From Capnocytophaga periodontitidis (GTDB lineage Bacteria > Bacteroidota > Bacteroidia > Flavobacteriales > Flavobacteriaceae): a stretch of 64,000 nucleotides of DNA. Each line of letters opens with the position of its first letter. Within the stretch, counting starts at the first letter, position 1. A model generated the notes under the pieces. It was not told the DNA's origin, searched no databases, and saw only the letters and a program-made list of their open reading frames with translations. Positions 1-64,000 of the stretch are shown one piece after another. Made by a program: the position numbers and the translations under genes. Where the stretch lies: positions 124,001-188,000 of the forward strand of contig NZ_JAEFDB010000004.1 of assembly GCF_016126015.1 (NCBI RefSeq), read 5' to 3'.

Positions 1-371
1 TTTATAAGAAGTTTGTCAGAAGTCCATATTTTGTGTTTGATTTGCAGATGAAGAGCAATAAAGTGCATATCATTCTCATCTACATCAGCGACTATTTTTT
101 CAGCTTTTGCTACATAGGTTTTTTGCAAATCTTCTTCTTTTACAATGGTAATGCCTTCTAATAGTTTTTTAAAATCAGCTAATAGTTCTTTTTTTGTTTT
201 CTGATTTTTAAAACGTTTTACCAAATCAGGAATATGCTCGGTTACTTCAGTAATGAGATAGTCAGGCACTATATATTGTATTTTCTTCCTTTCAGCCAAT
301 ATTAAAGCTTTATGACCAGAGGGGTTTATAAGAGCACTCATAAAAATGTTACTGTCGGCAATGATAATCAT
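1..371 (-). CDS. PIN-domain ribonuclease toxin (3' end cut by window edge)
   Basis: The frame opens at ATG 371 and runs off the window with no stop, giving about 123 residues. The start MIIIADSNIF carries the first PIN acidic residue (D6). A DVDENDMHF segment and a later WTSDKLL segment supply the distal acidic residues, so a Mg-dependent RNase fold of the VapC kind is likely. It is clearly paralogous to the complete PIN gene at 49330-49779, with the same order of motifs (TKKELLADFK, DVDENDxxF, KHxIW). It starts 12 bases after the stop of a small gene that is probably its antitoxin. VapC-type toxins cut tRNA or rRNA, but the target here cannot be read from sequence. Only the last few residues are missing. 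Confidence 0.8.
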   Translation of the reverse strand, partial: MIIIADSNIFMSALINPSGHKALILAERKKIQYIVPDYLITEVTEHIPDLVKRFKNQKTKKELLADFKKLLEGITIVKEEDLQKTYVAKAEKIVADVDENDMHFIALHLQIKHKIWTSDKLLI

Positions 372-383
372 AATTAAAAGTTT

Positions 384-665
384 TTATAGGTTAAAACGTT
401 CTCTTAATCGTTGAGATACTTTCTTATTTATCTTTTTAGAGATTGTCATCACAAATGCGTAATCCTCAGGGGTCATTTCTTCTTCTTTAGCAGCTTCTAC
501 GATTTCCTCAGGGGTCATTTTTAATACTTTAGAAGCATCCAATACTTCCTGAGAGTACTTAGGTTCTTTTTGCTTTGTAACTTTTACAAAATCAAGTGTT
601 TTAAGATATCTCACAAGGTGTAGTGCTTGTGGATTGTTATCGGTAATGGTAATTGTATAAGGCAT
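384..665 (-). CDS. Probable antitoxin of the PIN module
   Basis: Small acidic/basic protein of 93 residues from ATG 665 (MPYTITITD). A TTG at 686 would extend it by seven codons, but that codon overlaps the promoter core at 684-691, so 665 is preferred. It lies directly upstream of the PIN gene with a 12-base gap, the usual antitoxin-toxin order. Its C-terminus (YAFVMTISKKINKKVSQRL) matches the end of the 80-residue protein upstream of the second PIN gene (YDFIMELSKKTNKKVALRL). The N-terminal halves differ. The shared tail is probably the toxin-binding part. No DNA-binding fold is obvious. Antitoxin role is inferred from position and pairing. Confidence 0.65.
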   Translation of the reverse strand: MPYTITITDNNPQALHLVRYLKTLDFVKVTKQKEPKYSQEVLDASKVLKMTPEEIVEAAKEEEMTPEDYAFVMTISKKINKKVSQRLRERFNL

Positions 666-683
666 AATATTTTCTATTTTTGG

Positions 684-715
684 CAAAGGTACAAGATAAT
701 TAGCATATAAGCAAA
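684..715 (-). promoter_or_regulatory. Promoter of the PIN antitoxin-toxin pair
   Basis: On the minus strand TTTG (712-715), a 20-base spacer, then TACCTTTG (684-691) match the Bacteroidota promoter consensus. The predicted transcript start is only about 10 bases from ATG 665. Confidence 0.7.
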
Positions 716-790
716 TAAAAAAACTGTCCGAAAAGTTTTATTTGTAAGGGCGTTTGCAAAACGCCCGTACATCATAACATAATTCAAAAA
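716..790. repeat. Dispersed intergenic repeat with GGGCGTTTGC hairpin
   Basis: Contains AAAAGTTTTATTTGTAAG followed by GGGCGTTTGCAAAACGCCC, a short perfect hairpin. The same unit with nearly the same flanks recurs at about 6536-6585 and shares its GGGCGTTTGC core with copies near 2500-2580 and 10241. It lies just downstream of rtcB on the transcribed strand. Confidence 0.6.
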
Positions 791-797
791 TAACAGA

Positions 798-2189
798 TTA
801 CTTGTCCATTCGCACGATGCGTGGCTGGAAAGTACCGATGATATCTACTAAATCGCTTTGGGAAGCCATTACAGTTTCTATGTTTTTATAGGCCATAGGA
901 GCTTCTTCGGCATTGCCCCCAATGAGGGTAATATCTTTGGCTTTGAGGGCTTTTTTGATATCGGAATTGGTAAAGCGGTTCTTGCTCTCATTGCGCGAGA
1001 AAGCGCGCCCTGCTCCGTGTGAAGCCGAATTGAAACTTTCGGCATTGCCCTTGCCTCGCACAATATAGCCGGCATCGGTCATTGAGGCAGGGATAATACC
1101 CAATACTCCCTCGCCAGCAGGGGTAGCCCCTTTGCGGTGTACAACTACCTCCTTGCCATCGTGAATTTCTTTCCACGCAAAATTGTGGTGGTTCTCGATA
1201 CGCGCCCTCAATCGTCCACCCACGGCGCGAATAAGTCGGCGGTGGATATCATCGTGGCAGGCAGAAGCGTAATCGCCTGCGAGGTTCATAGCCGTCCAAT
1301 ACTCTAACCCTAAGTGAGTGCTGAGGTCGAGCCACGCAAACTGTTGGGCTTCTTTGGGTAGCGGACATTGTTCGGCTGCCACGCGCACGTAATACTGAGC
1401 AATTTCAGCACCAAAACCACGCGAACCGCTATGCGAAAGAATACCGAGGTATTTTCCTTTGGGTAAGCCTATTTGTGGGTCGTCTGCCAAAAGTTCTACC
1501 TCGCCAAATTCTACAAAGTGATTGCCACTACCTGAAGTACCCATCTGCTTGATTGCCTTATCTTTCAATCGCTTGAGAATAGGAATCAGTGAAAAAGTAT
1601 CGCGCTCGAAAATCTCGTGGTCTACGTGTGATTTGTGGGTTTCGTACATACCGAACTTCGTATGTTCCACAAGGGCTTTCTCGTACTTATCACGCGCCCC
1701 CGAAAGGTAGGATACAGGGATATCCAAGATGCTGAGGCACATACGGCAACCGATGTCCAAGCCTACCCCATAAGGAATCACGGCATTCTCCACCGCCAGC
1801 ACGCCCCCTATGGGCAAACCATAGCCACTATGGGCATCGGGCATTAAGGCACCGCCAACCGAAATAGGGAGTTTGAGAGCCGTGTAGAGTTGCGTTTTTG
1901 CCTCTTCGGTGATGTCGTCGCCAAAGATGTGATAAGGGGCACGGGTAGCGTTGAGCTGTCGTTTTTCGGTTTTAGTAGACGAAAGCAGCGCTTCGGCTAT
2001 CTGACCAAAAGTAAGGTGTCCTTCGTACTGCGCAGGATTTTTTAGAATATCTTCGAGTACCGACTTTACATACGCCAAGTTTTTAGTAGCGTAATTGCGT
2101 TTCATCACTTCCAACGCTACATTAATAGATTGATTATTCGGGAATCCTAACTTAAGTAAGTCTTTCCCTTTGAGTTTTAAATTTGCCAT
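798..2189 (-). CDS. rtcB: RtcB-family RNA ligase
   Basis: 463 residues from ATG 2189 (MANLKLKGKDLL); an upstream in-frame ATG at 2237 would add 16 residues of low-complexity origin inside a repeat and is rejected. RtcB joins RNA 2',3'-cyclic phosphate or 3'-phosphate ends to 5'-OH ends using GTP and Mn. Diagnostic motifs are present: PDAHSGYG (117-124), GLDIGCRM with the metal cysteine C148, GNHFVE (about 222-227), HSGSRG (253-258), HHNF (334-337), and SASHGAGR with the guanylylated histidine H391. The active site looks complete. It shares the strand with prfH about 2.7 kb upstream; RtcB and PrfH are known partners in repair and rescue of ribosomes with a cut 16S rRNA. A GGGGGA palindrome repeat lies directly before its start. 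Confidence 0.95.
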   Translation of the reverse strand: MANLKLKGKDLLKLGFPNNQSINVALEVMKRNYATKNLAYVKSVLEDILKNPAQYEGHLTFGQIAEALLSSTKTEKRQLNATRAPYHIFGDDITEEAKTQLYTALKLPISVGGALMPDAHSGYGLPIGGVLAVENAVIPYGVGLDIGCRMCLSILDIPVSYLSGARDKYEKALVEHTKFGMYETHKSHVDHEIFERDTFSLIPILKRLKDKAIKQMGTSGSGNHFVEFGEVELLADDPQIGLPKGKYLGILSHSGSRGFGAEIAQYYVRVAAEQCPLPKEAQQFAWLDLSTHLGLEYWTAMNLAGDYASACHDDIHRRLIRAVGGRLRARIENHHNFAWKEIHDGKEVVVHRKGATPAGEGVLGIIPASMTDAGYIVRGKGNAESFNSASHGAGRAFSRNESKNRFTNSDIKKALKAKDITLIGGNAEEAPMAYKNIETVMASQSDLVDIIGTFQPRIVRMDK

Positions 2190-2663
2190 AATAATTTGTG
2201 AATTTGTTAATGCCCCCGTTCCCCCGAAGGGGGACAATCTGGAGTCATTGGCTAATTAGATAATTTTCAAATTTGTTAATTAACGTGAGTTCGACATAAG
2301 TAATTATTAAATAATCAGCAAAATGTTTTAAATCTCCCACGAATTTCACGAATTTTCACGAAATAAGGAATATCAAAAACCCTTTACTTTACATTATCTC
2401 ACGAATTTTCACCTGACGGTGAATTATTTTGTGAATATATTATGTTACAAAGCTGTAAATCAATGTTCTGTTATATCGAACTGACGTTAATTAGTTTGAT
2501 AAATGGTATTTGCAATGGGCGTTTGCGAAATGTTTGTGTGTGGGCGTTTGCAATAGGCATTTACAATGGGCGTTTGCAGCACATACCCAGCTATCGCTGG
2601 CTTTCCTACATAACATACTCTAAAAGTGATTGATTAACAGAGTAATCAAGTGGAGTGTTGCAC
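2190..2663. repeat. Gene-free stretch of stacked dispersed repeats
   Basis: 474 bases with no convincing gene. From left to right: a CCCCCGAAGGGGG palindrome (about 2213-2236); A+T-rich DNA; several degenerate GGGCGTTTGCAAT units (about 2500-2580); and a 75-base copy (2569-2641) containing CCAGCTATCGCTGG that matches 10241-10315 with two or three mismatches. An open frame at 2442-2633 is made of these repeats and is not a gene. No TAnnTTTG promoter for rtcB was found here. Confidence 0.65.
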
Positions 2664-3011
2664 TCATTGGCTAATTTTCAAATCTGCTAATTTTTCTCTC
2701 CATTTTGGATAATCAAAGAAAAAGGTGTATTGCTCGACTACTTCTTTCTCTAAAAGTTCTGCTGAAACAAGTACACGGTTTACAAATATATACTCACTTA
2801 CGGCATCTTTGAAATCGGATTCAGGAGGGTAATTGTCATTGAAAATCTCTTGATACAAGTGGTTGAGTTCCTCTAATTCTTCTTCTAAATACGGATTGAT
2901 ATCCAAATCCGCAATCTCCACATTACGAGGGGTAGGATTCTTCACATTTTCCTCTATCCAAATAGGGGAACAAAAGAACTCAAATTGGTATTTAAATTCA
3001 AACTTTTTCAT
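2664..3011 (-). CDS. Hypothetical acidic protein
   Basis: 115 residues, start MKKFEFKYQFEFF, no signal peptide or membrane segment. Rich in Glu and aromatic residues with an acidic centre (LEEELEELNHLY). I do not recognise a family. It lies 25 bases after the gene at 3037-3873 and in the same direction, so it is probably co-transcribed with that gene and with the exonuclease further upstream. The size and acidic character would suit an immunity, inhibitor or accessory protein, but that is only a guess. Confidence 0.6.
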   Translation of the reverse strand: MKKFEFKYQFEFFCSPIWIEENVKNPTPRNVEIADLDINPYLEEELEELNHLYQEIFNDNYPPESDFKDAVSEYIFVNRVLVSAELLEKEVVEQYTFFFDYPKWREKLADLKISQ

Positions 3012-3036
3012 AGGATTAATTTGTCAATTTACTAAA

Positions 3037-3873
3037 TTACCAATGGGCAACAACTGACTTGAACTTCTTTCTTTTTCTTTTATCGGGGATACCCGTATCG
3101 CTGTTCCATCGCTGTACGAATTTCTCAAAAGAATCGTAGGCTATTATATAGGGCGAAGGCTCTGGTAGGGATTCCTTAGGAATGGCAGTACCTATCCGCT
3201 CCAAGCGTTCGGCAAAGAGCAACAAGGCTTTATGACTCACCCTACGCACATCACTGAGCACTTCCTTCTCACCATCTCCCATCAGCTGAAGGCGCGCCTC
3301 CATTAGCGATTCCATCGTTGGCTTTTCAGTACTTTTATATAATAGTTCCACGAAAGTATAATGTCCGTCGCCCTCATAGTTATCAGTCCTCAATAGCCAT
3401 ACCGCACCATACTGACCTCCCAACAAGGGTACGCTCAGCACTTCATAAGGCACAAAAAGGAAATCGGTTACCTTTTGCCAATGTTCGCGTGCAGGCACTG
3501 CTGTATTGGCAGTGGCAAGGCGAGAGAGCAGTCGTACTACTTGCTGTTGTCGCTTTGCATAGCTCATCTGGGGGGTATCAGTACCAAACTGCTGTAGCCA
3601 CTTTTTAGAAACTCCTTTTTGTACCAACTGTTGCAGGGGAGCTACCTCCTCGGGGCGCAACCACCCATACTGCCATAAAATAGCAAGGCGAAGGGTCAAA
3701 AATATTTCCTTCTCCAAAGCAGTGCGTACAGTTTCCTTGCGAAAAGTGTCTATAAGGGAGCGTATTTCGGCTTCTGTAGCGCCGTAGTGATAAGCATCTT
3801 CTACTATGCTATCCAACTCATTAGCGAGATCGCTTTCAAAAATATGAACGCCGTGAATAAGGTTGTTTTTCAT
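3037..3873 (-). CDS. Hypothetical cytoplasmic protein
   Basis: 278 residues (MKNNLIHGVHIF), predicted soluble and largely helical in the N-terminal half (residues 15-90, ELDSIVEDAYHYG...), followed by a mixed segment and a basic C-terminal tail (PDKRKRKKFKSVV). No enzymatic motif or known family was recognised. Start lies six bases after the exonuclease stop, so it belongs to the same transcript. The basic tail could contact nucleic acid; this is inference only. Confidence 0.65.
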   Translation of the reverse strand: MKNNLIHGVHIFESDLANELDSIVEDAYHYGATEAEIRSLIDTFRKETVRTALEKEIFLTLRLAILWQYGWLRPEEVAPLQQLVQKGVSKKWLQQFGTDTPQMSYAKRQQQVVRLLSRLATANTAVPAREHWQKVTDFLFVPYEVLSVPLLGGQYGAVWLLRTDNYEGDGHYTFVELLYKSTEKPTMESLMEARLQLMGDGEKEVLSDVRRVSHKALLLFAERLERIGTAIPKESLPEPSPYIIAYDSFEKFVQRWNSDTGIPDKRKRKKFKSVVAHW

Positions 3874-3879
3874 TGCGAA

Positions 3880-4431
3880 TTAATTTGTCAATTGATAATG
3901 AGACAAGCAGTGCATTATTTTAGCGATGTTATAAGCATCGTCTTTGCCTCGGTGGTGGGTTCCTACAAGGGGTAGCTTGAGGTAGTTCAGTGCCTGATGC
4001 ATTCCCAATCGCTTGGGGTGCTGGGTTACCTCTTGGAAGCGTTCCTTTACATTGATATGCTCATTGCGCATTGGGTAAGGCAGTTTTCTAAGTGCACATT
4101 GCTTTTGGAGCATATTCCTATCGTAATTCCCATAACTCGCCCAAGTGTACTGATAGGCTTGGTATTCCTTTTTAAGGATTTGCAAGGCTTCTTCAAAGCT
4201 CACGCCTTCCCGCGCCACCAGTTCGGGGGTAAGGGTGGTAAGTTGGGTACAAAAAGGACTTATTTTGGAATGTGTAGGTTTTACCAAAATACCTCTGTTA
4301 TCGCTAATTTCACCTGTAAGGGTATCGAGCAGACAAATGCCTATTTCTATAATTTCACTCACTTCTCCTTTGGGAGGTATTCCCTCCCAACAAGTCGCTT
4401 CTAAGTCTATAATAATGATTTTGTTTGTCAT
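3880..4431 (-). CDS. DEDDh 3'-5' exonuclease domain protein (KapD/ERI-1 type)
   Basis: 183 residues consisting of one RNase T/DnaQ-like exonuclease domain. Exo I is IIDLEATCW (catalytic Asp and Glu near residue 9-11). Exo II is probably the SYGNYDRNML segment (about 105-114). Exo III is HRGKDDAYN, giving the HxxxxD signature of the DEDDh class. The Trp after DLEATC is typical of KapD and ERI-1-like enzymes, which trim RNA or small nucleic acid ends. Start codon overlaps the stop of the upstream gene by four bases (ATGA), indicating translational coupling. It lies between rtcB and prfH on the same strand, so an RNA-processing role is attractive but unproven. Confidence 0.85.
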   Translation of the reverse strand: MTNKIIIIDLEATCWEGIPPKGEVSEIIEIGICLLDTLTGEISDNRGILVKPTHSKISPFCTQLTTLTPELVAREGVSFEEALQILKKEYQAYQYTWASYGNYDRNMLQKQCALRKLPYPMRNEHINVKERFQEVTQHPKRLGMHQALNYLKLPLVGTHHRGKDDAYNIAKIMHCLSHYQLTN

Positions 4432-4829
4432 TGTTTTAATTTTCTAATGAAATAGCTCTTATCTTCTGTGGGGCAATAGTAGAGCCTGAGCTTTTCACCT
4501 TCTTCCAAAAGAAAGATAATCTCACTATTTCCGGCTACTTCTTCGGCAAAAATAGCGCTAATGTGTTTGCCTTTGAGTTGCCAAACCTCCGTAAGGTCAT
4601 CAAAGCGATAGGCATCATCGTCCTCATCTACTTCATACTCATTCCAACATTGACAGAAAGCAAAGCCCAATTCTAAATAGAATTCAAAAATAGGCTGTCC
4701 TTCCGCTTTTAGATAAACTAAACAGATATTTTCATCATCAGGATTTACGGACAGTTTGAGTTGCTCTATGGGCAAACCATTGAGTATGGTAAGGTTGAAA
4801 TGGGTATCTTGATAAAATATTCCGGTCAT
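4428..4829 (-). CDS. Hypothetical acidic protein coupled to the exonuclease
   Basis: 133 residues (MTGIFYQDTHFNL), soluble, strongly acidic with an EYEVDEDDDAYRFDD stretch near residues 64-78 and a beta-rich pattern. No family recognised. Its stop codon overlaps the ATG of the exonuclease gene, so the two are translated together. A repeat copy with CTTTGGCAAAA and GTCGTAGCACGAC (about 4908-4935) separates it from prfH. Confidence 0.6.
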   Translation of the reverse strand: MTGIFYQDTHFNLTILNGLPIEQLKLSVNPDDENICLVYLKAEGQPIFEFYLELGFAFCQCWNEYEVDEDDDAYRFDDLTEVWQLKGKHISAIFAEEVAGNSEIIFLLEEGEKLRLYYCPTEDKSYFIRKLKQ

Positions 4830-4939
4830 AAAGTTTGTTTTTTTAGAGATGCTGATATCTCGGAGAAACTCAGAATAACTTGGAGGGTTGCTGAAATTCT
4901 TTTCAACTTTGGCAAAAGTCGTAGCACGACAAGCATTTG

Positions 4940-5632
4940 CTAATTGACAAATTCCCTAATTTCCCTCTTGGCAGTAGCGCGTTCTTTCTTATAGCTCTTT
5001 TCTACATAAGTGCTTTTGAAATCGGTACCTTTGAAAGTGCGTACAGGGTTACCGCGTTGCACTTGGGTGTGATTGTTCCAATGGCTCTGCGCTTGCTCGG
5101 CGAGTTGCTGAAGCTCTATTTCGGCAAGTTTTTCTTTAAGGCGCGCAAGGGCGAGTTTCTTATTGTCGAGTTGCGAACGCGAATCCTGTGCCAATACGCT
5201 GATACCTGTAGGCAGGTGGGTGGCGCGTACTGCCGAATTTACCTTGTTCACATTCTGTCCGCCATTGCCTTGCGAGCGAGTGGTTTGGAACTGTACATCG
5301 CGCTCCGAGAAAGACTGGCGTTGCAGTTGGTCAAGCTCAAAAACGCCTATATACCAGTTGCTGCGCTGGTGAAACTTGCGAAAAGTGCTCTTGCCTACCC
5401 AGCAGACAGTGCCAAGCCAACTTTTCAAAAATGGTGCTAACTCCTTGCCTTTGAGTTGCAAGGTAACCGATTTAACCGTGAGATTGGCATCGCCTTCCTC
5501 ACGGCTGAGAATGGTATAGTCTATGCCTGCTTGAGTAGCTTCTTGTAGGAAAGTCTTGAGTACTTTCGCCACTACCCATTGGCATTCTAAAGGACCGCGT
5601 CCTGCGGTGATTTGTATGATTTTTTCTTGCAT
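4940..5632 (-). CDS. prfH: Peptide chain release factor homolog PrfH
   Basis: 230 residues. Residues 118-150 hold the hydrolysis loop TTRSQGNGGQNVNKVNSAVR with the GGQ tripeptide at 124-126, which triggers peptidyl-tRNA hydrolysis in the ribosomal PTC. The protein is shorter than RF1/RF2 and lacks a recognisable codon-recognition domain (no PxT or SPF element); the N-terminal domain (IIQITAGRGPLECQWVV) is that of the PrfH family, and the C-terminus is the usual basic tail. PrfH acts on ribosomes whose decoding centre was damaged by rRNA cleavage and is commonly encoded with an RtcB that then reseals the 16S rRNA. Here rtcB lies 2.7 kb downstream on the same strand rather than adjacent. Confidence 0.92.
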   Translation of the reverse strand: MQEKIIQITAGRGPLECQWVVAKVLKTFLQEATQAGIDYTILSREEGDANLTVKSVTLQLKGKELAPFLKSWLGTVCWVGKSTFRKFHQRSNWYIGVFELDQLQRQSFSERDVQFQTTRSQGNGGQNVNKVNSAVRATHLPTGISVLAQDSRSQLDNKKLALARLKEKLAEIELQQLAEQAQSHWNNHTQVQRGNPVRTFKGTDFKSTYVEKSYKKERATAKREIREFVN

Positions 5633-5692
5633 TTTTTTCTTTGTTTTTTTGTAAATCGGACGAGTCGGACGGGGCGGACTGGTCGGATTGGG

Positions 5693-6475
5693 TTAAAGAT
5701 TGACCTCCAAAAGCATATCTGCGATTTCCATTGCTGAAGTGTGATACTTAAGGGCGGCGATTTCTTTCAGCGGGGTGCGTTTGTACTTTTCCTTAGGCGT
5801 ATAGCGCTTTTGGAATTGATTCCACGAATAACTGCCTCCATAGATTTTGCTATGGATAATCCCCCAGTTCTTATGGTCATTTATGATTTTATCAAGCTCG
5901 GCGAGTTCTCGCTCTATGGCTATATCTACCGGACGGTAGTGGGTGATCATATTAGGCTTTACGCGCAGTTCAAAACGCCACGCCTCGGTAAACTCGTAAT
6001 AGGTTTCAAAACGGTCTTTTTGGCGATTGAAACACTCTATCCTCGCAAAATAGGCGCGTTCCTTTTCAGTGAACTTTCCCCTTTCAAGGGCTCTTTGCCA
6101 TTCCCATTGATTAAAAGCGTACAATTCCTGCTTACGAGCTATGTAAACGCGTTTGCCACGGCGCTTTTTCTTCTTCTGAAACTTACGCGTATCAGCATAT
6201 TGATAGGTGTTGATTTTCTCTAAGAGCGTAGCGAAAAAGTCGGCTTGCTTGCCTTGCTTTACATCTTCCCTCAGTACAAAGAAACGCACATAGCCCTTTT
6301 GGTAAGGTTTTTCGAGTGGTACAAGCGGCAAGTTTCGTTTCTGCTTTTCTAGTTCAGGATGGCGATCACAGCATTCGCGCAAAAACTTCTCGTGGTCTTC
6401 TCGAACAATGCGTTTGCGAGAACGCAAATTGCGCAGGCGAGAAACGCCTTCGGGGGTAATATATAGATTTCCCAT
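5693..6475 (-). CDS. Unknown basic protein upstream of prfH
   Basis: 260 residues (MGNLYITPEGVSRLRN), no signal peptide or membrane segment, very rich in Arg, Lys and aromatic residues. A dense basic patch (KFQKKKKRRGKRVYIARK) near residues 98-115 and another at the N-terminus (LRSRKRIVRED) point to nucleic-acid or ribosome binding. No catalytic signature recognised. It precedes prfH by 60 bases on the same strand, so the pair is probably co-transcribed. No TAnnTTTG core lies immediately before the ATG; transcription may come from further upstream, where the candidate leader RNA lies. I do not know its function; a role in ribosome rescue is a testable idea only. Confidence 0.7.
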   Translation of the reverse strand: MGNLYITPEGVSRLRNLRSRKRIVREDHEKFLRECCDRHPELEKQKRNLPLVPLEKPYQKGYVRFFVLREDVKQGKQADFFATLLEKINTYQYADTRKFQKKKKRRGKRVYIARKQELYAFNQWEWQRALERGKFTEKERAYFARIECFNRQKDRFETYYEFTEAWRFELRVKPNMITHYRPVDIAIERELAELDKIINDHKNWGIIHSKIYGGSYSWNQFQKRYTPKEKYKRTPLKEIAALKYHTSAMEIADMLLEVNL

Positions 6476-6535
6476 TTTTCAATTAACAATTGACAATTAA
6501 TAATTAACAAATTGCTTCGGGAAAATTTGAAAGTG

Positions 6536-6720
6536 CCTAAAAGTTTTATTTATATGGGCGTTTGCAAAACGCCCCTACACAACATACTACAAAAGCTATT
6601 GATTATCAGATTGATCAACTTTGCCAAAGGTCGTAGCACGACGAGCAATTAAAACTTTGCCAAAGTGTAGCGACACAAAAGCGATTTTGAGACTTTTAGG
6701 ACAGCCTTCAGAGGTGAGGA
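6536..6720. repeat. Composite dispersed repeat (modules A, B and C)
   Basis: Module A: GGGCGTTTGCAAAACGCCC hairpin. Module B: ACAAAAGCTATTGATTATCA. Module C: CTTTGCCAAAG ... CTTTGCCAAAGTGTAGCGAC and GCGATTTTGAGACTTTTAG. The same order of modules recurs at about 24470-24615 and, in part, at 10241-10425 and 32688-32770. In those places it lies downstream of minus-strand genes. Here it lies downstream of the candidate RNA gene, which supports that RNA being a genuine transcription unit. Confidence 0.65.
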
Positions 6721-6727
6721 AAAACAA

Positions 6728-6753
6728 AAAGCCCGAAGCGGGTGCTTCGGGCT
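6728..6753 (-). terminator. Rho-independent terminator of the candidate RNA
   Basis: Perfect 10-bp stem AGCCCGAAGC / GCTTCGGGCT with a 4-base loop. On the minus strand it is followed by TTTTTGTTTTT; on plus there is no T run, so it serves the minus-strand transcript. Confidence 0.8.
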
Positions 6754-6780
6754 CTTCTATATATTATACTATTATTCTAA

Positions 6781-6855
6781 TCAAGCGGATACGCCACGAA
6801 GCGTTACCTTGTGCAAAGGTAATACAGATGCGATATGTAACTTGATATAGGTCAT
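6781..6855 (-). CDS. Possible 24-codon open reading frame inside the candidate RNA
   Basis: ATG 6855 to TGA 6781 encodes MTYIKLHIASVLPLHKVTLR followed by four more residues. The start sits just after the 5' strand of the main stem, and the stop lies after the 3' strand. It could be a leader peptide whose translation would open the main stem, or simply chance in a structured RNA. No homology recognised and no Shine-Dalgarno expected in this phylum. Confidence 0.2.
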   Translation of the reverse strand: MTYIKLHIASVLPLHKVTLRGVSA

Positions 6856-6909
6856 TTCTTCGTGCGTATTTTTTGTATTTAGTTAAACGATAATTCTTAA
6901 AATCGGGGG

Positions 6910-6939
6910 CAAAGGTACAACAATTTTTTGAATATGCAA
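6910..6939 (-). promoter_or_regulatory. Promoter of the candidate RNA
   Basis: Minus strand: TTG (6937-6939), 19-base spacer, TACCTTTG (6910-6917). It overlaps the divergent pheA promoter, so the two may compete. Confidence 0.7.
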
Positions 6940-6958
6940 GAAAAAAGATGTATTTTTG
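6927..6958 (+). promoter_or_regulatory. pheA promoter
   Basis: TTTG (6927-6930), 20-base spacer, TATTTTTG (6951-6958). The ATG at 6963 follows within five bases, so the transcript would be almost leaderless. Confidence 0.65.
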
Positions 6959-6962
6959 CACT

Positions 6963-7790
6963 ATGAATGAAAAAATAGCCATACAAGGTACCCAAGGTTC
7001 GTTCCATTATCAGGCAGCTGAAGCCTATTTTGGTAAGGATATAGACGTTATAGAATGTCGCAATTTTGATATAGTGGTGAAAAAACTCTTAAGTGGGGAA
7101 GCCCAATGGGGGGTAATGGCGATTGAAAACAGCATTGCAGGGGCTATACTGCCTAACTATGCGCTTATCGACCGCAACAACTTGCACATCACAGGCGAGT
7201 ACTATATGAATATTCAGCACCACCTAATGGCTCTTGGCAATCAAACTTTAGCCGATATTACCGAAGTGCGCTCACACTATATGGCACTATTGCAGTGCAA
7301 AGATTTTTTTGAGCAATATCCTCATATCCGTTTGGTAGAAGCTACTAACACCGCTCAAGCAGCTAAAGAAATTCACGAGCAGCAGCTGAAAGGTGTCGCT
7401 GCAATTGCCTCAACCTCGGCATCGGAACTTTACCACTTGCCGATATTAGCTGAAAGTATCCAAACTATCAAACGCAACGCTACGCGCTTTGTGGTGCTCT
7501 CTACTACTGACAACCATCTGCCAAAAGAAGAAATTGACAAAGCAACCCTAAAATTCCAAGTATACGACAAGAGCGGAAGTCTCGCTACCGTGCTGAACGT
7601 GTTGCGTGACCACGATATAAATATGACCAAAATACAGTCGTTGCCAGTGATAGAAACACCTTGGAAATACGCTTTTTTCGTGGATGTAGGGTTTGAACAT
7701 TACGCCCAATTTCAGCAAGCTATGCAACTTTTGGAGATAATGACAGAAGAGTTGAAAGTTTTGGGAAAATTTATATCAGATAAGAGGTAA
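6963..7790 (+). CDS. pheA: Prephenate dehydratase
   Basis: 275 residues from ATG 6963 (MNEKIAIQGTQGSFH); five earlier codons in frame fall in the promoter. Converts prephenate to phenylpyruvate in phenylalanine synthesis. The catalytic domain (1-180) has the family's IQGTQGSFH start, the GVMAIENSIAG segment, and NATRF near residue 178 with the catalytic Thr-Arg-Phe. An ACT regulatory domain follows (about 195-270; the KIQSLPVIETPWKYAFFVD segment), so feedback by phenylalanine is likely. There is no fused chorismate mutase. Divergent from the candidate RNA, convergent with the FAD oxidoreductase. Confidence 0.93.
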   Translation: MNEKIAIQGTQGSFHYQAAEAYFGKDIDVIECRNFDIVVKKLLSGEAQWGVMAIENSIAGAILPNYALIDRNNLHITGEYYMNIQHHLMALGNQTLADITEVRSHYMALLQCKDFFEQYPHIRLVEATNTAQAAKEIHEQQLKGVAAIASTSASELYHLPILAESIQTIKRNATRFVVLSTTDNHLPKEEIDKATLKFQVYDKSGSLATVLNVLRDHDINMTKIQSLPVIETPWKYAFFVDVGFEHYAQFQQAMQLLEIMTEELKVLGKFISDKR

Positions 7791-7795
7791 GAAGA

Positions 7796-8848
7796 TTAAT
7801 GCCTAAACCTCTTGGCAAAGCGGTTGATATTCATTTCGTGGGGGATTTCTATTTCTTCAAAAGCGGCGGCATAGAGCACCTCAGCACAATAAGGAGCATT
7901 GAGCACGCCTCGGGTGCCTAAACCGTTGAACACCCACAGATGAGAGTGCTGAGGATGTTGCCCTAAAAGAGGTCGCCTATCGGCTACTGTAGGGCGAATC
8001 GCGGCTTGATGACTTAGCACTTCATAAGGAACACTCGTCATTTTGTAGAGTTTATCTAAAAGTTCGGCACGGGCAGCTTCGGTAATTACTTCAGTTAAAT
8101 CTTCGGGGTCGTAAGTAGCACCAAGTATATACTTATCATCACCTAACGGAATCAGTACCCCATCACTTTTGTAGATGTGTTGTAACTGCAAAGCAGTAGC
8201 ACTGATAGTGAGCGTCTCCCCTTTGCACGGACGCATAGGCAATTTGCTGAAATACGGATTTTTGGCAATACCGCAGCCTTCACAGAAAATGATATTTCGG
8301 GCAGATACTCCGCAATAAACCACATGTGTATCGTATACTTCTAAATCGTCGTACACAAAAGTCTTCTCGTAGCACACCCCTTCTGTTTGCCAGTGTTTTA
8401 TACTTTCGTTTAAATAGTGTTGTACCTCCAATCTCCCCGTGTGGAGCACTTCGCCTAAGCCAAAAGGTGCTGGGAGTGCCTCGTTGAGAGCGGGCAATAT
8501 CACAGGACTCAAATAAGGAGCGAGCAGCGGATTATCAGAAGCTGTAAACCAATTGTTTTGTTCTTCTACAGAAGCGAATTTGCGCACTACGTGTATAGGA
8601 ACGCGGAATTGACATTGCATTTTAGCCTCAATTTCGTCGTAAAAACGGTTGGCACTATTCATTATATCCTCAGAATGCCAAACGGGGGTAAATCGCTTTA
8701 AAACAACGGGATTATAAACCCCTCCCGCAATAACGCTCGCCACTTGGGAGTGATCGGAGAGGAGGCAGAAGGTTTTGCCGTTTTTTTCGAGGGTATGGGC
8801 AAAGCTTACGCCTGCAAGTCCCGCGCCTATGATGATAAAGTCGTACAT
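7796..8848 (-). CDS. FAD-dependent amine/D-amino acid oxidoreductase (DadA/MnmC-C type)
   Basis: 350 residues. N-terminal dinucleotide-binding loop IIGAGLAGVSFAHTLE (residues 5-20, GxGxxG), a FAD-contacting AGGVYNPVVLKRF segment (42-54), and a C-terminal RPTVADRRPLLG and FNGLGTRGVLNAP region typical of the DAO fold (glycine oxidase, D-amino acid dehydrogenase, MnmC C-terminal domain). The N-terminal methyltransferase half of MnmC is absent, so this is either a stand-alone DAO enzyme or an MnmC-C-like tRNA modification enzyme; the substrate cannot be decided. Separated from the ketoacyl synthase gene by 73 bases including a tandem repeat. Confidence 0.82.
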   Translation of the reverse strand: MYDFIIIGAGLAGVSFAHTLEKNGKTFCLLSDHSQVASVIAGGVYNPVVLKRFTPVWHSEDIMNSANRFYDEIEAKMQCQFRVPIHVVRKFASVEEQNNWFTASDNPLLAPYLSPVILPALNEALPAPFGLGEVLHTGRLEVQHYLNESIKHWQTEGVCYEKTFVYDDLEVYDTHVVYCGVSARNIIFCEGCGIAKNPYFSKLPMRPCKGETLTISATALQLQHIYKSDGVLIPLGDDKYILGATYDPEDLTEVITEAARAELLDKLYKMTSVPYEVLSHQAAIRPTVADRRPLLGQHPQHSHLWVFNGLGTRGVLNAPYCAEVLYAAAFEEIEIPHEMNINRFAKRFRH

Positions 8849-8885
8849 TTTCAGGTTTCAGGGGTTAGGTTTCAGGGGTTAGGAT
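8849..8885. repeat. Short tandem repeat, TTTCAGGGGTTAGG units
   Basis: Two consecutive copies of GGTTTCAGGGGTTAGG just before the oxidoreductase ATG. Related fragments (GGGGATAGGTTTCAGGAG) occur near 35476 and 30219, always intergenic. Confidence 0.5.
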
Positions 8886-8921
8886 AGTGTGGTGATTGCT
8901 TGTGTGGGTCACTCTTAATTC

Positions 8922-10133
8922 TCAAATTTTCTTGATTACTAACGCTGAGTTTGTACCGCCAAAGCCAAAAGAGTTGCTTAAAAAGGCATTGATGGGGCAT
9001 TCTACAGTTTCGGCAATAATATTGAGTTTGGCAGAAGCTTCATCGGGGGTTTCAAAATTGATATTAGGGGCTATAAAGCTGTTTTGCATCATCAGTACGG
9101 AATATATCACTTCGCTAGCGCCTGCCATCCAGCACTCGTGTCCGGTCATTGATTTGGTGGAACTCACAGGGATATGGCTACCAAAAATCTCATAAATAGC
9201 CTTTGCTTCATTGGCATCGCCTATGGGGGTAGAAGTGGCGTGCGCATTGATATAGTCGATTTCATTAGCTTGCATTCCTGCATTTTTGAGGGCACGCGCC
9301 ATCGCACGGGCAGGACCTTCTACATTGGGGGTAGAGATATGTCCGCCATTGGACGAAAATCCATAGCCTACGACCTCAGCGATAGGAGTTGCCCCGCGCC
9401 TCATTGCCGATTCGTAACTTTCTAACACCAAAGTTGCTGCGCCACCACTAGGCACTAAGCCGTCTCTATTAGCATCGAAAGGGCGTGAAGCTAAAGCAGG
9501 CTCTCCCTCGCGCATTGAGAAGACCCCAAGACCATCAAAACTGCCCATACTGTACTTGTTGATTTCCTGAGCACCACCGCAAATCACGCAGTCTTGCATA
9601 CCGCTTTGTATCAGCAAATAGCCCAAACCCACTGAGTGTGAGCCACTGGCACAAGCAGCACTGATGCTCATATTTACCCCGCGCAGTTGGAAGAGGGTAG
9701 AGAGGTTCATCGTTACAGTGGAGTTCATCGTGCGGAACACCGCTCCAGAGCCTACCAGTGTGGTGTCTTTCTTTTCTCTTATCTTGTCGTTGGTAAGAAT
9801 CACCGACTCGGCTACACTGTCGTTGCCATAGAGAATGCCCACTTCGTTTTGTTGTAAGAAATCGCTATCGATACCTGCATTTTTAAGCGCTTCGAGGGTT
9901 GCCATATAGGCAAATTCGCTTTCTTGTCCCATAGAAATACGCTCGCGGCGACCCAAGAGACCTTTGAGGTCGGGGTTTTCCACAAAGCCTGTGAGGGCAG
10001 AGCGATAGCCATATTCTTTGCGTTCGGGCAAGAAAACAATACCCGATTTCCCTTGGTATAACGAATCACGCACCTCACTGAGTGAAATGCCTATGCAGGA
10101 ATAAATACCCATTCCGGTGATAACTACTCTCAT
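8922..10133 (-). CDS. Beta-ketoacyl-ACP synthase (FabF/FabB family)
   Basis: 403 residues from ATG 10133 (MRVVITGMGIYSCIG); the open frame extends 52 codons further upstream through repeat DNA, which is rejected. Condenses acyl-ACP with malonyl-ACP. The thiolase-fold catalytic triad is visible: C161 in SISAACASGSH, His in NAHATSTPIGD, His in STKSMTGHE. SNSFGFGGTN near the C-terminus is the usual oxyanion/Gly-rich motif. No acyl carrier protein or other fab gene is adjacent, so it could be a second KAS serving a special lipid or aryl polyene/flexirubin-like pathway rather than the main FabF. Confidence 0.88.
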   Translation of the reverse strand: MRVVITGMGIYSCIGISLSEVRDSLYQGKSGIVFLPERKEYGYRSALTGFVENPDLKGLLGRRERISMGQESEFAYMATLEALKNAGIDSDFLQQNEVGILYGNDSVAESVILTNDKIREKKDTTLVGSGAVFRTMNSTVTMNLSTLFQLRGVNMSISAACASGSHSVGLGYLLIQSGMQDCVICGGAQEINKYSMGSFDGLGVFSMREGEPALASRPFDANRDGLVPSGGAATLVLESYESAMRRGATPIAEVVGYGFSSNGGHISTPNVEGPARAMARALKNAGMQANEIDYINAHATSTPIGDANEAKAIYEIFGSHIPVSSTKSMTGHECWMAGASEVIYSVLMMQNSFIAPNINFETPDEASAKLNIIAETVECPINAFLSNSFGFGGTNSALVIKKI

Positions 10134-10173
10134 AACAATTAACAATTGATAATTAATAATTAACAAACTGGGG

Positions 10174-10181
10174 CAAAGGTA
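10174..10181 (-). promoter_or_regulatory. Promoter core of the ketoacyl synthase gene
   Basis: TACCTTTG on the minus strand, 41 bases upstream of ATG 10133. No good TTG was found at the expected upstream distance, so the match is partial. Confidence 0.5.
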
Positions 10182-10194
10182 ATAAATATTTACG

Positions 10195-10425
10195 AATGAC
10201 GAGTTACGAATGACGAAATTAGGCGTTAGAAAATGTATAAGGGCGTTTGCAGCACATACCCAGCTATCGCTGGCTTTCCTACACAACATACTCTAAAAGT
10301 GATTGATTATCAGATTTATAGACTTTATCAAAGTTTTGGGACTTTGGCGAAGTGTAGCAATTCTTTAATAGCCCGTGCGGCTCGCACCTTTGGCAAAGTG
10401 TAGCGACGCAAATCGACAAATTGGC
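10195..10425. repeat. Dispersed repeat block
   Basis: Starts with TACGAATGACGAG tandem units, then the 75-base GGGCGTTTGCAGCACATACC copy (10241-10315, near-identical to 2569-2641), then ACTTTATCAAAGTTTTGGGA/CTTTGGCGAAG hairpin arms and GTGCGGCTCGCACC. It lies directly downstream of the nitroreductase gene and probably includes its terminator. Confidence 0.6.
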
Positions 10426-10428
10426 AAA

Positions 10429-11442
10429 TTATCTCATCACTTCCTTAACGTCTTTTCTTTTGGAGTATGCGACGGGTTTGGCATAGCCAATACGCAAAAG
10501 AATTTGAGGATAGACGTTGTTTTCAGTGAGTTTTTCGCGTAGAGAAGCATTTACTTCGGGTACTTCACACGGCTGATTGAGGTAGGCGTGAGCGATGCCT
10601 GCTTGGGTGAGCAAGAGCAAAAAGCGTTCGAGGGTGCGACCTGTGGCTATCCACGTGGGGATATCGTTTGTAGCGGTAGTGATGAGCACCATATCCGAAG
10701 AGGATTGAATCTTTTTCAGGTCGGTTTTGTTTTGGGTTTTTGCTTTGAGGCTTCCTTTTACGATAGGCTCTGTAACCCAACGGGGTAAGTTAGGTGCCCC
10801 GAGTACCGCATAACTGAGTCCGTCGTGAGTGCTTTCAGAGTGTTTTTTGTTGAAGCGAATCCACGAAAGCAGTTCGTTTTTAAAAGCAGGATCGGACATC
10901 TGGGCGGTATTGCCTTGCAAGACAGCATCAGTGAGTTTCTCGAAGAGCGGAGTGCCATTGGCAAAAGTAAAGATACCCGTTGCTCCTGTTTGCGCTACAA
11001 GACTTTGCAATAGCGCAGGGTCGATGTGCTTGTTGTCATACACCGAGCGGTTGGTTTGTCGTTTTTCAATCACACTCGCCAAAGGATCAGGGGCAACAGC
11101 TTCTGATTTTTGTAAGTCAATGGTGATGACCCCCTCGGGAGTGAGGGTTACATTAGTTTGGTACTGTAGCTCAGAGGCTTTGATACAGAGGTTTTCGAGC
11201 GCACAACCCAAGCTGATGAAGAGTTCGCGATGCTGACCATCGACGGCGGGGAGGGCTTTCTCAAAGTTGGGTTTGATAACGATACTGTGATCGGAAGTTT
11301 CAAACCACCAAGGCTGAGAGTTATGACCTGAAGGTGCTTGTGTAGCAGCCTTGATAAGGGTCAAAAAGTCGGGATTTTGGGCGGAAGCTTTAAGTGTAGC
11401 AAGCGCCATCATAAACGTGATAGGTAACATTTTTAAGTTCAT
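10429..11442 (-). CDS. Exported nitroreductase-family protein (Acg-like)
   Basis: 337 residues. The first 21 (MNLKMLPITFMMALATLKASA) look like a signal peptide cleaved before QNPDF. The body has the nitroreductase FMN signature APSGHNSQPW (about 37-46) and a C-terminal LLLTQAGIAHAYLNQPCEVP segment; the pattern of two divergent half-domains fits the Acg-like group rather than NfsB. Substrate unknown. It starts 82 bases after the Crp/Fnr gene and in the same direction, which suggests control by that regulator, as is common for redox-stress genes. Confidence 0.75.
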   Translation of the reverse strand: MNLKMLPITFMMALATLKASAQNPDFLTLIKAATQAPSGHNSQPWWFETSDHSIVIKPNFEKALPAVDGQHRELFISLGCALENLCIKASELQYQTNVTLTPEGVITIDLQKSEAVAPDPLASVIEKRQTNRSVYDNKHIDPALLQSLVAQTGATGIFTFANGTPLFEKLTDAVLQGNTAQMSDPAFKNELLSWIRFNKKHSESTHDGLSYAVLGAPNLPRWVTEPIVKGSLKAKTQNKTDLKKIQSSSDMVLITTATNDIPTWIATGRTLERFLLLLTQAGIAHAYLNQPCEVPEVNASLREKLTENNVYPQILLRIGYAKPVAYSKRKDVKEVMR

Positions 11443-11524
11443 TTTAGTTTGTATTTGTTTTACGTTGCAAAGGAACGGCGAAAAAACGCTAAAAAAATGA
11501 ACTTGGGTTAAGAAATGGCAATAC

Positions 11525-12052
11525 TCAGAAAATTCTTTTTCTAATCCTGCTCAGTGCTTGAGGGGTGATGCCAATATAAGAAGCTATATATTTCAGCGGG
11601 ATATTCTGGATGAGTTTAGGGTCTTTTTCTAATAGATTGCGGTAAATCTCCTCCGGTGATTGCAATAAGAATTGCGCCTCGCGTTGCATCTTTTCAATGA
11701 GCAGATGTTCCAAAATATCAGCTTTTATTTGTAGGTACTCTTGCTGTTCTATGAGGTGTTCCAAGTGTTCACGCCCTATTTTATAGGCGGTAAGCTCTTT
11801 GAGTGCTTGAATAGAGAAGAGCGAAGATTCACGCTTTACAAACGAGGCATACGACATAAAAAACTGCTCGGCAAAAAGGATATCTACGGTAGTTTCCTTG
11901 TCGGTTGTGGGGTTGTAGTAATAGAAGCGCACGATGCCCTCGCTAAGGTAATAGAGCGAGTGCTCCACGTCGCCTGCACGGGTGATGAGGGCATCTTTAT
12001 CGAAATGTACTTCAGTAAAATACTGACTGAGGAAATCGAGGTTTAGGGTCAT
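11525..12052 (-). CDS. Crp/Fnr-family transcriptional regulator
   Basis: 175 residues from ATG 12052 (MTLNLDFLSQYF); an in-frame ATG 36 bases upstream adds a basic segment read from an overlapping relic and is less likely. Residues 10-110 form a cyclic-nucleotide-binding-like beta barrel (LITRAGDVEHSLYYLSEGIVRFYY). The C-terminus is a short winged HTH (IPLKYIASYIGITPQALSRI). No Cys cluster for an FeS centre, so it is not a classical oxygen-sensing FNR. Upstream DNA holds the decayed start of a second gene of the same family. Likely regulates the downstream nitroreductase. Confidence 0.85.
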   Translation of the reverse strand: MTLNLDFLSQYFTEVHFDKDALITRAGDVEHSLYYLSEGIVRFYYYNPTTDKETTVDILFAEQFFMSYASFVKRESSLFSIQALKELTAYKIGREHLEHLIEQQEYLQIKADILEHLLIEKMQREAQFLLQSPEEIYRNLLEKDPKLIQNIPLKYIASYIGITPQALSRIRKRIF

Positions 12053-12179
12053 TGTATATCTTCTGTTTTTTCTTCTTTTATAAACCACATTTGGCAGGTA
12101 TTGCCCGTAGCAAAAGTAGTGGGTCGTGCAAAATGTAAGTTGTGTAGCTCTGTTTTAATGCCTTTTATCCAACCACAAT

Positions 12180-12362
12180 CTACTTGGCATATAATTCTTT
12201 TTTGTTTACAAAGTAATAATGCTCACACACTTGTCCGAAGTCCAACAGCAAGGTATCTTTAGTAAGAACTTCTTTTTGGAAAGCCTCGCCAAGTATCTGT
12301 TCCTCTATTTTTAGTTTAGGAATTGTTTTTTGTATGTATGCAATAAGTTTTTCCAATTCTTC
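12180..12362 (-). pseudogene. Relic of a second Crp/Fnr regulator
   Basis: The minus-strand frame 12362-12180 encodes 60 residues that read as the N-terminus of a Crp/Fnr protein: an EELEKLIAYIQKTIPKLKIE helix, then KEVLTKDTLLLDFG and VCEHYYFVNK, corresponding to the start of the effector domain. It has no clear ATG and stops at TAG 12180, before the rest of the domain. A TACCTTTG core (about 12387-12394) remains upstream. Another frame continues to 12049 as an open reading frame of unknown origin and overlaps the intact regulator's ATG. A deletion between two tandem paralogues would explain the arrangement. Confidence 0.6.
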
Positions 12363-12434
12363 TGTAATTCAGCAATAGTGTGTGAGGCAAAGGTAGTATT
12401 ATTTTTTCTAAATACCAATAAACATAATAAAAAA

Positions 12435-12459
12435 AGAACTGCCTTAATACGGCAGTCCT
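12435..12459 (-). terminator. Terminator of the sufE-sufT-DUF3078 unit
   Basis: Minus strand: AGGACTGCC / GGCAGTTCT, 9 bp with one G-T pair and a 7-base loop, followed by TTTTTTATT. Confidence 0.8.
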
Positions 12460-12495
12460 CTTTATATTTTTAAATAATTGTGTGTGCGACTCGCA

Positions 12496-13419
12496 CTAGA
12501 ATTTGTAACTTAAACCTAATCCTAACAATTCACGGATTTGGAAAGCGCGTGCAGCATCGTCGTCGTAGATGGCTTGGAAAGTAAAGTTAGCTGATAAAAA
12601 TTTGTTTACTTTCATCACTACGTTAGCAGTGTAATCCAAATCTATATTTTGTGGTTTATCTAAATAGTTGCTGTACAAGCTGAGGATGTTCTCAATAGAT
12701 ACGTTTTCCCATACATTAACTTTAGCATAGCCGTTCAAGTAGAAACCGAGTTCGTAACGGATGTTTTTATCGTCTTCAACACCGTAGAAGTTATGAGTGT
12801 AGTGAGCTCCTGTAGGTGAAGTAAATTCCTTGCGTGCAGTAGTAATTTTAGAAGTTGCAGGCGCGATGTTCACTTTTAGGTTGTCACTCTTTTTCCACAA
12901 CATACCAGGACCAAATTGCAAGTAACCTGGGGAGAGCAATTTGTTGATAAGCGTGCGGTTTTGGCTATCTACATACTTGTAACCATCGGTCATTTGAGTT
13001 TTGAAGTTCAAGAAGAACGAGTAGTACCATTGAGGGTTGTTCAATTGGTAACCGAGTACAGAGTTTACTTCAAAACGGTCGGTGGTTTTTTTAGTATATT
13101 CATCGCCATCTACTTTGGTGAGACCATAGTCGATGAAGATATTGTTATCCCAAGCCCATTTGTCTTTTTTGTAGTTGAAAGCATAGCTTACAGCGAGGTT
13201 AGCGGCAACGTTGTTAGAACCACCACCAGTCCAATCGTGGTTGAAAGCAGCTTGTGAGAACAACAATGAAGCGCTACCACCTTTTGTCCAACGAGGAGCA
13301 GGAGCTTCTTCGGTAGGGGCAGCTGTAGGATCTTGAGCTACACCGCCATTAGTTTCGTCTTCCTGAGCGAAAGTAGCTACTGAAGACAATAATAGAGCTG
13401 AAAATAAAAGTTTTTTCAT
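12496..13419 (-). CDS. DUF3078 outer-membrane beta-barrel protein
   Basis: 307 residues. Signal peptide MKKLLFSALLLSSVATFAQ, a Pro/Glu-rich linker (QDPTAAPTEEAPAPRW, about 29-44), then alternating aromatic/polar strands (SLLFSQAAFNHDWTGGG, WAWDNNIFIDYG) ending in YKF with a terminal Phe, as expected of an outer-membrane barrel assembled by BAM. The family is Bacteroidota-specific and functionally uncharacterised. It follows sufT by 21 bases and ends at a good terminator, so it is the last gene of the unit. Confidence 0.82.
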   Translation of the reverse strand: MKKLLFSALLLSSVATFAQEDETNGGVAQDPTAAPTEEAPAPRWTKGGSASLLFSQAAFNHDWTGGGSNNVAANLAVSYAFNYKKDKWAWDNNIFIDYGLTKVDGDEYTKKTTDRFEVNSVLGYQLNNPQWYYSFFLNFKTQMTDGYKYVDSQNRTLINKLLSPGYLQFGPGMLWKKSDNLKVNIAPATSKITTARKEFTSPTGAHYTHNFYGVEDDKNIRYELGFYLNGYAKVNVWENVSIENILSLYSNYLDKPQNIDLDYTANVVMKVNKFLSANFTFQAIYDDDAARAFQIRELLGLGLSYKF

Positions 13420-13440
13420 AAGTGATTTATTAAATTTAGT

Positions 13441-13764
13441 TTACAAAAGTCCTAATTCGAGTTTTGCGACCTCGCTCATCATATCTTGATTCCAAGGGGG
13501 GTCGAAGGTAATTTCTACAAGTGTTTCGTGTACTTCGTCAATGCTTTGCACCTTTTCTTTCACTTCCATAGGGAGAGATTCGGCAACGGGGCAATTAGGT
13601 GATGTGAGGGTCATTAGTATTTTCACATCGCGGTCTTCGTTCACGAAAACGTCGTAGATAAGTCCGAGTTCGTAGATATCTACAGGGATTTCGGGGTCGT
13701 ATATGGTTTTGAGTACCTCAACGATTTTTTCGCCGAGGACTTCGGTGTTTATGATTTCGTCCAT
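13441..13764 (-). CDS. sufT: SufT-like MIP18/DUF59 protein
   Basis: 107 residues comprising a single MIP18 (DUF59) domain. Typical elements are KTIYDPEIPVDIYELGLIYD (residues 18-37) and MTLTSPNCPVAESLP with the conserved Cys (about 58). Proteins of this class help mature FeS proteins. Placed directly after sufE, 54 bases apart, so the two genes probably work together in FeS-cluster assembly; the rest of the suf operon is not in the window. Confidence 0.85.
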   Translation of the reverse strand: MDEIINTEVLGEKIVEVLKTIYDPEIPVDIYELGLIYDVFVNEDRDVKILMTLTSPNCPVAESLPMEVKEKVQSIDEVHETLVEITFDPPWNQDMMSEVAKLELGLL

Positions 13765-13818
13765 CTTTTTTTAGTTAAGAGATAAGAGGTAAGACTTCTA
13801 ATTCCTGTTTTCTAATTT

Positions 13819-14241
13819 CTAATTCCTATTTTCTAAATCCTGCCGAGCATACTGTTTCATTTGCTGAATCATACTCACTAAGCCGTTGGCACGGGTGGGT
13901 GAAAGGTGGTCTTTAAGACCAATTTTATCGATAAAACTCACATCGGCGTTGAGGATATTCTCGGGGGTTTGATGAGAGAATACTCTTATTAAGAGAGCGA
14001 CAATACCTTTGGTGATAATCGCATCGCTATCGGCAGTGAATACGAGTTCATTACCTTGTTTTTCGGCGTGTAACCACACCTGACTTTGGCATCCTTTGAT
14101 AAGGCAATTTTCAGTTTTATATTGTTCGTCTATTAGAGGCAACGACTTGCCGAGTTCTATAAGATATTCGTAACGTTGCGTCCAATCTTCAAAGAATGAA
14201 AACTCTTCAATGAGCTCATTTTGAATATGTTCGATAGTCAT
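13819..14241 (-). CDS. sufE: Cysteine desulfuration protein SufE
   Basis: 140 residues from ATG 14241 (MTIEHIQNEL), chosen because the TATCTTTG core at 14260-14267 overlaps the longer reading. SufE accepts persulfide from SufS and passes it to the SufBCD scaffold. The acceptor Cys is C51 in LIKGCQSQVWL, flanked by the family's Gly and Ser. LSPTRANGL near the C-terminus is also conserved. First gene of the sufE-sufT-DUF3078 unit. Confidence 0.93.
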   Translation of the reverse strand: MTIEHIQNELIEEFSFFEDWTQRYEYLIELGKSLPLIDEQYKTENCLIKGCQSQVWLHAEKQGNELVFTADSDAIITKGIVALLIRVFSHQTPENILNADVSFIDKIGLKDHLSPTRANGLVSMIQQMKQYARQDLENRN

Positions 14242-14259
14242 TTGCAATAAATTAGGGGG

Positions 14260-14289
14260 CAAAGATAAAAAACAATTAACAATTAGCAA
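14260..14289 (-). promoter_or_regulatory. sufE promoter
   Basis: Minus strand TTG (14287-14289), 19-base spacer, TATCTTTG (14260-14267). Confidence 0.7.
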
Positions 14290-14326
14290 TTAACAATTAA
14301 CATTTTTAACAGTTAGCAGTGGTGTT

Positions 14327-14899
14327 TTAAAGCGTTTCGATTTGTACACTGGGGTTGTAGTGCTTGATAATCGATGCGAAATGCTGGAATAGCTCTTTTG
14401 TCATTTTGGCAACATCGGTAGTGTTAGGCGTTTTGATAAAAGTCATTCCTCGTTTTTGTCTGTTATAATACCTCCAACTGAGTTGTTTGATAGTTGTAGG
14501 GTTGATTTCTTTGATATTAAAAAGGGGGAACAAGTAGAGTTTATCTCTACAAAACACAAATGGAGGGTTGTATTTCATCAAAGGGAACAAATATTTTTGG
14601 GTGTTGAGCAACTGCTGAAAATCAGTATCCGACATTTGCGCAATGAGTTCTTGTTGGTTTTGCATTTTCTTTTTTAATACGCGATAGTTAAAGTAGAGCG
14701 CTAAAATTTCGGCAACTGAAATTGCTAACAAAAGGTTGTAGATGTGAGATTTATCTGGAATGAAATAGAATAATATCCCTACAAAAAACGCTATTGTAAC
14801 AATGGGTGTACAGGCAAAGAATACAGCTGCTTTTTTGATATATTTGTTTTGGTTTTCGACATATTGCTGCCGTTCGGAAGAGAGGAGAGTGTTGTTCAT
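14327..14899 (-). CDS. Two-TM membrane protein, paralogue 1 of a tandem family
   Basis: 190 residues. Two hydrophobic helices near 24-48 and 55-72 (AAVFFACTPIVTIAFFVGIL; NLLLAISVAEILALYF), then a cytosolic domain. The signature NQQELIAQMSDTDFQQLL (about 81-98) and YNPPFVFCRDKLYLF with NPTTIKQLSW are shared with the genes at 14896 and 16143. The post-TM part resembles a PH-like membrane-protein domain in layout, without proof. Lacks the extra N-terminal TM of the other two. Start overlaps the upstream stop by four bases. Confidence 0.7.
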   Translation of the reverse strand: MNNTLLSSERQQYVENQNKYIKKAAVFFACTPIVTIAFFVGILFYFIPDKSHIYNLLLAISVAEILALYFNYRVLKKKMQNQQELIAQMSDTDFQQLLNTQKYLFPLMKYNPPFVFCRDKLYLFPLFNIKEINPTTIKQLSWRYYNRQKRGMTFIKTPNTTDVAKMTKELFQHFASIIKHYNPSVQIETL

Positions 14900-15594
14900 T
14901 TTAGTTTTGGATTATATAGTTCAACAATTTGTAAAAAGTAAGAAAATGTTGTGGGGGATAGAGTAAACATTGTTCTCTTAGGAGATTTGAGGTGTATAAA
15001 AATACTATTCTTATTATTTTCCCAATTAATTTCGGTTATTTGAGTAGGGTCAATTTTTCTAATTGCATAGAAGAGAAAAATATACAACTTCTTGTTACAC
15101 AATACAAACGGAGGACTATATTTACTGATAGATGGCAAACTATCTCTTACCTTGAGGAGTGTTTCAAAATCAGTATCACTCATTTGTTCCAAAAACATAC
15201 GTTGAGCTTTTTCATTGCGCTTCAGCACATAGGTAGCAAGGTAATACGCCAGAACAATAGGTATAAGGACAAGAAGGACAAACAATATGAGTTTCTTAAT
15301 TTTATTAAAGATTACCATATATACACTGCCTATTTCCTCAAAATCCTCTTTGAACATTACAAAAATCAAAATTAATAAAAGAAAAGAAAATAGCACCAGC
15401 AAAGCAATAGAAGCATATTTGCGGTATTTGTGCGCCCCCTGCATATAGGCTTCACGCTTTTGTGAAAGTTGGTGAGTAGGACGGAAAAGCACTAATCGTT
15501 CTTCAAAGGTATTTTTTCGTACTACCGTAAGGTACAGAAAGATACCTATAAAAATCACTAAGGGTGCCAAACAGATAATGTAAACTGTGTCCAT
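14896..15594 (-). CDS. Three-TM membrane protein, paralogue 2
   Basis: 232 residues with an N-terminal TM (VYIICLAPLVIFIGIFLYL, 4-22), a TM near 62-84 and a third near 98-118. It carries the family signature EQMSDTDFETLLKV (about 137-150), YSPPFVLCNKKLYIF and DPTQITEINW. The region between TM1 and TM2 (RPTHQLSQKREAYMQGAHKY) is also conserved in paralogue 3. Function unknown; likely co-transcribed with its paralogues and with the STM3941-like gene. Confidence 0.7.
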   Translation of the reverse strand: MDTVYIICLAPLVIFIGIFLYLTVVRKNTFEERLVLFRPTHQLSQKREAYMQGAHKYRKYASIALLVLFSFLLLILIFVMFKEDFEEIGSVYMVIFNKIKKLILFVLLVLIPIVLAYYLATYVLKRNEKAQRMFLEQMSDTDFETLLKVRDSLPSISKYSPPFVLCNKKLYIFLFYAIRKIDPTQITEINWENNKNSIFIHLKSPKRTMFTLSPTTFSYFLQIVELYNPKLK

Positions 15595-15609
15595 TTTTTT
15601 AGATAAGAG

Positions 15610-16122
15610 TTAAGAATTACCGTATTTAGCAAAAAACTCATTGATAAGCCTTTCTAATTCCTCAAAAGTGATTTCGAGTTCGCTATTGTCGATTTGAATT
15701 CCTTCAAACCTATTCCTTATCTCTTTACTTTTGATTCTGCTCAAGTAGTTTTCAGGGTGTTTGAGTTTGATATGGATGTGTATTCCATAGAATTTCATTC
15801 TGCCTATAGCAGCTATTTCGTTCCAAGGAATTTCACCTACCCATTTACCTACAAGATTCACATTGCTTTTGAGGTACTCAGGAGTGAGTATTACACCTCC
15901 TTTGCTTCTCTTTAATGATAATAGTCCTTTTATTCCCATAAAAAAGAGAATAATGGTTACTATCAATAAAACTAAAAAGAATGCTAAATAGTATAGGTTT
16001 AGGGTATCAGCTGATAAAATAAGAGCGATAACACCTGCTACACCAAGGATTATAAGAGCATAGATGCCTGTGAGTTTCAGCATTTTCTTTTTGCTGAACG
16101 GGATAATGATAGTATCTTTCAT
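15610..16122 (-). CDS. STM3941-family two-TM membrane protein
   Basis: 170 residues. Basic start FSKKKMLKLTG followed by two TMs (about 18-36 and 43-64), then a KRSKGGVILTPEYLKSNV segment and WVGEIPWNEIAAI, the layout of STM3941-type proteins. These have a PH-like domain after the helices. Function not established. Gaps of 15 and 20 bases to its neighbours place it inside the tandem membrane-protein unit, suggesting a shared envelope complex. Confidence 0.65.
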   Translation of the reverse strand: MKDTIIIPFSKKKMLKLTGIYALIILGVAGVIALILSADTLNLYYLAFFLVLLIVTIILFFMGIKGLLSLKRSKGGVILTPEYLKSNVNLVGKWVGEIPWNEIAAIGRMKFYGIHIHIKLKHPENYLSRIKSKEIRNRFEGIQIDNSELEITFEELERLINEFFAKYGNS

Positions 16123-16142
16123 TTTTCTGTTTAGTTCATAGG

Positions 16143-16811
16143 TTATTTTAAAGTTTTTATTTGAGCATTAGGATTGTATTTCTCGATAATCTCTACCAAG
16201 AGAGGGTATATATTCCTATACATAGTAATTCGAATAGATTTTATCGATTTAATATGTACAATTACTCTCCCTCCCCTAGCATAAAGAAAACTTACTTCTT
16301 TTATTGTTGTAGGATCAATCTCCTCAACGGTAAGAGAAACAAATAAGTACAGCTTATCTTTGCAAAGTATAAAAGGAGGAAAGTATTTGAAGAGAAATAA
16401 TTCTTTTTGTACACTCTGCAATAGCCGAAAGTCGCTATCACTCATTTGTTCTAAGAGTGCTTGCTGGTTTTTTATATTTCTTTTTAAAATACGATATAGT
16501 AAATAAATAGCCAAACACTCTATTGCTATTAGAAAAATTAGAAGAAGAAAAATGATAGGAATACCAACATCAGCTAATAGAAAAGCGCATACAACCATTA
16601 ACGGAAAGCTAACAAACAAGCCTATAACTACGCTCGCTTTTTTGATATATCGTTCTGCACCCTTTATATATTCCTGTCGTTCGGAGGAAAGAAGTCGGGG
16701 AGTATGATAGGCTAAGCGTTTTTCGAAATTACTTTTGTACTGCACAATAAAATATACCGAAACAACTACAAGCACGAATATGAGAATGATTATGGCATTC
16801 ATTGTATACAT
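16143..16811 (-). CDS. Three-TM membrane protein, paralogue 3
   Basis: 222 residues; start MYTMNAIIIL may begin at the second Met. TM1 near 5-23, TM2 and TM3 near 62-105. Shares RLLSSERQEYIKGAERYIKKA with paralogue 1 and the signature LEQMSDSDFRLLQSV, FPPFILCKDKLYLF, DPTTIKEVSF with both. It is the first gene of the four-gene unit (16811 to 14327). No TAnnTTTG core was seen before it. Confidence 0.7.
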   Translation of the reverse strand: MYTMNAIIILIFVLVVVSVYFIVQYKSNFEKRLAYHTPRLLSSERQEYIKGAERYIKKASVVIGLFVSFPLMVVCAFLLADVGIPIIFLLLIFLIAIECLAIYLLYRILKRNIKNQQALLEQMSDSDFRLLQSVQKELFLFKYFPPFILCKDKLYLFVSLTVEEIDPTTIKEVSFLYARGGRVIVHIKSIKSIRITMYRNIYPLLVEIIEKYNPNAQIKTLK

Positions 16812-16878
16812 ACTTTTAATTTTTGATTCACTGTGAAGTTGTATTTTTCAAACTTTCAATATGAGGGTTGCGACAAAA

Positions 16879-16911
16879 AAAGAGGCTTCACCTCAGTGGA
16901 GAAGCCTCTTT
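16879..16911 (-). terminator. leuS terminator
   Basis: 11-bp stem AAAGAGGCTTC / GAAGCCTCTTT with an 11-base loop; minus-strand T run follows directly. Confidence 0.85.
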
Positions 16912-16917
16912 GTATTA

Positions 16918-19900
16918 TTACATTACAATATTGATAATCCTATTAGGCACAACAATTACCTTTTTAGGGGTGTTGCCTTGTAGTTGTTCTGCGGTTTGAG
17001 GATCGGCGAGAATGGCTTGCTCTATCTCGGCAGGAGTCATACTTGTAGCATAAGCGCGTTTGAAGCGTACTTTGCCGTTAAACGATACGGGATACTCCTT
17101 ACTGTCTTCTTGCAAATACTTATCCTCGTGTACGGGATAAGGTGCATAAGTTATACTTTCGGCATTTCCGAGCCTTTTCCAGAGCTCTTCGGCGATATGT
17201 GGCGCAAAAGGTGCTACCAATACCGCAAGAGGCGCTAAAACGTCTCTATGATGGCATTTTAGCGATGATAACTCATTCACGCATATCATAAACTGACTCA
17301 CCGAGGTATTGAATGAGAAATTCTCGATATCTTCATTCACCTTTTTGATGGTTTTATGCAGTGCTTTGAGCATCTCGGGCGTAGGAGCTTCGTCGGTTAC
17401 TTGCCAGCCGTTATCATTGAAATACAAACGCCATAGCTTGCGCAAGAAGTTATACACCCCCGATATACCTGCTGTATTCCAAGGTTTGGCTTGTTCCAAA
17501 GGTCCTAAGAACATTTCGTAGAGGCGCAAAGTATCAGCACCATATTGCTCGCAAATATCATCGGGATTTACCACGTTGTATTTAGATTTAGACATCTTTT
17601 CTACTTCACGAGCACAGAGGAAAACACCCCCCTTACCCCCCTCAAGGGGGGAATTGTGCCCCTCAAAGATAAACTCTGCATTGGCAAATTCTTTGCGCCA
17701 CGCTTTAAATTTATCAATATCTAATTCATCAGAAGTATCTTTTAAGAGAGAAACATCTACGTGAATAGGTTGGATAATAGTATTAATTATTTTTCCTGAG
17801 AGTTTTTTCATAAACTCCACCCATTGAGGATATTTAGGGAAAATCTTCTCTAATAAAACAATCGCCAACTTATCATCCTTTAATTTCTTTGAAACAAATA
17901 TAGGAGGAAAGTTATTAGATGAAAGCTCTTTTACTTCAACTAAATTCACTTCATTACCTTGCTCATCTTTCACTTCCCATAACACTCGGTATGCAAAGGC
18001 ACTCATACCCAATATCATTCCTTGATTGATGAGTTTCTTAAATGGTTCTTCAGTAGGGGCAAAACCGCGGTCTTTGAGGAATTTGTTCCAGAAACGAGAG
18101 TACAAAAGGTGCCCTGTGGCGTGTTCGCTACCCCCTACGTAAAGGTCTACGTTTTGCCAGTAGTCTACTACGGCTTTGGTAGGGAAGGTTCCACGTGCGT
18201 CTTTTTCCATCATATATTCCAACCAATACCACGAAGAGCCTGCCCAACCTGGCATTGTATTCAATTCTAATGGGAATACGGTTTGGTTATCAATCAACTC
18301 GTTGCTCACTACCTTATGGTTTATGGTATCCCACGCCCAAGTAGTCGCATTGCCCAACGGTGGGTTGCCCTCTTCGGTAGGGAGGTATTTCTCTACTTCG
18401 GGTAGAAGAATAGGGAGGTACTCCTCGCCTATCATCTGTGGCAAGCTGTTTTTATAGTACACAGGGAAAGGTTCGCCCCAATAACGCTGACGTGAGAAAA
18501 CAGCATCGCGGAGACGGTAATTCACCTTGGCTTTGCCGGCTCCTTTGGCTTCTAAGGCTGCTAACACTTTGGCAACTGCCTCGCTAAAGTTAGTGCAACC
18601 ATTGAGAATGTCAGAGTTTTGGTAAGTCATTCCCTCTTTGTCGGTAAAGGCGTTTTCTGAAATATCTTTATCGAAAATATTAATCACTTCGGGCATTCCT
18701 TTGGCTCCCTTGAAGTGTTTAGCAAAGGCATAATCGCGGTCGTCACCAGCAGGCACTGCCATAACAGCCCCCGTACCATAGCTTGCCAATACATAATCGC
18801 CTATCCAGATAGGGATTTGCTTTCCGGTAAGAGGGTGCACGGCATACGCCCCTGTGAAAGCTCCTGATACGGTTTTGGTGTCTGCCATACGGTCGCGCTC
18901 TGAACGTTTGGCAGTAGCTGCGATGTAGGCTTCTACCTCAGCGCGTTGTTCCTCAGTAGTAATTTGCAATACTAAGGGGTGCTCGGGAGCAAGGGTAAGG
19001 TAAGTAACACCGAAGAGAGTATCGGGGCGAGTGGTGAAGACCTCGACTTTATGCTCGCCGGAGGCGAGCACAAAGTCGATAGAGGCTCCTACTGATTTTC
19101 CTATCCAGTTGCGTTGGCTTTCTTTGATGCTTTCACTCCAATCGATGGTGTCTAAACCTTGCAAGAGGCGTTCGGCATAGGCGGTGATGCGCATACTCCA
19201 TTGGGTCATTTTCTTGCGAATCACAGGGTGACCACCACGTTCGGATACACCATTGACAATTTCATCGTTGGCGAGTACAGTTCCTAAGGCAGGGCACCAG
19301 TTTACTTCGGTTTCTGCCAAGTAGGTAAGTCGATATTTTAGTAAATGACGTTGTTTGCTTTCAGCTGTCATTGCGTGCCATTGGGCAGCAGTGAAGGTTG
19401 GGGTATCGTCGTCGCAGGCAGCATTTACCTTGCTATTGCCTTCTGTTTCAAAGAGAGCGATAAGCGTTTCGATAGGCTCTGCCTTGTCGGTTGCGTTGTT
19501 ATACCACGAGTTAAACAACTGTATGAATATCCACTGGGTATGACGATAGTAATCGGGGTCGGAGGTCTTTACTTCGCGACTCCAATCAAAAGAAAAGCCC
19601 ATTTTATCTAATTGTTCGCGGTAACGGGCAATATTCTGTGCCGTAGTAACCGCAGGATGCTGCCCTGTTTGTATAGCGTATTGCTCGGCTGGCAGACCGA
19701 AACTATCATAACCTTGGGGGTGCAATACATTGAACCCTTTGTGACGCTTGTAGCGCGCCACGATGTCGCTGGCGATATACCCCAGCGGATGCCCCACGTG
19801 TAAGCCCGCCCCTGAGGGGTAAGGGAACATATCGAGCACGTAGTACTTAGGTTTGGTACTGTTATTTTGGGCTTTGAAAGTTTGATGTTTAGCCCAATAT

Positions 19901-19941
19901 TCTTGCCAAAAGGCTTCTATTTCTTTGTGATTATATACCAT
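16918..19941 (-). CDS. leuS: Leucyl-tRNA synthetase
   Basis: 1007 residues, longer than most bacterial LeuRS. Class I synthetase: FPYPSGAGLHVGH has the HIGH-type motif (about 40-52), and EKMSKSKYN has the KMSKS loop. The CP1 editing domain contains TRPDTLFG, and the C-terminal anticodon-binding domain is complete. The excess length is in the segment before KMSKS (GMSAFAYRVLWEVKDEQGNE onward), where a run reading NSPLEGGKGGVF is encoded by an inserted palindromic repeat (17620-17655). Editing and aminoacylation residues look intact, so the gene is expected to work. Own promoter at 19992-20023 and own terminator. Confidence 0.97.
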   Translation of the reverse strand: MVYNHKEIEAFWQEYWAKHQTFKAQNNSTKPKYYVLDMFPYPSGAGLHVGHPLGYIASDIVARYKRHKGFNVLHPQGYDSFGLPAEQYAIQTGQHPAVTTAQNIARYREQLDKMGFSFDWSREVKTSDPDYYRHTQWIFIQLFNSWYNNATDKAEPIETLIALFETEGNSKVNAACDDDTPTFTAAQWHAMTAESKQRHLLKYRLTYLAETEVNWCPALGTVLANDEIVNGVSERGGHPVIRKKMTQWSMRITAYAERLLQGLDTIDWSESIKESQRNWIGKSVGASIDFVLASGEHKVEVFTTRPDTLFGVTYLTLAPEHPLVLQITTEEQRAEVEAYIAATAKRSERDRMADTKTVSGAFTGAYAVHPLTGKQIPIWIGDYVLASYGTGAVMAVPAGDDRDYAFAKHFKGAKGMPEVINIFDKDISENAFTDKEGMTYQNSDILNGCTNFSEAVAKVLAALEAKGAGKAKVNYRLRDAVFSRQRYWGEPFPVYYKNSLPQMIGEEYLPILLPEVEKYLPTEEGNPPLGNATTWAWDTINHKVVSNELIDNQTVFPLELNTMPGWAGSSWYWLEYMMEKDARGTFPTKAVVDYWQNVDLYVGGSEHATGHLLYSRFWNKFLKDRGFAPTEEPFKKLINQGMILGMSAFAYRVLWEVKDEQGNEVNLVEVKELSSNNFPPIFVSKKLKDDKLAIVLLEKIFPKYPQWVEFMKKLSGKIINTIIQPIHVDVSLLKDTSDELDIDKFKAWRKEFANAEFIFEGHNSPLEGGKGGVFLCAREVEKMSKSKYNVVNPDDICEQYGADTLRLYEMFLGPLEQAKPWNTAGISGVYNFLRKLWRLYFNDNGWQVTDEAPTPEMLKALHKTIKKVNEDIENFSFNTSVSQFMICVNELSSLKCHHRDVLAPLAVLVAPFAPHIAEELWKRLGNAESITYAPYPVHEDKYLQEDSKEYPVSFNGKVRFKRAYATSMTPAEIEQAILADPQTAEQLQGNTPKKVIVVPNRIINIVM
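17620..17655 (-). repeat. G/C-rich palindromic repeat inserted in frame in leuS
   Basis: CCCCCCTTACCCCCCTCAAG followed by GGGGGG forms a hairpin, quite unlike the A+T-rich surroundings. It encodes NSPLEGGKGGVF just ahead of the KMSKS loop. Related CCCCCGAAGGGGG palindromes lie between genes at about 2220, 24430 and 28600. Confidence 0.75.
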
Positions 19942-19991
19942 TTGTCGTTAATTTGTCGATTTGTCAATTAGCAAATTTGCCAATTATGGGG

Positions 19992-20023
19992 CAAAGGTAG
20001 TGTATAATTAGGAAATGAGCAAA
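19992..20023 (-). promoter_or_regulatory. leuS promoter
   Basis: Minus strand TTTG (20020-20023), 20-base spacer, TACCTTTG (19992-19999); 50 bases upstream of ATG. Confidence 0.7.
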
Positions 20024-20035
20024 TTTGGTGCATTT

Positions 20036-20240
20036 TAAGATAAGAGGTAAGAGATAAGGTGCGAGCCACACGGGCAGTTTTTTAGAGGGTAGGGGGAGTG
20101 ATGGGAGTAATGGGAATAATGGGAGTAATGGGGAAGGGGTTGTTTAGGTAAGAGATAAGAGATAAGAGATAAGAAAGTGATGATGATCAGCTTTGGGGAA
20201 GTTGTTTAGGTAAGAGATAAGAGGTAAGAGATAAGAAAAT
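20036..20240. repeat. Low-complexity intergenic block
   Basis: Strings of TAAGAGATAAGAGGTAAGA alternate with a GGGAGTAATGGGAATAATGG tandem array (about 20096-20132, 9-base period) and GTGCGAGCCACACGGGCAG, the inverted form of the GTGCGGCTCGCAC repeat. The whole gap 19942-20322 contains no convincing gene. Confidence 0.6.
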
Positions 20241-20276
20241 AAGCTTTATCAAAGTTTTGGGACTTTGACAAAGCTT
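20241..20276 (-). terminator. Terminator made of a CTTTGNCAAAG repeat
   Basis: AAGCTTTATCAAAGT / ACTTTGACAAAGCTT, 15-bp stem with one G-T or mismatch position and a 6-base loop, downstream of the lipoprotein gene at 20323. Confidence 0.65.
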
Positions 20277-20322
20277 ACTAAAATAATCTTTTGTATATTA
20301 TTCCTTAATGTTAGTACTCAAA

Positions 20323-21108
20323 TTAGTTACTATTTGGTTTTAAGTTGTAATATTTTACAACAATTTCTCGTGAGTTATCAATTTTCTGTGTTATTATTAA
20401 GGAGTCATATTCATCTAAATTTCCCTCTGGAATATTGTTCAAATAAATCTTTTCATTGATTGTGAAGTCTCCTTTTTGTTTGTAGATTTTTCCTTTTTGA
20501 CGAACATTAGGGTCTATAAAAAGTGCTCTTAAATCATATTTTTTCTCAACTGCTTCTTTCTGACTGAGAAAGTCATCTGTTGGTTCATCTCCATCTTCAA
20601 TTTTAAAATATGTCTTATCAATAGTAATTTTTGCAACATTAAAGTTGATGGACAATTTTATAGACTCTCCTACTGCTTCTCCGTTAATAAATTTCTGAAA
20701 TTCATAGGTATGTTTAAAAGAACCAGGTACCAACGGGCGAATATAAAAATCATGTTTTCCTTTCTTTGTAAAACTGATATAATTTTTATCTTTGTGTATA
20801 GTATTATCTTCATCACTAAGATAAAGTCCAAAATCTACCCATATTTTTTGATGATAGGAAGTCCCTTTGTCAACAGGAATTAATCTATACTCTACATTGT
20901 CGTTATTTCCTTCATCATTAATAGTTAGCTGAAAAGGTACATAGTCATTCACTTGAACATTTTCAAGATTTTTATATGTACTAGTAAAGTATTCTCTTAC
21001 GGTTGCTTCATATTTTTCTGCCTCTTTTTTTTCTGCCTCTTTGTCATTTTTATTACAAGCAACTAAAGACATTACTGTTGCAAAAACAAATATAATTCCT
21101 TTTTTCAT
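20323..21108 (-). CDS. Hypothetical lipoprotein
   Basis: 261 residues. Signal peptide with lipobox SLVAC (Cys18), then a charged linker NKNDKEAEKKEAEKYE that may act as surface-export signal. The remainder is beta-rich with repeated hydrophobic strand patterns and ends YYNLKPNSN. No family recognised. Monocistronic: TATTTTTG core at 21154-21161 and a repeat-derived terminator downstream. Confidence 0.7.
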   Translation of the reverse strand: MKKGIIFVFATVMSLVACNKNDKEAEKKEAEKYEATVREYFTSTYKNLENVQVNDYVPFQLTINDEGNNDNVEYRLIPVDKGTSYHQKIWVDFGLYLSDEDNTIHKDKNYISFTKKGKHDFYIRPLVPGSFKHTYEFQKFINGEAVGESIKLSINFNVAKITIDKTYFKIEDGDEPTDDFLSQKEAVEKKYDLRALFIDPNVRQKGKIYKQKGDFTINEKIYLNNIPEGNLDEYDSLIITQKIDNSREIVVKYYNLKPNSN

Positions 21109-21153
21109 AATAAATATAATTTTTTAATAGTTATACAATCATTTTATTGGGTG

Positions 21154-21161
21154 CAAAAATA
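21154..21161 (-). promoter_or_regulatory. Promoter core of the 20323 lipoprotein gene
   Basis: TATTTTTG on the minus strand 46 bases upstream of the ATG at 21108. Confidence 0.55.
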
Positions 21162-21255
21162 TAAAAAAAATCTAAGAATAATATTATTTTAACAAAAGTT
21201 TAACGCAAGAACTTTGGGGAAGGGGTTTTTTAGGTAAGAGATAAGAGGTAAGAAA

Positions 21256-21296
21256 ATAGGCTTTAGCAAAGTCCAAAAACTTTGCCAAAGCCTATT
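21256..21296 (-). terminator. Terminator made of a CTTTGNCAAAG repeat
   Basis: AATAGGCTTTAGCAAAGT / ACTTTGCCAAAGCCTATT, 17-18 bp stem with a 6-base loop, seven bases after the stop of the pentapeptide-like gene. Confidence 0.7.
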
Positions 21297-21302
21297 ATAA
21301 CC

Positions 21303-22268
21303 TTACTTTATTCTGCAATTGGTGGCTTCTGCTGCCTCGCAAACAAGGTCGTAGAGTCGCTGTGCAAAAACAAAACTTTCGGGTTCTTTAGGGTTTGTAA
21401 AATCTTTAGGGTGAGCGAATGCATAAGGTCTTCGCGGGTGCGGACGATAAAACGATTTGGCATAACGCATAATCATTTCATCGTCGCTCGCTTTTGCTTC
21501 TACCAGCTCACAAAGCTTGTCGAAAAAAGCATCTGTGCAATGTACCAAACAGTTGTTTGGCGAGGGTTTCACGCGGTCTAAATAGCAATCTGCAAAGCTA
21601 CTCATCATTACTTCAGCTTGAGAGAAATCTATACGATCAAAGCGATTATCTACCTCTTCGGGAGTTACGTAGCCTTTTTTCCATTTTTCAGACCCCATCT
21701 CTAGACTGTCAAACGAACAATCATACAGCGTTCCTTTAAAAACGCAATCTTCTAAAGGAGAACCCCAAAAGTTGATTTTTCGCATTTTGCCTTCAAATAA
21801 ACAGTCTTTTATCAGGTCGCAGTTAAAAAATAGTTTGGTGTTTTTCTTGCGTATGCCTTTAAATGAGCAAGATTGTAGGATACCATAAAAAGTATGGTCT
21901 TTGATCGTGCAATCATCAAAAGAGCAGTTTTTAAATATCATTTTGCCAGCAAGGCTTTTGTCGAAAAACGCTTCGTTAAAGACGCTGTTTTCAATCGTAC
22001 TAGGGTTTTTATGTTCTTTTGAAACAAGTAAGAAATTAAGCCATTTTGAGCCCGAAAAATCGCAATTTTGCATTCCTGTGATAATGAGTTCGAAGTAATC
22101 GTAATAATACTTGTCGTGAGAGTATTCCAGTTTTATCCCACGAAAGTCCTGCAAGCCTTCTTCAGTAAGTCCAAAAGGAGACACACTAAGGTTTTGAGTT
22201 GCTGCAAGCACGTCTTGCAAAGAAGGATAAACATCCCAACGTTTTTTGAGTTTTATGGGTATTGCCAT
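21303..22268 (-). CDS. Pentapeptide-repeat-like beta-helix protein
   Basis: 321 residues without signal peptide. The centre (about 70-190) has recurring F-x-x-C/S-x-F steps: CDFSGSKWLNF, SVFNEAFF, CSFDDCTI, CSFKGIRKK, CLFEGKMRK, CVFKGTLYD, CSFDSLEM, a degenerate quadrilateral beta-helix as in pentapeptide proteins. The C-terminal 120 residues are helical and unrecognised. Some pentapeptide proteins mimic DNA or shield topoisomerase, but nothing here identifies a target. It lies 12 bases after the outer-membrane protein gene, so probably the second gene of a pair. Confidence 0.7.
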   Translation of the reverse strand: MAIPIKLKKRWDVYPSLQDVLAATQNLSVSPFGLTEEGLQDFRGIKLEYSHDKYYYDYFELIITGMQNCDFSGSKWLNFLLVSKEHKNPSTIENSVFNEAFFDKSLAGKMIFKNCSFDDCTIKDHTFYGILQSCSFKGIRKKNTKLFFNCDLIKDCLFEGKMRKINFWGSPLEDCVFKGTLYDCSFDSLEMGSEKWKKGYVTPEEVDNRFDRIDFSQAEVMMSSFADCYLDRVKPSPNNCLVHCTDAFFDKLCELVEAKASDDEMIMRYAKSFYRPHPRRPYAFAHPKDFTNPKEPESFVFAQRLYDLVCEAAEATNCRIK

Positions 22269-22280
22269 AGGATTAATTTG

Positions 22281-22889
22281 CTAATTTTTCTTATCTTTCC
22301 AAACATCGGGATTGAAGTAGTAAGTAAGTCCTACTTGGTAGACTACATTTTTAGGTTCGTAGCGGAAAGGGTATTCACGCGTATAATCATCTTTTGTAAC
22401 ACTCCATCGTCCGCCTTTGATACGTGCTTCAAGAGAAAGTTGTGGATTGAGGTATATTTCAAGTCCCATAAATCCAGCGATGTCCATCATACGTTGGTCG
22501 GGGATTTGAGCATCCTTGCTTAGAGCAAAATCAAGAGAGCCTCCGCAATCTAAGCGCATTCCTTTAAAGAATCTAAAACTCATTACATACCCCACTGATA
22601 GATAAGGGATAGAGTAGGAAGTGTTGATACCTTTTTCGGAGTATTTGTATTTACTACCTTGACCTGAGTAGGTGAGCTCAAATTTACCTGCAAGAAATTC
22701 GTATACATAGTCGGTATAGACAAATCCGAAGTAAGGTTTTTGAACGGGATCGTAATCGCCATCACCTCTGAAAGAAAAGTTAGCAAAGTTTATCCCACCT
22801 TTAGCACTCAAGGTACTATAGCGCAACCAATCATTTTGTGCTTGTGTGGTAAGGCTTAAGAGCAAAAACAAAGAAGTGATATATTTCAT
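22281..22889 (-). CDS. Small outer-membrane beta-barrel protein
   Basis: 202 residues. Signal peptide MKYITSLFLLLSLTTQAQ; the mature part alternates strands and turns (LSVGYVMSFRFF, LEIYLNPQLSLEARIKGG, VVYQVGLTYYF) as in 8-strand barrels of the OmpW/porin-like class. No specific family. A TACTTTTG core (22920-22927) lies 31 bases upstream. Confidence 0.65.
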   Translation of the reverse strand: MKYITSLFLLLSLTTQAQNDWLRYSTLSAKGGINFANFSFRGDGDYDPVQKPYFGFVYTDYVYEFLAGKFELTYSGQGSKYKYSEKGINTSYSIPYLSVGYVMSFRFFKGMRLDCGGSLDFALSKDAQIPDQRMMDIAGFMGLEIYLNPQLSLEARIKGGRWSVTKDDYTREYPFRYEPKNVVYQVGLTYYFNPDVWKDKKN

Positions 22890-22919
22890 AGTTGATTTAC
22901 TAATTAGCTAATTATAGGA

Positions 22920-22927
22920 CAAAAGTA
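22920..22927 (-). promoter_or_regulatory. Promoter core of the barrel/pentapeptide pair
   Basis: TACTTTTG on minus, 31 bases before ATG 22889. Confidence 0.55.
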
Positions 22928-23041
22928 GAGTATAATGAGCAAATGAGCAAATTTGGCACGAGCTATAAGCTCTATTTATAGTAGGCACGAGCTATAAGCT
23001 CGCGCCAGCGGGGGGATTCTTTTCATTCTTAGACAGATATT

Positions 23042-23611
23042 TTAATAATAGACAATACTCCTTGTGTAATGCTGTACACAATCAGGATAAGTACCGGCTT
23101 GTTTGTGAATCCAATTGCCGTGGTCATCATACTCGTAGGTAGTGGCAGGTTGAGAGCGCAAGATACCATTTTTATAAAAACTCGTAAATGTACGGACTTG
23201 CTCTGTGTAGGGTACTCTACGATTCTGTTCAGTATGTTCTATTTCTTTCTCTATGCGTTCCTCTTCACCTCTTTTGTAGTGGTAGGTTTTAGTCTTTGTT
23301 ATTTTATTCTGCTTGTAAAAATGAACTCTGAGGGTTACTTTCTCTCCTTGATAGGAGTAAAGGTGCTCTTGTGAGGAGTCTTCCCAAGCATACCAAATGT
23401 TCTTCACTACATTTCCTTGAGTGTCAAACTCAGTGATACACGTCCATTGAACATAGTCTATACAAGCTGCACACTTTCCTGAATAGGAAGCAGTAGTGGC
23501 TTTTACTTGTTTTACTTTTCCTTTGAGGTCATACTTTTCCCAATCGGTTTGCTGAGCTTGCAAGCTGAAAACAAATGTTAGGACTATAAAGGGCAAAAAT
23601 ATTTTTTTCAT
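23042..23611 (-). CDS. Exported LKGKVK/YD-repeat protein 1
   Basis: 189 residues with signal peptide MKKIFLPFIVLTFVFSLQAQ. Mature start DLKGKVKQVKA, then strand-turn units ending YEYDDHGNWIHK and a C-terminal SIVYY. The N-terminal LKGKVK and the YDxxGNW motif recur in the genes at 25159, 25905, 26654 and 51401. The pattern resembles single RHS/YD units from which a beta cage is made, but the proteins are far too short for a toxin shell. Has CAAC Cys pairs absent in the paralogues. Function unknown. Confidence 0.65.
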   Translation of the reverse strand: MKKIFLPFIVLTFVFSLQAQQTDWEKYDLKGKVKQVKATTASYSGKCAACIDYVQWTCITEFDTQGNVVKNIWYAWEDSSQEHLYSYQGEKVTLRVHFYKQNKITKTKTYHYKRGEEERIEKEIEHTEQNRRVPYTEQVRTFTSFYKNGILRSQPATTYEYDDHGNWIHKQAGTYPDCVQHYTRSIVYY

Positions 23612-23667
23612 AGGGTTCTTGATTTTAGATAAGAGATAAGAAATTAATAAAACATTGATAATTAATA

Positions 23668-24366
23668 TTATAAGAAATTACCTTCCTTATCTATAGTCAG
23701 TTCTTTGCCATTTTTGATGAGCAAATAATAATAATCTTCCCATTCTTCGGTAGGTTCTGAATAAGGCTCGGCGTGTTCATATTCAAATGGGAGCTTTGTA
23801 TTTCCTTTTTTGTCAATCATTCCCCATTTGCCCTTGTATTTCACCATTGCGTAACCACTTTCGTTAAAATGATCTGCGTCATCGTATACAAATGGCAGTA
23901 CGAGCTCTCCTTTAGGATTTAAAAAACCGTAATACCCTCTATTTTTGGCAAATGCCAAACCTTGGTAAAACACATCAATTTCGTCAAACCAAGGGGTAAG
24001 ACTTTTGTTGTGGATATCCAAAAGTTGATAACTATCGTTCAATTTTACCACAAATACGCCTTGTGAATACCAAATAAAATCATACTCAGCAGGGATAATT
24101 TCCTCACCTGAAGGCTTGATGATTCCTCTTAAATTGTTGATAGTAACATCGTAAAAAGGCATATCTTGAGGGGGATTGGTATCAATATAATCGTATTTCA
24201 CGGGGGTGATTTCCAATCCTTTAGGGCTTACAAGTCCGTATTTATCGCCTTTGCGCACCATCATATTCTCGGTGCGTGTGGGGAGTACTTCATCGTACTG
24301 TTTGCGCCAATCGCTGTTACAAGCTGCACAGCATAGCGCTAAGGTTGTTATTAAGAATTTTTTCAT
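23668..24366 (-). CDS. WG-repeat lipoprotein
   Basis: 232 residues, lipobox CCAAC (Cys16). The mature protein is built of WG-type repeats: KGDKYGLVSPKGLEITP, NLRGIIKPSGEEIIPAEYDF, NRGYYGFLNPKGELVLPF, YKGKWGMIDKKGNTKLPFEY and a last IKNGKELTIDKEG, about one every 40-45 residues. WG repeats are beta folds of poorly known function, often in surface or periplasmic proteins of Bacteroidota. Located next to the YD-repeat cluster and on the same strand. Confidence 0.8.
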   Translation of the reverse strand: MKKFLITTLALCCAACNSDWRKQYDEVLPTRTENMMVRKGDKYGLVSPKGLEITPVKYDYIDTNPPQDMPFYDVTINNLRGIIKPSGEEIIPAEYDFIWYSQGVFVVKLNDSYQLLDIHNKSLTPWFDEIDVFYQGLAFAKNRGYYGFLNPKGELVLPFVYDDADHFNESGYAMVKYKGKWGMIDKKGNTKLPFEYEHAEPYSEPTEEWEDYYYLLIKNGKELTIDKEGNFL

Positions 24367-24417
24367 TATATTGTTGTTTTTGGTTATTCTATTAAAAATA
24401 TATTGATTATCATATTT

Positions 24418-24615
24418 ATAGCCCCCGTTCCCCCGAAGGGGGACAAGCCGGAAAAAGAGACTTTTATGATAACTCTCAAAATACTCTTACAAAAAAACTA
24501 CAAAAGCTATTGATAATCAGAGTAATCAACTTTGCCAAAGTTTCTTGCTTGTGCGGCTCGCACCTTTGGCAAAGTGTAGCGATGCAAAAGCGATTTTGAG
24601 ACTTTTTAGAAAGCC
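24418..24615. repeat. Composite dispersed repeat with GGGGG palindrome
   Basis: CCCCCGTTCCCCCGAAGGGG palindrome (24421-24443), then module B (ACTACAAAAGCTATTGATAA) and module C: CTTTGCCAAAG, GTGCGGCTCGCACC, CTTTGGCAAAGTGTAGCGAT, GCGATTTTGAGACTTTTTAG. It matches 6560-6715 in order. It sits directly downstream of the YfbM-like gene. Confidence 0.65.
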
Positions 24616-24627
24616 CCATATTTTCCT

Positions 24628-25146
24628 CTAACTCAGGAAAGTAACTATCGCCTCTCCCCTACTGGATGCCGTAGCAAAAAAAGATTGAAGTGCTTGAAAA
24701 TAAGAATACAAATACTCAAAATCTTCCTCATTCCAATCCAATGAAGGGTATAATTCCTCCTCTTCACTCATTGCCTCAGGATCGTAATGCGCTTTTAAAT
24801 CAGCTTCTGTAAGTGAAGCTATTTTGCGATGAATACCCGCTACTTGCTCAGGAGTAAGGTAATGAGCAGGTCCGTAGCCTACATCCATATCTTCATCAAA
24901 GAATTGCGCACTGAAAAAGATACGATTCAGGCTATCTACTTCATCCTCAGGAGTTCCAGAAGCAAACGGACTTCCTGTAAGCAAGTATAAAATACCGCCC
25001 CACGCTTTATCGATATCCAAAAAAGCATCATCATTATCTTCTGATTCATACAATACATCCAATTTCTCTTCAAAAAGAGAAGGCGTTTGAATGTAGTTTT
25101 CAAGCTCCTGCTTAGAGATGCGGAGCAAATTCATAATCATACTCAT
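24628..25146 (-). CDS. YfbM-family (DUF1877) protein
   Basis: 172 residues, start MSMIMNLLRISKQEL with the conserved N-terminal helix. Typical family features follow: LDIDKAWGGILYLLTG (about 43-58), GYGPAHYLTPEQV (90-102) and a C-terminal LYSYFQALQSFFATASSRG. Cytosolic, acidic; the family's biochemical role is unknown, and members are often found near polymorphic toxin or immunity loci. It is 12 bases downstream of the YD-repeat gene at 25159. Confidence 0.8.
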   Translation of the reverse strand: MSMIMNLLRISKQELENYIQTPSLFEEKLDVLYESEDNDDAFLDIDKAWGGILYLLTGSPFASGTPEDEVDSLNRIFFSAQFFDEDMDVGYGPAHYLTPEQVAGIHRKIASLTEADLKAHYDPEAMSEEEELYPSLDWNEEDFEYLYSYFQALQSFFATASSRGEAIVTFLS

Positions 25147-25158
25147 AGTTTTTAATAT

Positions 25159-25893
25159 TTAGTCGTAATAAGTTATTTCTCTGCGTACAATTTCAGGAAA
25201 TCTATCTTTTGGTACTGGCTTCTCAAAAATTTCTTCTCGCTCTATCCAATTGCCTTTATCATCATAAGTATATTTGTAATGATAGTGTAAAAGTTTAGTT
25301 CCTTTTAAGTTATATACCTCTATATCAGTTATTTGACCTTTATTGTCATAATGATAACTCTTTATATCGCCTTGAAGTGTATAATCTACCTGTCCGTTAT
25401 CTTTGTAATAGATGTCATTTTCTATTGTGGTATGCCCTTTGACAGTAAATGATATTTGAGTATGAGTACCAAAATAACGATAGGTTGTACTTTCAGATTC
25501 GCCAACTTTTTCTACCAAATAAGTACCTGCTTTATCATATAAAAAGCTGATAGCCGTTTCTTCTCCCTTATCAGGGTAACTAATTCCCTTATCAGGATAA
25601 CTAATTCTTTTACCGCCTTTTAAGTGATTGTGCGCATCATATTCATAACAGTATACAATATCGTGCCCAATATTCTTTTCCACAAGATTTCCCTTTAGGT
25701 CAAAACGGTAAGTGATAGGTACTACTACTATCATTTTAGTTGTCGACAATTCAGGAGGATACTTTAGAAGACTCACTTCTGTAACCGATTTTACTTTCCC
25801 TTTAAGGTCTAATCTTGCGGTTGTATATTCCTTTTGTGCCTGCAAATGAATTGTTTCTATAAACATAAAAATCAAAAAAAGATACCTCATCAT
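25159..25893 (-). CDS. Exported LKGKVK/YD-repeat protein 2
   Basis: 244 residues. Signal peptide up to LQAQ (about residue 19); mature LDLKGKVKSVTEV, several beta units (YCYEYDAHNHLKGG, SYHYDNKGQITDIEVYN, YTYDDKGNWIERE) and the end REITYYD. A SYPDKGISYPDKGE tandem duplication of seven residues sits near 96-109. Its C-terminal 40 residues are nearly the same as those of the next gene (VPKDRFPEIVRREITYYD versus IPDKYPEIVQRKITYYD), so the two arose by recent duplication. Confidence 0.68.
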   Translation of the reverse strand: MMRYLFLIFMFIETIHLQAQKEYTTARLDLKGKVKSVTEVSLLKYPPELSTTKMIVVVPITYRFDLKGNLVEKNIGHDIVYCYEYDAHNHLKGGKRISYPDKGISYPDKGEETAISFLYDKAGTYLVEKVGESESTTYRYFGTHTQISFTVKGHTTIENDIYYKDNGQVDYTLQGDIKSYHYDNKGQITDIEVYNLKGTKLLHYHYKYTYDDKGNWIEREEIFEKPVPKDRFPEIVRREITYYD

Positions 25894-25904
25894 AAGATTA
25901 TATA

Positions 25905-26639
25905 TTAGTCGTAATAAGTTATTTTTCTCTGTACAATTTCAGGGTATTTATCCGGTATAGGAGTCTGAAAAGTTTGCTTCTTCTCTACCCAATTGCCTTG
26001 CGCATCATACACATACTCATAACGGTAGCTATTACTCACTTCACCATTTTCGTCGTAGAAAATAATCGTCGCTACCTCGCCTTGGTCGTTATAAGTATAG
26101 ACTTCCTTTTTACCATCTCGAAGTATGTAATTAATTTTGCTATACGAATAAGGTTTTTGGTAGTAAATCTCCTTCTCATCAATCACTTTTCCACCAATGG
26201 TATGAGTTATTTTACAGTGAACAGGTGACAAATAATCTATTCTTAATTTCTCTGTCATCTTTTTATAAAAAGTAAGTTCTTCCCAAAAAGCCCCATCTTT
26301 AACGCGTATAAACATTATATCTGCCTTTATTTTCTCAGAATAGACATACTTTTTACCACCCGATAAATAATGCTGATAGCGATCGTATTGATATACATAC
26401 TTGATATCCGCTCCTATACTTTTCTCAGTGAGGTCTCCTCTTTGGTTAAAAGAATAAAGCGTAGGGATAGGACTTTGCATTTTCATAGTAGCTAATTTTT
26501 GAGGAGGATACGCATACTGAGTAGTTTCAGCAATGCTTTTCACCTTCCCTTTGAGGTGCATCTCAGCACACGAATATTCATTTTGCGCCAACAGCCCAAA
26601 ATGTATGGTAAATACTATGATAAAGATAATATTTTTCAT
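25905..26639 (-). CDS. Exported LKGKVK/YD-repeat protein 3
   Basis: 244 residues from ATG 26639 (MKNIIFIIVFTIHFGLLAQ, a signal peptide); an upstream reading to 26723 overlaps the preceding gene and is rejected. Mature start MHLKGKVKSIAETTQYAYPP, then YVYQYDRYQHYLSGG, YTYNDQGEVATIIFYDENG, YVYDAQGNWVEKK and the end RKITYYD. Closest to the protein at 25159. Tight spacing of 11 and 14 bases in this cluster indicates one transcript. Confidence 0.68.
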   Translation of the reverse strand: MKNIIFIIVFTIHFGLLAQNEYSCAEMHLKGKVKSIAETTQYAYPPQKLATMKMQSPIPTLYSFNQRGDLTEKSIGADIKYVYQYDRYQHYLSGGKKYVYSEKIKADIMFIRVKDGAFWEELTFYKKMTEKLRIDYLSPVHCKITHTIGGKVIDEKEIYYQKPYSYSKINYILRDGKKEVYTYNDQGEVATIIFYDENGEVSNSYRYEYVYDAQGNWVEKKQTFQTPIPDKYPEIVQRKITYYD

Positions 26640-26653
26640 AAACAAATCTCGCA

Positions 26654-27445
26654 CTAATTGGTAATTTCTCTCTCCACATACCCTACGATAGTCCCATTCA
26701 CAAAGATAGTACGGGTAATCCAATTACCTTTTTTGTCGAAGGTATGCTTAAACTGTTGATTATTTGTACCCGTTGGGATACCCTTTTTGTCATACGTATA
26801 ACGCAATACTTGTGGGGGAGTGTTACCCTCAGCAATACTGCGCTCCACTACCCTACCCTCACGGTCGTAACGCACTTCTATGCGTATTTCGGAAGAAGTA
26901 TTGCCCTCGGTAACCATCTTGAGCAAAGTGCGCTGGTTGTGCTTATTGAACTCCTGCCACACCTTAGCTTTTTCTTTATCCGTTTGCAAAACACCTTCAA
27001 TAGGATTGCTATTGCTATCCCACTTGCTAAAAGTATACACCTGCGTAGGCGATGCGCTCCCCTGCATTAGCATACGATAAGAAAGCAATTTCCCTTGAGC
27101 ATCGTATTCATATTTACCTGTAGAAATAAGCGAACCACCGTGAGCCGTTTTGGTAATCGTTACCTCCAAAGGATGTTGTACAGTATCATACACATACTGG
27201 TAACGCAAGCTGTTACCACTATAACGCTGTTCAGAGTCCGTAGCGTACCCCGCTTTGTCAAACACATAACGATTTTCCGTAGCGAGGCGTTTTTGTTTAA
27301 GGTCGCCGCGATACACATCATACGTACGTTCCACCATCGTTTTCACCTCTCCTTTCAGCTCCTTATCAGCACGAGTAATGGGAGGATTGACAATTTGTGC
27401 TATTCCTAAAAAAGGAACAAAGCACAGAAAAAGCATTTTTTTCAT
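26654..27445 (-). CDS. Exported LKGKVK/YD-repeat protein 4
   Basis: 263 residues with signal peptide MKKMLFLCFVPFLGIAQ. Mature ADKELKGEVKTMVERTYDVY, repeat units RYQYVYDTVQHPLEV, GKYEYDAQGKLLSYR, VRYDREGRVVERSI, RYTYDKKGIPTG, TFDKKGNWITRTIF and end EREITN. More units than its paralogues and more clearly RHS-like. First gene of the cluster 27445-24628 on the minus strand. No promoter core was seen directly upstream. Confidence 0.68.
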   Translation of the reverse strand: MKKMLFLCFVPFLGIAQIVNPPITRADKELKGEVKTMVERTYDVYRGDLKQKRLATENRYVFDKAGYATDSEQRYSGNSLRYQYVYDTVQHPLEVTITKTAHGGSLISTGKYEYDAQGKLLSYRMLMQGSASPTQVYTFSKWDSNSNPIEGVLQTDKEKAKVWQEFNKHNQRTLLKMVTEGNTSSEIRIEVRYDREGRVVERSIAEGNTPPQVLRYTYDKKGIPTGTNNQQFKHTFDKKGNWITRTIFVNGTIVGYVEREITN

Positions 27446-27636
27446 ATATTATTAGTTATTAATAGCAATCAAAAAGTTGAGTTAAGTACCTTTTAAATAT
27501 AGCCCTCGAATCCCCGAAGGAGGAGAAGGTGCAAAAGCAATTCTCACTGTAACTTCTAATAAAACAATATATCTTTTTTAAAAAATTCTTGATTTATTTT
27601 ATTAGTATTTAGTCGTTAGTATCTAACTCCTGAAAC

Positions 27637-28383
27637 CTATCGTCTATTACCTGATCGTCCTGAAAGTTTAGCAAATTCTGCTTTTGCTTTAGTGAGTTGT
27701 TCCATAAACTCTTTATTGGCGTGCAAGCGAGCAACTACAGCACTAGCAACAAGTCTGCCTGCATCTACATCACTTTGGAAATGATAACCGCAAATCACTC
27801 TACTCTGTCCGATTTCATAACCGCGTTTAAGGATTTCATTTTGTCGTTCTACATTGATTTCAGCCAATACCAAGGCAGTAGCCCAACCAATAGCCGTATG
27901 TCCTGAAGGATAAGAACCGTTAGTAGAGAGTCCTTGTTGTTGTTCGGTGTTACAAGTATCTTCATTGTAGAATGTAAACGGACGCATACGCATATAGTGT
28001 TCTTTAGCACTACGGGTAGCATAATCGCCGGCATCTTCACGAAAATGACTAATGAGCTTGTAAATTTCTGGAGTTGCTTCTTTAGAAATTGTCATCCCAA
28101 AAGCCTGCGAAAACGATTTAGCTACTCCATCACCGTAAAGGCGTGCATCGCTCACGGCTTGGTCACCGCGCAGTGTAGGGCGTTGCATTTTGCCCCAGCG
28201 GTATTGAGCCTCATCATTCAAGAAAAGAATACTATTCACAGCAGGAGGAGGGGGCAGAAGTTCTAAACTACTTGCTACATCTTCCAAAGAGAGGTAATGA
28301 TGTGATTCTTTTTCCTGTGCTTGTACAAAAGTACCAAGGGTCATAAAAGCAAAGAAGCTTACCAAAATAGAATGTTTTTTCAT
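27637..28383 (-). CDS. Class A non-specific acid phosphatase (PAP2 superfamily)
   Basis: 248 residues from ATG 28383 (MKKHSILVSFFAFMTLGTF), preferred because the longer frame lacks a leader start. Signal peptide ends VQAQ; the enzyme is periplasmic. The three PAP2 motifs are intact: KEHYMRMRPF (K-x6-RP), GSYPSGHT, and SRVICGYHFQSD with the catalytic His. The layout and LLPPPPAVNS near the N-terminus fit PhoN/PhoC-type class A phosphatases, which release phosphate from many esters. TATTTTTG core at 28417-28424. Confidence 0.9.
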   Translation of the reverse strand: MKKHSILVSFFAFMTLGTFVQAQEKESHHYLSLEDVASSLELLPPPPAVNSILFLNDEAQYRWGKMQRPTLRGDQAVSDARLYGDGVAKSFSQAFGMTISKEATPEIYKLISHFREDAGDYATRSAKEHYMRMRPFTFYNEDTCNTEQQQGLSTNGSYPSGHTAIGWATALVLAEINVERQNEILKRGYEIGQSRVICGYHFQSDVDAGRLVASAVVARLHANKEFMEQLTKAKAEFAKLSGRSGNRR

Positions 28384-28416
28384 ACTAATATTGTTTTTAT
28401 GGTTAAAATTCGCCGA

Positions 28417-28424
28417 CAAAAATA
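28417..28424 (-). promoter_or_regulatory. Promoter core of the acid phosphatase gene
   Basis: TATTTTTG on minus, 34 bases before ATG 28383. Confidence 0.55.
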
Positions 28425-28497
28425 AGGATAAAAGAATAAAAATACAAGCAATAAAAGAATAAATCTCAAATCATAAAATACCCTGAATTTTTTAATT

Positions 28498-28630
28498 AGG
28501 GATAGCCCTGCACATACCCAGCTATGAGCATTCATTAGTTTTCCCGAAGAGGGACAAGCTGGAAAAGTGAGTTTGAAATTACTCGAGAATAGCCCCCGAA
28601 CCCCCGAAGGGGGACAAGTCGAAAAAGAGA
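28498..28630. repeat. Dispersed palindromic repeats in the parS region
   Basis: GCACATACCCAGCTATGAGC (partial copy of the 2569/10241 repeat), a CCCGAAGAGGGACAAGCTGG unit, and CCCCCGAACCCCCGAAGGGG (28592-28613) with GACAAGTCGAAAAAGAGA. The gap 28425-28700 has no gene. Confidence 0.6.
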
Positions 28631-28642
28631 ATGTTTATAAAA

Positions 28643-28658
28643 TGTTCCACGTGGAACA
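28643..28658. other. parS site (ParB binding)
   Basis: TGTTCCACGTGGAACA, a perfect 16-bp palindrome identical to parS sequences used by chromosomal ParB proteins in other bacteria. First of three sites within 1.6 kb. Confidence 0.85.
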
Positions 28659-28701
28659 TTTTTTAATTAACAATTCACAATTGCGAATTATTAATTATAA
28701 A

Positions 28702-28732
28702 TTGATAATTGTTAATTAATTTACTACCTTTG
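28702..28732 (+). promoter_or_regulatory. Promoter of the 28769 gene
   Basis: TTG (28702-28704), 20-base spacer, TACCTTTG (28725-28732). Confidence 0.65.
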
Positions 28733-28768
28733 CACCATCTTAACTCATATCTCTCAACTCTTACCTAA

Positions 28769-29101
28769 GTGAAACGTTTTATCGTAAATAAATTTTTCGT
28801 ACCCAAAGGCTTTGCAGGAATTACCCTCTATCCTTTTGTATTTACAAATAATCCGCGACTATTAGAAGACCCTCAGTTCATCAATCACGAACGGATACAT
28901 CTTGCTCAACAACGCGAACTCTTAGTGATTTTTTTCTATATATGGTATCTCATAGACTTCGGAATTAAATACCTAAAGTACAAAGATAAATATCGCGCCT
29001 ATCGCAATATCATCTTTGAAGGTGAAGCCTACGAAAACGATTATAACCTCCACTATCTAAAAACACGAAAACTATATGCCTTTCTTCGAGGTAAGAGATA
29101 A
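28769..29101 (+). CDS. Small protein with HExxH-like motif
   Basis: 110 residues (MKRFIVNKFFVPKGFAG). Contains NHERIHLAQQRELL at about 39-52: HERIH has the HExxH spacing with Arg and Ile in the x positions, followed by a hydrophobic helix (VIFFYIWYLIDFGI) and a Glu-rich YRNIIFEGEAYEND that could supply a third zinc ligand. This is compatible with a gluzincin-like metalloprotease or a derived fold; activity is not shown. The end reads LRGKR, coded by a TAAGAG-type repeat running into the stop. Flanked by two parS sites. Confidence 0.7.
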   Translation: MKRFIVNKFFVPKGFAGITLYPFVFTNNPRLLEDPQFINHERIHLAQQRELLVIFFYIWYLIDFGIKYLKYKDKYRAYRNIIFEGEAYENDYNLHYLKTRKLYAFLRGKR

Positions 29102-29119
29102 GAAGTAAGAGGTAAGAAA

Positions 29120-29135
29120 TGTTCCACGTGGAACA
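29120..29135. other. parS site (ParB binding)
   Basis: Second perfect TGTTCCACGTGGAACA palindrome, between the 28769 gene and the methyltransferase gene. Confidence 0.85.
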
Positions 29136-29192
29136 TTTCTTCAATTAACAATTAACAATTAATAATCAAAATGCCCGTGTGGTTCACACCTG

Positions 29193-30011
29193 ATGATAAT
29201 TAAAGATTACAGTGTATCACAAGAGGATTTTACTCTTGTATATGATTCATTATTAGAACTTTACAGAACAAATCCTGTCCCTGATGAGCTGGGTAAATAC
29301 TACGAAAGTGAGACATATATCTCACATACTGATAGCCGTAAAACACTATTCGACAGACTCTACCAATGGGTGAAAAGCTATAACCTAAAGCATAAAATTG
29401 CACTCATCAAGCAATACAAAAAAGGAAATATACACCTCCTCGACATAGGGGCGGGTACAGGCGACTTTGTGTTGAGTAGCAAAAAATACGCTCATTGGGA
29501 GGCTATGGGCATTGAGCCCAGCGAGAAAGCACGTGGTAAAGCAGAAGAAAAAGGCTTATTGCTACAAGCGGATTTCGGCAATCTCCTGCCCCACTCTTTT
29601 GATGTGATTACAATGTGGCACGTACTAGAACACGTACCCGATGTAACACAAGAAATACAGATTATCAGCAACTTACTAAAAGAAAACGGTATTGCTGTAA
29701 TAGCAGTGCCTAACTATCGTTCCTGGGATGCTCAGCATTATAAAGAACATTGGGCTGCTTATGATGTACCCCGACACTTATGGCATTTTTCCAAAAAGAG
29801 TATCGAGCAGCTTTTTGCCAAAGAAGGTTTTCACCTCCTCGCTACCCACCCTATGCTCTTTGATGCCTTCTACGTGAGTATGCTCTCCGAACAATACAAA
29901 ACCGGTAAGAAATCATTTCTCAAAGGATTCCTCAACGGACTCCGTTCTAACTACTACGGTTGTCGCAAAGGAGAATACTCATCACAGATTTACATTTTAG
30001 GTAAGAAGTAA
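29193..30011 (+). CDS. SAM-dependent class I methyltransferase
   Basis: 272 residues. Motif I is LLDIGAGTGDFVLSS (about 88-102, SAM-binding Gly-rich loop), motif II GIEPSEK, and motif IV/post-I DVITMWHVLEHVPD (about 147-160). These mark the Methyltransf_23/UbiG-like group acting on small molecules or lipids. A second half (SWDAQHYKEHWAAYDVPRHLWHFS) is typical of Bacteroidota members near cell-envelope genes. The C-terminus ILGKK comes from the repeat string at the stop. Substrate unknown. Confidence 0.85.
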   Translation: MIIKDYSVSQEDFTLVYDSLLELYRTNPVPDELGKYYESETYISHTDSRKTLFDRLYQWVKSYNLKHKIALIKQYKKGNIHLLDIGAGTGDFVLSSKKYAHWEAMGIEPSEKARGKAEEKGLLLQADFGNLLPHSFDVITMWHVLEHVPDVTQEIQIISNLLKENGIAVIAVPNYRSWDAQHYKEHWAAYDVPRHLWHFSKKSIEQLFAKEGFHLLATHPMLFDAFYVSMLSEQYKTGKKSFLKGFLNGLRSNYYGCRKGEYSSQIYILGKK

Positions 30012-30028
30012 GAGATAAGAGTTACCTA

Positions 30029-30062
30029 TTTTTACTATTTTTGAAGCTAAAAATAGTAAAAA
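30029..30062. repeat. Inverted repeat after the methyltransferase gene
   Basis: TTTTTACTATTTTT / AAAAATAGTAAAAA, 14-bp perfect stem, 6-base loop. No downstream T run, so it is a hairpin with possible weak terminator or mRNA-end function. Confidence 0.5.
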
Positions 30063-30357
30063 CTTTAAATAAGGCGTTTTTACGATACTTCTCCCTTATC
30101 AATAACTAAGTATATCACTTTTTAAAAATAACGCTTAAAAACGGCTGTAATAAAGTCGGTTTTGATAAAGTATTTTTATAGATTTTTAATTTAAAATAGA
30201 AAATGATTATTTTTAGGGAATAGGGGTCAGGTTTCACGTGGAACAATGAAAGATGAATGACGAGTGACGAATGACGAGTGATGAATGATGAGAAATAGTA
30301 TTTTACTTTTTTGAGTAATAAAATTAAAAAATATTTCATTTACACACAAAACTTTCT
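30063..30357. other. Gene-free stretch with a parS-like site and a short tandem array
   Basis: A+T-rich DNA without a convincing gene. It holds the parS-like site (30230-30245) and GACGAGTGACGAATGACGAG-type tandem units (about 30256-30292). Confidence 0.5.
30230..30245. other. parS-like site, imperfect
   Basis: GGTTTCACGTGGAACA: 14 of 16 positions match either TGTTTCACGTGAAACA or the GGAACA half of the two perfect sites. Third copy of the cluster. Confidence 0.65.
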
Positions 30358-30365
30358 TATTTTTG
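30358..30365 (+). promoter_or_regulatory. Promoter core of the OmpH-like gene
   Basis: TATTTTTG 30 bases before ATG 30396. Confidence 0.55.
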
Positions 30366-30395
30366 CGACCTGAATTGAATTAAACATTATAGAAA

Positions 30396-30911
30396 ATGAA
30401 AAAACTCATCTTAACAGGCGTAGCAATCCTCACTCTTACTGCCTGCACCGATAAGGTGGCTTTCGTGGATAACAGTAAACTCTTAAACGAGTACCAAGAG
30501 AAAAAAGACATCGAGGCTAAATTGAAAACTGAAGTTGATGCCTATAAGAAAAAACGCGATAGTATTTCGGTAGCGTTCCAAACTGAAGCACGTGCTTTCG
30601 ACGCTCAGGCTAAAACCCTCCCTCAAAACGTAGCTCAGAAAAAATACAATGAGTTGATGCAAAAGAGTCAGATATTGCAACAACACTTGCAACAAGAAGA
30701 AGAAAGATTGCAATTGGAAAGCCAAACTCAAATGGATTCTCTACTTAGCAAAGTGAAGAAAAACATTAAAGAATATGGCAAACAAAAAGGCTATACCTTT
30801 ATCCTTGGTGCTAACGACGGCGGCAGCGTGCTCTATGGTGCTGATAACAAAGATATTACTAAAGAAGTTACTGAATACTTGAACAATCAATATAAATCAG
30901 GTAAGAAGTAA
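30396..30911 (+). CDS. OmpH/Skp-like lipoprotein chaperone
   Basis: 171 residues, lipobox LTAC (Cys17). The start VAFVDNSKLLNEYQEKKDIE is the Skp first-strand and helix motif; residues 45-125 form a charged coiled coil (KKKRDSISVAFQTEARAF... QQEEERLQLESQ), and the end YTFILGANDGGSVLYG is the Skp core strand pair. Skp family members hold outer-membrane proteins in the periplasm. This version is lipid-anchored instead of soluble. Single gene with its own terminator. Confidence 0.85.
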   Translation: MKKLILTGVAILTLTACTDKVAFVDNSKLLNEYQEKKDIEAKLKTEVDAYKKKRDSISVAFQTEARAFDAQAKTLPQNVAQKKYNELMQKSQILQQHLQQEEERLQLESQTQMDSLLSKVKKNIKEYGKQKGYTFILGANDGGSVLYGADNKDITKEVTEYLNNQYKSGKK

Positions 30912-30950
30912 CAAGGCCACAGGCCTTAGGCCATAGGCAATAGAAAATAG

Positions 30951-30990
30951 ACTTTGTCAAGGTTTTTAAGACTTTGACAAAGTTTTTTTA
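30951..30990 (+). terminator. Terminator of the OmpH-like gene
   Basis: ACTTTGTCAA / TTGACAAAGT, 10-bp stem plus TTTTTTT. Another CTTTGNCAAAG repeat working as terminator. Confidence 0.8.
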
Positions 30991-30997
30991 TTGATAG

Positions 30998-31663
30998 CTA
31001 ATCAGTTAATTGTAATACGTTAGGAAAGAACGCTTGGAGTATCAAGAAAACTCCAAAGACTAACAATATAATGCTAATCGCACGTTTGATTTTGTAGATG
31101 TGAAAAGCGGTAAGTCGGTTTTTAAGTTTCTTAGCAATGAGAATTTTAACGATATCTATACCAAAGTATACTAAAATAATAGAAGTGAAAAATACAAATA
31201 TCCTACTGGCATTCATATCGAGTTTAGGACCAAAAACGATGATAATTCCTAACCAAAAACCTAAAACCCCTATATTGATGAAATTCAGTAGAAAACCTTT
31301 GATAAACAGGGCTACATAGTTCACTTTTTCAGCTACTTGCAAGTGCGCATTTTCCTTATTGTCCATTGTTTTCTTGAAGTCTTTCTTCAGTTTGATGAAT
31401 GAGATAAGCCCGTAGGCTACCATTATAAGTCCGCCAGCAAAGAAGAGTTTAGGATCGTCCTTAATTTCGCGTAGCAGACTGCTGGTAGTGAAATAGACAA
31501 TGAGAATGAAGACAGCATCGGCTAATACTACCCCCGAATTGAAAGCAATAGCTGCCCTAAATCCTTTGGTAATGGCTGTTTCCAGCAATACAAAGAAGAC
31601 AGGACCTATGGTAAAAGCTAACAACAAGCCTAAAGGTAATGCAAGCAATACATCCGCAAACAT
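30998..31663 (-). CDS. LysE-family exporter
   Basis: 221 residues with six hydrophobic helices. The N-terminal helix LLALPLGLLLAFTIGPVFFVLL carries the LysE/RhtB GP motif (about 20-21), followed by AAIAFNSGVVLADAVFILIVY. The central charged loop (KKDFKKTMDNKENAHLQ) separates the two halves. Members export amino acids or related small molecules; substrate unknown. TACTTTTG core at 31694-31701. Confidence 0.85.
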   Translation of the reverse strand: MFADVLLALPLGLLLAFTIGPVFFVLLETAITKGFRAAIAFNSGVVLADAVFILIVYFTTSSLLREIKDDPKLFFAGGLIMVAYGLISFIKLKKDFKKTMDNKENAHLQVAEKVNYVALFIKGFLLNFINIGVLGFWLGIIIVFGPKLDMNASRIFVFFTSIILVYFGIDIVKILIAKKLKNRLTAFHIYKIKRAISIILLVFGVFLILQAFFPNVLQLTD

Positions 31664-31693
31664 CTATTTCTACCTAAAATTTGATTAATTGCA

Positions 31694-31701
31694 CAAAAGT
31701 A
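31694..31701 (-). promoter_or_regulatory. Promoter core of the LysE-family gene
   Basis: TACTTTTG on minus, 31 bases before the ATG at 31663. Confidence 0.55.
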
Positions 31702-31730
31702 CTAAAAAACTGCTGAATCACAAAAAATAA

Positions 31731-31755
31731 GGGAGAAGTTTTTAATACCTCTCCC
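31731..31755 (-). terminator. Terminator of the 31786 lipoprotein gene
   Basis: Minus strand GGGAGAGGT / ACTTCTCCC, 9 bp with one G-T pair, followed by TTATTTTTTG. Confidence 0.75.
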
Positions 31756-31785
31756 CTACTCTATTGGTTTTGTGATAATTATTAA

Positions 31786-32337
31786 CTATGGCTTAATAAT
31801 TTCATTTACTTGTTTTAGAGTTTCTTCATCTTTCAAATCAACCAATTCATCAAGATCTTTAGAAAGATAAAAAGCTCTTACATCAGGTACATAAACTAAA
31901 TAATTATCGATACCCTCAGTATAATAATTAAAAAGCAATTGCTTAAAATTACTAACTCCATTACAAGTTTTCTCTAAATTCTCACCATCATTATTTGCAT
32001 AAAATACGGTATAATTATCTTTTTGATTGTGAGAAAGTTGTTGTTTTTCATACTTACCAGCCACATCAAAACCTACACCCCAGCTCGATTCAGCAATGAT
32101 ACTTGACAAGAAAGTAACGGTATTATCTTCTTTGTTTAATTTGTATGAGACAAGTAATACTTTCTCATTTGGAACAAAGTTTACTGATTTCTCTGATACA
32201 GTTTCAAAGAACTCTTTATAAGTCATTGACTTATTTTGCAAATCTTGCAATGGTTCTTCATTTTTTTCCTTAGAGCAAGACAGTAATACTACTGCAAAAA
32301 ACAGTATAAACAACGAAAATTTCATCATTTCTTTCAC
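31786..32337 (-). CDS. Hypothetical lipoprotein
   Basis: 183 residues; start could be the first or the fourth codon (MKEMMKF). Lipobox LLSC (Cys21) followed by SKEKNEEP, a charged tail compatible with surface export. The rest is a small globular domain with strands VLLVSYKLN, VTFLSSII and an acidic C-terminus (DLDELVDLKDEE). No family recognised. Confidence 0.68.
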   Translation of the reverse strand: MKEMMKFSLFILFFAVVLLSCSKEKNEEPLQDLQNKSMTYKEFFETVSEKSVNFVPNEKVLLVSYKLNKEDNTVTFLSSIIAESSWGVGFDVAGKYEKQQLSHNQKDNYTVFYANNDGENLEKTCNGVSNFKQLLFNYYTEGIDNYLVYVPDVRAFYLSKDLDELVDLKDEETLKQVNEIIKP

Positions 32338-32774
32338 ATTAATTCAATTTTTAAATTATTAAATCTTTCTTTTGCACGTTCTTTTTTATGAAGACAGTAA
32401 CCCGTAGCTCAGTTAGGGGAAGTTATTTTTAAAGAAAAATTCTCACTATATTTTGTTTTATAGAAGAAAGCAACAAAATATATCTCCAAAGGAAATAATA
32501 TCAATATCAGTCATAGGCATTAGGATTTTATAGGACAAAGGTATATTATATTTTTATAACTTCCAAATATTTTTATAACTTTTTCACTATCAATCTACAA
32601 AATATCTTATAATTATTTATATATCAATATTTTATAAATATATTAGTAAATACATATTGTTACTCAATATATTATTAAAAGTATAAAAAAACTTTGCCAA
32701 AGATACGAGCCGTACGGGCAAGAAACTTTGGCAAAGTGTAGTGATGCAAAAACTGCTTGTCGTGCTACGATTCA
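32338..32774. other. Gene-free stretch with a distant promoter core and repeats
   Basis: Contains a TACCTTTG core on minus at 32536-32543, which would give the 31786 gene a 5' leader of nearly 200 bases. A 20-codon frame within it (MPMTDIDIISFGDIFCCFLL) has no support as a gene. CCCGTAGCTCAGTTAGG (about 32401-32417) resembles a tRNA D-arm but no tRNA follows. From 32688 a CTTTGCCAAAG ... CTTTGGCAAAGTGTAG repeat pair lies downstream of rnr. Confidence 0.5.
32688..32765. repeat. CTTTGCCAAAG inverted-repeat element downstream of rnr
   Basis: AAACTTTGCCAAAG, ACGAGCCGTACGGGCAAG, AAACTTTGGCAAAGTGTAGTG, then GTCGTGCTACGA. Probably doubles as rnr terminator. Confidence 0.6.
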
Positions 32775-35006
32775 TTATTCACTTATGAGTTCAAAGTCTA
32801 ATTGCTTTTTCATCAGGTCGGTGTTTTTCACACGTATCATTACTTCATCGCCAAGCTGATAAGTTTTGCCAGTGGCTTGTCCTACCAAGGCGTATTGTTG
32901 TTCATCGAAAGTGTAATAATCGTCTTTGATGTCGCGAGCGCGTACCAATCCTTCGCATTTGTTTACGGTAATTTCTACATAAATACCCCATTCGGTTACG
33001 CCTGAAATCACTCCTGCAAACTGCTGGTTCTTATGGGCTTCCATATATTTCACCTGCATATATTTGATAGAATCACGCTCAGCCGATGCTGCTAAACTCT
33101 CCATTTGTGACGAGTGTTTGCATTTGGTTTCATATTCGGCTTCGGGTTGTGAAGGGGCGTTATCTAAATAGAGTTGCAAAAGACGGTGTACCATCACATC
33201 GGGATAACGACGTATAGGCGAGGTGAAATGGGTATAATAATCAAACGCTAAACCGTAATGCCCTATGTTTTTAGTAGTATAAGTAGCTTTTGCCATTGAA
33301 CGTATTGCCAAGGTATCGACTAAGTTTTGTTCTTTCTTGCCCTTTACTTCTTCTAACAAATTATTAAGTGAATCGGTAGTGGTTTGACGGTTGTTCAAGT
33401 TCAAGCTATAGCCAAATCTACTAATCACCGCATTGAACTGTTGGAGTTTATCGGCATCGGGTTCATCGTGTACGCGGTATACAAATGTCTTTTTCATCTT
33501 GGCTACGTACTCGGCTACTTTTCTGTTAGCCAATAACATAAACTCTTCAATCAGTTTGTTAGCTTCCTTGCTTTCTTTGAAATATACCCCTGTAGGGTTG
33601 CCGTTCTCATCGAGGTCGAATTTTACTTCCACTTTATCAAAAGTAATAGCTCCCAAACGCATACGCTTGCCACGCAATTTTTCGGCTAAAGCATTGAGCG
33701 TGAGAATAGCTTCTACTACCTCAACAGGTACTGCACGCTCTTTATCGGTAATAGAAGTCTCGGCAGGAATGGTATACCCCTCCCCTACTTTGGATTGCTC
33801 TATTACTGATTGTGCTTCTTCGTAAGCAAACCTAAATGAAGAGTGTGTTACAGTGCGTCCTATCCAAATATCTACCACTTCGGCTTTCTTATTCATCTCA
33901 AATACTACCGAAAAGGTGTATTTATCTTCATCGGGGCGGAGTGAACAAGCGAAGTTACAGAGGACTTCGGGCAACATTGGCACTACCCTATCTACCAAAT
34001 ATACTGAAGTAGCACGGTTGTAAGCCTCTTCATCTAATATAGTACCTTCTTTCACATAATATGATACATCGGCAATGTGTACTCCTATCTCATAATTGCC
34101 ATTCTCCAAAAGTTTGAAAGACAGTGCATCATCAAAGTCTTTTGCATCACGAGGGTCGATAGTGAAAGTGAGGGTTTCACGCATATCACGACGGCGGGCG
34201 ATTTCTTCTTCGGTAATAGAAAGGTCTAACTTTTTAGCAAAGGCTTCTACCTCTTCTGGATAGGTATAAGGCAGACCGTATTCGGCTAAGATAGAGTGCA
34301 TTTCCGTAGTTTGCTCCCCTGGTTTACCGAGTATCTGTTCCACTACCCCCATAGGCGAATCGCTTTTGTCTTTCCAATCTTCTATGCGTACAATCACACG
34401 GTCGCCGTCCTGAGCACCATTGAGTTTGTCTTTCAACACAAAGAAATCAGTATACATACGAGCATCGGTAGGGACGACAAAGGCAAAGTTTTTGTGCATT
34501 TGCACAGTACCTACAAAGCGCACTTTGTTGCGTTCTAATACCTTACTGATTTCCCCTTCCATCTTATTGCGATTTCTAAAACGTGGAAATACATACACTT
34601 CTACCAAATCGCCGTGAAGGGCTTTGTTTAGAAAATTCTGTGCTACAAAAATGTCGTTGTCTAAACCATCAACTATTACATAACCATTACCTCGTGAACT
34701 CACATCAAGCGTACCCACATAATAGTGTTGCATAGGGATAGCTTGATACTTTCCGCGGTCGATTTCTACGATGCGTTTTTTCTCTTTCAGTTGTACGAGT
34801 TGTTTCACCAGCATATCACGACGTGGTGCATCGGTAATGTGAAGTTTGGCAGCAATTTGCTTGTAGTTGAACCCCTCTTCGGGGTGTTCTTGTAACACCG
34901 AGAAAATTGCTTTGATAAGCTCTTGCTTGTTGCGTTTAGCTAAACTTTTATTCTTTTTAGGTTTCCCTGATTTGCCTTGTTTTTGAGTTTTATTTGTTTT
35001 TTTCAT
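32775..35006 (-). CDS. rnr: Ribonuclease R
   Basis: 743 residues from ATG 35006 (MKKTNKTQKQGKSGK), chosen because the longer frame overlaps the promoter. Processive 3'-5' exoribonuclease that degrades structured RNA. Basic N-terminal tail, a winged-helix/HTH region (EHPEEGFNYKQIAAKLHI), cold-shock OB domains, the RNB domain with TIDPRDAKDFDDALSF carrying the catalytic Asp cluster, and a C-terminal S1 domain (FAGVISGVTEWGIYVEI). All expected domains in order. Borders the putative replication origin. Confidence 0.95.
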   Translation of the reverse strand: MKKTNKTQKQGKSGKPKKNKSLAKRNKQELIKAIFSVLQEHPEEGFNYKQIAAKLHITDAPRRDMLVKQLVQLKEKKRIVEIDRGKYQAIPMQHYYVGTLDVSSRGNGYVIVDGLDNDIFVAQNFLNKALHGDLVEVYVFPRFRNRNKMEGEISKVLERNKVRFVGTVQMHKNFAFVVPTDARMYTDFFVLKDKLNGAQDGDRVIVRIEDWKDKSDSPMGVVEQILGKPGEQTTEMHSILAEYGLPYTYPEEVEAFAKKLDLSITEEEIARRRDMRETLTFTIDPRDAKDFDDALSFKLLENGNYEIGVHIADVSYYVKEGTILDEEAYNRATSVYLVDRVVPMLPEVLCNFACSLRPDEDKYTFSVVFEMNKKAEVVDIWIGRTVTHSSFRFAYEEAQSVIEQSKVGEGYTIPAETSITDKERAVPVEVVEAILTLNALAEKLRGKRMRLGAITFDKVEVKFDLDENGNPTGVYFKESKEANKLIEEFMLLANRKVAEYVAKMKKTFVYRVHDEPDADKLQQFNAVISRFGYSLNLNNRQTTTDSLNNLLEEVKGKKEQNLVDTLAIRSMAKATYTTKNIGHYGLAFDYYTHFTSPIRRYPDVMVHRLLQLYLDNAPSQPEAEYETKCKHSSQMESLAASAERDSIKYMQVKYMEAHKNQQFAGVISGVTEWGIYVEITVNKCEGLVRARDIKDDYYTFDEQQYALVGQATGKTYQLGDEVMIRVKNTDLMKKQLDFELISE

Positions 35007-35053
35007 AGTAATTTCTTTTTTAGATGTGAGCCACACAGCAATGTGACTAAATG

Positions 35054-35061
35054 CAAAGATA
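35054..35061 (-). promoter_or_regulatory. rnr promoter core
   Basis: TATCTTTG on minus, 48 bases before ATG 35006 and only 13 bases from the first DnaA box of the putative origin. Confidence 0.6.
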
Positions 35062-35073
35062 ATCATTTTTGAG

Positions 35074-35358
35074 TTATCAACAATCTCTAAATTATAAACT
35101 GAAAAAAATATTTTTTTAAAAAAAGAAGGCTATTATTATGAGGGTGTGAATAGGAGGTAAAAAAATAGGCTTAAAAATTTGCTTTTTTCAGTTGATGTGA
35201 TTTATGATTAGTTATCAACAATAAAAAACGATTTACGGATTTTAAAATGAATATTTTAGGCGAAACTGTTGATAACCGCTCAACAACTATTCAACTGCAT
35301 TTTGTGGATAATTTTTTAAAAGGGCAATTGTGGATAACTGTTGTATCACTGTTGATAA
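35074..35358. other. Putative chromosomal replication origin (oriC)
   Basis: Six DnaA-box matches in 285 bases: TTATCAACA at 35074-35082 and 35212-35220; TGTTGATAA at 35267-35275 and 35350-35358; and the consensus TGTGGATAA at 35303-35311 and 35329-35337. An extremely A+T-rich tract (35098-35128) next to the first box could be the unwinding element. The gap between rnr and nadK is 487 bases, unusually long. Three parS-like sites lie 5-6.5 kb away, and gene direction switches from mainly minus to mainly plus a few kb to the right. dnaA itself is not in the window, which is common in this phylum. Confidence 0.75.
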
Positions 35359-35493
35359 TTTTCTAAAAAATAAATTTGCTTATTTTAGACTTGGGTTTGT
35401 ATATACGGAAAAGTGAGAGAAACAAATTTATTTATCATTTTTTTAGTAATAGTTATAAACAAGTTTTAGGAGTCAGGGGATAGGTTTCAGGAG

Positions 35494-36378
35494 TTATTTG
35501 TTTCTTCTGTCTTCACCCCAGAGTAGTTTGTATCTTAGTGTATTGATAAAACTATCGCCGTCTAATCGTATCATTTTCACTACAAAGGGTGCTTTGCGCA
35601 CAATAATAGAGTGCTTTTTGTCTACCGATTTGATATGAGAATCTAACGATAAAAGGAATTTCTTTTCCCGTCCTGAGATAGTGAGTTTAATTTCAGTATC
35701 TTCGGGGATGATGAGCGGCCGCATATTGAGGTTATGTGGTGCGATGGGGGTAATGACAAAGTTTTTAGCTGTAGGTAAAATTACGGGGCCGCCGCAGCTC
35801 AGTGAGTAGCCTGTAGAGCCTGTAGGGGTAGAAATGATAAGTCCGTCAGCCCAATACGATGAGAGGAAGTCACCGTTTAACTCAGTATCGATAGTAATCA
35901 TTGAGGCTGTATTTTTTCGTGTAACGGTAATTTCGTTGAGGGCGAAATTTATAGGGTCTACCGGATCGCCACTATCGGCATAGACAGCTTCTATCACCGA
36001 GCGTTCCACTACTTCGTAAGTTTTATCGCGCAATTGCAGAAAAACGTTTTGCAGGTCGTCTTTATGAGCATTTGCTAAAAAACCCAAACGCCCTGAATTG
36101 ATACCTAAAATAGGTATTTGTAAATTGCGGAGATAAGTAATACCTTTCAGCAGGGTACCGTCGCCCCCAATGGTGAGCATTACCTCGTACGAATTATCGA
36201 GGTCGGCAAATGAGCTAAAAGGTTTAGCTTTGAGGAATTGGTGAGAGCGGATATTCAGTTCTTTAAGGATTTCACATTCAATAAATACCTCGTCATCGGG
36301 CAAGAGGTGAGAGAAGAGTTCGCGCAGTATAGCTTCATTTTCGGTAGAATATTGTCGGATATAGATTGCTATTTTCAT
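35494..36378 (-). CDS. nadK: NAD kinase
   Basis: 294 residues from ATG 36378 (MKIAIYIRQYSTEN). Makes NADP from NAD with ATP. LTIGGDGTLLKG (GGDGT at 71-75) is the nucleotide-binding and catalytic motif; GRLGFLA, NEITVTR and TPTGSTGYSLSCGGP complete the family pattern. The promoter core TATCTTTG lies at 36399-36406. It flanks the putative origin. Confidence 0.95.
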   Translation of the reverse strand: MKIAIYIRQYSTENEAILRELFSHLLPDDEVFIECEILKELNIRSHQFLKAKPFSSFADLDNSYEVMLTIGGDGTLLKGITYLRNLQIPILGINSGRLGFLANAHKDDLQNVFLQLRDKTYEVVERSVIEAVYADSGDPVDPINFALNEITVTRKNTASMITIDTELNGDFLSSYWADGLIISTPTGSTGYSLSCGGPVILPTAKNFVITPIAPHNLNMRPLIIPEDTEIKLTISGREKKFLLSLDSHIKSVDKKHSIIVRKAPFVVKMIRLDGDSFINTLRYKLLWGEDRRNK

Positions 36379-36398
36379 TGATTTGCCAATTGGTATGG

Positions 36399-36406
36399 CA
36401 AAGATA
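36399..36406 (-). promoter_or_regulatory. nadK promoter core
   Basis: TATCTTTG on minus, 21 bases before ATG. Confidence 0.6.
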
Positions 36407-36476
36407 CAAATTAATTGATAATGAACAATTGACAATGAAGAATTTTTACTATTTTTGTTTTTTTAATCTCCAATAA

Positions 36477-36680
36477 CAAGTTGCCGATAGTATCAATTTG
36501 TATATCGCAGGACTTGCTCAGAATGAAAAAGCGATCCACGTTTCTTTTTCTGATATATATCAAAACGACACCTTAGATGTGCCCCCACATTATATCAAGA
36601 ACCAAAAGAAATTAGGAAAGGAATTTATGAAGTATTTTCCCTTAATAGGAAACTATTTTTACCTTTTACCTTTTTTATAA
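36477..36680 (+). pseudogene. Possible remnant coding fragment
   Basis: An open frame with no ATG at its head (QVADSINLYIAGLAQNEKA..., 67 codons) that ends FYLLPFL and overlaps the 3' end of nrdG by about 22 bases. A TATTTTTG core lies at about 36450. The composition looks protein-like but no family is recognised. Could be the debris of a larger gene or chance. Confidence 0.25.
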
Positions 36681-37141
36681 AACAGCTTATTCATCACCTC
36701 TCCGGTTTGCAGGTTTAAAAACTCTTGATTGGTGGTAGGGCTGTCTAAGCCGCCGAGTTTAGGTAACCATTTACCAGTTTTAATGTAGTCTAAACACCCT
36801 AACAGCTCAGGGTATTTGCGCTGTACTTGTTTAAGATTAAGCCCTGTATAGAGTGCCGTTTTCAGCCGTTTGCACTTCACTTGGAAGATAAGCGAGAGCA
36901 GGGTCTCTACCTGCCACTCGCCTCCCATAAACAGCACACAGCTTATCATATCTTCATACTTGCTAAGCAGTTGTTCTAAACCTTCATTAGTAAGCGCACA
37001 GCCTTTGCTACCGTCCCAAATATATTCGGAATGGCAACCCTCACACGCCAACGGACACCCTGTGATGGTAAAACACAGGGAAATCTCGTTGGGTACTTCT
37101 TGGAGGACTATATCGTAACTGCTATACCGTAGCGTTCCCAT
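36659..37141 (-). CDS. nrdG: Anaerobic ribonucleotide reductase activating enzyme
   Basis: 160 residues. Radical-SAM enzyme that installs the glycyl radical on NrdD. TGCPLACEGCHSEY contains the CxxxCxxC triad binding the 4Fe-4S cluster (about 28-35), followed by a short activase fold with FMGGEWQ corresponding to the GGE motif. Start overlaps nrdD by 20 bases, so the pair is translationally coupled. The family is normally 150-180 residues, so it is complete. Confidence 0.92.
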   Translation of the reverse strand: MGTLRYSSYDIVLQEVPNEISLCFTITGCPLACEGCHSEYIWDGSKGCALTNEGLEQLLSKYEDMISCVLFMGGEWQVETLLSLIFQVKCKRLKTALYTGLNLKQVQRKYPELLGCLDYIKTGKWLPKLGGLDSPTTNQEFLNLQTGEVMNKLFYKKGKR

Positions 37142-38912
37142 AGTAACGTATTTTAGCTTCTTTTTGTCGGTCTTTAGAGAAATTAGTGATGCGTTTGAGA
37201 TAGCCTATCACCCGTGTCGCGTGGTCGATATTTTCAGAACCACAATGGGTGCAGTGGTCGTGCGTGTGTTTATCGATATAACCACAATCGTTGCACACGG
37301 TTACGCATATATTAAAGCAGAAGTAGTTACAACCCGTTTTAGCGGCTACATTTAGCAACTTATAAAAACCTTCGGCAGTGGTGTATTCTTCGAGATTGCA
37401 GTGGTAAGCCGAACCGCCGTCTAAGTACTGTATATAGTCGTTTCCGTGCAAATAGAACTTATCGATAAGGTTTTGAGAGCTGTCTTCCACAATATAGAAA
37501 TATGAATTGTAGCAATCACGTGGCACTTGCAAGCCGTCGGCTTTGTCCCACGCCGCATTCTTTACGCCTAAGTTCTCGGCAGGTACAAACTCGGTATTGA
37601 ACATAAAGCCGTATTTGGCTTTAGCTTCCTTGTTTTTGTCGTAAATTAGTTTGAGGTTTTTGTTGATGAATGCTTTATAGTCGGGGTTGTCGGAAATGCG
37701 AATGCCTAAATACTCGGCAGCTTCCACCATTCCGTTGATACCAACGGTGAGGAATTGTTTATCAAGTGAGATGAAGCCCGCATCGTACACTGGTAACATA
37801 CCCGCATCTTTGTAATCCTGAACAATAGCGCGGTAAGCTACTTGGTATTTATGGATATTATCTAAGGTGCGTTCCAACGACAAGTGTTTTTGGTAAAGGC
37901 GATTCATATTAATAGTTATCACATTAATACTACCGGTAGAAACACCTCCTGCCCCGAGTGAATAACTAAAGGTATTATCGGAAATTTCATTGCGCAAACG
38001 ACAGCAACTTGCCAAGGAGTCGGCGTTGTCCGATTGGTATACAAAGAAGGCATTCCCTTCGCTGAGCTCTTTGGCACAGAAGCGCGCAAAATGCTCGTCG
38101 TACACGTGTTTGTCCTTAGTGAGCATTGCTGCGGTTACTACAGGGAAGGTGAGTATCGCCTTGGTGCGTTCGATATTAAACCAATGCATAAAGAACTGTT
38201 GGAGCTTGTCTAAAGACTCATAAGAAGGTTTGCTACCATCGGGGTAAACGAATGTACCGAACATCGAATCGAAATAAGGGCGGTCATACAGCGATATGTT
38301 CCAGAATACCGACTGATAGCCACGTGCTGCTGCTGGCTGATTGATAGCGTATACTACGTGTTGCAGTTCGTTTTCTATCACTTCACGGTGGGTGTTGAGG
38401 TAATCGTCGCCATAGTCTTTGCGCGCAAAATGGTCGAAGTACATTAGGAACTCTACCGTTGCTACCGCTCCTGCAAATTGTGAGGAAACGGAAAAGAGGA
38501 AGTTCACGAACGACCCGCAATAGCTTGCTAAGTGTTGCGGAGCTTTGCTTTCACCGCCGAGTTTTACGAGCCCGTCCAAGAGCAAAGGATACATCGAAAC
38601 GCTCACACAATAAGGTTTGAGGCTCGTTTCGTCGTGCACGTAGATTTCGTGTTCCTCAATCTGACGGATATACTCATCGGCTAATTCTTTGCCAAAGAGC
38701 TGTTCGATTTTGTGAGACACGAGCGAACGGTTCACTTGGATATTGATATCTTTATTGAGTTCTGCCTCCATCGTAGCGATGTTTTTATGTGCCACATTGG
38801 CATTGGCATCGAAGAGAGACCCAGTAGCGGCATTGTGAGATTGTAGGTAATTTTCGATGAAATTACGCTTTGTTTGAAGCTGTTCAGCTGTAAGCTTAGT
38901 GAATTTAGACAT
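37122..38912 (-). CDS. nrdD: Class III (anaerobic) ribonucleoside-triphosphate reductase
   Basis: 596 residues. Reduces NTPs to dNTPs under anoxia. Core motifs include HEIYVHDETSL, CVSVSMYPLLL, and SASCCRLRN-type active-site cysteines (LASCCRLRN, about 303-311). Near the C-terminus CNDCGY and CTHCG form the zinc site, and RVIGYLKRITNFS probably holds the radical glycine. Compact form lacking the usual long N-terminal ATP-cone, so overall dATP feedback may be reduced. Its promoter lies about 300 bases upstream and overlaps DnaA-box-like sites. Fits a capnophilic, facultatively anaerobic lifestyle. Confidence 0.93.
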   Translation of the reverse strand: MSKFTKLTAEQLQTKRNFIENYLQSHNAATGSLFDANANVAHKNIATMEAELNKDINIQVNRSLVSHKIEQLFGKELADEYIRQIEEHEIYVHDETSLKPYCVSVSMYPLLLDGLVKLGGESKAPQHLASYCGSFVNFLFSVSSQFAGAVATVEFLMYFDHFARKDYGDDYLNTHREVIENELQHVVYAINQPAAARGYQSVFWNISLYDRPYFDSMFGTFVYPDGSKPSYESLDKLQQFFMHWFNIERTKAILTFPVVTAAMLTKDKHVYDEHFARFCAKELSEGNAFFVYQSDNADSLASCCRLRNEISDNTFSYSLGAGGVSTGSINVITINMNRLYQKHLSLERTLDNIHKYQVAYRAIVQDYKDAGMLPVYDAGFISLDKQFLTVGINGMVEAAEYLGIRISDNPDYKAFINKNLKLIYDKNKEAKAKYGFMFNTEFVPAENLGVKNAAWDKADGLQVPRDCYNSYFYIVEDSSQNLIDKFYLHGNDYIQYLDGGSAYHCNLEEYTTAEGFYKLLNVAAKTGCNYFCFNICVTVCNDCGYIDKHTHDHCTHCGSENIDHATRVIGYLKRITNFSKDRQKEAKIRYYGNATV

Positions 38913-39215
38913 AATTTTTTATTTATTATTATTTCAGATACAAATTTTAATTTCTCGAGCATTAAGTTTCCAAGTTGTAATGATAATGGTCACTAATTTC
39001 TCTATTTTATTAACAATTTTCAAGTATGTGACACATAAGGAATGTTTATATAATACAAACATAGCTTAATAAGTTTATTTTTAACTCTCTTTTTTAGTTA
39101 GAGAGAAAGAAAGTGCTGAGAGATTTATATAAATCACTCATTTATAATGCATTGAATAATGTTGCTTTTATAAGTTCCCTAAAAAGGGGAAGAGTTTTTT
39201 CCTTAGTTGCTGGGG
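38913..39215 (-). other. Long nrdD leader region
   Basis: About 300 bases between the nrdD promoter core and ATG. It contains a CTCTCTAACT / AGAGAGTTA hairpin (about 39083-39108), A+T-rich DNA and no gene. The length suggests post-initiation control, but no known riboswitch or NrdR box was recognised. Confidence 0.45.
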
Positions 39216-39282
39216 CAAAGGTACGGAATAAAGTAATAGGTTATCAACAAAATTAAAATAGTTATCAACAAAGTTATTAACA
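39216..39282 (-). promoter_or_regulatory. nrdDG promoter with DnaA-box-like sites
   Basis: TACCTTTG (39216-39223) with TTG at 39245-39247. TTATCAACA at 39241-39249 covers that TTG, TTATCAACA repeats at 39262-39270, and TTATTAACA follows at 39274-39282. DnaA regulates nrd genes in other bacteria, so replication-linked control is plausible. Confidence 0.55.
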
Positions 39283-39438
39283 ATTTTCGTTACTTATTCA
39301 TACTTAGGAGTTAAAGAGAAAAAACTCCGTTATTAAAATTTTGTAACAAAAATAGGATTACCTCTATCATAAATAATTTAGCAGGAAGTATTAACGATGT
39401 TTTCTATAAGAAGAAATTGCTAATTATCAATTGTTTTG

Positions 39439-39446
39439 TATCTTTG
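39439..39446 (+). promoter_or_regulatory. Promoter core of the decayed toxin gene
   Basis: TATCTTTG 16 bases before the ATG at 39462. Confidence 0.5.
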
Positions 39447-39461
39447 CAAAAAATAACACTT

Positions 39462-39696
39462 ATGATAAAATCTCAATTATTGAGATAATCACAATAAATC
39501 TCACTCTGATAAAATAGATGATGCCCTTTATAAATTAGAAGAAGAAATTAGTCTATCCCCATACTTTTTAGCTCAATATATATTATATAAGCGTAATTTC
39601 TAATATGGAAAATTTGCTATGTATTATCAAGTCTTAGAAGAGGAAAATCTTATCAGAATTATTTACTTCAGAAGTAACAAACAAAAACCTTTGTAA
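39462..39696 (+). pseudogene. Decayed RelE/ParE-like toxin gene
   Basis: ATG 39462 opens MIKSQLL, but that frame stops at once. One base over, the frame reads DKIDDALYKLEEEISLSPYF, passes one in-frame TAA at 39601-39603, and continues YGKFAMYYQVLEEENLIRII then YFRSNKQKPL to TAA 39694. The last part has the look of a ParE/RelE C-terminus (YxxYYxV...IRIIxFRxxxQxPL). One frameshift and one nonsense codon make it inactive. Its promoter is still recognisable. No antitoxin gene remains. Confidence 0.5.
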
Positions 39697-39705
39697 CATA
39701 AACAA

Positions 39706-40437
39706 ATGACTTTCTTTATCATCCTCATAGGTATCCTATGCTTCCTTCTCTTCCAACGATTAGCTAATCTACCCAATACTACAAAGGGTTTTGACAATCT
39801 ATTTCGCCCTCATATCTCTCCCGCAACTTTCGAACTCAACCTCCTCTCCCTCTGCTCTCTGGTTATCAAAGCCAACGGTCGCGTTACGCAAACTGAACTC
39901 GATTTTGTGCGCTTGCAATTCGTGCGCTTATATGGAAAGGAACGCGCTAATGAGGTCTTTCGAAGTTTCAACGAGCTCATAAAGAACAGAGCTATAGATG
40001 CCACTCGTGTAGCCATCTATGTGCGAGTGCGTACTACCTACGAAACCCGCTTGCAAATCTTGTATTTCTTGTTTGGCATTGCCGAATCGGATGGAGTGAT
40101 GAGTGAGGAAGAGGTACGACAAATACGAGAAATTGCATATCATTTTGCTATAGAAAACAGTGATTTTGAGAGTATCAAGGCAATGTTTGGCAGTAGCCAA
40201 AACGATAGTAACAACTCTTACAACACTACGCCTAATGCCTTGGCAAAGGCCTACGCTATCTTAGGATTACAATCCAATGCTACTGCTGAGGAAGTAAAAC
40301 AAGCCTATAGAAATATGGCAAAAAAATATCACCCCGATAGAGTGATTACTGAAGATGCTGCCATCAAAAAAGGCGCTGAAGAAAAATTCAAACAAGTACA
40401 AGAAGCGTACGAGCTAATTAGCAAATATCAAAATTAG
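39706..40437 (+). CDS. TerB-like and J-domain membrane co-chaperone (DjlA-like)
   Basis: 243 residues. N-terminal membrane anchor [19 protein letters not shown]; a TerB-like helical domain (about 40-160, [37 protein letters not shown]); and a C-terminal J domain (180-243) with the KYHPDR HPD signature that stimulates Hsp70 ATPase. This order is that of DjlA, which recruits DnaK to the inner membrane. Follows the decayed toxin by nine bases but likely has its own promoter. Confidence 0.85.
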
Positions 40438-40462
40438 CAAATTGTCAAATCGACAAATTACA

Positions 40463-40566
40463 AAAAAAAGTGGCAAGCGATCTACATCGCACCGCTACAA
40501 CCGAATACCTTTGCTGTGTTCCCACCCTGGAGGATTTTTCAGGAGCTGGTCGTGTAGGACTTGCCG
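40463..40566 (-). ncRNA. ffs: SRP RNA (4.5S-type)
   Basis: A consensus promoter on minus (40570-40599) is followed by about 100 bases closed by GGCAAG ... CTTGCC and a CCTACA/TGTAG stem. The apical S-domain has the conserved loops CCAGGG-GGGAAC-ACAGCAAAGG in the form typical of Bacteroidota SRP RNAs. The RNA ends in an A/T run (TTTTTTTT on minus). It binds Ffh for co-translational targeting. A plus-strand frame crosses it but is not a gene there. Confidence 0.85.
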
Positions 40567-40569
40567 CTG

Positions 40570-40599
40570 CAAATGTACTACTTTTTTATTACATAGCAA
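40570..40599 (-). promoter_or_regulatory. ffs promoter
   Basis: Minus strand TTG (40597-40599), exactly 19 bases, TACATTTG (40570-40577). Confidence 0.75.
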
Positions 40600-40620
40600 G
40601 TTTTTTTGAAAAAATTTTTG

Positions 40621-40628
40621 TACCTTTG
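40621..40628 (+). promoter_or_regulatory. ndk promoter core
   Basis: TACCTTTG 27 bases before ATG 40656; it lies back to back with the ffs promoter. Confidence 0.6.
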
Positions 40629-40655
40629 TGGCTGAAACTAATAAAACAACATACA

Positions 40656-41075
40656 ATGACTACAAACAGAACCCTTACAATGATTAAGCCCGATGCCGTT
40701 GAAAAAGGCTATATAGGGGCTATCCTTACCGACATTATCGCTGCTGGTTTTACCATCAAAGCGATGAAATTCACCCAGCTCACCCGCCGTGATGCCGAAC
40801 AATTCTATGCCGTACACAAAGGCAAACCTTTTTTTGAGAGTCTGCTCAACTTTATGACCCGTGGACCTATAGTAGCAGCTATCCTTGAGAAAGATAATGC
40901 TGTAGCTAATTTCCGTGAACTCTTAGGGAGCACCAATCCCGAAAACGCTGCCGAGGGTACTTTGCGCAAGAAGTACGCCACTTCACTAACCGAAAATGCC
41001 GTTCACGGTTCTGATAGCGATGAAAATGCCGCTATCGAAAGCCATTTCCATTTCTCAGAACGTGAAGTATTTTGA
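40656..41075 (+). CDS. ndk: Nucleoside diphosphate kinase
   Basis: 139 residues from ATG 40656 ([18 protein letters not shown]); the long upstream extension runs through the SRP RNA gene and is rejected. Balances nucleoside triphosphate pools with ATP as donor. The phosphorylated histidine is H117 in [13 protein letters not shown]; the C-terminal FHFSEREVF matches the family end. KPDAVEKG is the N-terminal signature. Normal length. Confidence 0.96.
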
Positions 41076-41157
41076 GTTAAAGAATATTTTTTAGCTGTTT
41101 AACAACTAAAATTTCACTATTTTGCCTCAAAAGTACTCATATTTATCATATACCCAA

Positions 41158-41637
41158 ATGAAAAAACTCCTTTTACTCTTAGCAATCCTATCGCTACAAT
41201 GTAGTAAATCACAGGATAGTGATAACAACACGGGCTTGAGCACTAACAAGATGCTCGCCCTCATCAACCAGCAACGCCAAAAAGGTTGTAACTGTGGCAA
41301 TACCTACTACAAAGCAGTACCACCCCTCAAGTGGAACACCACCCTCGAAAAAGTAGCCAAAGCCCATAGCGACGATATGCGTCGCCGTAATACAATGACT
41401 CACTATGGCAAAAACGGTGAAACCCCTGGTAATCGCCTCAGTAAAGCAGGCTACAAGTGGAGTACTTGGGCTGAGAATGTAGCTATGGGGCAACAAAATG
41501 AAGAAGAAGTGATGAAAAGTTGGCTCAGCAGCCCAGGACATTGCGCTAATATAATGAACCCCAATGTAACCGAAGTAGGTGCAGCTCATAGTGGCGACTA
41601 TTGGACACAACTTTTCGCCGCCCCCTCTAAACCCTGA
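41158..41637 (+). CDS. CAP/SCP-domain lipoprotein
   Basis: 159 residues from ATG 41158 (MKKLLLLLAILSLQC). Lipobox LSLQC (Cys15), followed by SKSQDSDNN. The CAP fold follows: LINQQRQKGCNCG, LKWNTTLEKVAKAHSDDM, MTHYGKNGETPGNRLSKAGY, WAENVAMG, WLSSPGHCANIMNP, all standard PR-1/CAP signatures including the His and Glu cavity residues. Related to bacterial YkwD-like proteins; exact role unknown. Confidence 0.88.
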   Translation: MKKLLLLLAILSLQCSKSQDSDNNTGLSTNKMLALINQQRQKGCNCGNTYYKAVPPLKWNTTLEKVAKAHSDDMRRRNTMTHYGKNGETPGNRLSKAGYKWSTWAENVAMGQQNEEEVMKSWLSSPGHCANIMNPNVTEVGAAHSGDYWTQLFAAPSKP

Positions 41638-41646
41638 CACCTGAAA

Positions 41647-42225
41647 ATGTACTTAGACATTCACTCTCATACTCAGCATTCCACAGCTGATACTTTAGTG
41701 ATTCGTAACCAATACCCTCTTACAGCCAATACTACCGAACCCTTCTCGGTAGGCATACATCCTTGGTATGTAGAGAATTGGAAACTACAATGGGAAGTCT
41801 TGGTACCTTTGGCAAAACATCCCAACTGCTGGGCTATTGGCGAATGTGGGATCGACAAAAACATCACCACTCCCCTACCCCTGCAGCAAGAAATCTTTTT
41901 AAAACACATTTACTTAGCCGAAACCTTAGAGCTTCCGCTCATCATCCATTGTGTAAAAGCCTATTCAGAAGTCCTTCACTTGCGAAAAATCACTAAAACC
42001 AAACAGCTCTGGATACTCCACGGTTTTCGCAAAAATCTAAAAGTCGCCGAAGAATGCATCGCTCATAACATTGCCCTTTCTTTTGGGAAACCCCTCACCT
42101 ATTCACCTCAGCTACAGGAAGTTTATAAAAGTATTTCACCCGAATATCGCTTTTTTGAATCTGATGATGAAGAGATGTCTATTTCAAAATTTACTAATTT
42201 TCTAATTGACAAATTTGCAAATTAG
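41647..42225 (+). CDS. TatD-family metal-dependent hydrolase
   Basis: 192 residues, shorter than the usual 250-270. DIHSHTQHS supplies the HxH metal ligands, GECGID the Glu, IIHC the next His, and FFESDDEE near the C-terminus the final Asp. The missing stretch is mainly between strands 5 and 8 of the barrel. TatD proteins are 3'-5' DNases, though several are general hydrolases. It ends 52 bases before the rpsU ATG and is part of a densely packed plus-strand region. Confidence 0.8.
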   Translation: MYLDIHSHTQHSTADTLVIRNQYPLTANTTEPFSVGIHPWYVENWKLQWEVLVPLAKHPNCWAIGECGIDKNITTPLPLQQEIFLKHIYLAETLELPLIIHCVKAYSEVLHLRKITKTKQLWILHGFRKNLKVAEECIAHNIALSFGKPLTYSPQLQEVYKSISPEYRFFESDDEEMSISKFTNFLIDKFAN

Positions 42226-42237
42226 AAAATTACTTTG

Positions 42238-42245
42238 TACTTTTG
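42238..42245 (+). promoter_or_regulatory. rpsU promoter core
   Basis: TACTTTTG, 33 bases before ATG 42278. Confidence 0.6.
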
Positions 42246-42259
42246 CGCCCTGAAAATTG

Positions 42260-42268
42260 AAAGGAGGT
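42260..42268 (+). promoter_or_regulatory. Unusually strong Shine-Dalgarno of rpsU
   Basis: AAAGGAGGT (then G) is fully complementary to the 3' end of 16S rRNA and lies about ten bases before ATG 42278. Such sequences are nearly absent elsewhere in this window. In Bacteroidota S21 helps hide the anti-SD, and rpsU is known to use an SD for autoregulation. Confidence 0.85.
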
Positions 42269-42277
42269 GTAATCACT

Positions 42278-42472
42278 ATGTTAATAATCCCTTTAAAAGA
42301 CGGAGAAAGCATCGATAAAGCTTTAAAACGTTACAAACGCAAATTCGACCGCACTGGTGTAGTACGTGAACTACGTGAAAGACAACATTTCACCAAACCA
42401 TCTGTACGCAGAAGAACCGAAATCCAAAAAGCTCAATACATTCAACACTTGAAAGACCAAGAAGAAGTATAG
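42278..42472 (+). CDS. rpsU: 30S ribosomal protein S21 (bS21)
   Basis: 64 residues from ATG 42278 (MLIIPLKDGESIDKALKRYK); the seven upstream in-frame codons contain the SD and are not translated. Very basic with the S21 signature KRKFDRTGVVRELRERQHFTKP and the SVRRRTEIQKAQY helix. In Bacteroidota bS21 occludes the anti-SD of 16S rRNA on the 30S platform, making most initiation SD-independent; shortage of bS21 would free the anti-SD and favour this mRNA. Confidence 0.96.
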   Translation: MLIIPLKDGESIDKALKRYKRKFDRTGVVRELRERQHFTKPSVRRRTEIQKAQYIQHLKDQEEV

Positions 42473-42497
42473 CTTTTGTTAAATAACAAAATAATGA

Positions 42498-42540
42498 GGT
42501 AATAGATAGAGTTATCACAACTCTTATCTATTACCTTTTG
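42498..42540 (+). terminator. rpsU terminator
   Basis: GGTAATAGATAGAGTT / AACTCTTATCTATTACC long near-perfect stem followed by TTTTG. Confidence 0.8.
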
Positions 42541-42630
42541 TTTATTTTATACATTAAATATTGATTTTCAATAACTTAAAATAATTTGTTACATTCATCA
42601 CAAAAAACTTACTTCTTTATCTCTCAATGA

Positions 42631-42662
42631 TTTGCATTTTTTTATAAAAAGTACTACCTTTG
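42631..42662 (+). promoter_or_regulatory. Promoter of the BspA-like lipoprotein gene
   Basis: TTTG (42631-42634), 20-base spacer, TACCTTTG (42655-42662); the ATG lies 45 bases further. Confidence 0.7.
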
Positions 42663-42706
42663 TCCCGAAATTGAAATGAAAGTATAATAATACAAAAAAT
42701 TTAGCA

Positions 42707-44137
42707 ATGAAAACTACATTTTTAACATTAATGGCAGCAACGTTAGCTGCAACTGCACTCACTGGTTGCAAAAAAGACAGTGGAGGTGACGACGACAATG
42801 TCATAAGATTTACAGATCCAAATCTAACAGTAGCTGTAGATAAAACAGCTCAAGTAAAACTCTTTGTTCCTTCTGGTTCTGGAGTGACCGATATTAAATC
42901 TAATAATACTCAAGTAGCTATCGCAGGAAGAACAGGTAACTACCTCTTCATAAGTGTAAAAGGAGTAAAAGAAGGAGATACTACAGTAGAAGTTAAGAAT
43001 GGTAATCGCTCTCAAAAAGCTGTACTCAACGTACACGTGTTTAAAGAAAACGTAGAAAATAAAAATGGCTTTAAAGTAGATGCAAGTACTATCTTCCTCA
43101 AAAAGAATGAAGTAACCAATCTTAGAAGTCGTATCAAAGAAGGATCTGGCAACTATACTATGTCAGTAGGAAATACAGCTTTCGCCGATGAGTTAGGCAA
43201 CTTCCAAGTAAGAGGAAAAGGTGAAGGTTTGCACCACGAAATCACTTTTAAAGATGTAGATAAAAATCAAGAAGTTAAAGTACCTGCTTATGTAATTATA
43301 CCTTTCAAAGCAATAAGCGCCCCTACCGAGTTGAGCTTAAATAGTACTTACAATATCAACTTACAAGGAGTTTATACCACTACTACTACTGATGATGGTA
43401 CTACTAATGGCCGTTTTGATAGAGTACAAATGACTACTGATGGCAGTGTAACAGCTGTATTTTCACTTGAAACTGTTTATGATCGAGTAAATCGACCTAT
43501 TGGTAAAGCAGTGTCTGGTATCAAAGTAACCGCTAAAAGCGTAGGTACAGGCAGTGTGAATCTTATCAACGGCGACGGACAAATATTGAAACTTAACTTT
43601 ACTATAAAAGCTTCAGTACCTACTAGCTATTTCATTGTAGATGCCGATGGTGTCCTTACTGTAAAACCAGGAGCTGTATTACCTCCTCACGTTGATATAC
43701 CTGCTGATGCTAAAAAAATAGGAAGAGAAGCTTTTAAAGATAAAGATATTACAAGCGTTGATTTGAAAAATGTAGAAGAAATAGATGAAGACGCTTTTCA
43801 TGGTTGTGTTAACTTAACTACTGTTACAATGACAAGAGTAAAAGTAATAGGTAAAAGTGCTTTTAGAAATACTAAATTAACAGAAATCGACTTACCTGCT
43901 TCTGTAGAAAAAATAGAAAAAGGTGCTTTTGATATAACAAATTTAGTAAAAGTAACTTGTAGAGCCACTACTCCTCCTGCAGTAGGTACTTCTTTCCGTG
44001 CAACTAATGCTGAACGACGTGTGCTTTACGTTCCTGCAGGTAGTATTGATACCTATGCAAGTAGTTGGGGTACAGAAATAGCATCTTACTTCAGAGGTTT
44101 AAGAACTAATGGCTACAAACCTTACCCTATTCAATAA
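42707..44137 (+). CDS. Surface lipoprotein with BspA-type leucine-rich repeats
   Basis: 476 residues. Lipobox LTGC (Cys21), then KKDSGGDDD, close to the CKKDD surface-export signal. Residues 35-320 form Ig-like or beta-sandwich modules; residues 320-435 contain BspA-type LRRs (PADAKKIGREAFKDKDIT, VDLKNVEEIDEDAFHGCVNL, TMTRVKVIGKSAFRNTKL, DLPASVEKIEKGAFDITNL). The end VLYVPAGSIDTYASSWG is the usual BspA tail. BspA proteins mediate adhesion and binding to host or other bacteria. Confidence 0.85.
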   Translation: MKTTFLTLMAATLAATALTGCKKDSGGDDDNVIRFTDPNLTVAVDKTAQVKLFVPSGSGVTDIKSNNTQVAIAGRTGNYLFISVKGVKEGDTTVEVKNGNRSQKAVLNVHVFKENVENKNGFKVDASTIFLKKNEVTNLRSRIKEGSGNYTMSVGNTAFADELGNFQVRGKGEGLHHEITFKDVDKNQEVKVPAYVIIPFKAISAPTELSLNSTYNINLQGVYTTTTTDDGTTNGRFDRVQMTTDGSVTAVFSLETVYDRVNRPIGKAVSGIKVTAKSVGTGSVNLINGDGQILKLNFTIKASVPTSYFIVDADGVLTVKPGAVLPPHVDIPADAKKIGREAFKDKDITSVDLKNVEEIDEDAFHGCVNLTTVTMTRVKVIGKSAFRNTKLTEIDLPASVEKIEKGAFDITNLVKVTCRATTPPAVGTSFRATNAERRVLYVPAGSIDTYASSWGTEIASYFRGLRTNGYKPYPIQ

Positions 44138-44164
44138 AATTTAAAACTAACATACTTCGGAAAA

Positions 44165-44194
44165 CCGTTATAAGTCCCCCTTATAGCGGTTTTT
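44165..44194 (+). terminator. Terminator of the BspA-like gene
   Basis: CCGTTATAAG / CTTATAGCGG, 10 bp with one G-T pair, 5-base loop, then TTTTT. Confidence 0.8.
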
Positions 44195-44215
44195 CTTTGT
44201 ACTATTCACTTTTCA

Positions 44216-44848
44216 ATGGAAGGATATATTTTTGATTTAGACGGCGTACTCGTAGATACCGCCAAGTACCATTACCGCGCGTGGAAAACTATCGCTCAAG
44301 AATTTGGCTTTGAGCTCACTCCTGCACATAACGAGCAACTCAAAGGCATAGGTAGGGAGGTCTCTCTGCACAAAATACTTCAGTGGGCAGGTAAAACACT
44401 GCCTGAAAATGAGTTCCAAGCCTTAGCTCTCCGCAAAAACGAACTCTATTTGCAGTATATCGCCCATATCGATAGCAGTGAACTGCTCGTAGGTGTAGCC
44501 GATTTTCTGCATTCGCTGAAAAACAAAGGTAAGAAGATTGCCTTAGGCTCTGCCAGCAAGAACGCGCGTTTAGTATTAGAGCGCACAGGCATTTTGCCGC
44601 TGTTTGATGCTATTGTTGATGGCACTATGGTAACTCAAGCCAAACCCAACCCCGAAGTCTTCCTCAAAGCTGCTGAACTTTTGCAACTACCTCCTGCCCA
44701 GTGCTGTGTGTTTGAAGATGCCCCTGCAGGCGTACAAGCTGCTAAAGCCGCTGGAATGAGAGTCATAGGGGTAGGAGAGGAGCAAGTACTTTGCGCTGCC
44801 GATGAGGTAATTCCTGATTTTTCGTCATTCGTACTTCATTATTCGTAA
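44216..44848 (+). CDS. pgmB: Beta-phosphoglucomutase (HAD family)
   Basis: 210 residues. FDLDGVLVDTAKYHYRAWK has both catalytic Asp residues and the cap-domain pattern of PgmB; SASKNA (HAD motif II), K in QAKPNPEVF (motif III) and FEDAPAGVQAAKAAGM (motif IV) follow. Interconverts beta-glucose 1-phosphate and 6-phosphate after maltose or trehalose phosphorolysis. No phosphorylase gene is adjacent, which is unusual. A repeat-rich gap separates it from maeB. Confidence 0.88.
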   Translation: MEGYIFDLDGVLVDTAKYHYRAWKTIAQEFGFELTPAHNEQLKGIGREVSLHKILQWAGKTLPENEFQALALRKNELYLQYIAHIDSSELLVGVADFLHSLKNKGKKIALGSASKNARLVLERTGILPLFDAIVDGTMVTQAKPNPEVFLKAAELLQLPPAQCCVFEDAPAGVQAAKAAGMRVIGVGEEQVLCAADEVIPDFSSFVLHYS

Positions 44849-44856
44849 TTATTTTA

Positions 44857-44864
44857 TAATTTTG
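44857..44864 (+). promoter_or_regulatory. maeB promoter core
   Basis: TAATTTTG 73 bases before ATG 44937; TAGGTAACAAGTAATTAGGT and TACCTCTTACTTCTTACCTC strings fill the leader. Confidence 0.45.
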
Positions 44865-44936
44865 CACTTATAAACAATAATAGGTAACAAGTAATTAGGT
44901 AATACCTCTTACTTCTTACCTCTTACCTAAAATCAA

Positions 44937-47201
44937 ATGGATCAAAGAAAAAAAGAAGAAGCATTACATTATCACGAGTTCCCTCAACCTGGGAAAATCG
45001 CTATCGTACCTACTAAAAAACACGCTACACAACACGATCTCGCGTTGGCTTATTCACCTGGGGTAGCCGAACCTTGTTTGGCTATCGCCGACGATAAAAG
45101 CAACGCCTATAAATATACTGCCAAAAGCAATCTGGTAGCCGTAATTTCTAATGGAACTGCGGTTCTTGGCTTAGGCGATATAGGCGCCGATGCCTCTAAA
45201 CCCGTAATGGAAGGTAAAGGTTTGCTCTTCAAAATCTTTGCGGGTATCGATGTGTTTGACATCGAAATAGATGCCACCGATGTAGATAAATTCATAGAAA
45301 CCGTAAAAGCAATTGCACCTACTTTTGGGGGTATTAACCTCGAGGATATCAAAGCTCCTGAAGCTTTTGAAATTGAACGACGCCTAAAAGAAGAATTGGA
45401 TATCCCTGTAATGCACGACGACCAGCACGGTACAGCTATCATTTCGGCGGCTGCCCTCATCAATGCCTTGGAAATCGTAGGTAAGGACATCGCCAAAGCA
45501 CAAATAGTAGTAAATGGTGCAGGTGCTGCTGCTATCTCTTGTACACGCCTCTATGTGGCTTTAGGTGCCGACCCTAAAAATATCGTAATGTGCGATAGCA
45601 AAGGAGTAATTCGCAAAGATTCCCCTAATCTCACCGAACAAAAAGCTGAGTTCGCTACCGACCGCAATCTCCACACCCTCGAAGAAGCCGTAAAAGGCTC
45701 TGATGTGTTCATCGGTCTTTCTAAAGGCGATGTGCTCACCCCAGAGATGTTGCTCTCTATGAACAAGGATGCAATTGTATTTGCAATGGCAAACCCTACC
45801 CCTGAAATCGATTATGATTTGGCTATCAAAACACGTAAAGATATCATTATGGCAACGGGTCGTTCCGACTTCCCTAACCAAGTGAACAACGTACTCGGTT
45901 TCCCTTATATCTTCCGCGGAGCGTTAGATGTTCGAGCTACCAAAATCAATGAAGAAATGAAACTCGCTGCGGTACGCGCTATTGCCGAATTGGCTAAAAA
46001 ACCTGTACCTCAAAAAGTGAGTCTTGTATATGGCGGCGAAAACCTTACTTTCGGTCGCAACTATATCATTCCTAAACCGTTTGACCCTCGCTTGATTTAC
46101 GAAGTACCCCCTGCTATCGCCAAAGCAGCTATGGCATCGGGAGTGGCACAGAAACCTATCACCGATTGGGAAGCCTACAAAGGTGAATTAATGGATAGAA
46201 TAGGCGTAGGAAGCAAAGAAATACGTCTCTTGCAAGACCGTGCCAAACGCGCTCCTAAACGCATCGTTTTCGCTGAAGCCGACCAATTAGAAGTGCTCAA
46301 AGCAGCACAACGCATCTATGAGGACGGCATTGGTATTCCAGTGCTTTTAGGCAATAAAGAACTCATCAAAGCCCTTAAATACGAAATAGGATTTAACGGT
46401 CGTGTAGATGTAATCGACCCTAAGAGCGATGCCGAGCGCGCACGCCGTGAGAAGTTTGTACAACACTATTGGAAATTGCGCGAACGCCGTGGTATCACTT
46501 ATGAAGTAGCTGAACGACTAATGCGTGAACGCAACTATTTTGGTACAATGCTTGTAGAAACTGGTCAAGCCGATGCGATGATTACAGGTTATTCACACGC
46601 TTATCCAAAAGCTATTCGCCCTGTTTTAGAGATTATTAAAAAAGAAGAAGGAGTGCGCCGCATCGCTGCTGCCAGCATTATGTTCAGCAAGCAAGGACCT
46701 ATTTTCCTATCGGATGCGACTATCAATATCAACCCTACTGCCGAAGAGTTAGCTAATATCGCTTTGCTAACGGCAAAAGCAGTAAAATCGTTTGGTTTAG
46801 AGCCTTCAGTAGCGATGTTGTCGTATTCTAACTTTGGATCGGCAGTATCCGAAAGCAGTCTCAAAGTACGTGAGGCGGTAGCTTATTTGCACAAACATCA
46901 CCCTGATTTAGTAGTAGATGGAGAAATTCAAGCCGATTTTGCCCTCAATCCCGATAAGATTGCTAAGAACTATCCGTTCTCAAAACTCAACAATGGCAAA
47001 GGGGCTAATGTGCTCATCTTCCCTAACCTTGAGGCAGCAAACATCAGTTATAAACTCCTCAAAGAAACCCAACACTTAGATACCATAGGCCCTGTAATAT
47101 TAGGTCTTACCAAACCTATTCACGTTACTACACTCGGTTCTACTGTTGATGAAATGGTGAATTTGGCTACGCTTGCTGTAATTCAAGCACAATCTGAGTA
47201 G
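44937..47201 (+). CDS. maeB: NADP-dependent malic enzyme with phosphotransacetylase-like domain
   Basis: 754 residues. Malic enzyme part (1-400): [41 protein letters not shown] and the nucleotide loop [12 protein letters not shown]. It converts malate to pyruvate and CO2. A PTA-like domain follows (about 430-750, [35 protein letters not shown]), which is generally a regulatory module binding acetyl-CoA. The full-length MaeB layout is conserved. Confidence 0.95.
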
Positions 47202-47235
47202 TACGAGCTACACAAGCAATAAGATTGTAAATTAT

Positions 47236-47290
47236 ACTTTGCCAAAGTATTTATAGCTTTTATGTTATAGCACTTTGGCAAAGTTTTTAT
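47236..47290 (+). terminator. maeB terminator, CTTTGNCAAAG type
   Basis: ACTTTGCCAAAGT (47236-47248) and ACTTTGGCAAAGT (47272-47284), 13-bp perfect stem with a 23-base loop, followed by TTTTATTT. Confidence 0.75.
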
Positions 47291-47321
47291 TTAGAAAGAT
47301 TGCTAATCAAAAGATAATTTA

Positions 47322-47329
47322 TAATTTTG
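47322..47329 (+). promoter_or_regulatory. Promoter core of the GNAT toxin-antitoxin pair
   Basis: TAATTTTG 30 bases before ATG 47359. Confidence 0.5.
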
Positions 47330-47358
47330 CAACAAATTAACAATGAACAGAAAAGATT

Positions 47359-47541
47359 ATGGCAAGAGAAATAAAACCAACTCCTACATTAAGAGGTGAA
47401 GAAGCTGTAGAATTCTGGAAAAAAATGGCTAATTTTAAACAGAGTTTAGCTGAAAAAGGTATTACTAGAGAGAGTGTTCGAAAAAATGCAATGCTTTTAA
47501 AATCAATATTTAAAGATGATGTAGAGAATGGAAGTAGATAG
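47359..47541 (+). CDS. Probable antitoxin of a GNAT-type module
   Basis: 60 residues (MAREIKPTPTLRGEEA), helical, basic N-terminus followed by AVEFWKKMANFKQSLAEKGI and a C-terminal KSIFKDDVENG. Overlaps the following acetyltransferase gene by 14 bases, the arrangement of TacA-TacT-type modules. No ribbon-helix-helix motif recognised, so it is not the classic DUF1778 antitoxin. Role inferred from order, overlap and partner. Confidence 0.6.
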   Translation: MAREIKPTPTLRGEEAVEFWKKMANFKQSLAEKGITRESVRKNAMLLKSIFKDDVENGSR

Positions 47542-48098
47542 TAATATTTTACAAGGATTAAATTTTCTTCGACTTAAAAAAGGTTATCATATAAAACCTT
47601 TTGATTGTGAGGACAATGATTTAAATGAATTTTTGTTTGAAAAGGCAATTCCTTATAGAAAAGAAATGCTTGCCACTACATTCCTTATAGAAAATAAAGA
47701 ACGTACTTTAGGGTATTATAGCCTTTTAAGTGATAGTTTTCGAGTAGAGGAAACACTTTTTACTTCTAAAAACCAATATAATAAATTCAAAAAAATATTA
47801 CCTCATCCAAAGCGATATTTAAAAAGTATTCCTTCTGTAAAAATAGGACGTTTAGCTATTGATAAAAGTTTTAAAGGGAAAGGATTAGGTAGAATTATAA
47901 TTGATACTATCATAAATTATTGCATAGAATTAAATGAAGACCAAGCTTGTCGTCTTGTTACAGTCGATGCCTATGCACAAGCAGTATCTTTTTATCAAAA
48001 AGATAGGATTTGAATTTCTTTCAAACTTAGATGAAGGTGAAGCAACGCGTTTAATGTTCCTTGATTTAGCAACATTTATAGATGATAATAGAATTTAA
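47528..48098 (+). pseudogene. GNAT acetyltransferase toxin, frameshifted
   Basis: The first frame (47528-48013) encodes 161 residues of a GNAT fold: KKGYHIKPFDCEDNDLNEFL (the usual TacT-like beginning), KIGRLAIDKSFKGKGLGRII with the acetyl-CoA loop, and SFYQK. Then an A5 run at 47997-48001 puts the frame out, and it stops at 48013. The next frame continues IGFEFLSNLDEGEATRLMFL to TAA 48098, the missing end of the domain. Removing one A restores a full protein of about 190 residues. GNAT toxins acetylate aminoacyl-tRNA. Could be a real mutation, phase variation at the A run, or a sequencing error. Confidence 0.7.
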
Positions 48099-48103
48099 TT
48101 ATT

Positions 48104-49333
48104 TTATATTCCCTCCAAAAAAGCGTTTGTAGCACCTTTTTTTTCCGTTATATACTCACGGTTGATATTTCCTACTATCTGGCGTTTTTCAGCCGAATTT
48201 ACAAGGCTATTCATCACCTCAGCAAATGCTTCTCCACTATCAACAGATAGTACACCTCCTAAAGCGACTAATTCTTTCGCTTCATTGAATTTTTCATAGT
48301 TCTTACCAATAATCACTGGAATACCAAAAACAGCTGGTTCTAACACATTGTGTAATCCCGAAGTTCCCATACCTCCACCTACATAAGCTATATCGGCATA
48401 ACTGTATACCTTGGTGAGCATACCGATAGTATCGAGAATGAGTACCTCGTAATCAGAGAGGTTAAGAGTATCTTTCTCACTGAAAAGAGCAACTTTGCGG
48501 TCTAACTTCTGCTTGTTGTCTCTCAGTACAGCTATCTCAGTGGGGTGTATATTGTGAGGGGCAATAATGAATTTCACGTTAGCTTTGCAAGTGTTGAGAT
48601 ACTGCAAATAAACCTCTTCATCGGCAGGCCAAGAGCTACCAAATACCACACACAAAGCATCCCTTTTGAATTGCTCTATAAAATCGAGATGGTTGTCTCT
48701 TTCGGCTATTTCGGCTACACGGTCAAAACGAGTGTCACCACTCACCGTTACATTGGTAAAACCTAAACTGCCGAGCAGGGTTTTAGAAAGGTCGTTCTGT
48801 ACAAAGAAATGCGTAAAACAGTGCAAGGCTTTGCGCATCATTCCGCCGTAAGGCTTAAAGAAGATTTGATCTTTTCTAAAAATACCGGAGAGCAAATAAG
48901 TAGGCACTTGCGCTTTTTTAAGTTCATTGAGGTAGTTCACCCAAAACTCGTATTTCACAAAGATAGCCATTACAGGATTTACGAGTTGTACAAACTTACG
49001 AGCGTTCGAGCGCGTATCGAGAGGAAGATAGACTACTATATCAGCATCGGGGGTGTTTTTGCGCACCTCATAACCTGAGGACGAGAAGAAAGTAATGAGT
49101 ATTTTGTAACCTTGTGCTCTAAGGGCTTTGGCTACAGGCAATCCTTGTTCAAACTCACCTAAGGAAGCGGCGTGTAACCACACATAACGCGCATTTTTAT
49201 CTAATTTTTCATTAAGGGTTGTCCATACGGTTTTACGTCCGCTTACAAAGAGACGTATTTTTTTATTGAAGAGGGCAATCAAGGGTAGGATTGCTTTTAT
49301 TATATAAAGAGAAAGAGTATAAAGTATTTTCAT
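48104..49333 (-). CDS. waaA: 3-deoxy-D-manno-octulosonic acid (Kdo) transferase
   Basis: 409 residues. Transfers Kdo to lipid A precursor, an essential step of LPS assembly. N-terminal membrane anchor (LYIIKAILPLIALF), HAASLGEFEQG with the catalytic Glu (about 63), VKYEFWVNYL, GDTRFDRV, and the donor-binding GGMGTSGLHNVLEPAVFGIP near the C-terminus. GT30 family pattern complete. Its ATG overlaps the PIN toxin stop by four bases, an unexpected operon partner. Confidence 0.93.
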   Translation of the reverse strand: MKILYTLSLYIIKAILPLIALFNKKIRLFVSGRKTVWTTLNEKLDKNARYVWLHAASLGEFEQGLPVAKALRAQGYKILITFFSSSGYEVRKNTPDADIVVYLPLDTRSNARKFVQLVNPVMAIFVKYEFWVNYLNELKKAQVPTYLLSGIFRKDQIFFKPYGGMMRKALHCFTHFFVQNDLSKTLLGSLGFTNVTVSGDTRFDRVAEIAERDNHLDFIEQFKRDALCVVFGSSWPADEEVYLQYLNTCKANVKFIIAPHNIHPTEIAVLRDNKQKLDRKVALFSEKDTLNLSDYEVLILDTIGMLTKVYSYADIAYVGGGMGTSGLHNVLEPAVFGIPVIIGKNYEKFNEAKELVALGGVLSVDSGEAFAEVMNSLVNSAEKRQIVGNINREYITEKKGATNAFLEGI

Positions 49334-49779
49334 TTACTTTTTTTATAAATATGAGCTCCTAATTCTTCAGTAGTTATAAAAATATGGTTATATCCCTTTT
49401 CTGTTAGTCCATCAATAAGTTTTTGATCACGAGACCAAATTCTATGTTTGTATTGAAAGTGCATTGCTACAAAGGGATAATCATTTTCATCAACATCTTT
49501 TACAATAGAAATAGCTTTTTGTATATTTCTCTTACTTAATGTACTTAAAGGAATAATAGTTACTTTTTTTAAAAGAATTTTTAAATCAGCTAATAATTGT
49601 CTTTTGGTTTTTGTATTTTTGATGCGCTTACGTATATCTTCTAAGTGTTCTTTTACTTCTTCTATAATATAGTCAGGGGCTAAAAATTGCATATTTTTAT
49701 CCTTTAATATAGTTGCTATGTTACCATTAGGGGTAATTAATGAACTATAGAAAATATTACTATCAGCAATAACTATCAT
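49330..49779 (-). CDS. PIN-domain ribonuclease toxin
   Basis: 149 residues (MIVIADSNIFYSSLITP). Acidic residues of the PIN site: D6 in IADSN, Glu in PDYIIEEVKEHLE, DVDENDYPFVAMHF (about 104-117), and WSRDQKLIDG. Closely related to the truncated gene at the window start. Two bases separate it from the antitoxin gene upstream, and it overlaps waaA downstream. Confidence 0.85.
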   Translation of the reverse strand: MIVIADSNIFYSSLITPNGNIATILKDKNMQFLAPDYIIEEVKEHLEDIRKRIKNTKTKRQLLADLKILLKKVTIIPLSTLSKRNIQKAISIVKDVDENDYPFVAMHFQYKHRIWSRDQKLIDGLTEKGYNHIFITTEELGAHIYKKSK

Positions 49780-49781
49780 AA

Positions 49782-50024
49782 TTATTTTTGGGAAGGTAGG
49801 GTAATGTTTTTTTCTTTTGCTAAGCGCAATGCTACTTTTTTATTAGTTTTTTTAGATAATTCCATTATAAAATCATAATGTTCTTGATCATCATCAATAA
49901 TTTGAGATGAATCAAATTCTATTTTTTCAGGCTGATCAAAATCTATAAAATCAAGTTTTTTAGTATATTTTATAGAAGTTAACACAGGTGAATTATTCTC
50001 TTTAACTGTTAAATTTAGTTCCAT
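49782..50024 (-). CDS. Probable antitoxin of the second PIN module
   Basis: 80 residues (MELNLTVKENNSPVLTSI). C-terminus YDFIMELSKKTNKKVALRLA matches the tail of the antitoxin at 384-665, while the first half is unrelated to it. The gene ends two bases before the PIN start. Promoter core TATATTTG at 50045-50052. Confidence 0.65.
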   Translation of the reverse strand: MELNLTVKENNSPVLTSIKYTKKLDFIDFDQPEKIEFDSSQIIDDDQEHYDFIMELSKKTNKKVALRLAKEKNITLPSQK

Positions 50025-50044
50025 AATGTTTCATTTTTAGATTG

Positions 50045-50052
50045 CAAATATA
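50045..50052 (-). promoter_or_regulatory. Promoter core of the antitoxin-PIN-waaA unit
   Basis: TATATTTG on minus, 21 bases before ATG 50024. No separate promoter core for waaA was found. Confidence 0.55.
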
Positions 50053-50094
50053 TAACAAAAATAACTACTTTATTTTGTGGATTCAGTTTTTATT

Positions 50095-50345
50095 TTACTG
50101 TAAGTTATAAGTAGCACGCTTGATACGGTCGGATAGATCTACTAAGGCACCTCGCAAAGTTTCAATTTCATCAGAAGAAAAACCACCTCTCCACCATTAA
50201 AACCTTTGCCATTCATCTTTTTAGATAACCAAGACCTACTTTTTTTGAAGTATTGTTCAGATATTTCTCCCCACGATACTTCTACTATAATATCCCACAA
50301 CTGTTGTTGTACAGTTTGTTTTTCTTGTTTTAATACAACTTCCAT
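50095..50345 (-). pseudogene. DUF5053-family gene with a frameshift
   Basis: ATG 50345 opens a 67-codon frame: VQQQLWDIIVEVSWGEISEQ, YFKKSRSWLSKKMNGKGFNG, then an unrelated end. A neighbouring frame, entered at a GGTTTTTC run near 50188, reads FSSDEIETLRGALVDLSDRI, KRATYNLQ to TAA 50095, which is the normal end of DUF5053 proteins (RNA/DNA-binding-like helical family of phage and plasmid origin). One indel broke the gene. Located in the toxin-antitoxin island. Confidence 0.65.
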
Positions 50346-50356
50346 ATTTTAAGAAT

Positions 50357-50647
50357 CTATTTATCTTTATAGTGGTTGAGAAATTGCGATATAACTACAG
50401 TTTTTTCCTCCTCTAAAACTACGTATACAACTCTATCTTTCTTACTAAGTTCTCGACTATATCCTATACCTCCTTTCCCTTTTAGCCGCTCTACTCCTAT
50501 TCCTTCTGTAGGGTGTTTCTGAAGCTCTTCAAGAATATGTTGTAACTTACTTTTCACAGCAGAAGTTGCTGATTTTTTTATAAGTTCAAGTTCTTTTTTT
50601 GCCTCTTTCGAAATTTCAATTTCATAGTCTTTTTCTATATCGTCCAT
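50357..50647 (-). CDS. RelE-superfamily Txe/YoeB toxin
   Basis: 96 residues. Typical Txe/YoeB pattern: long N-terminal helices (KEAKKELELIKKSATSAVKS), PTEGIGVERLKGKGG, YSRELSKKDRVVYVVL and the terminal NHYKDK with the His-Tyr catalytic end. Ribosome-dependent mRNA endonuclease. Start overlaps the antitoxin end by 13 bases. Confidence 0.85.
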   Translation of the reverse strand: MDDIEKDYEIEISKEAKKELELIKKSATSAVKSKLQHILEELQKHPTEGIGVERLKGKGGIGYSRELSKKDRVVYVVLEEEKTVVISQFLNHYKDK

Positions 50648-50892
50648 AATGTTTCAGGAGTTATTTTTATTGTTTCACCAGCTTTGTGTTCTTCAAGGGC
50701 TTTAATAATTTTATTTCCTGTTTCATCTGAATATGTTTGTATATGTTCATCGAAGTTAGAGAAGCTTAAAAGAGCAGTTTCTATGTAGTTGTTAATACTT
50801 CTATTCTCTTTCATAGACATCTGTTTTATATGCTCATATAGCACAGGTGTTACTCTCAATGAAATTGTTTTTTTTAATGTAGTTGTTTCCAT
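50635..50892 (-). CDS. Ribbon-helix-helix-like antitoxin
   Basis: 85 residues. N-terminal TTTLKKTISLRVTPVLYEHI followed by KENRSINNYIETAL has the strand-helix-helix layout of Arc/MetJ repressors. The C-terminal half (ALEEHKAGETIKITPETLW) is the toxin-binding tail. The gene precedes and overlaps the toxin. It probably binds its own promoter. Confidence 0.8.
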   Translation of the reverse strand: METTTLKKTISLRVTPVLYEHIKQMSMKENRSINNYIETALLSFSNFDEHIQTYSDETGNKIIKALEEHKAGETIKITPETLWTI

Positions 50893-50904
50893 ATTGATAC
50901 TATT

Positions 50905-50937
50905 TTGATTGCAAAAATAATCAATTATTTTTGATTA
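50905..50937 (-). promoter_or_regulatory. Promoter with probable antitoxin operator
   Basis: TATTTTTG core (minus, 50912-50919) lies inside TTGATT ... AATCAA inverted repeats (about 50905-50926) with a further TTGATT at about 50931. Such half-site arrays are typical RHH operators and would let the antitoxin repress its own operon. Confidence 0.5.
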
Positions 50938-50963
50938 TACGCCATTTTTTTAGAAATATTATT

Positions 50964-51332
50964 CTACAATGCTGTCCAATTTATATTTATAGGCTTACTT
51001 TTAGTAATAAAAAATAATTCAGCAGCTTTGTAAAAATCAGTTATAGGAAGTATATTTGCTTTCGGTAGGAAAATTTGAGAGTATTCATTTTCATAGAATA
51101 TTGCAGTTGTATCAGTCTTGGTAGTACTTTCTGAAATGAAACTTTCAGTAGTATCTAAATAATAGAGTACAGCCTCATTTGCTTTTACAAAAGCTGTAAG
51201 TTGTGGAAACCCTTCATCTTGAAAAGTTAAAATAAAGTAGTTAGCATTATGAGTGTATCTTTTCAGAAGAAGTTCATACAATTCTTCTAAAGAATTTATA
51301 GTATATTCTCGCTTAAAATCATTTAAATACAT
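50964..51332 (-). CDS. Imm1-like immunity-type protein
   Basis: 122 residues, cytosolic. FILTFQDEGFPQLTAFVKAN, then FLPKANILPITDFYKAAELF and KSKPININW: the end AAELFF-x-KSKPIxxxW is the hallmark of Imm1-type immunity proteins paired with contact-dependent deaminase or nuclease toxins. No such toxin gene is near, so it is an orphan or a relic of a larger module. Family assignment is by motif only. Confidence 0.5.
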   Translation of the reverse strand: MYLNDFKREYTINSLEELYELLLKRYTHNANYFILTFQDEGFPQLTAFVKANEAVLYYLDTTESFISESTTKTDTTAIFYENEYSQIFLPKANILPITDFYKAAELFFITKSKPININWTAL

Positions 51333-51361
51333 TCTTAAATAAGTAGATGAAATTTACAAAA

Positions 51362-51388
51362 AAAGCTGCTCTAAAACGGAGCAGCTTT
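51362..51388 (-). terminator. Strong bidirectional-type terminator
   Basis: AAAGCTGCTC / GAGCAGCTTT, 10-bp perfect stem, 7-base loop, A and T runs on both sides; it terminates the 51401 gene. Confidence 0.85.
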
Positions 51389-51400
51389 TTTTGCTATCTA

Positions 51401-52213
51401 TTAATAATATTTTAGTTTCTGAAGTAAAATCATCGTGGGTTTACCATCAACCGACATTGTTTTCTTTATCCAGTTTTTCTTCTTGTCATACACAAGTGTG
51501 TACGATTCTGTTTTGGTAACATTACCATCTTTATCAAAGTATTTTACTTCTGTTTCGTTGTTGTTGTCATCAAAAACTGAAGTAATGCGCTGTTTTAGGT
51601 TATTATCTTTGTCAAATACTTGTTTTTCAATGGTATTACCTTTAGCATCGTAAGTATATACAGTTTTACTTGATAATTCTTTTTTGCTGTATTTAGATTC
51701 TTCAGCTACTTTTCCGTTAGGAAGGTAGGTATAGGTGATTTTCTCATCGCACAATCCAGCCATACATTCGGTGCGTTCTATCAACTGGTCTTGACCGTTA
51801 TAAGCATTGATACGACTCATAAAGATATTACCATCAGGAGTTTCAACATCGTGTTTGGTAAGGTTACCGCGCTCGTCGTATTCATATACGTTTTTAGAAA
51901 GGAGAGTATTAGAATCATCGTGAGAAGCCGATTCTAACAAAAGTCCTTCTTTGTCGTACACATCCACAAAATTGATGGTCATACCATTTTGTTTAGAGTA
52001 CATTTTCACGGGAGTTCCTTTTTTGTCAAACTGAGTAAAAAGTTCAGAATTCATAGGGATTTCTTGTCCTTCTTCAGTAACTTGGATACCTGTTTGGGTA
52101 TATGTTTTTACTTTTCCATTGAGTTTGGCACGCTCCCAACCATTCTTTTTTTGAGCCTGACCAAAGGCGATGGTAGTGGCTAATAAAGCCGCTATTGCTA
52201 CAATTTTTTTCAT
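51401..52213 (-). CDS. Exported LKGKVK/YD-repeat protein 5
   Basis: 270 residues; signal peptide MKKIVAIAALLATTIAFGQ. Mature RAKLNGKVKTYTQTGIQVTE, then repeat units FTQFDKKGTPVKMYS, VYEYDERGNLTKHDV, YTYDAKGNTIEKQVFDKDNN, TSVFDDNNNETEVKYFDKDG, LVYDKKKNWIKKTM and end KLKYY. Same family as the 23-27 kb cluster though far away; more regular RHS-like repeats. Own promoter (TACTTTTG, 52249-52256) and terminator. Confidence 0.68.
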   Translation of the reverse strand: MKKIVAIAALLATTIAFGQAQKKNGWERAKLNGKVKTYTQTGIQVTEEGQEIPMNSELFTQFDKKGTPVKMYSKQNGMTINFVDVYDKEGLLLESASHDDSNTLLSKNVYEYDERGNLTKHDVETPDGNIFMSRINAYNGQDQLIERTECMAGLCDEKITYTYLPNGKVAEESKYSKKELSSKTVYTYDAKGNTIEKQVFDKDNNLKQRITSVFDDNNNETEVKYFDKDGNVTKTESYTLVYDKKKNWIKKTMSVDGKPTMILLQKLKYY

Positions 52214-52248
52214 AATAATGTGCTATTAATTTATATTTTATAAGGGCG

Positions 52249-52256
52249 CAAAAGTA
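52249..52256 (-). promoter_or_regulatory. Promoter core of the 51401 gene
   Basis: TACTTTTG on minus, 36 bases before ATG 52213. Confidence 0.55.
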
Positions 52257-52398
52257 CAAAAGATTTTCTAATGTACCAATGCTTGTGCGGGCTAACGTAC
52301 TAAAAGTATGCCAAAAAGCGCAAAAAGAGGATAGGTTGTTACAAATATAACTAAAGCGACAAATAAATAGATTGTAACTAACAAAAACAAGTTGTTCA

Positions 52399-52428
52399 TT
52401 GTCAATTGGCAATTATTTTGTATATTTG
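52399..52428 (+). promoter_or_regulatory. Promoter of the 52454 lipoprotein gene
   Basis: TTG (52399-52401), exactly 19 bases, TATATTTG (52421-52428). Confidence 0.7.
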
Positions 52429-52453
52429 CCAATAAAATTTAAAATTCAGTTTT

Positions 52454-53455
52454 ATGAAAAAAAGATTCAGTTTTTCAGTAATGCTATTTTCATTAGCATT
52501 CGCTACTTTCGTTTCTTGTAAAAAGAATGACGATAATCCGCAACAACCACCAACCCCTAAGGTGGAAGTAACTGCCCCTAAAGGCGATTTTGTGAATGGT
52601 ACTACTTCTAAAACCTTCACTATCACTAACACAGGCACAACCGATGTTACTATTACATCAGTGGAATTCACAGGTGCTAATGCCGATGAGTTTACAACCT
52701 CCGCTTCGCCCATTACTATAGGAGTAGGTAAAAAATACGAATTTACCGTTACCCTTTCTCCTAAAACTAATGGAAATAAAACAGCTAACTTAGTGATTAA
52801 AAGCAATGCAGGAACTATTACCATTCCACTAAAAGGAACTGCTACCATAACACCTAAAGTAACTTTTGTTACTAACAAGGCTGAAGGTGATTCCTTTATG
52901 TTAAGCGTTGCAATTGCAGAAAATGATATTCCTGAGGTGTGGTTTGATAGGAATAACAATGGTGTAAAAGATGGAGGTGAGGCTTTGTTAGAAGTTCTAT
53001 ATCCCAGTGTAAAAGCAGGAAACCTTTTTGTGGAAATAGGTAGCTCTAATACAGTTTCTATTTATGGAAAATTTACAAAAATGGAATTTCTTCCAGAAAA
53101 AGGTATTATTAGCTTTGATATTTCTCAAAATGAGTATATCAAAACCTTTTCTTGTGGAGGTTCTGATTTTAAAGGTGTTACTCTTAATACAAGTCTTACT
53201 AATATGTATTGCAATAATTCCAAACTCACTTCTTTAGATATTTCTAAACTTACCGAACTCAAAGGTTTATACCTAAATGAAAACAATTCTCTAACGAGTT
53301 TAGATCTTTCAAAAAACACAAAACTTACCTACTTGCAATTGAATGGAGCTAACTCCTTACAATGTATAAAAGTAAGCGCTGAACAATTAGCTAATCTTCC
53401 TGCAGGATGGAGAAAACAAGGAACCAGAGCAGAGTTCAAAACAGAATGTAACTAA
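52454..53455 (+). CDS. Surface lipoprotein with Ig-like and leucine-rich repeat domains
   Basis: 333 residues. Lipobox SC (Cys22), then KKNDDNPQQPP, close to the surface-export signal. Residues 35-140 are an ASPM/SPD-2/Hydin-type choice-of-anchor domain (TFTITNTGTTDVTITSVEFT, TVTLSPKTNGNKTANLVIKS). Residues 145-250 include a WFDRNNNGVKDGGE calcium-loop-like stretch. LRR units then follow (LTSLDISKLTELKGLYLNEN, LTSLDLSKNTKLTYLQL). Likely binding or adhesion protein. Confidence 0.78.
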   Translation: MKKRFSFSVMLFSLAFATFVSCKKNDDNPQQPPTPKVEVTAPKGDFVNGTTSKTFTITNTGTTDVTITSVEFTGANADEFTTSASPITIGVGKKYEFTVTLSPKTNGNKTANLVIKSNAGTITIPLKGTATITPKVTFVTNKAEGDSFMLSVAIAENDIPEVWFDRNNNGVKDGGEALLEVLYPSVKAGNLFVEIGSSNTVSIYGKFTKMEFLPEKGIISFDISQNEYIKTFSCGGSDFKGVTLNTSLTNMYCNNSKLTSLDISKLTELKGLYLNENNSLTSLDLSKNTKLTYLQLNGANSLQCIKVSAEQLANLPAGWRKQGTRAEFKTECN

Positions 53456-53495
53456 CAAAATCCAGCTTTGAGTACTGCTGGCTTTATAATTGTAA

Positions 53496-53530
53496 AGAGG
53501 TTGTCTAAACTTTAGGCAACCTCTTTTTTT
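53496..53530 (+). terminator. Terminator of the 52454 gene
   Basis: AGAGGTTGTCTAAA / TTTAGGCAACCTCT, near-perfect stem with one mismatch, followed by TTTTTTT. Confidence 0.85.
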
Positions 53531-53587
53531 AGTGATAGCTAACAAGTAATAGGTCAGGTAAATAATTGATAATTGATAATTAATTTG

Positions 53588-53595
53588 TACATTTG
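53588..53595 (+). promoter_or_regulatory. Promoter core of the Txe/YoeB pair at 53613
   Basis: TACATTTG 17 bases before ATG 53613. Confidence 0.6.
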
Positions 53596-53612
53596 CAAAA
53601 AATATTGAAACT

Positions 53613-53837
53613 ATGGAAGCAACCACAATTACATTCCAATCAGAAATACAAGCTGTAGACTTTCCATTTATCGAAAGAATTTTAAACAGTTTGAAAGCTA
53701 CGACCAAGGTTATTAAAGAAGAAAAGGATGAAACTTTGATGACTAAGGAGGCTTTTTTTGCTAAAATAGATCGTGCAAGAGCTGGTGAAAAAATACAAAT
53801 GAGTAGGGAAGAAATGAAAAAATTGATGTTTGACTAA
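53613..53837 (+). CDS. Antitoxin of the second Txe/YoeB module
   Basis: 74 residues. N-terminal TTITFQSEIQAVDFPFIERIL is a strand-helix start, and the C-terminus FAKIDRARAGEKIQMSREEM is the usual toxin-binding tail of Bacteroidota YoeB antitoxins. Overlaps the toxin by one base. Confidence 0.75.
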   Translation: MEATTITFQSEIQAVDFPFIERILNSLKATTKVIKEEKDETLMTKEAFFAKIDRARAGEKIQMSREEMKKLMFD

Positions 53838-54133
53838 TGGAAGAAAAACAACCAGCCTTTGAGATTATTTATTCAAAAGAATTTTTCAGTGATTTAGAAA
53901 TCCATAAGCAATCGGGTAATAAACAAATACTAAAAAAGATAGATACTTTTTTAGATGAGTTAGAAGAGACTCCTACAAAAGGAACTGGACAGACGGAACC
54001 TCTTAAAGGATATGGAGAAAGAAATGTATATTCCAAACGAATCAATGGAAAACATCGCTTTATATATGAAGTTTTTGAGGAAGAAAAAAAAGTAGAAGTA
54101 CTTTCTGCTTTTGGACATTACAATGATAAGTAA
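53837..54133 (+). CDS. RelE-superfamily Txe/YoeB toxin
   Basis: 98 residues. EIIYSKEFFSDLEIHKQSGN, PTKGTGQTEPLKGYG, RNVYSKRINGKHRFIYEVF and the terminal GHYNDK: the Txe/YoeB fold with the His-Tyr end. Sequence is clearly different from the toxin at 50357, so it is a separate lineage. Second of its pair. Confidence 0.86.
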   Translation: MEEKQPAFEIIYSKEFFSDLEIHKQSGNKQILKKIDTFLDELEETPTKGTGQTEPLKGYGERNVYSKRINGKHRFIYEVFEEEKKVEVLSAFGHYNDK

Positions 54134-54149
54134 TTAAAGAATTAAAATT

Positions 54150-54440
54150 ATGGACGGAAATACTCACACCCTCTCGGAGGTTATCAAGCTCATTGTAAAG
54201 CAAAATCACCTCAATTATGGTTTGCAAAAAGCCTCGTTGCCAGCTCTCTGGAATGAACTGATGGGTACAGCTATAGCGCGCTATACTACCTCGGTAGAGC
54301 TCAAAGGCAACATCCTATATGTGCACTTGAGCTCCCCTGCACTTAGCAACGAATTGAGTTATGGCAAAACCAAAATTATTGAGAACCTCAACGAGCGCTT
54401 GGGAGAAAACTTAATTCAAAAACTTATATTTCTAAACTGA
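54150..54440 (+). CDS. DUF721 protein (DciA-like helicase loader)
   Basis: 96 residues with the DUF721/DciA KH-like core: LSEVIKLIVKQNHLNYGLQK, ALWNELMGTAIARYT, LKGNILYVHLSSPALSNELS and the end LGENLIQKLIFLN. DciA loads the replicative helicase DnaB in bacteria lacking DnaC. It shares its TGATG junction with the following GNAT gene. Confidence 0.8.
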   Translation: MDGNTHTLSEVIKLIVKQNHLNYGLQKASLPALWNELMGTAIARYTTSVELKGNILYVHLSSPALSNELSYGKTKIIENLNERLGENLIQKLIFLN

Positions 54441-54979
54441 TGATACGACCCGCAACCCCTACCGATGCCTCTGCTGTCGCCCCCTTAATGTTTCAAGCAA
54501 TGGAGGAAATCGTGTATAAAATGATAGGCAAAAACCATAAAGAAGAGGCTATTGCCCTACTACAAAAGCTCTTTGAACAAGAAGATAATCAGTATTCCTA
54601 TAAAAATGCTTGGCTATACGAGGAAAACAACACCGTAATAGGGTCGGTGATTGCTTATGATGGTGCTCACTTGCACCGCTTGCGCGCCCCTGTGCTGGCA
54701 CTTATTCGCAGTAGCTACGGTATAGATATTGTGCTCGAAGATGAGACTAATGAAGGAGAACTTTATATAGATACCCTCAGCGTATTGCCCACAGCTCAAG
54801 GCAAAGGTATAGGCTCCAAACTTATCACGCACCTCAAAAAGGTGGCTACTCAACCCATAGGCTTACTCGTGGATGTGCAAAATCCACAAGCCGAACGCCT
54901 TTACTCCCGTTTAGGGTTTGAATATGTAAATCATCAAGAACTCGCAGGTGGAATATATAAACACCTTGTATTTAGGTAA
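54440..54979 (+). CDS. GNAT-family acetyltransferase
   Basis: 179 residues. Acetyl-CoA loop LSVLPTAQGKGIGSKLITHL (about 114-133, Q/RxxGxG/A) and final motif NPQAERLYSRLGFEYV are standard. The acceptor substrate is unknown. Starts one base inside the DUF721 stop, so it is translationally coupled. Confidence 0.85.
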   Translation: MIRPATPTDASAVAPLMFQAMEEIVYKMIGKNHKEEAIALLQKLFEQEDNQYSYKNAWLYEENNTVIGSVIAYDGAHLHRLRAPVLALIRSSYGIDIVLEDETNEGELYIDTLSVLPTAQGKGIGSKLITHLKKVATQPIGLLVDVQNPQAERLYSRLGFEYVNHQELAGGIYKHLVFR

Positions 54980-54995
54980 CAAGTAATAGGTAACA

Positions 54996-56333
54996 ATGAA
55001 AACCCTTATCAAAAACGCCATTATTGTAAACGAAAACACCCTCTTTCAAGGCGACCTCTTGATTGAGGGCGACCGCATTTCCCAAATAGGTACCCACATT
55101 ACTCCTAAAGGGAATTATGAGGTGATAGAAGCCGAAGGTAAATACCTCCTCCCTGGGGTGATTGACGACCAAGTGCACTTCCGCGAACCTGGGCTTACTC
55201 ATAAAGCTACTATCGCTACCGAAAGTCGAGCTGCGGTAGCCGGCGGTGTAACTACCTTTTTTGAGCAACCTAACACCGTACCTCAAACCGTAACAATTCC
55301 GCTTTTGGAAGAGAAATTTGCGATTGCCAAACAATCCTCTTATGCTAACTATTCTTTCTTCTTGGGGGGTACAAACGACAACCTCGAAGAACTGAAACGC
55401 TTAGATAAAAACGCTTGTGCAGGGGTAAAGCTCTTCTTAGGCTCTTCCACAGGGAATATGCTTGTAGACAACGAGAAAACCATAGAAGCTATTTTCAATA
55501 ATGTAGATTTAGTAATTGCTGCCCATTGTGAAGATGAAGCAACTATTCGCAAGAATTTAGCCCACTATCAAGCCTTGTATGGCGAGGATATCCCTATAGA
55601 CCTGCACCCTCATATCCGAAGTGCTGAGGCTTGCTATCTGTCCTCTTCACGCGCCATTGCTTTGGCTGAAAAAACCGGCGCGCGTCTGCACGTGTTCCAC
55701 CTCTCTACGGCTGCCGAAACCGACCTCTTCCGCAATGATATGCCGCTAAAAGATAAGAAAATCACTGCTGAGGTATGCGTGCATCACTTGTGGTTTTCGG
55801 AAGATGATTATACTACTCGCGGGGCTTTCATCAAATGGAATCCGGCAGTAAAAACGGCTGATGACCGTACTGCGTTGTGGCAAGCCCTCTTAGACGACCG
55901 TCTGGATGTGATTGCTACTGATCACGCACCGCACACGTTGGAAGAAAAACAACGCAAAGGCTATACTAATATCCCCTCAGGGGCACCTTTGGTACAGCAC
56001 TCGCTCGTGGCAATGCTCGAGAAAGCTCATAAAGGTAGCATTTCTATCAAAAAAATAGTAGAAAAAATGTGTCATAATCCCGCTATTCTTTTTCAGGTAA
56101 AAGACCGCGGGTTCTTGCGTGAAGGTTATTTCGCCGACCTTGTGTTAGTGGATATGGATACCCAATGGACAGTACAGAAAAACAACCTGCTGTATAAATG
56201 TGGCTGGAGTCCGCTGGAAGGACAACAATTTCACTCGGCTGTAGTGAGCACTTTCGTAAACGGCAAACAGGTGTATCACAATGGTAAGGTAATAGCTACC
56301 CCTCAGGGGCAACGCATCACTTTCAACAGATAA
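54996..56333 (+). CDS. pyrC: Dihydroorotase
   Basis: 445 residues, class I dihydroorotase of the amidohydrolase fold. GVIDDQVHFREPGLTHK is the metal-binding start (the first His of the usual HxH is Gln, as in several Bacteroidota enzymes), KLFLGSSTGNM includes the carboxylated Lys region, HCEDEATI and HVFHLSTA give further His ligands, and IATDHAPHTLEEK the catalytic Asp. Closes dihydroorotate in pyrimidine synthesis. Leads a conserved Bacteroidota block with DUF4296, DUF4271 and hemD. Confidence 0.92.
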   Translation: MKTLIKNAIIVNENTLFQGDLLIEGDRISQIGTHITPKGNYEVIEAEGKYLLPGVIDDQVHFREPGLTHKATIATESRAAVAGGVTTFFEQPNTVPQTVTIPLLEEKFAIAKQSSYANYSFFLGGTNDNLEELKRLDKNACAGVKLFLGSSTGNMLVDNEKTIEAIFNNVDLVIAAHCEDEATIRKNLAHYQALYGEDIPIDLHPHIRSAEACYLSSSRAIALAEKTGARLHVFHLSTAAETDLFRNDMPLKDKKITAEVCVHHLWFSEDDYTTRGAFIKWNPAVKTADDRTALWQALLDDRLDVIATDHAPHTLEEKQRKGYTNIPSGAPLVQHSLVAMLEKAHKGSISIKKIVEKMCHNPAILFQVKDRGFLREGYFADLVLVDMDTQWTVQKNNLLYKCGWSPLEGQQFHSAVVSTFVNGKQVYHNGKVIATPQGQRITFNR

Positions 56334-56344
56334 TAAAACAAACT

Positions 56345-56755
56345 ATGAAGAAAATTATTTATATATTCGCTTTACTGCTCACAGTAACAGCCTGCAAAAA
56401 GAACATCGTGCCAAAACCCGATAAGTTTTTAGACGAAAAACAAATGGAAAACTTGCTTTACGATTTGGCAGTATTAGAATCGATGAAAGTTTCACAAGCC
56501 CAAAAATTAGACTCGTTGCAGTTCAACCCACAACAGTTCATCTACAAAAAATACGCAATCGACAGTCTTTCGCTGGCACAAAATATGGTGTACTACGCTT
56601 CTTTTCCTAAAGAATACGATACCATTGTAAAGAAAGTAGAAAAGAGAATCCAGTTGCAACGCGACAGCCTCAGCAAAGCGATGAACTCCTCTAACAACGA
56701 GCTCAAAACAGAAACACAACCTAAAGAAGAACTCAAAGAAGAACTCATTAAATAA
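56345..56755 (+). CDS. DUF4296 lipoprotein
   Basis: 136 residues, lipobox TAC (Cys17). FLDEKQMENLLYDLAVLESM (33-52) is the conserved DUF4296 N-terminal helix, followed by FIYKKYAIDSLSLAQNMVYY and a coiled, Glu/Lys-rich tail (KTETQPKEELKEELIK). Family of unknown function, regularly beside DUF4271 and hemD. Confidence 0.82.
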   Translation: MKKIIYIFALLLTVTACKKNIVPKPDKFLDEKQMENLLYDLAVLESMKVSQAQKLDSLQFNPQQFIYKKYAIDSLSLAQNMVYYASFPKEYDTIVKKVEKRIQLQRDSLSKAMNSSNNELKTETQPKEELKEELIK

Positions 56756-56769
56756 CCCATTTAGTAATT

Positions 56770-57441
56770 TTGGACGCACTGCTCATACATCGCACCTATC
56801 TCACTTGGATATTCCCTGCCTTCCTGCTCATTTTTGGGTTGGTAGCCTTCCTGCGCGTGTTCTATCCTAAACATTTTACCGACTATCAACGATTGTTGTT
56901 CAACAATAAGTACATTATTATCTATGGCAAAAAGGAACGCAAACTTCATCTCTTTACGGTAGTACTCTACCTCACACAATGTTTGTGTTTAGCGCTTTTT
57001 GTATACGTATGCCTGAAACACTATGGAATAACAACACTTTATGCCGAGAAGTTTATGTTCTTAGAAATAGTGCTTTTCATATTTGTATTCCTTATTGTAA
57101 AACTCCTCCTTCAGCGGTGGATAAGTAGTCTTTTCGATCTTTCCGATTTTAGTAGAGACTACATTTTTAGCAGGGTAGCCTACTCGTCGTATGCTGCAAT
57201 TGTGATGGTAATCGTCCTTTTTTTTGGTGTTTATCTACCTTTTACAAGCGAAAAACACTTGTTTTTACTTCTTTTAGTATTGTTGATGATACTACTGATT
57301 ATCAATATATTAAGTTGGCTTAAAATCATAAAATCCAATCAAAAAGAAATAAAACCGTACTTATTCTATTTTATTTTGTATCTTTGCACCCTTGAAATAG
57401 CACCCTATATCTTTCTCGTTTACGGAACAAGGTATTTTTAG
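56770..57441 (+). CDS. DUF4271 membrane protein
   Basis: 223 residues with about six hydrophobic helices. No ATG is available at the head; TTG 56770 gives LDALLIHRTYLTWIFPAFLL and is the best start. HFTDYQRLLFNNKYI and FSRDYIFSRVAYSSYAAIV are typical of DUF4271. Function unknown. Its last 60 bases hold a promoter core for hemD. Confidence 0.8.
   Translation: MDALLIHRTYLTWIFPAFLLIFGLVAFLRVFYPKHFTDYQRLLFNNKYIIIYGKKERKLHLFTVVLYLTQCLCLALFVYVCLKHYGITTLYAEKFMFLEIVLFIFVFLIVKLLLQRWISSLFDLSDFSRDYIFSRVAYSSYAAIVMVIVLFFGVYLPFTSEKHLFLLLLVLLMILLIINILSWLKIIKSNQKEIKPYLFYFILYLCTLEIAPYIFLVYGTRYF
57379..57386 (+). promoter_or_regulatory. Internal promoter core for hemD
   Basis: TATCTTTG inside the end of the DUF4271 gene, 77 bases before ATG 57464. 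Confidence 0.45.
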
Positions 57442-57463
57442 GAAGTGTGAAGAAATAACATTT

Positions 57464-58213
57464 ATGAAGGTAAAATCGATATTAGTTTCGCAACCAGAAC
57501 CAAAGGCTGAGAACTCTCCGTATGCACAAATCATGCAAAACCACAATGTGAAAGTAGATTTTGTGCCTTTTATCAAAGTAGAAGGGATGACCGCTAAGGA
57601 CATTAGAATGCAGAAGATTGACCTTACTAATTTTACAGCCGTTATTCTCACCAGCCGGAAATCAGTAGACCATTATTTTCGCATAGCTGAAGAAATGCGC
57701 TTTAAAGTGCCTATTACAATGAAGTACTTTTGCCAATCGGAAGCCATCGCTTACTACCTGCAAAAGTACATCACCTATCGCAAGCGCAAAATATATGTAG
57801 GTAAAAAAGAGTTCGCCGATCTTTTGCCTATCCTCAAAAAATACAAAGATGAGAAATTTCTCTTCCCAGGCTCGGATGTACCCAAACCAGAGGCTTTTGC
57901 AGCCTTAGACGAAATCAAAATCAAATGGGAACGCGTGGTGTTTTACCGCACAGTATACTGTGATATTTCGGCACTGAAAGAAAATAAGTACGATATACTC
58001 ACTTTCTTTTCACCTGCAGGTATAGAAGCCCTTTTTAAGAGTTTCCCCGATTTCTCACAAAAGAAAACTAAAATAGCCGTTTATGGCGATGCAACCCTTA
58101 AAGCTGCTGAAGAAGCAGGCCTTATCATCGATATCAAAGCGCCTTCACCCGAAAGCCCCTCGATGACCGTTGCCCTCGACCATTATTTAGGCAAACAAAA
58201 TAGTAAAAAATAA
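57464..58213 (+). CDS. hemD: Uroporphyrinogen-III synthase
   Basis: 249 residues. ILVSQPEPKAENSPYAQIMQ opens the first lobe, AVILTSRKSVDHYF and FFSPAGIEALFKSFPDF mark the two HemD domains, and IAVYGDATLKAAEEAGL the second-domain loop. Makes the asymmetric uroporphyrinogen ring for haem. The family is poorly conserved, but the domain swaps and order fit. Confidence 0.88.
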   Translation: MKVKSILVSQPEPKAENSPYAQIMQNHNVKVDFVPFIKVEGMTAKDIRMQKIDLTNFTAVILTSRKSVDHYFRIAEEMRFKVPITMKYFCQSEAIAYYLQKYITYRKRKIYVGKKEFADLLPILKKYKDEKFLFPGSDVPKPEAFAALDEIKIKWERVVFYRTVYCDISALKENKYDILTFFSPAGIEALFKSFPDFSQKKTKIAVYGDATLKAAEEAGLIIDIKAPSPESPSMTVALDHYLGKQNSKK

Positions 58214-58214
58214 A

Positions 58215-58240
58215 AAAAGACTGCTTTTTAGCAGTCTTTT
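58215..58240. terminator. Bidirectional terminator between hemD and the 58263 gene
   Basis: AAAAGACTGC / GCAGTCTTTT, 10-bp stem, A and T runs on both sides; serves two convergent genes. Confidence 0.8.
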
Positions 58241-58262
58241 TGTTTTATTTGTAACTATGCAC

Positions 58263-59213
58263 TTAGTATTCATATACTATTGTTGATTCTTTTTCTGCCT
58301 CATTATCATTTTTAGTGTACACTTTAGCACTGATAGGATAGCCCGATGCATTGTAGTTGTACTCAGAGCGAACAGTAGTTACTTTAGTCTTACCATTATC
58401 ATTTATGGTAGTGGTCATTTTAGTGATATTGTTCTTTGCTTTTTCACTAAATACTTCAGGGTATAGGGCTAACATACTAACAAAATGTTGTAAAGGATTG
58501 TTTTTAGTGTCGTAAGTGCTTTCTACTACGTAATGCAAACGACCATCGGAATCTTTATTATCTGTTTTTACAACATTGCCGTTGGAAAGTGTATAGGTAA
58601 TAGTGTTAGCTTCGTAGACAGTTCTACTTATCACAGCCCCTTGAGCATCTATTTCAAAACCTTTATTGTGTTGTACTATGGTATTACCTCCATTACTATA
58701 AGTGAAAGTCTCTTCATAACAATCTATTCTGGTGTGGGGTACCCCATTTATACTTCCTTTTATGTAGGTTTTTTGAAATATTTTGGTGAGTTGTTTGCCT
58801 GTATAGCTGTATTCGTAAAACTCTTTAGACCTGTGACTATCAGTAAATATTTTTTCGTATGTAACGAGGTTTCCCTGATCGTCATAGCTGTATTTATCGG
58901 TTTTATCATCAACTCCCCCCTCAGAGCCTATAGTTACAGCTTTAATGATACGATTATGGCTATCATAGTAGAAAGTACTTACCTCGGGAGTACCATTTTG
59001 GGTGCCGTTTTTGCTATATTTTTGATGGGTTATGGCAGTGAGTCTTCCGTTTTCTACTGTATATAAAGCTACTGAGCTGTTTCCTTCAGCATCTCTTGTG
59101 GTCATTTTGCGGAGGATATTACTTTCTTGGGGATTTTCTTTTTTATTGTCGTCGTTTTTGCTACAACTTACTAAAGCAATACCTGCTATTAGGCTTATAA
59201 AAAATTTCTTCAT
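58263..59213 (-). CDS. Surface lipoprotein with YD-like repeats
   Basis: 316 residues. Lipobox SC (Cys17), then SKNDDNKKENP. The mature part contains repeated strand-turn units: FYYDSHNRIIKAVTI, YSYDDQGNLVTYEK, YEYSYTGKQLTKIF, YNYNASGYPISAKVY, ending VYEY. Related in style to the LKGKVK family but lipid-anchored and without LKGKVK. Promoter core TACTTTTG at 59240-59247. Confidence 0.65.
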   Translation of the reverse strand: MKKFFISLIAGIALVSCSKNDDNKKENPQESNILRKMTTRDAEGNSSVALYTVENGRLTAITHQKYSKNGTQNGTPEVSTFYYDSHNRIIKAVTIGSEGGVDDKTDKYSYDDQGNLVTYEKIFTDSHRSKEFYEYSYTGKQLTKIFQKTYIKGSINGVPHTRIDCYEETFTYSNGGNTIVQHNKGFEIDAQGAVISRTVYEANTITYTLSNGNVVKTDNKDSDGRLHYVVESTYDTKNNPLQHFVSMLALYPEVFSEKAKNNITKMTTTINDNGKTKVTTVRSEYNYNASGYPISAKVYTKNDNEAEKESTIVYEY

Positions 59214-59239
59214 TATTGAGTGATAATTAAGTTAGGGTA

Positions 59240-59247
59240 CAAAAGTA
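59240..59247 (-). promoter_or_regulatory. Promoter core of the 58263 gene
   Basis: TACTTTTG on minus, 27 bases before ATG 59213. Confidence 0.55.
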
Positions 59248-59343
59248 AGAATAATTTATCAATTAGGCAAATGGATGATTTGTTCATTTGTAAGTTATAA
59301 ATTATTTATTCACTCTTGATTGGTATTGTTGTTTTTTTTTTAC

Positions 59344-59351
59344 TATCTTTG
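59344..59351 (+). promoter_or_regulatory. Promoter core of the lipocalin-like lipoprotein gene
   Basis: TATCTTTG 28 bases before ATG 59379. Confidence 0.6.
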
Positions 59352-59378
59352 CGCTTTAAACAAAAAAAAATAAACACA

Positions 59379-60188
59379 ATGAGAAAAATTTTATTAGGTG
59401 CTTTTATAGCACTTGCAACAATGGTTTCGTCTTGTGGTAGCAAGGACGATGATAGCACTAACGACCCCCAAGCACTTATTGGAGCGTGGCAATTAGAATC
59501 GATATCAGTTAATGGAAAAGAAATACCATTACCTGCCTGTGATGCCAAAGAGGTGCGAATATACAATGGCACACAGCAACAAACGTATGATTTTGATACC
59601 GATAATACTGGTAACTGTACATTTGAAAAAAATACTCCTACTAACTATACTGTATCGGGTAACACACTAAAAAAAGGAGAAGATATCTATACTTTTTCTA
59701 TTAGCGGGAATAAACTTACCTTGAAATATAGAGATAAAAACAATAATGAAGGGGTAGCTGTATTTAGAAAACTTACTCAAAGTGAATTGGAGGAAATTAA
59801 TAAAATGGAATATAAACCTTCTCAAAACAATCCTTTGGTAGGGTATTGGCAAATAGTGTCTAAAACAGTGAATGGAGTAGCAACTACCTTAGATGAATGT
59901 ACCCAACGCTCGATGTTGGTTTTTGGTCGCGACAAACTTCGTGAGTATAACTTTGCTTATAACAATCAGCAATGTAGTTATGGAAATGTAGAAGCTAAGG
60001 CATATACCTTATTAGGGAATAATAGTTTTATGATAAATGACGGAAAAGAGAGGGCAATGCCTACTTTTGAAATAACTAACGACCAACTTACTATTACTAC
60101 TAATACTTTGGAGAATTGGCAGAATAGAAAAACTGTAGAAGTTTATAAGAGAATTACAGAAGCAGCTTTTCAAGCGAATATTAAATAA
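59379..60188 (+). CDS. Lipoprotein with two lipocalin-like domains
   Basis: 269 residues from ATG 59379 (MRKILLGAFIALATMVSSC); the longer frame starts inside the promoter. Lipobox SSC followed by GSKDDDSTND, matching the surface-export pattern. Two similar halves: LIGAWQLESISVNGKEIPLP (about 35) and LVGYWQIVSKTVNGVATTLD (about 154), both starting with the G-x-W lipocalin strand and sharing the later NCTFEKNTPTNYTVSG and QCSYGNVEAKAYTLLG strands. Internal duplication is evident. Ligand unknown. Confidence 0.78.
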   Translation: MRKILLGAFIALATMVSSCGSKDDDSTNDPQALIGAWQLESISVNGKEIPLPACDAKEVRIYNGTQQQTYDFDTDNTGNCTFEKNTPTNYTVSGNTLKKGEDIYTFSISGNKLTLKYRDKNNNEGVAVFRKLTQSELEEINKMEYKPSQNNPLVGYWQIVSKTVNGVATTLDECTQRSMLVFGRDKLREYNFAYNNQQCSYGNVEAKAYTLLGNNSFMINDGKERAMPTFEITNDQLTITTNTLENWQNRKTVEVYKRITEAAFQANIK

Positions 60189-60245
60189 TAAAGCAATTGC
60201 TGGCAATCCTTGAAAGAGGAGGCATAAAAATGCTTGTTTATAAAA

Positions 60246-60285
60246 GAAGAGCCCGTTAGTAACTTCGCTAACGGGCTCTTCTTTC
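60246..60285. terminator. Bidirectional terminator
   Basis: GAAGAGCCCGTTAG / CTAACGGGCTCTTC, 14-bp perfect stem, 8-base loop, between convergent genes. Confidence 0.85.
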
Positions 60286-60287
60286 AT

Positions 60288-61523
60288 TTAAAATGCGTGA
60301 AAAAAGGCAGGGTTGCCAGTAGTAGAGAGGATTTGCTCTACAGTTTCGGTAGCTGGGTTGAAATCGAAGAGTCCGCGTTTATCAGTGCCAAAAGCACCAA
60401 ATAGCACTCTGTTTTTCAGTTTGGTGATGAGAATACTATGTCCGTCAGTAAGCGGAACGCCCCTTATCTGGCTGATAGATTTGTTGTTGAGATTTATAAG
60501 TACTGCCATAGCGTTTTTAGCAGTATAGGGGTTTGCGCCACCGAGTTCCACGATACCCACATAAGCTACAGCTTTACCATTGCCTATATATTGGCAGTTA
60601 TACACGCTGGCAGGCTTGTAGGTAGTGCCTGCAATAGTGGTAGTGGAGATGTCCCACGATTTGCTGCTATCAAACTCGGTACTGCCTTTGGGAATACAGA
60701 GGAAACCGCATTTGGTATTGTCCTTAGAATATCCAAAATAGCCTGCGGTAGCCATATAAATATCACCTGCTTCATTGGTGAAGAGCATTCCCTTGCATTG
60801 CGCCATTGGGCGGGTAGGGAAGGTGAGTTTGGTAGTGGTTTCGGAGACTACTTTTTCTACTACATCAGTTTGAGGGTTGATGATAGCCACATCACACTGT
60901 TGGTAGTCGGCGTAAGGTTGCCAACCTGCTCCTGGGTTGATTTGGTTGAGACATAGATAGTATTTGCCATCGCGGAGGATACCCATAGCAGGCTCAGGAC
61001 TGCTGTCGCCGTGAGCGTATTGGGCGAGATTGATTTCTCCTGTTTTTTGCATTGTTTGTGGGTTGATAATCCACACAACGCCTTGGGTATACATAGGCAC
61101 GTAGGCTTTAATAGCGCTTACTTTCTCAAGGTGACCTACCATTGAGTTAGAAATTCCTGCAAGAGTAGCTCCTTTAGTAAGTTTTTGAGTAGCAGGGTCA
61201 TAAGTATATTGAGTGATACCACCTACGCCTTTCATAGTGTCGAAAAGGTACACATCATTGCCTTCTACTTGTACCGAAGAACCAAACTCTATTTGTTCAG
61301 CTTTAGAGTTATCAACAGCGATACCTCCTGCCATTTTATGGATGATTTGAAGGTAAGAACTACCACTCATCCCATCGGGATTTTTCACCGAGGTTTCTAA
61401 TAAGAAATTACCGTTGTACTCTACCGTGCTGGGAGGTACAGGAGCTGGTTTAGTGTTGTCATCTTTTTTGCAAGACACACTAAGCAGTGCAAGACTGCAG
61501 AAAGTTAAGATTACTTTTTTCAT
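60288..61523 (-). CDS. DUF4374 surface lipoprotein, copy 1
   Basis: 411 residues. Lipobox SVSC (Cys18) then KKDDNTKPAP, an exact CKKDD export signal. The body is a seven- or eight-bladed propeller typical of DUF4374: SSYLQIIHKMAGGIAVDNSK, IINPQTMQKTGEINLAQYAH, FDSSKSWDISTTTI, and a final NRVLFGAFGTDKRGLFDFNP. Related proteins in Bacteroides bind ferric siderophores at the surface next to TonB receptors. Strongly similar to the next gene in every blade, a tandem duplication. Confidence 0.85.
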   Translation of the reverse strand: MKKVILTFCSLALLSVSCKKDDNTKPAPVPPSTVEYNGNFLLETSVKNPDGMSGSSYLQIIHKMAGGIAVDNSKAEQIEFGSSVQVEGNDVYLFDTMKGVGGITQYTYDPATQKLTKGATLAGISNSMVGHLEKVSAIKAYVPMYTQGVVWIINPQTMQKTGEINLAQYAHGDSSPEPAMGILRDGKYYLCLNQINPGAGWQPYADYQQCDVAIINPQTDVVEKVVSETTTKLTFPTRPMAQCKGMLFTNEAGDIYMATAGYFGYSKDNTKCGFLCIPKGSTEFDSSKSWDISTTTIAGTTYKPASVYNCQYIGNGKAVAYVGIVELGGANPYTAKNAMAVLINLNNKSISQIRGVPLTDGHSILITKLKNRVLFGAFGTDKRGLFDFNPATETVEQILSTTGNPAFFHAF

Positions 61524-61559
61524 TGTAGTTTATTTTTTTGATTAATTTTCGATTTTTGC

Positions 61560-61612
61560 AACGCTATAAAGCCTGTGCGGCTCGCATCAAATTGGCTGTG
61601 CGGCTCGCACTA
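61560..61612. repeat. Direct repeat of GTGCGGCTCGCA
   Basis: TGTGCGGCTCGCATCAAATT and TGTGCGGCTCGCACTAAA stand in tandem between the two DUF4374 genes. The motif recurs in inverted and direct form near 10378, 20061, 24555 and 32705. Confidence 0.55.
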
Positions 61613-62833
61613 AAATGCGTAGAAGAAGTCTGCACCCCCTTCTGTATTCAGCACTTGCTTGCTAATACCGGTAGCAGGGTTGTAGCTAAACAAACCTCTT
61701 TTGTCTGTACCCGATACACCAAAAATCACTTCGTTGTTGTTTCTACCGATAAACACACTATGGCTATCGGTATAAGGGATACCGTCAATCTTCTTGATAG
61801 TTTTAGCATTGAGGTCTATCAATACGGCAATACCATTCTTATCGGTGAAAGGGTCTTTTACATTCAGTTCAGCAGCGCCTACAAAACCTACCGCTTTGCC
61901 ATTACCTAAGTATTCCACACTATAGATAGTCGCAGGTTTATAGGTAGTACCCTCAATAGTAGTGTTGGATATATCCCAACTCTTACTGCTGTCAAACTCC
62001 GTAGCCGATATAGTAGCACTTTTAGGAATGCATACTAATCCTGAATGTTTATTGGCAGGATTAAAACCAAAATAACCTGCACACATTATGTATATATCTT
62101 TGTTTTCAGTAGTGAAAATACAAGTTTTATACGAGGGTTGAGAAGGCATAGCCAAGTGAGTAGTGGTTTCTGATATTACCTTTTCTACCTTATCAGTTTG
62201 TACATTGATGATGAGTACATCACTTTGGAGATGGTCGGCATAAGGAGCATAGTCAGGTCCTAATTGCAATAGGGGTAGGTAGAAATACCCATCGCGTATT
62301 ATTCCGTAGCCTGCATCCGGACTGCTGTCGCTGTGGGCGTACCTTTGAATGTCTATTTCACCTGTTTTCTGCATTGTTTGTGGGTTGATAATCAATACCT
62401 TTGGTACGTTGTATAAAGGCAAATAGGCTTTGGTATCGCTCACCTTTATCAAGTTGCAGGGCATAGAGTGTGCAGGGGTATCGAATTTTTTACTTTCGGT
62501 AAGTTTTTGGGTAGTAGGGTTGTAAATAAATTTTCTCACACCATAACTACCATCAATAGCATCTAATGAATATACCTCATTGCCATATATCATTACACTC
62601 GACATATAGGGTACTTGTATAGCTTGTTTGTTGTTTAAAGCAGTAGTGGTATTGAGGTCATTAGTAAGTTGTAAGTAAGAACTACCACTTTTACCGTCGG
62701 GGTTTTTAAAGGTAGTTTTCACCAAATACTTTCCACTGCCTTCATTAGAAGGAGTAGGGGTAGGGGTGTCGTCTTTTTTGCAAGACACAATGAGCAGAGC
62801 GAGGCTGCTGAGGGTTAAGATTACTTTTTTCAT
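61610..62833 (-). CDS. DUF4374 surface lipoprotein, copy 2
   Basis: 407 residues. Lipobox IVSC (Cys18) then KKDDTPTPTP, again CKKDD. Bladed structure as in copy 1 with matching segments SSYLQLTNDLNTTTALNNKQ, MQKTGEIDIQRYAHSDSSP, FDSSKSWDISNTTIEGTTYK and FGVSGTDKRGLFSYNPATG. Identity is high at the blade ends and lower within the blades, which suggests different ligand specificity after duplication. It directly follows an ABC transporter gene. Confidence 0.85.
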   Translation of the reverse strand: MKKVILTLSSLALLIVSCKKDDTPTPTPSNEGSGKYLVKTTFKNPDGKSGSSYLQLTNDLNTTTALNNKQAIQVPYMSSVMIYGNEVYSLDAIDGSYGVRKFIYNPTTQKLTESKKFDTPAHSMPCNLIKVSDTKAYLPLYNVPKVLIINPQTMQKTGEIDIQRYAHSDSSPDAGYGIIRDGYFYLPLLQLGPDYAPYADHLQSDVLIINVQTDKVEKVISETTTHLAMPSQPSYKTCIFTTENKDIYIMCAGYFGFNPANKHSGLVCIPKSATISATEFDSSKSWDISNTTIEGTTYKPATIYSVEYLGNGKAVGFVGAAELNVKDPFTDKNGIAVLIDLNAKTIKKIDGIPYTDSHSVFIGRNNNEVIFGVSGTDKRGLFSYNPATGISKQVLNTEGGADFFYAF

Positions 62834-62864
62834 TGTAATGTATATTTATAGGTTAATTTATTAG

Positions 62865-64000
62865 TTAGATATTCCATTCTTTAGCTCTGTTGTGGGCGTT
62901 CCACATTCGTTGGTAGAGTTCACTACTTTGCAAGAGCTCGTTATGAGTACCTATGGCGTTGATTTCACCTTTTTCAAAAACGATAATCTGGTCGGCAGTG
63001 GTGATGGTGGAAAGGCGGTGAGCGATAACAAGCACGGTTTTTCCCTTGATAAGCTCACTAAATGCCTGTTGTATTTTGTATTCGTTCTCGGGGTCGGCAA
63101 AGGCGGTGGCTTCGTCTAAAACGAGAATAGGAGCATTTTTCAAGATAGCACGTGCCAACTGAAAACGCTGTTGTTCACCTCCGCTGAGGTGTACACCTTG
63201 TTGCCCGAAAAGAGTGTCGTAGCCCTTGGGAAAGCTCATAATAAAGTCGTGTATTTGAGCGGCTTGGGCAGCAGCAATCACTTCTTCTTTGGTTTTGTTC
63301 ATCCCCATACGGATATTCTCGTACATTGTTTGAGCAAACATAAAGCTGTCTTGAAATACAAAAGAGACCATCTGCATCAGCTTTTCAGTAGATAACTGAC
63401 GAATATCTACCCCACCAATGCTGATGTTTCCTTCTTGTACATCCCAAAAACGCGACAACAATTGCCCCACCGTGCTCTTGCCAGCACCTGAAGGACCTAC
63501 CAAAGCAGTAATAGAGCCTTCTTTGGCAATAAAGTTGATGTCGTTGAGTACGTAATGTTCGCCGTCGTAGGCAAACGATACTTTATCGAAATGAATATCG
63601 TAATGAGAGGGCTCTTGTGGAGTGTGTGTTTCGGGTAGGACGGGAGCTTCGAGTATTTTGTCTATTTGCTGTACGCCTTGCTCGATGAGTTGTAGTTGCA
63701 TTGCCATATTGCTCATCGCAAACACGGGGCGCATATAACCCGTGCCCAGAATTAGGAAAAAGAGCAGGGTGGCGAGGGTGAGCCCATTGTGAAAATAGAG
63801 GTATAAACCCAATGCTAAAACGGGCAACATCGCATTGCTGGCAAAGCTCATAAAGATAGCAAAAGGGGGTGAACTATGGCGTATCCAGTCGCTTACAAAA
63901 CGATGAAAGGTGAGCACTTTTTTGCCGTACTTATCAAAAGTTTCAGCTGATTGCTGGAAGATTTTCATCACCGGCATAGCGCGTACATATTCCACAATGC
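62865..64000 (-). CDS. ABC transporter permease/ATPase (exporter fold), N-terminus cut by window end
   Basis: At least 376 residues of a fused TMD-NBD half-transporter; the start lies outside. EYVRAMPVMKIFQQSAETFD is the intracellular coupling-helix region, ATLLFFLILGTGYMRPVFAM the last TM helices. The NBD has Walker A GPSGAGKST, Q-loop FVFQDSFM, signature LSGGEQQR, Walker B PILVLDEATA and H-loop IAHRLS. The EYVRAMPVMKIF pattern is typical of IrtA/YbtP-like siderophore transporters. Together with the DUF4374 lipoproteins an iron-uptake role is likely. Confidence 0.85.
   Translation of the reverse strand, partial: IVEYVRAMPVMKIFQQSAETFDKYGKKVLTFHRFVSDWIRHSSPPFAIFMSFASNAMLPVLALGLYLYFHNGLTLATLLFFLILGTGYMRPVFAMSNMAMQLQLIEQGVQQIDKILEAPVLPETHTPQEPSHYDIHFDKVSFAYDGEHYVLNDINFIAKEGSITALVGPSGAGKSTVGQLLSRFWDVQEGNISIGGVDIRQLSTEKLMQMVSFVFQDSFMFAQTMYENIRMGMNKTKEEVIAAAQAAQIHDFIMSFPKGYDTLFGQQGVHLSGGEQQRFQLARAILKNAPILVLDEATAFADPENEYKIQQAFSELIKGKTVLVIAHRLSTITTADQIIVFEKGEINAIGTHNELLQSSELYQRMWNAHNRAKEWNI

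Follow-up and report, generated by a model that had tools for sequence, protein, structure and literature searches.

To our knowledge, replication initiation has been little studied in Bacteroidota, in which Capnocytophaga belongs to the same order as Blattabacterium. In the portions of the published accounts available to us, oriC is described as commonly lying far from dnaA in Bacteroidetes, with chromosome 1 of Prevotella intermedia OMA14 carrying a predicted DnaA-box cluster far from that gene (PMC4755523), and the predicted oriC of Elizabethkingia meningoseptica, a box cluster with A+T-rich elements, is likewise remote from dnaA (PMC8994065). The position of the origin need not be uniform throughout the order, however, because the Blattabacterium origin has been placed in dapB on the basis of skew, according to the available part of PMC2768785. 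As for how origins are located, the sections of PMC10197239 at hand use parS sites together with skew and caution against dnaA as an origin marker.

We predict, from relatives, motifs and parS sites, that the gap of 427 bp separating rnr from nadK (74% A+T; rnr starts at 35066 and nadK ends at 35494) is, very probably, the chromosomal oriC of Capnocytophaga periodontitidis. Such an origin would be an ordinary kind of feature, and its position remote from dnaA is the one expected for the phylum. It resembles the predicted origins of P. intermedia and E. meningoseptica in these respects and differs from them in its rnr neighbour, in a linkage to parS seen across the family and in a genus-specific 62-bp element, of which the parts of those two papers available to us make no mention. 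No paper on a Capnocytophaga oriC was found in the open-licence literature searched; the locus would provide a concrete origin for this genus of oral commensals and opportunists. The genome is a 3,234,769-base draft in 55 unordered contigs, and the window, i.e. the whole stretch of 64,000 nucleotides that was analysed and to which all coordinates refer unless otherwise indicated, corresponds to bases 124001–188000 of contig C33. The genes and sites that make up the locus are the following:

32775–35066, minus strand: rnr, ribonuclease R (TIGR02063, 737 bits against a cut-off of 598, NCBIfam), the constant left neighbour of the predicted origin
35074–35082, plus strand: DnaA box A, TTATCAACA, exact match, aligned and identical in genomes G018 and G010
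35083–35140, no strand assigned: A+T-rich tract, likely unwinding region, ending in the TATTATTAT trinucleotide run at 35131–35139
35176–35188, plus strand: AATTTGCTTTTTT, just left of box B, single copy in this genome, at a similar position in relatives
35212–35220, plus strand: DnaA box B, TTATCAACA, exact match, left half of a facing pair
35267–35275, minus strand: DnaA box C, TTATCAACA, exact match, right half of the facing pair
35303–35311, minus strand: DnaA box D, TTATCCACA, exact match
35329–35337, minus strand: DnaA box E, TTATCCACA, exact match, with a one-base difference in the G018 copy
35350–35358, minus strand: DnaA box F, TTATCAACA, exact match
35453–35461, plus strand: TTATAAACA, weak outer site resembling a DnaA box, 83 bp beyond the start of the 62-bp tripartite element
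35494–36435, minus strand: nadK, NAD kinase (NF002521, 375 bits against a cut-off of 309, NCBIfam)

A preliminary description of this DNA had proposed an origin here from six DnaA boxes in 285 bases, an A+T-rich tract beside them and three parS-like sites nearby, and these observations were all borne out. Indeed, the six boxes are without exception exact copies of TTATC(A/C)ACA, two TTATCCACA and four TTATCAACA, located where they had been reported. The whole genome (3.23 Mb) contains 152 exact sites (92 + 60), of which at most two fall within any 500 bp outside the cluster; the cluster, which is non-coding, is therefore the densest of the genome as judged from exact TTATCMACA sites (degenerate boxes do not enter this genome-wide count), in keeping with the earlier expectation that no denser cluster would be found elsewhere. 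One-mismatch boxes are not in excess over the window as a whole (76 found, 79 expected), which shows that the signal is the clustering of near-perfect sites. We also considered the AATTTGCTTTTTT word as an origin-specific motif and rejected it: it has 57 matches across the 20 genus genomes, many of them elsewhere, and is not specific on its own.

The A+T-rich tract adjoins the boxes, the 60 bp from 35080 to 35139 being 88% A+T. GGGTTATTATTA occurs upstream of rnr in 7 of the 17 genus genomes compared (G018, too close to this genome, was excluded from these word counts), and an alignment with relatives puts it at the position of the tract. This arrangement is reminiscent of the basal unwinding system (BUS), which consists, according to the available part of PMC8287927, of DnaA boxes, a spacer (at most 16 bp in the search used there) and at least three DnaA-trios: here too, boxes neighbour A+T-rich DNA containing a trinucleotide run. 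The locus differs from the BUS in that four trio-type patterns revealed no DnaA-trio run in the 16 bp on either side of each of the six boxes (these patterns are stricter than the one given in that part of PMC8287927, an A between any two bases, which is common in A+T-rich DNA). The TATTATTAT run is 48 bp away from box A, and the GGGTTATTATTA runs of the relatives are tens of bases away from the nearest consensus box. The melting of the origin at the A+T-rich tract, and its mode, are therefore proposed from the sequence.

The three parS-like sites lie 4.8–6.7 kb to the left of the boxes:

28643–28658, no strand assigned: parS site 1, two mismatches to the TGTTTCACGTGAAACA consensus
29120–29135, no strand assigned: parS site 2, two mismatches to the TGTTTCACGTGAAACA consensus
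30230–30245, no strand assigned: parS site 3, two mismatches to the TGTTTCACGTGAAACA consensus

Shuffling predicts 0.37 such sites. The GTTYCACGTGRAAC pattern has exactly three matches in the entire genome, all of them at 28.6–30.2 kb of the window, and its backward control is absent from all 20 genus genomes. The sites themselves are not unusual (three over 1.6 kb in 3.23 Mb) and recall the parS/ParB origin domains in which a few parS sites are clustered at the origin (cf. PMC10197239, in the part available).

The association of parS with rnr extends well beyond this genome. Our genus sample comprises 20 genomes, of which 18 have an rnr match and constitute the denominator below; the remaining two are G014, where parS is present and an rnr match is absent, and G017, where neither was found. 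In all 18 (this genome included), parS sites are located on the rnr contig and within 20 kb of rnr, one of the three sites of G013 sitting on a second contig. We then turned to a family sample of 41 genomes, 39 of which represent other genera. parS was found in 38 of these 39. Among the matches listed, which cover 34 of the 39 genomes, rnr and parS share a contig in 27, always within 60 kb of each other (nearest parS about 4 to 58 kb from rnr), and are on different contigs in the other seven. This rnr–parS linkage, like the tripartite element, goes beyond the initial finding; no description of either was found in the open-licence literature, in searches aimed mostly at other points. In the Flavobacteriaceae sample, linkage of rnr, parS and the predicted origin would provide a simple origin marker for drafts and metagenomes, where dnaA misleads. 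As to the number of sites, Capnocytophaga genomes have three to five (none in G017), and 33 of the 39 other-genus genomes have exactly two, about 1.9–2.0 kb apart in most among the matches listed.

To follow the boxes through the genus, we compared about 20 kb around rnr in the 18 genomes, a box being defined as TTAT[CT][AC]ACA. At least three boxes are present within 400 bp upstream of rnr in 14 of them; the exceptions are G019 and G012 with two boxes, G011 with one and G007 with none in the first kilobase. The facing pair formed by boxes B and C, with a start-to-start distance of 55–56 bp, is kept in 9 of the 18. By contrast, nadK adjoins rnr only in this genome and in G018, the right-hand side consisting of different DNA elsewhere. 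The boxes thus belong with the rnr side and not with nadK, since they persist in most of the genus although nadK has been replaced. Outside the genus, 28 loci were compared: the boxes number 54 upstream of rnr (1.33 per kb), 1 in the gene (0.02 per kb) and 11 downstream (0.26 per kb), loci devoid of upstream boxes (e.g. G038, G042 and G022) being included. Part of this contrast may come from the A+T-rich, non-coding character of the upstream DNA.

The position of the boxes directly upstream of rnr raises the question of whether they could form a DnaA-titrating site or a DnaA-regulated rnr promoter, the true origin being elsewhere in the parS region. A second, smaller box group, absent from the preliminary description, could be taken to point the same way, as it suggests that boxes may occur at promoters here too: two TTATCAACA at 39241 and 39262 and one TTATTAACA at 39274 are gathered in 42 bp (39241–39282) upstream of nrdD. 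However, none of the 18 genus genomes has a denser cluster within the 20 kb or so around rnr, nor does this genome for exact 9-mers, and the nrdD-side boxes do not stay with rnr, as both G013 and G009 have a box that precedes nrdD by 84 bp, at a distance of over 6 kb from rnr. We consequently regard a titrating or promoter role in place of an origin as improbable. The group at 39241–39282 was rejected as an origin on the same grounds; together with the nrdD-side box of these two genomes, it hints at a control of the anaerobic ribonucleotide reductase (nrdD) by DnaA.

Origins linked to dnaA are common in bacteria outside Bacteroidota, and on these general grounds the origin could be at dnaA and the rnr–nadK cluster a secondary DnaA-binding locus. 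This is very unlikely. The only full dnaA of the genome is on a contig other than that of the window (C1, 673322–674707), and its region is devoid of a box cluster, with a single box that falls within the gene. Moreover, in the five Capnocytophaga genomes with nearly whole chromosomes, rnr and dnaA are separated by 0.51, 0.57, 0.49 and 0.33 (G002) of the circle in four relatives and by 0.49 in G013. The complete sequences of G019 and G002 are numbered from dnaA, yet this gene is a third to half a circle away from rnr. A remote dnaA is also what the available part of PMC4755523 reports as common for Bacteroidetes, so that the earlier statement that origins of this phylum often lie away from dnaA has support in print and would apply here as well. 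In G010, G008, G019 and G013, the 0.49–0.57 of the circle between the two genes puts dnaA near where the terminus would be expected.

GC skew gives a further, uneven line of evidence. On contig C33 itself, there is no clean switch at the locus (159 kb), and the draft contigs are unordered. We therefore sampled relatives available as one or nearly one contig, using 20 stretches of 20 kb in G010, G008, G019 and G002 and 13 in G013. The GC3 skew of G019 reverses at rnr, being negative in 10 of 10 stretches on its left and positive in 9 of 10 on its right; the best GC3 step model has the origin 2–49 kb from rnr, with an R2 of 0.79 that was equalled in none of 100 shuffles. With plain GC skew, the break in this genome is instead 91–209 kb to the left of rnr, with an R2 of 0.52 versus 0.51 at rnr. 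In G002, the step is significant and the best break lies 222–302 kb from rnr (GC3 R2 of 0.63 versus 0.53 at rnr). The step fits were not significant for G010, G008 and G013, 10 to 45 of 100 shuffles being as good with the three measures; a break 7–81 kb from rnr was still obtained for G010 and, with GC3, for G008, whereas the G013 breaks were mostly at a distance of hundreds of kb. In G050, which belongs to another genus, mean GC3 skew is +0.064 to the right and −0.092 to the left of rnr (one-sided Mann–Whitney p 0.0015 for 20 stretches of 5 kb taken as independent), although the first two stretches to the right, within 75 kb of rnr, remain slightly negative. Skew thus backs the locus in two of the six genomes, gives approximate support in a third, G002, and carries no information on it in the other three. 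A dif-like pattern (GCATAA-N6-TTATG) yielded no terminus marker and was discarded, with 16 scattered matches in 7 genomes versus 28 for its backward control.

The sole dense box cluster, the adjacent parS sites, the conservation of the boxes in congeners and the skew of G019 and G050 all support the origin that the preliminary description had put between rnr and nadK. As for box-like words having merely accumulated by chance in a gap that is 74% A+T, the idea is hardly credible, since none of 20,000 dinucleotide shuffles of the gap reached six boxes (mean 0.015, maximum 2) and the boxes are conserved across the genus.

To the right of the boxes, the gap contains a further element that is apparently new and genus-specific, with no known counterpart found:

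35370–35431, no strand assigned: tripartite element, ATAAATTTG-N19-TGTATATAC-N16-CAAATTTAT

We scored it on the 27 fixed letters of the copy in this genome, used as a template with fixed spacing. Scores of 21–27 were obtained upstream of rnr, with the spacing kept, in 17 of the 18 Capnocytophaga genomes (the template copy included); the last one, G004, was counted as being without the element, as it scores 19 of 27 upstream of rnr and 20 at an unrelated place. Among the 17 genomes, the motif letters are 88% identical on average, and the spacers 48% and 41%. In each of them, the element is the best place on both strands of the 20 kb or so examined. The second-highest score falls at the same place on the opposite strand in 16 of 17 (with ties elsewhere in G003 and G012), as expected because the element is near-palindromic. 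Other places reach at most 17–20, which leaves a small margin in G012 (21 versus 19) and G002 (22 versus 19). A strict pattern restricted to the first two parts has a single match in each of 13 of the 20 genomes, always at this locus, and its backward control has none; G001 fails this strict pattern yet scores 23 of 27 at fixed spacing. The element was not seen in 28 other genera, where the best upstream scores are 15–18 of 27 on the same strand, no better than the 15–20 of the downstream control, and at most 19 on the other strand.

The element persists where the consensus DnaA boxes are nearly gone (G007, G011 and G012). In six relatives, a TTAT[CT][AC]ACA box is found 83–84 bp from the start of the element, where this genome has the weaker site TTATAAACA. 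The outer arms of the element are inverted copies, with 53 bp, or about five helical turns, from centre to centre, a spacing that would suit a protein complex lying along one side of the helix. It is less likely that the element forms a conserved hairpin: as DNA, the copy in this genome folds no better than shuffles (z −0.99, 37 of 200 as good), and in single RNA folds the arms of several relatives pair, whereas those of G005 and G008 do not. For these reasons, we prefer to view the element as a protein-binding site, which would probably be part of the putative origin. Another reading is suggested by the sequence of the arms. The Bacteroidota promoter element has the consensus TAnnTTTG, and each arm resembles it, so that the element could instead be a two-way promoter. 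More speculatively, the element might be an obligatory and so far undescribed part of the origin, held at a fixed position between the box array and the outer box, and serving either as a docking site for an undescribed, perhaps dimeric, protein or as a two-way promoter transcribing the origin; we offer this proposal tentatively, with more doubt than confidence. The element offers a starting point in the search for a new origin-binding protein.

If the rnr–nadK gap is oriC, initiation could proceed as follows. DnaA would bind the box array at 35212–35358, flanked by box A and the weak outer box, and its binding would open the A+T-rich tract at 35083–35140. The helicase would be loaded next, and two forks would depart in opposite directions. 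ParB, presumably bound to the parS sites 4.8–6.7 kb to the left, would move the fresh origins apart. The 62-bp element would most likely serve as the binding site of a protein that assists initiation, sets its timing or shields it.

Some observations concern the surroundings of the locus. The preliminary description had mentioned a change of prevailing gene direction just to the right of the cluster: such a change does exist, at 39.3–39.7 kb, but it is about 4 kb away and not at the cluster, and plus-strand ORFs are already present to the left of the boxes, at 28.8–30.9 kb. Some rnr matches (L044, L060, L211, L213 and L224) contain in-frame stops, one or two each, which may possibly be mere read-through at the ends of the matches. 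The NadK protein of the window is 97% identical to that of Capnocytophaga sputigena NCTC11653. Rfam gave no match at gathering scores at the rnr–nadK locus; elsewhere in the window, it revealed a Bacteroidales small SRP RNA (RF04183, 99.9 bits) at 40467–40573 on the minus strand. This RNA overlaps the start of an opposite-strand ORF at 40470, so that this ORF may not correspond to a gene throughout.
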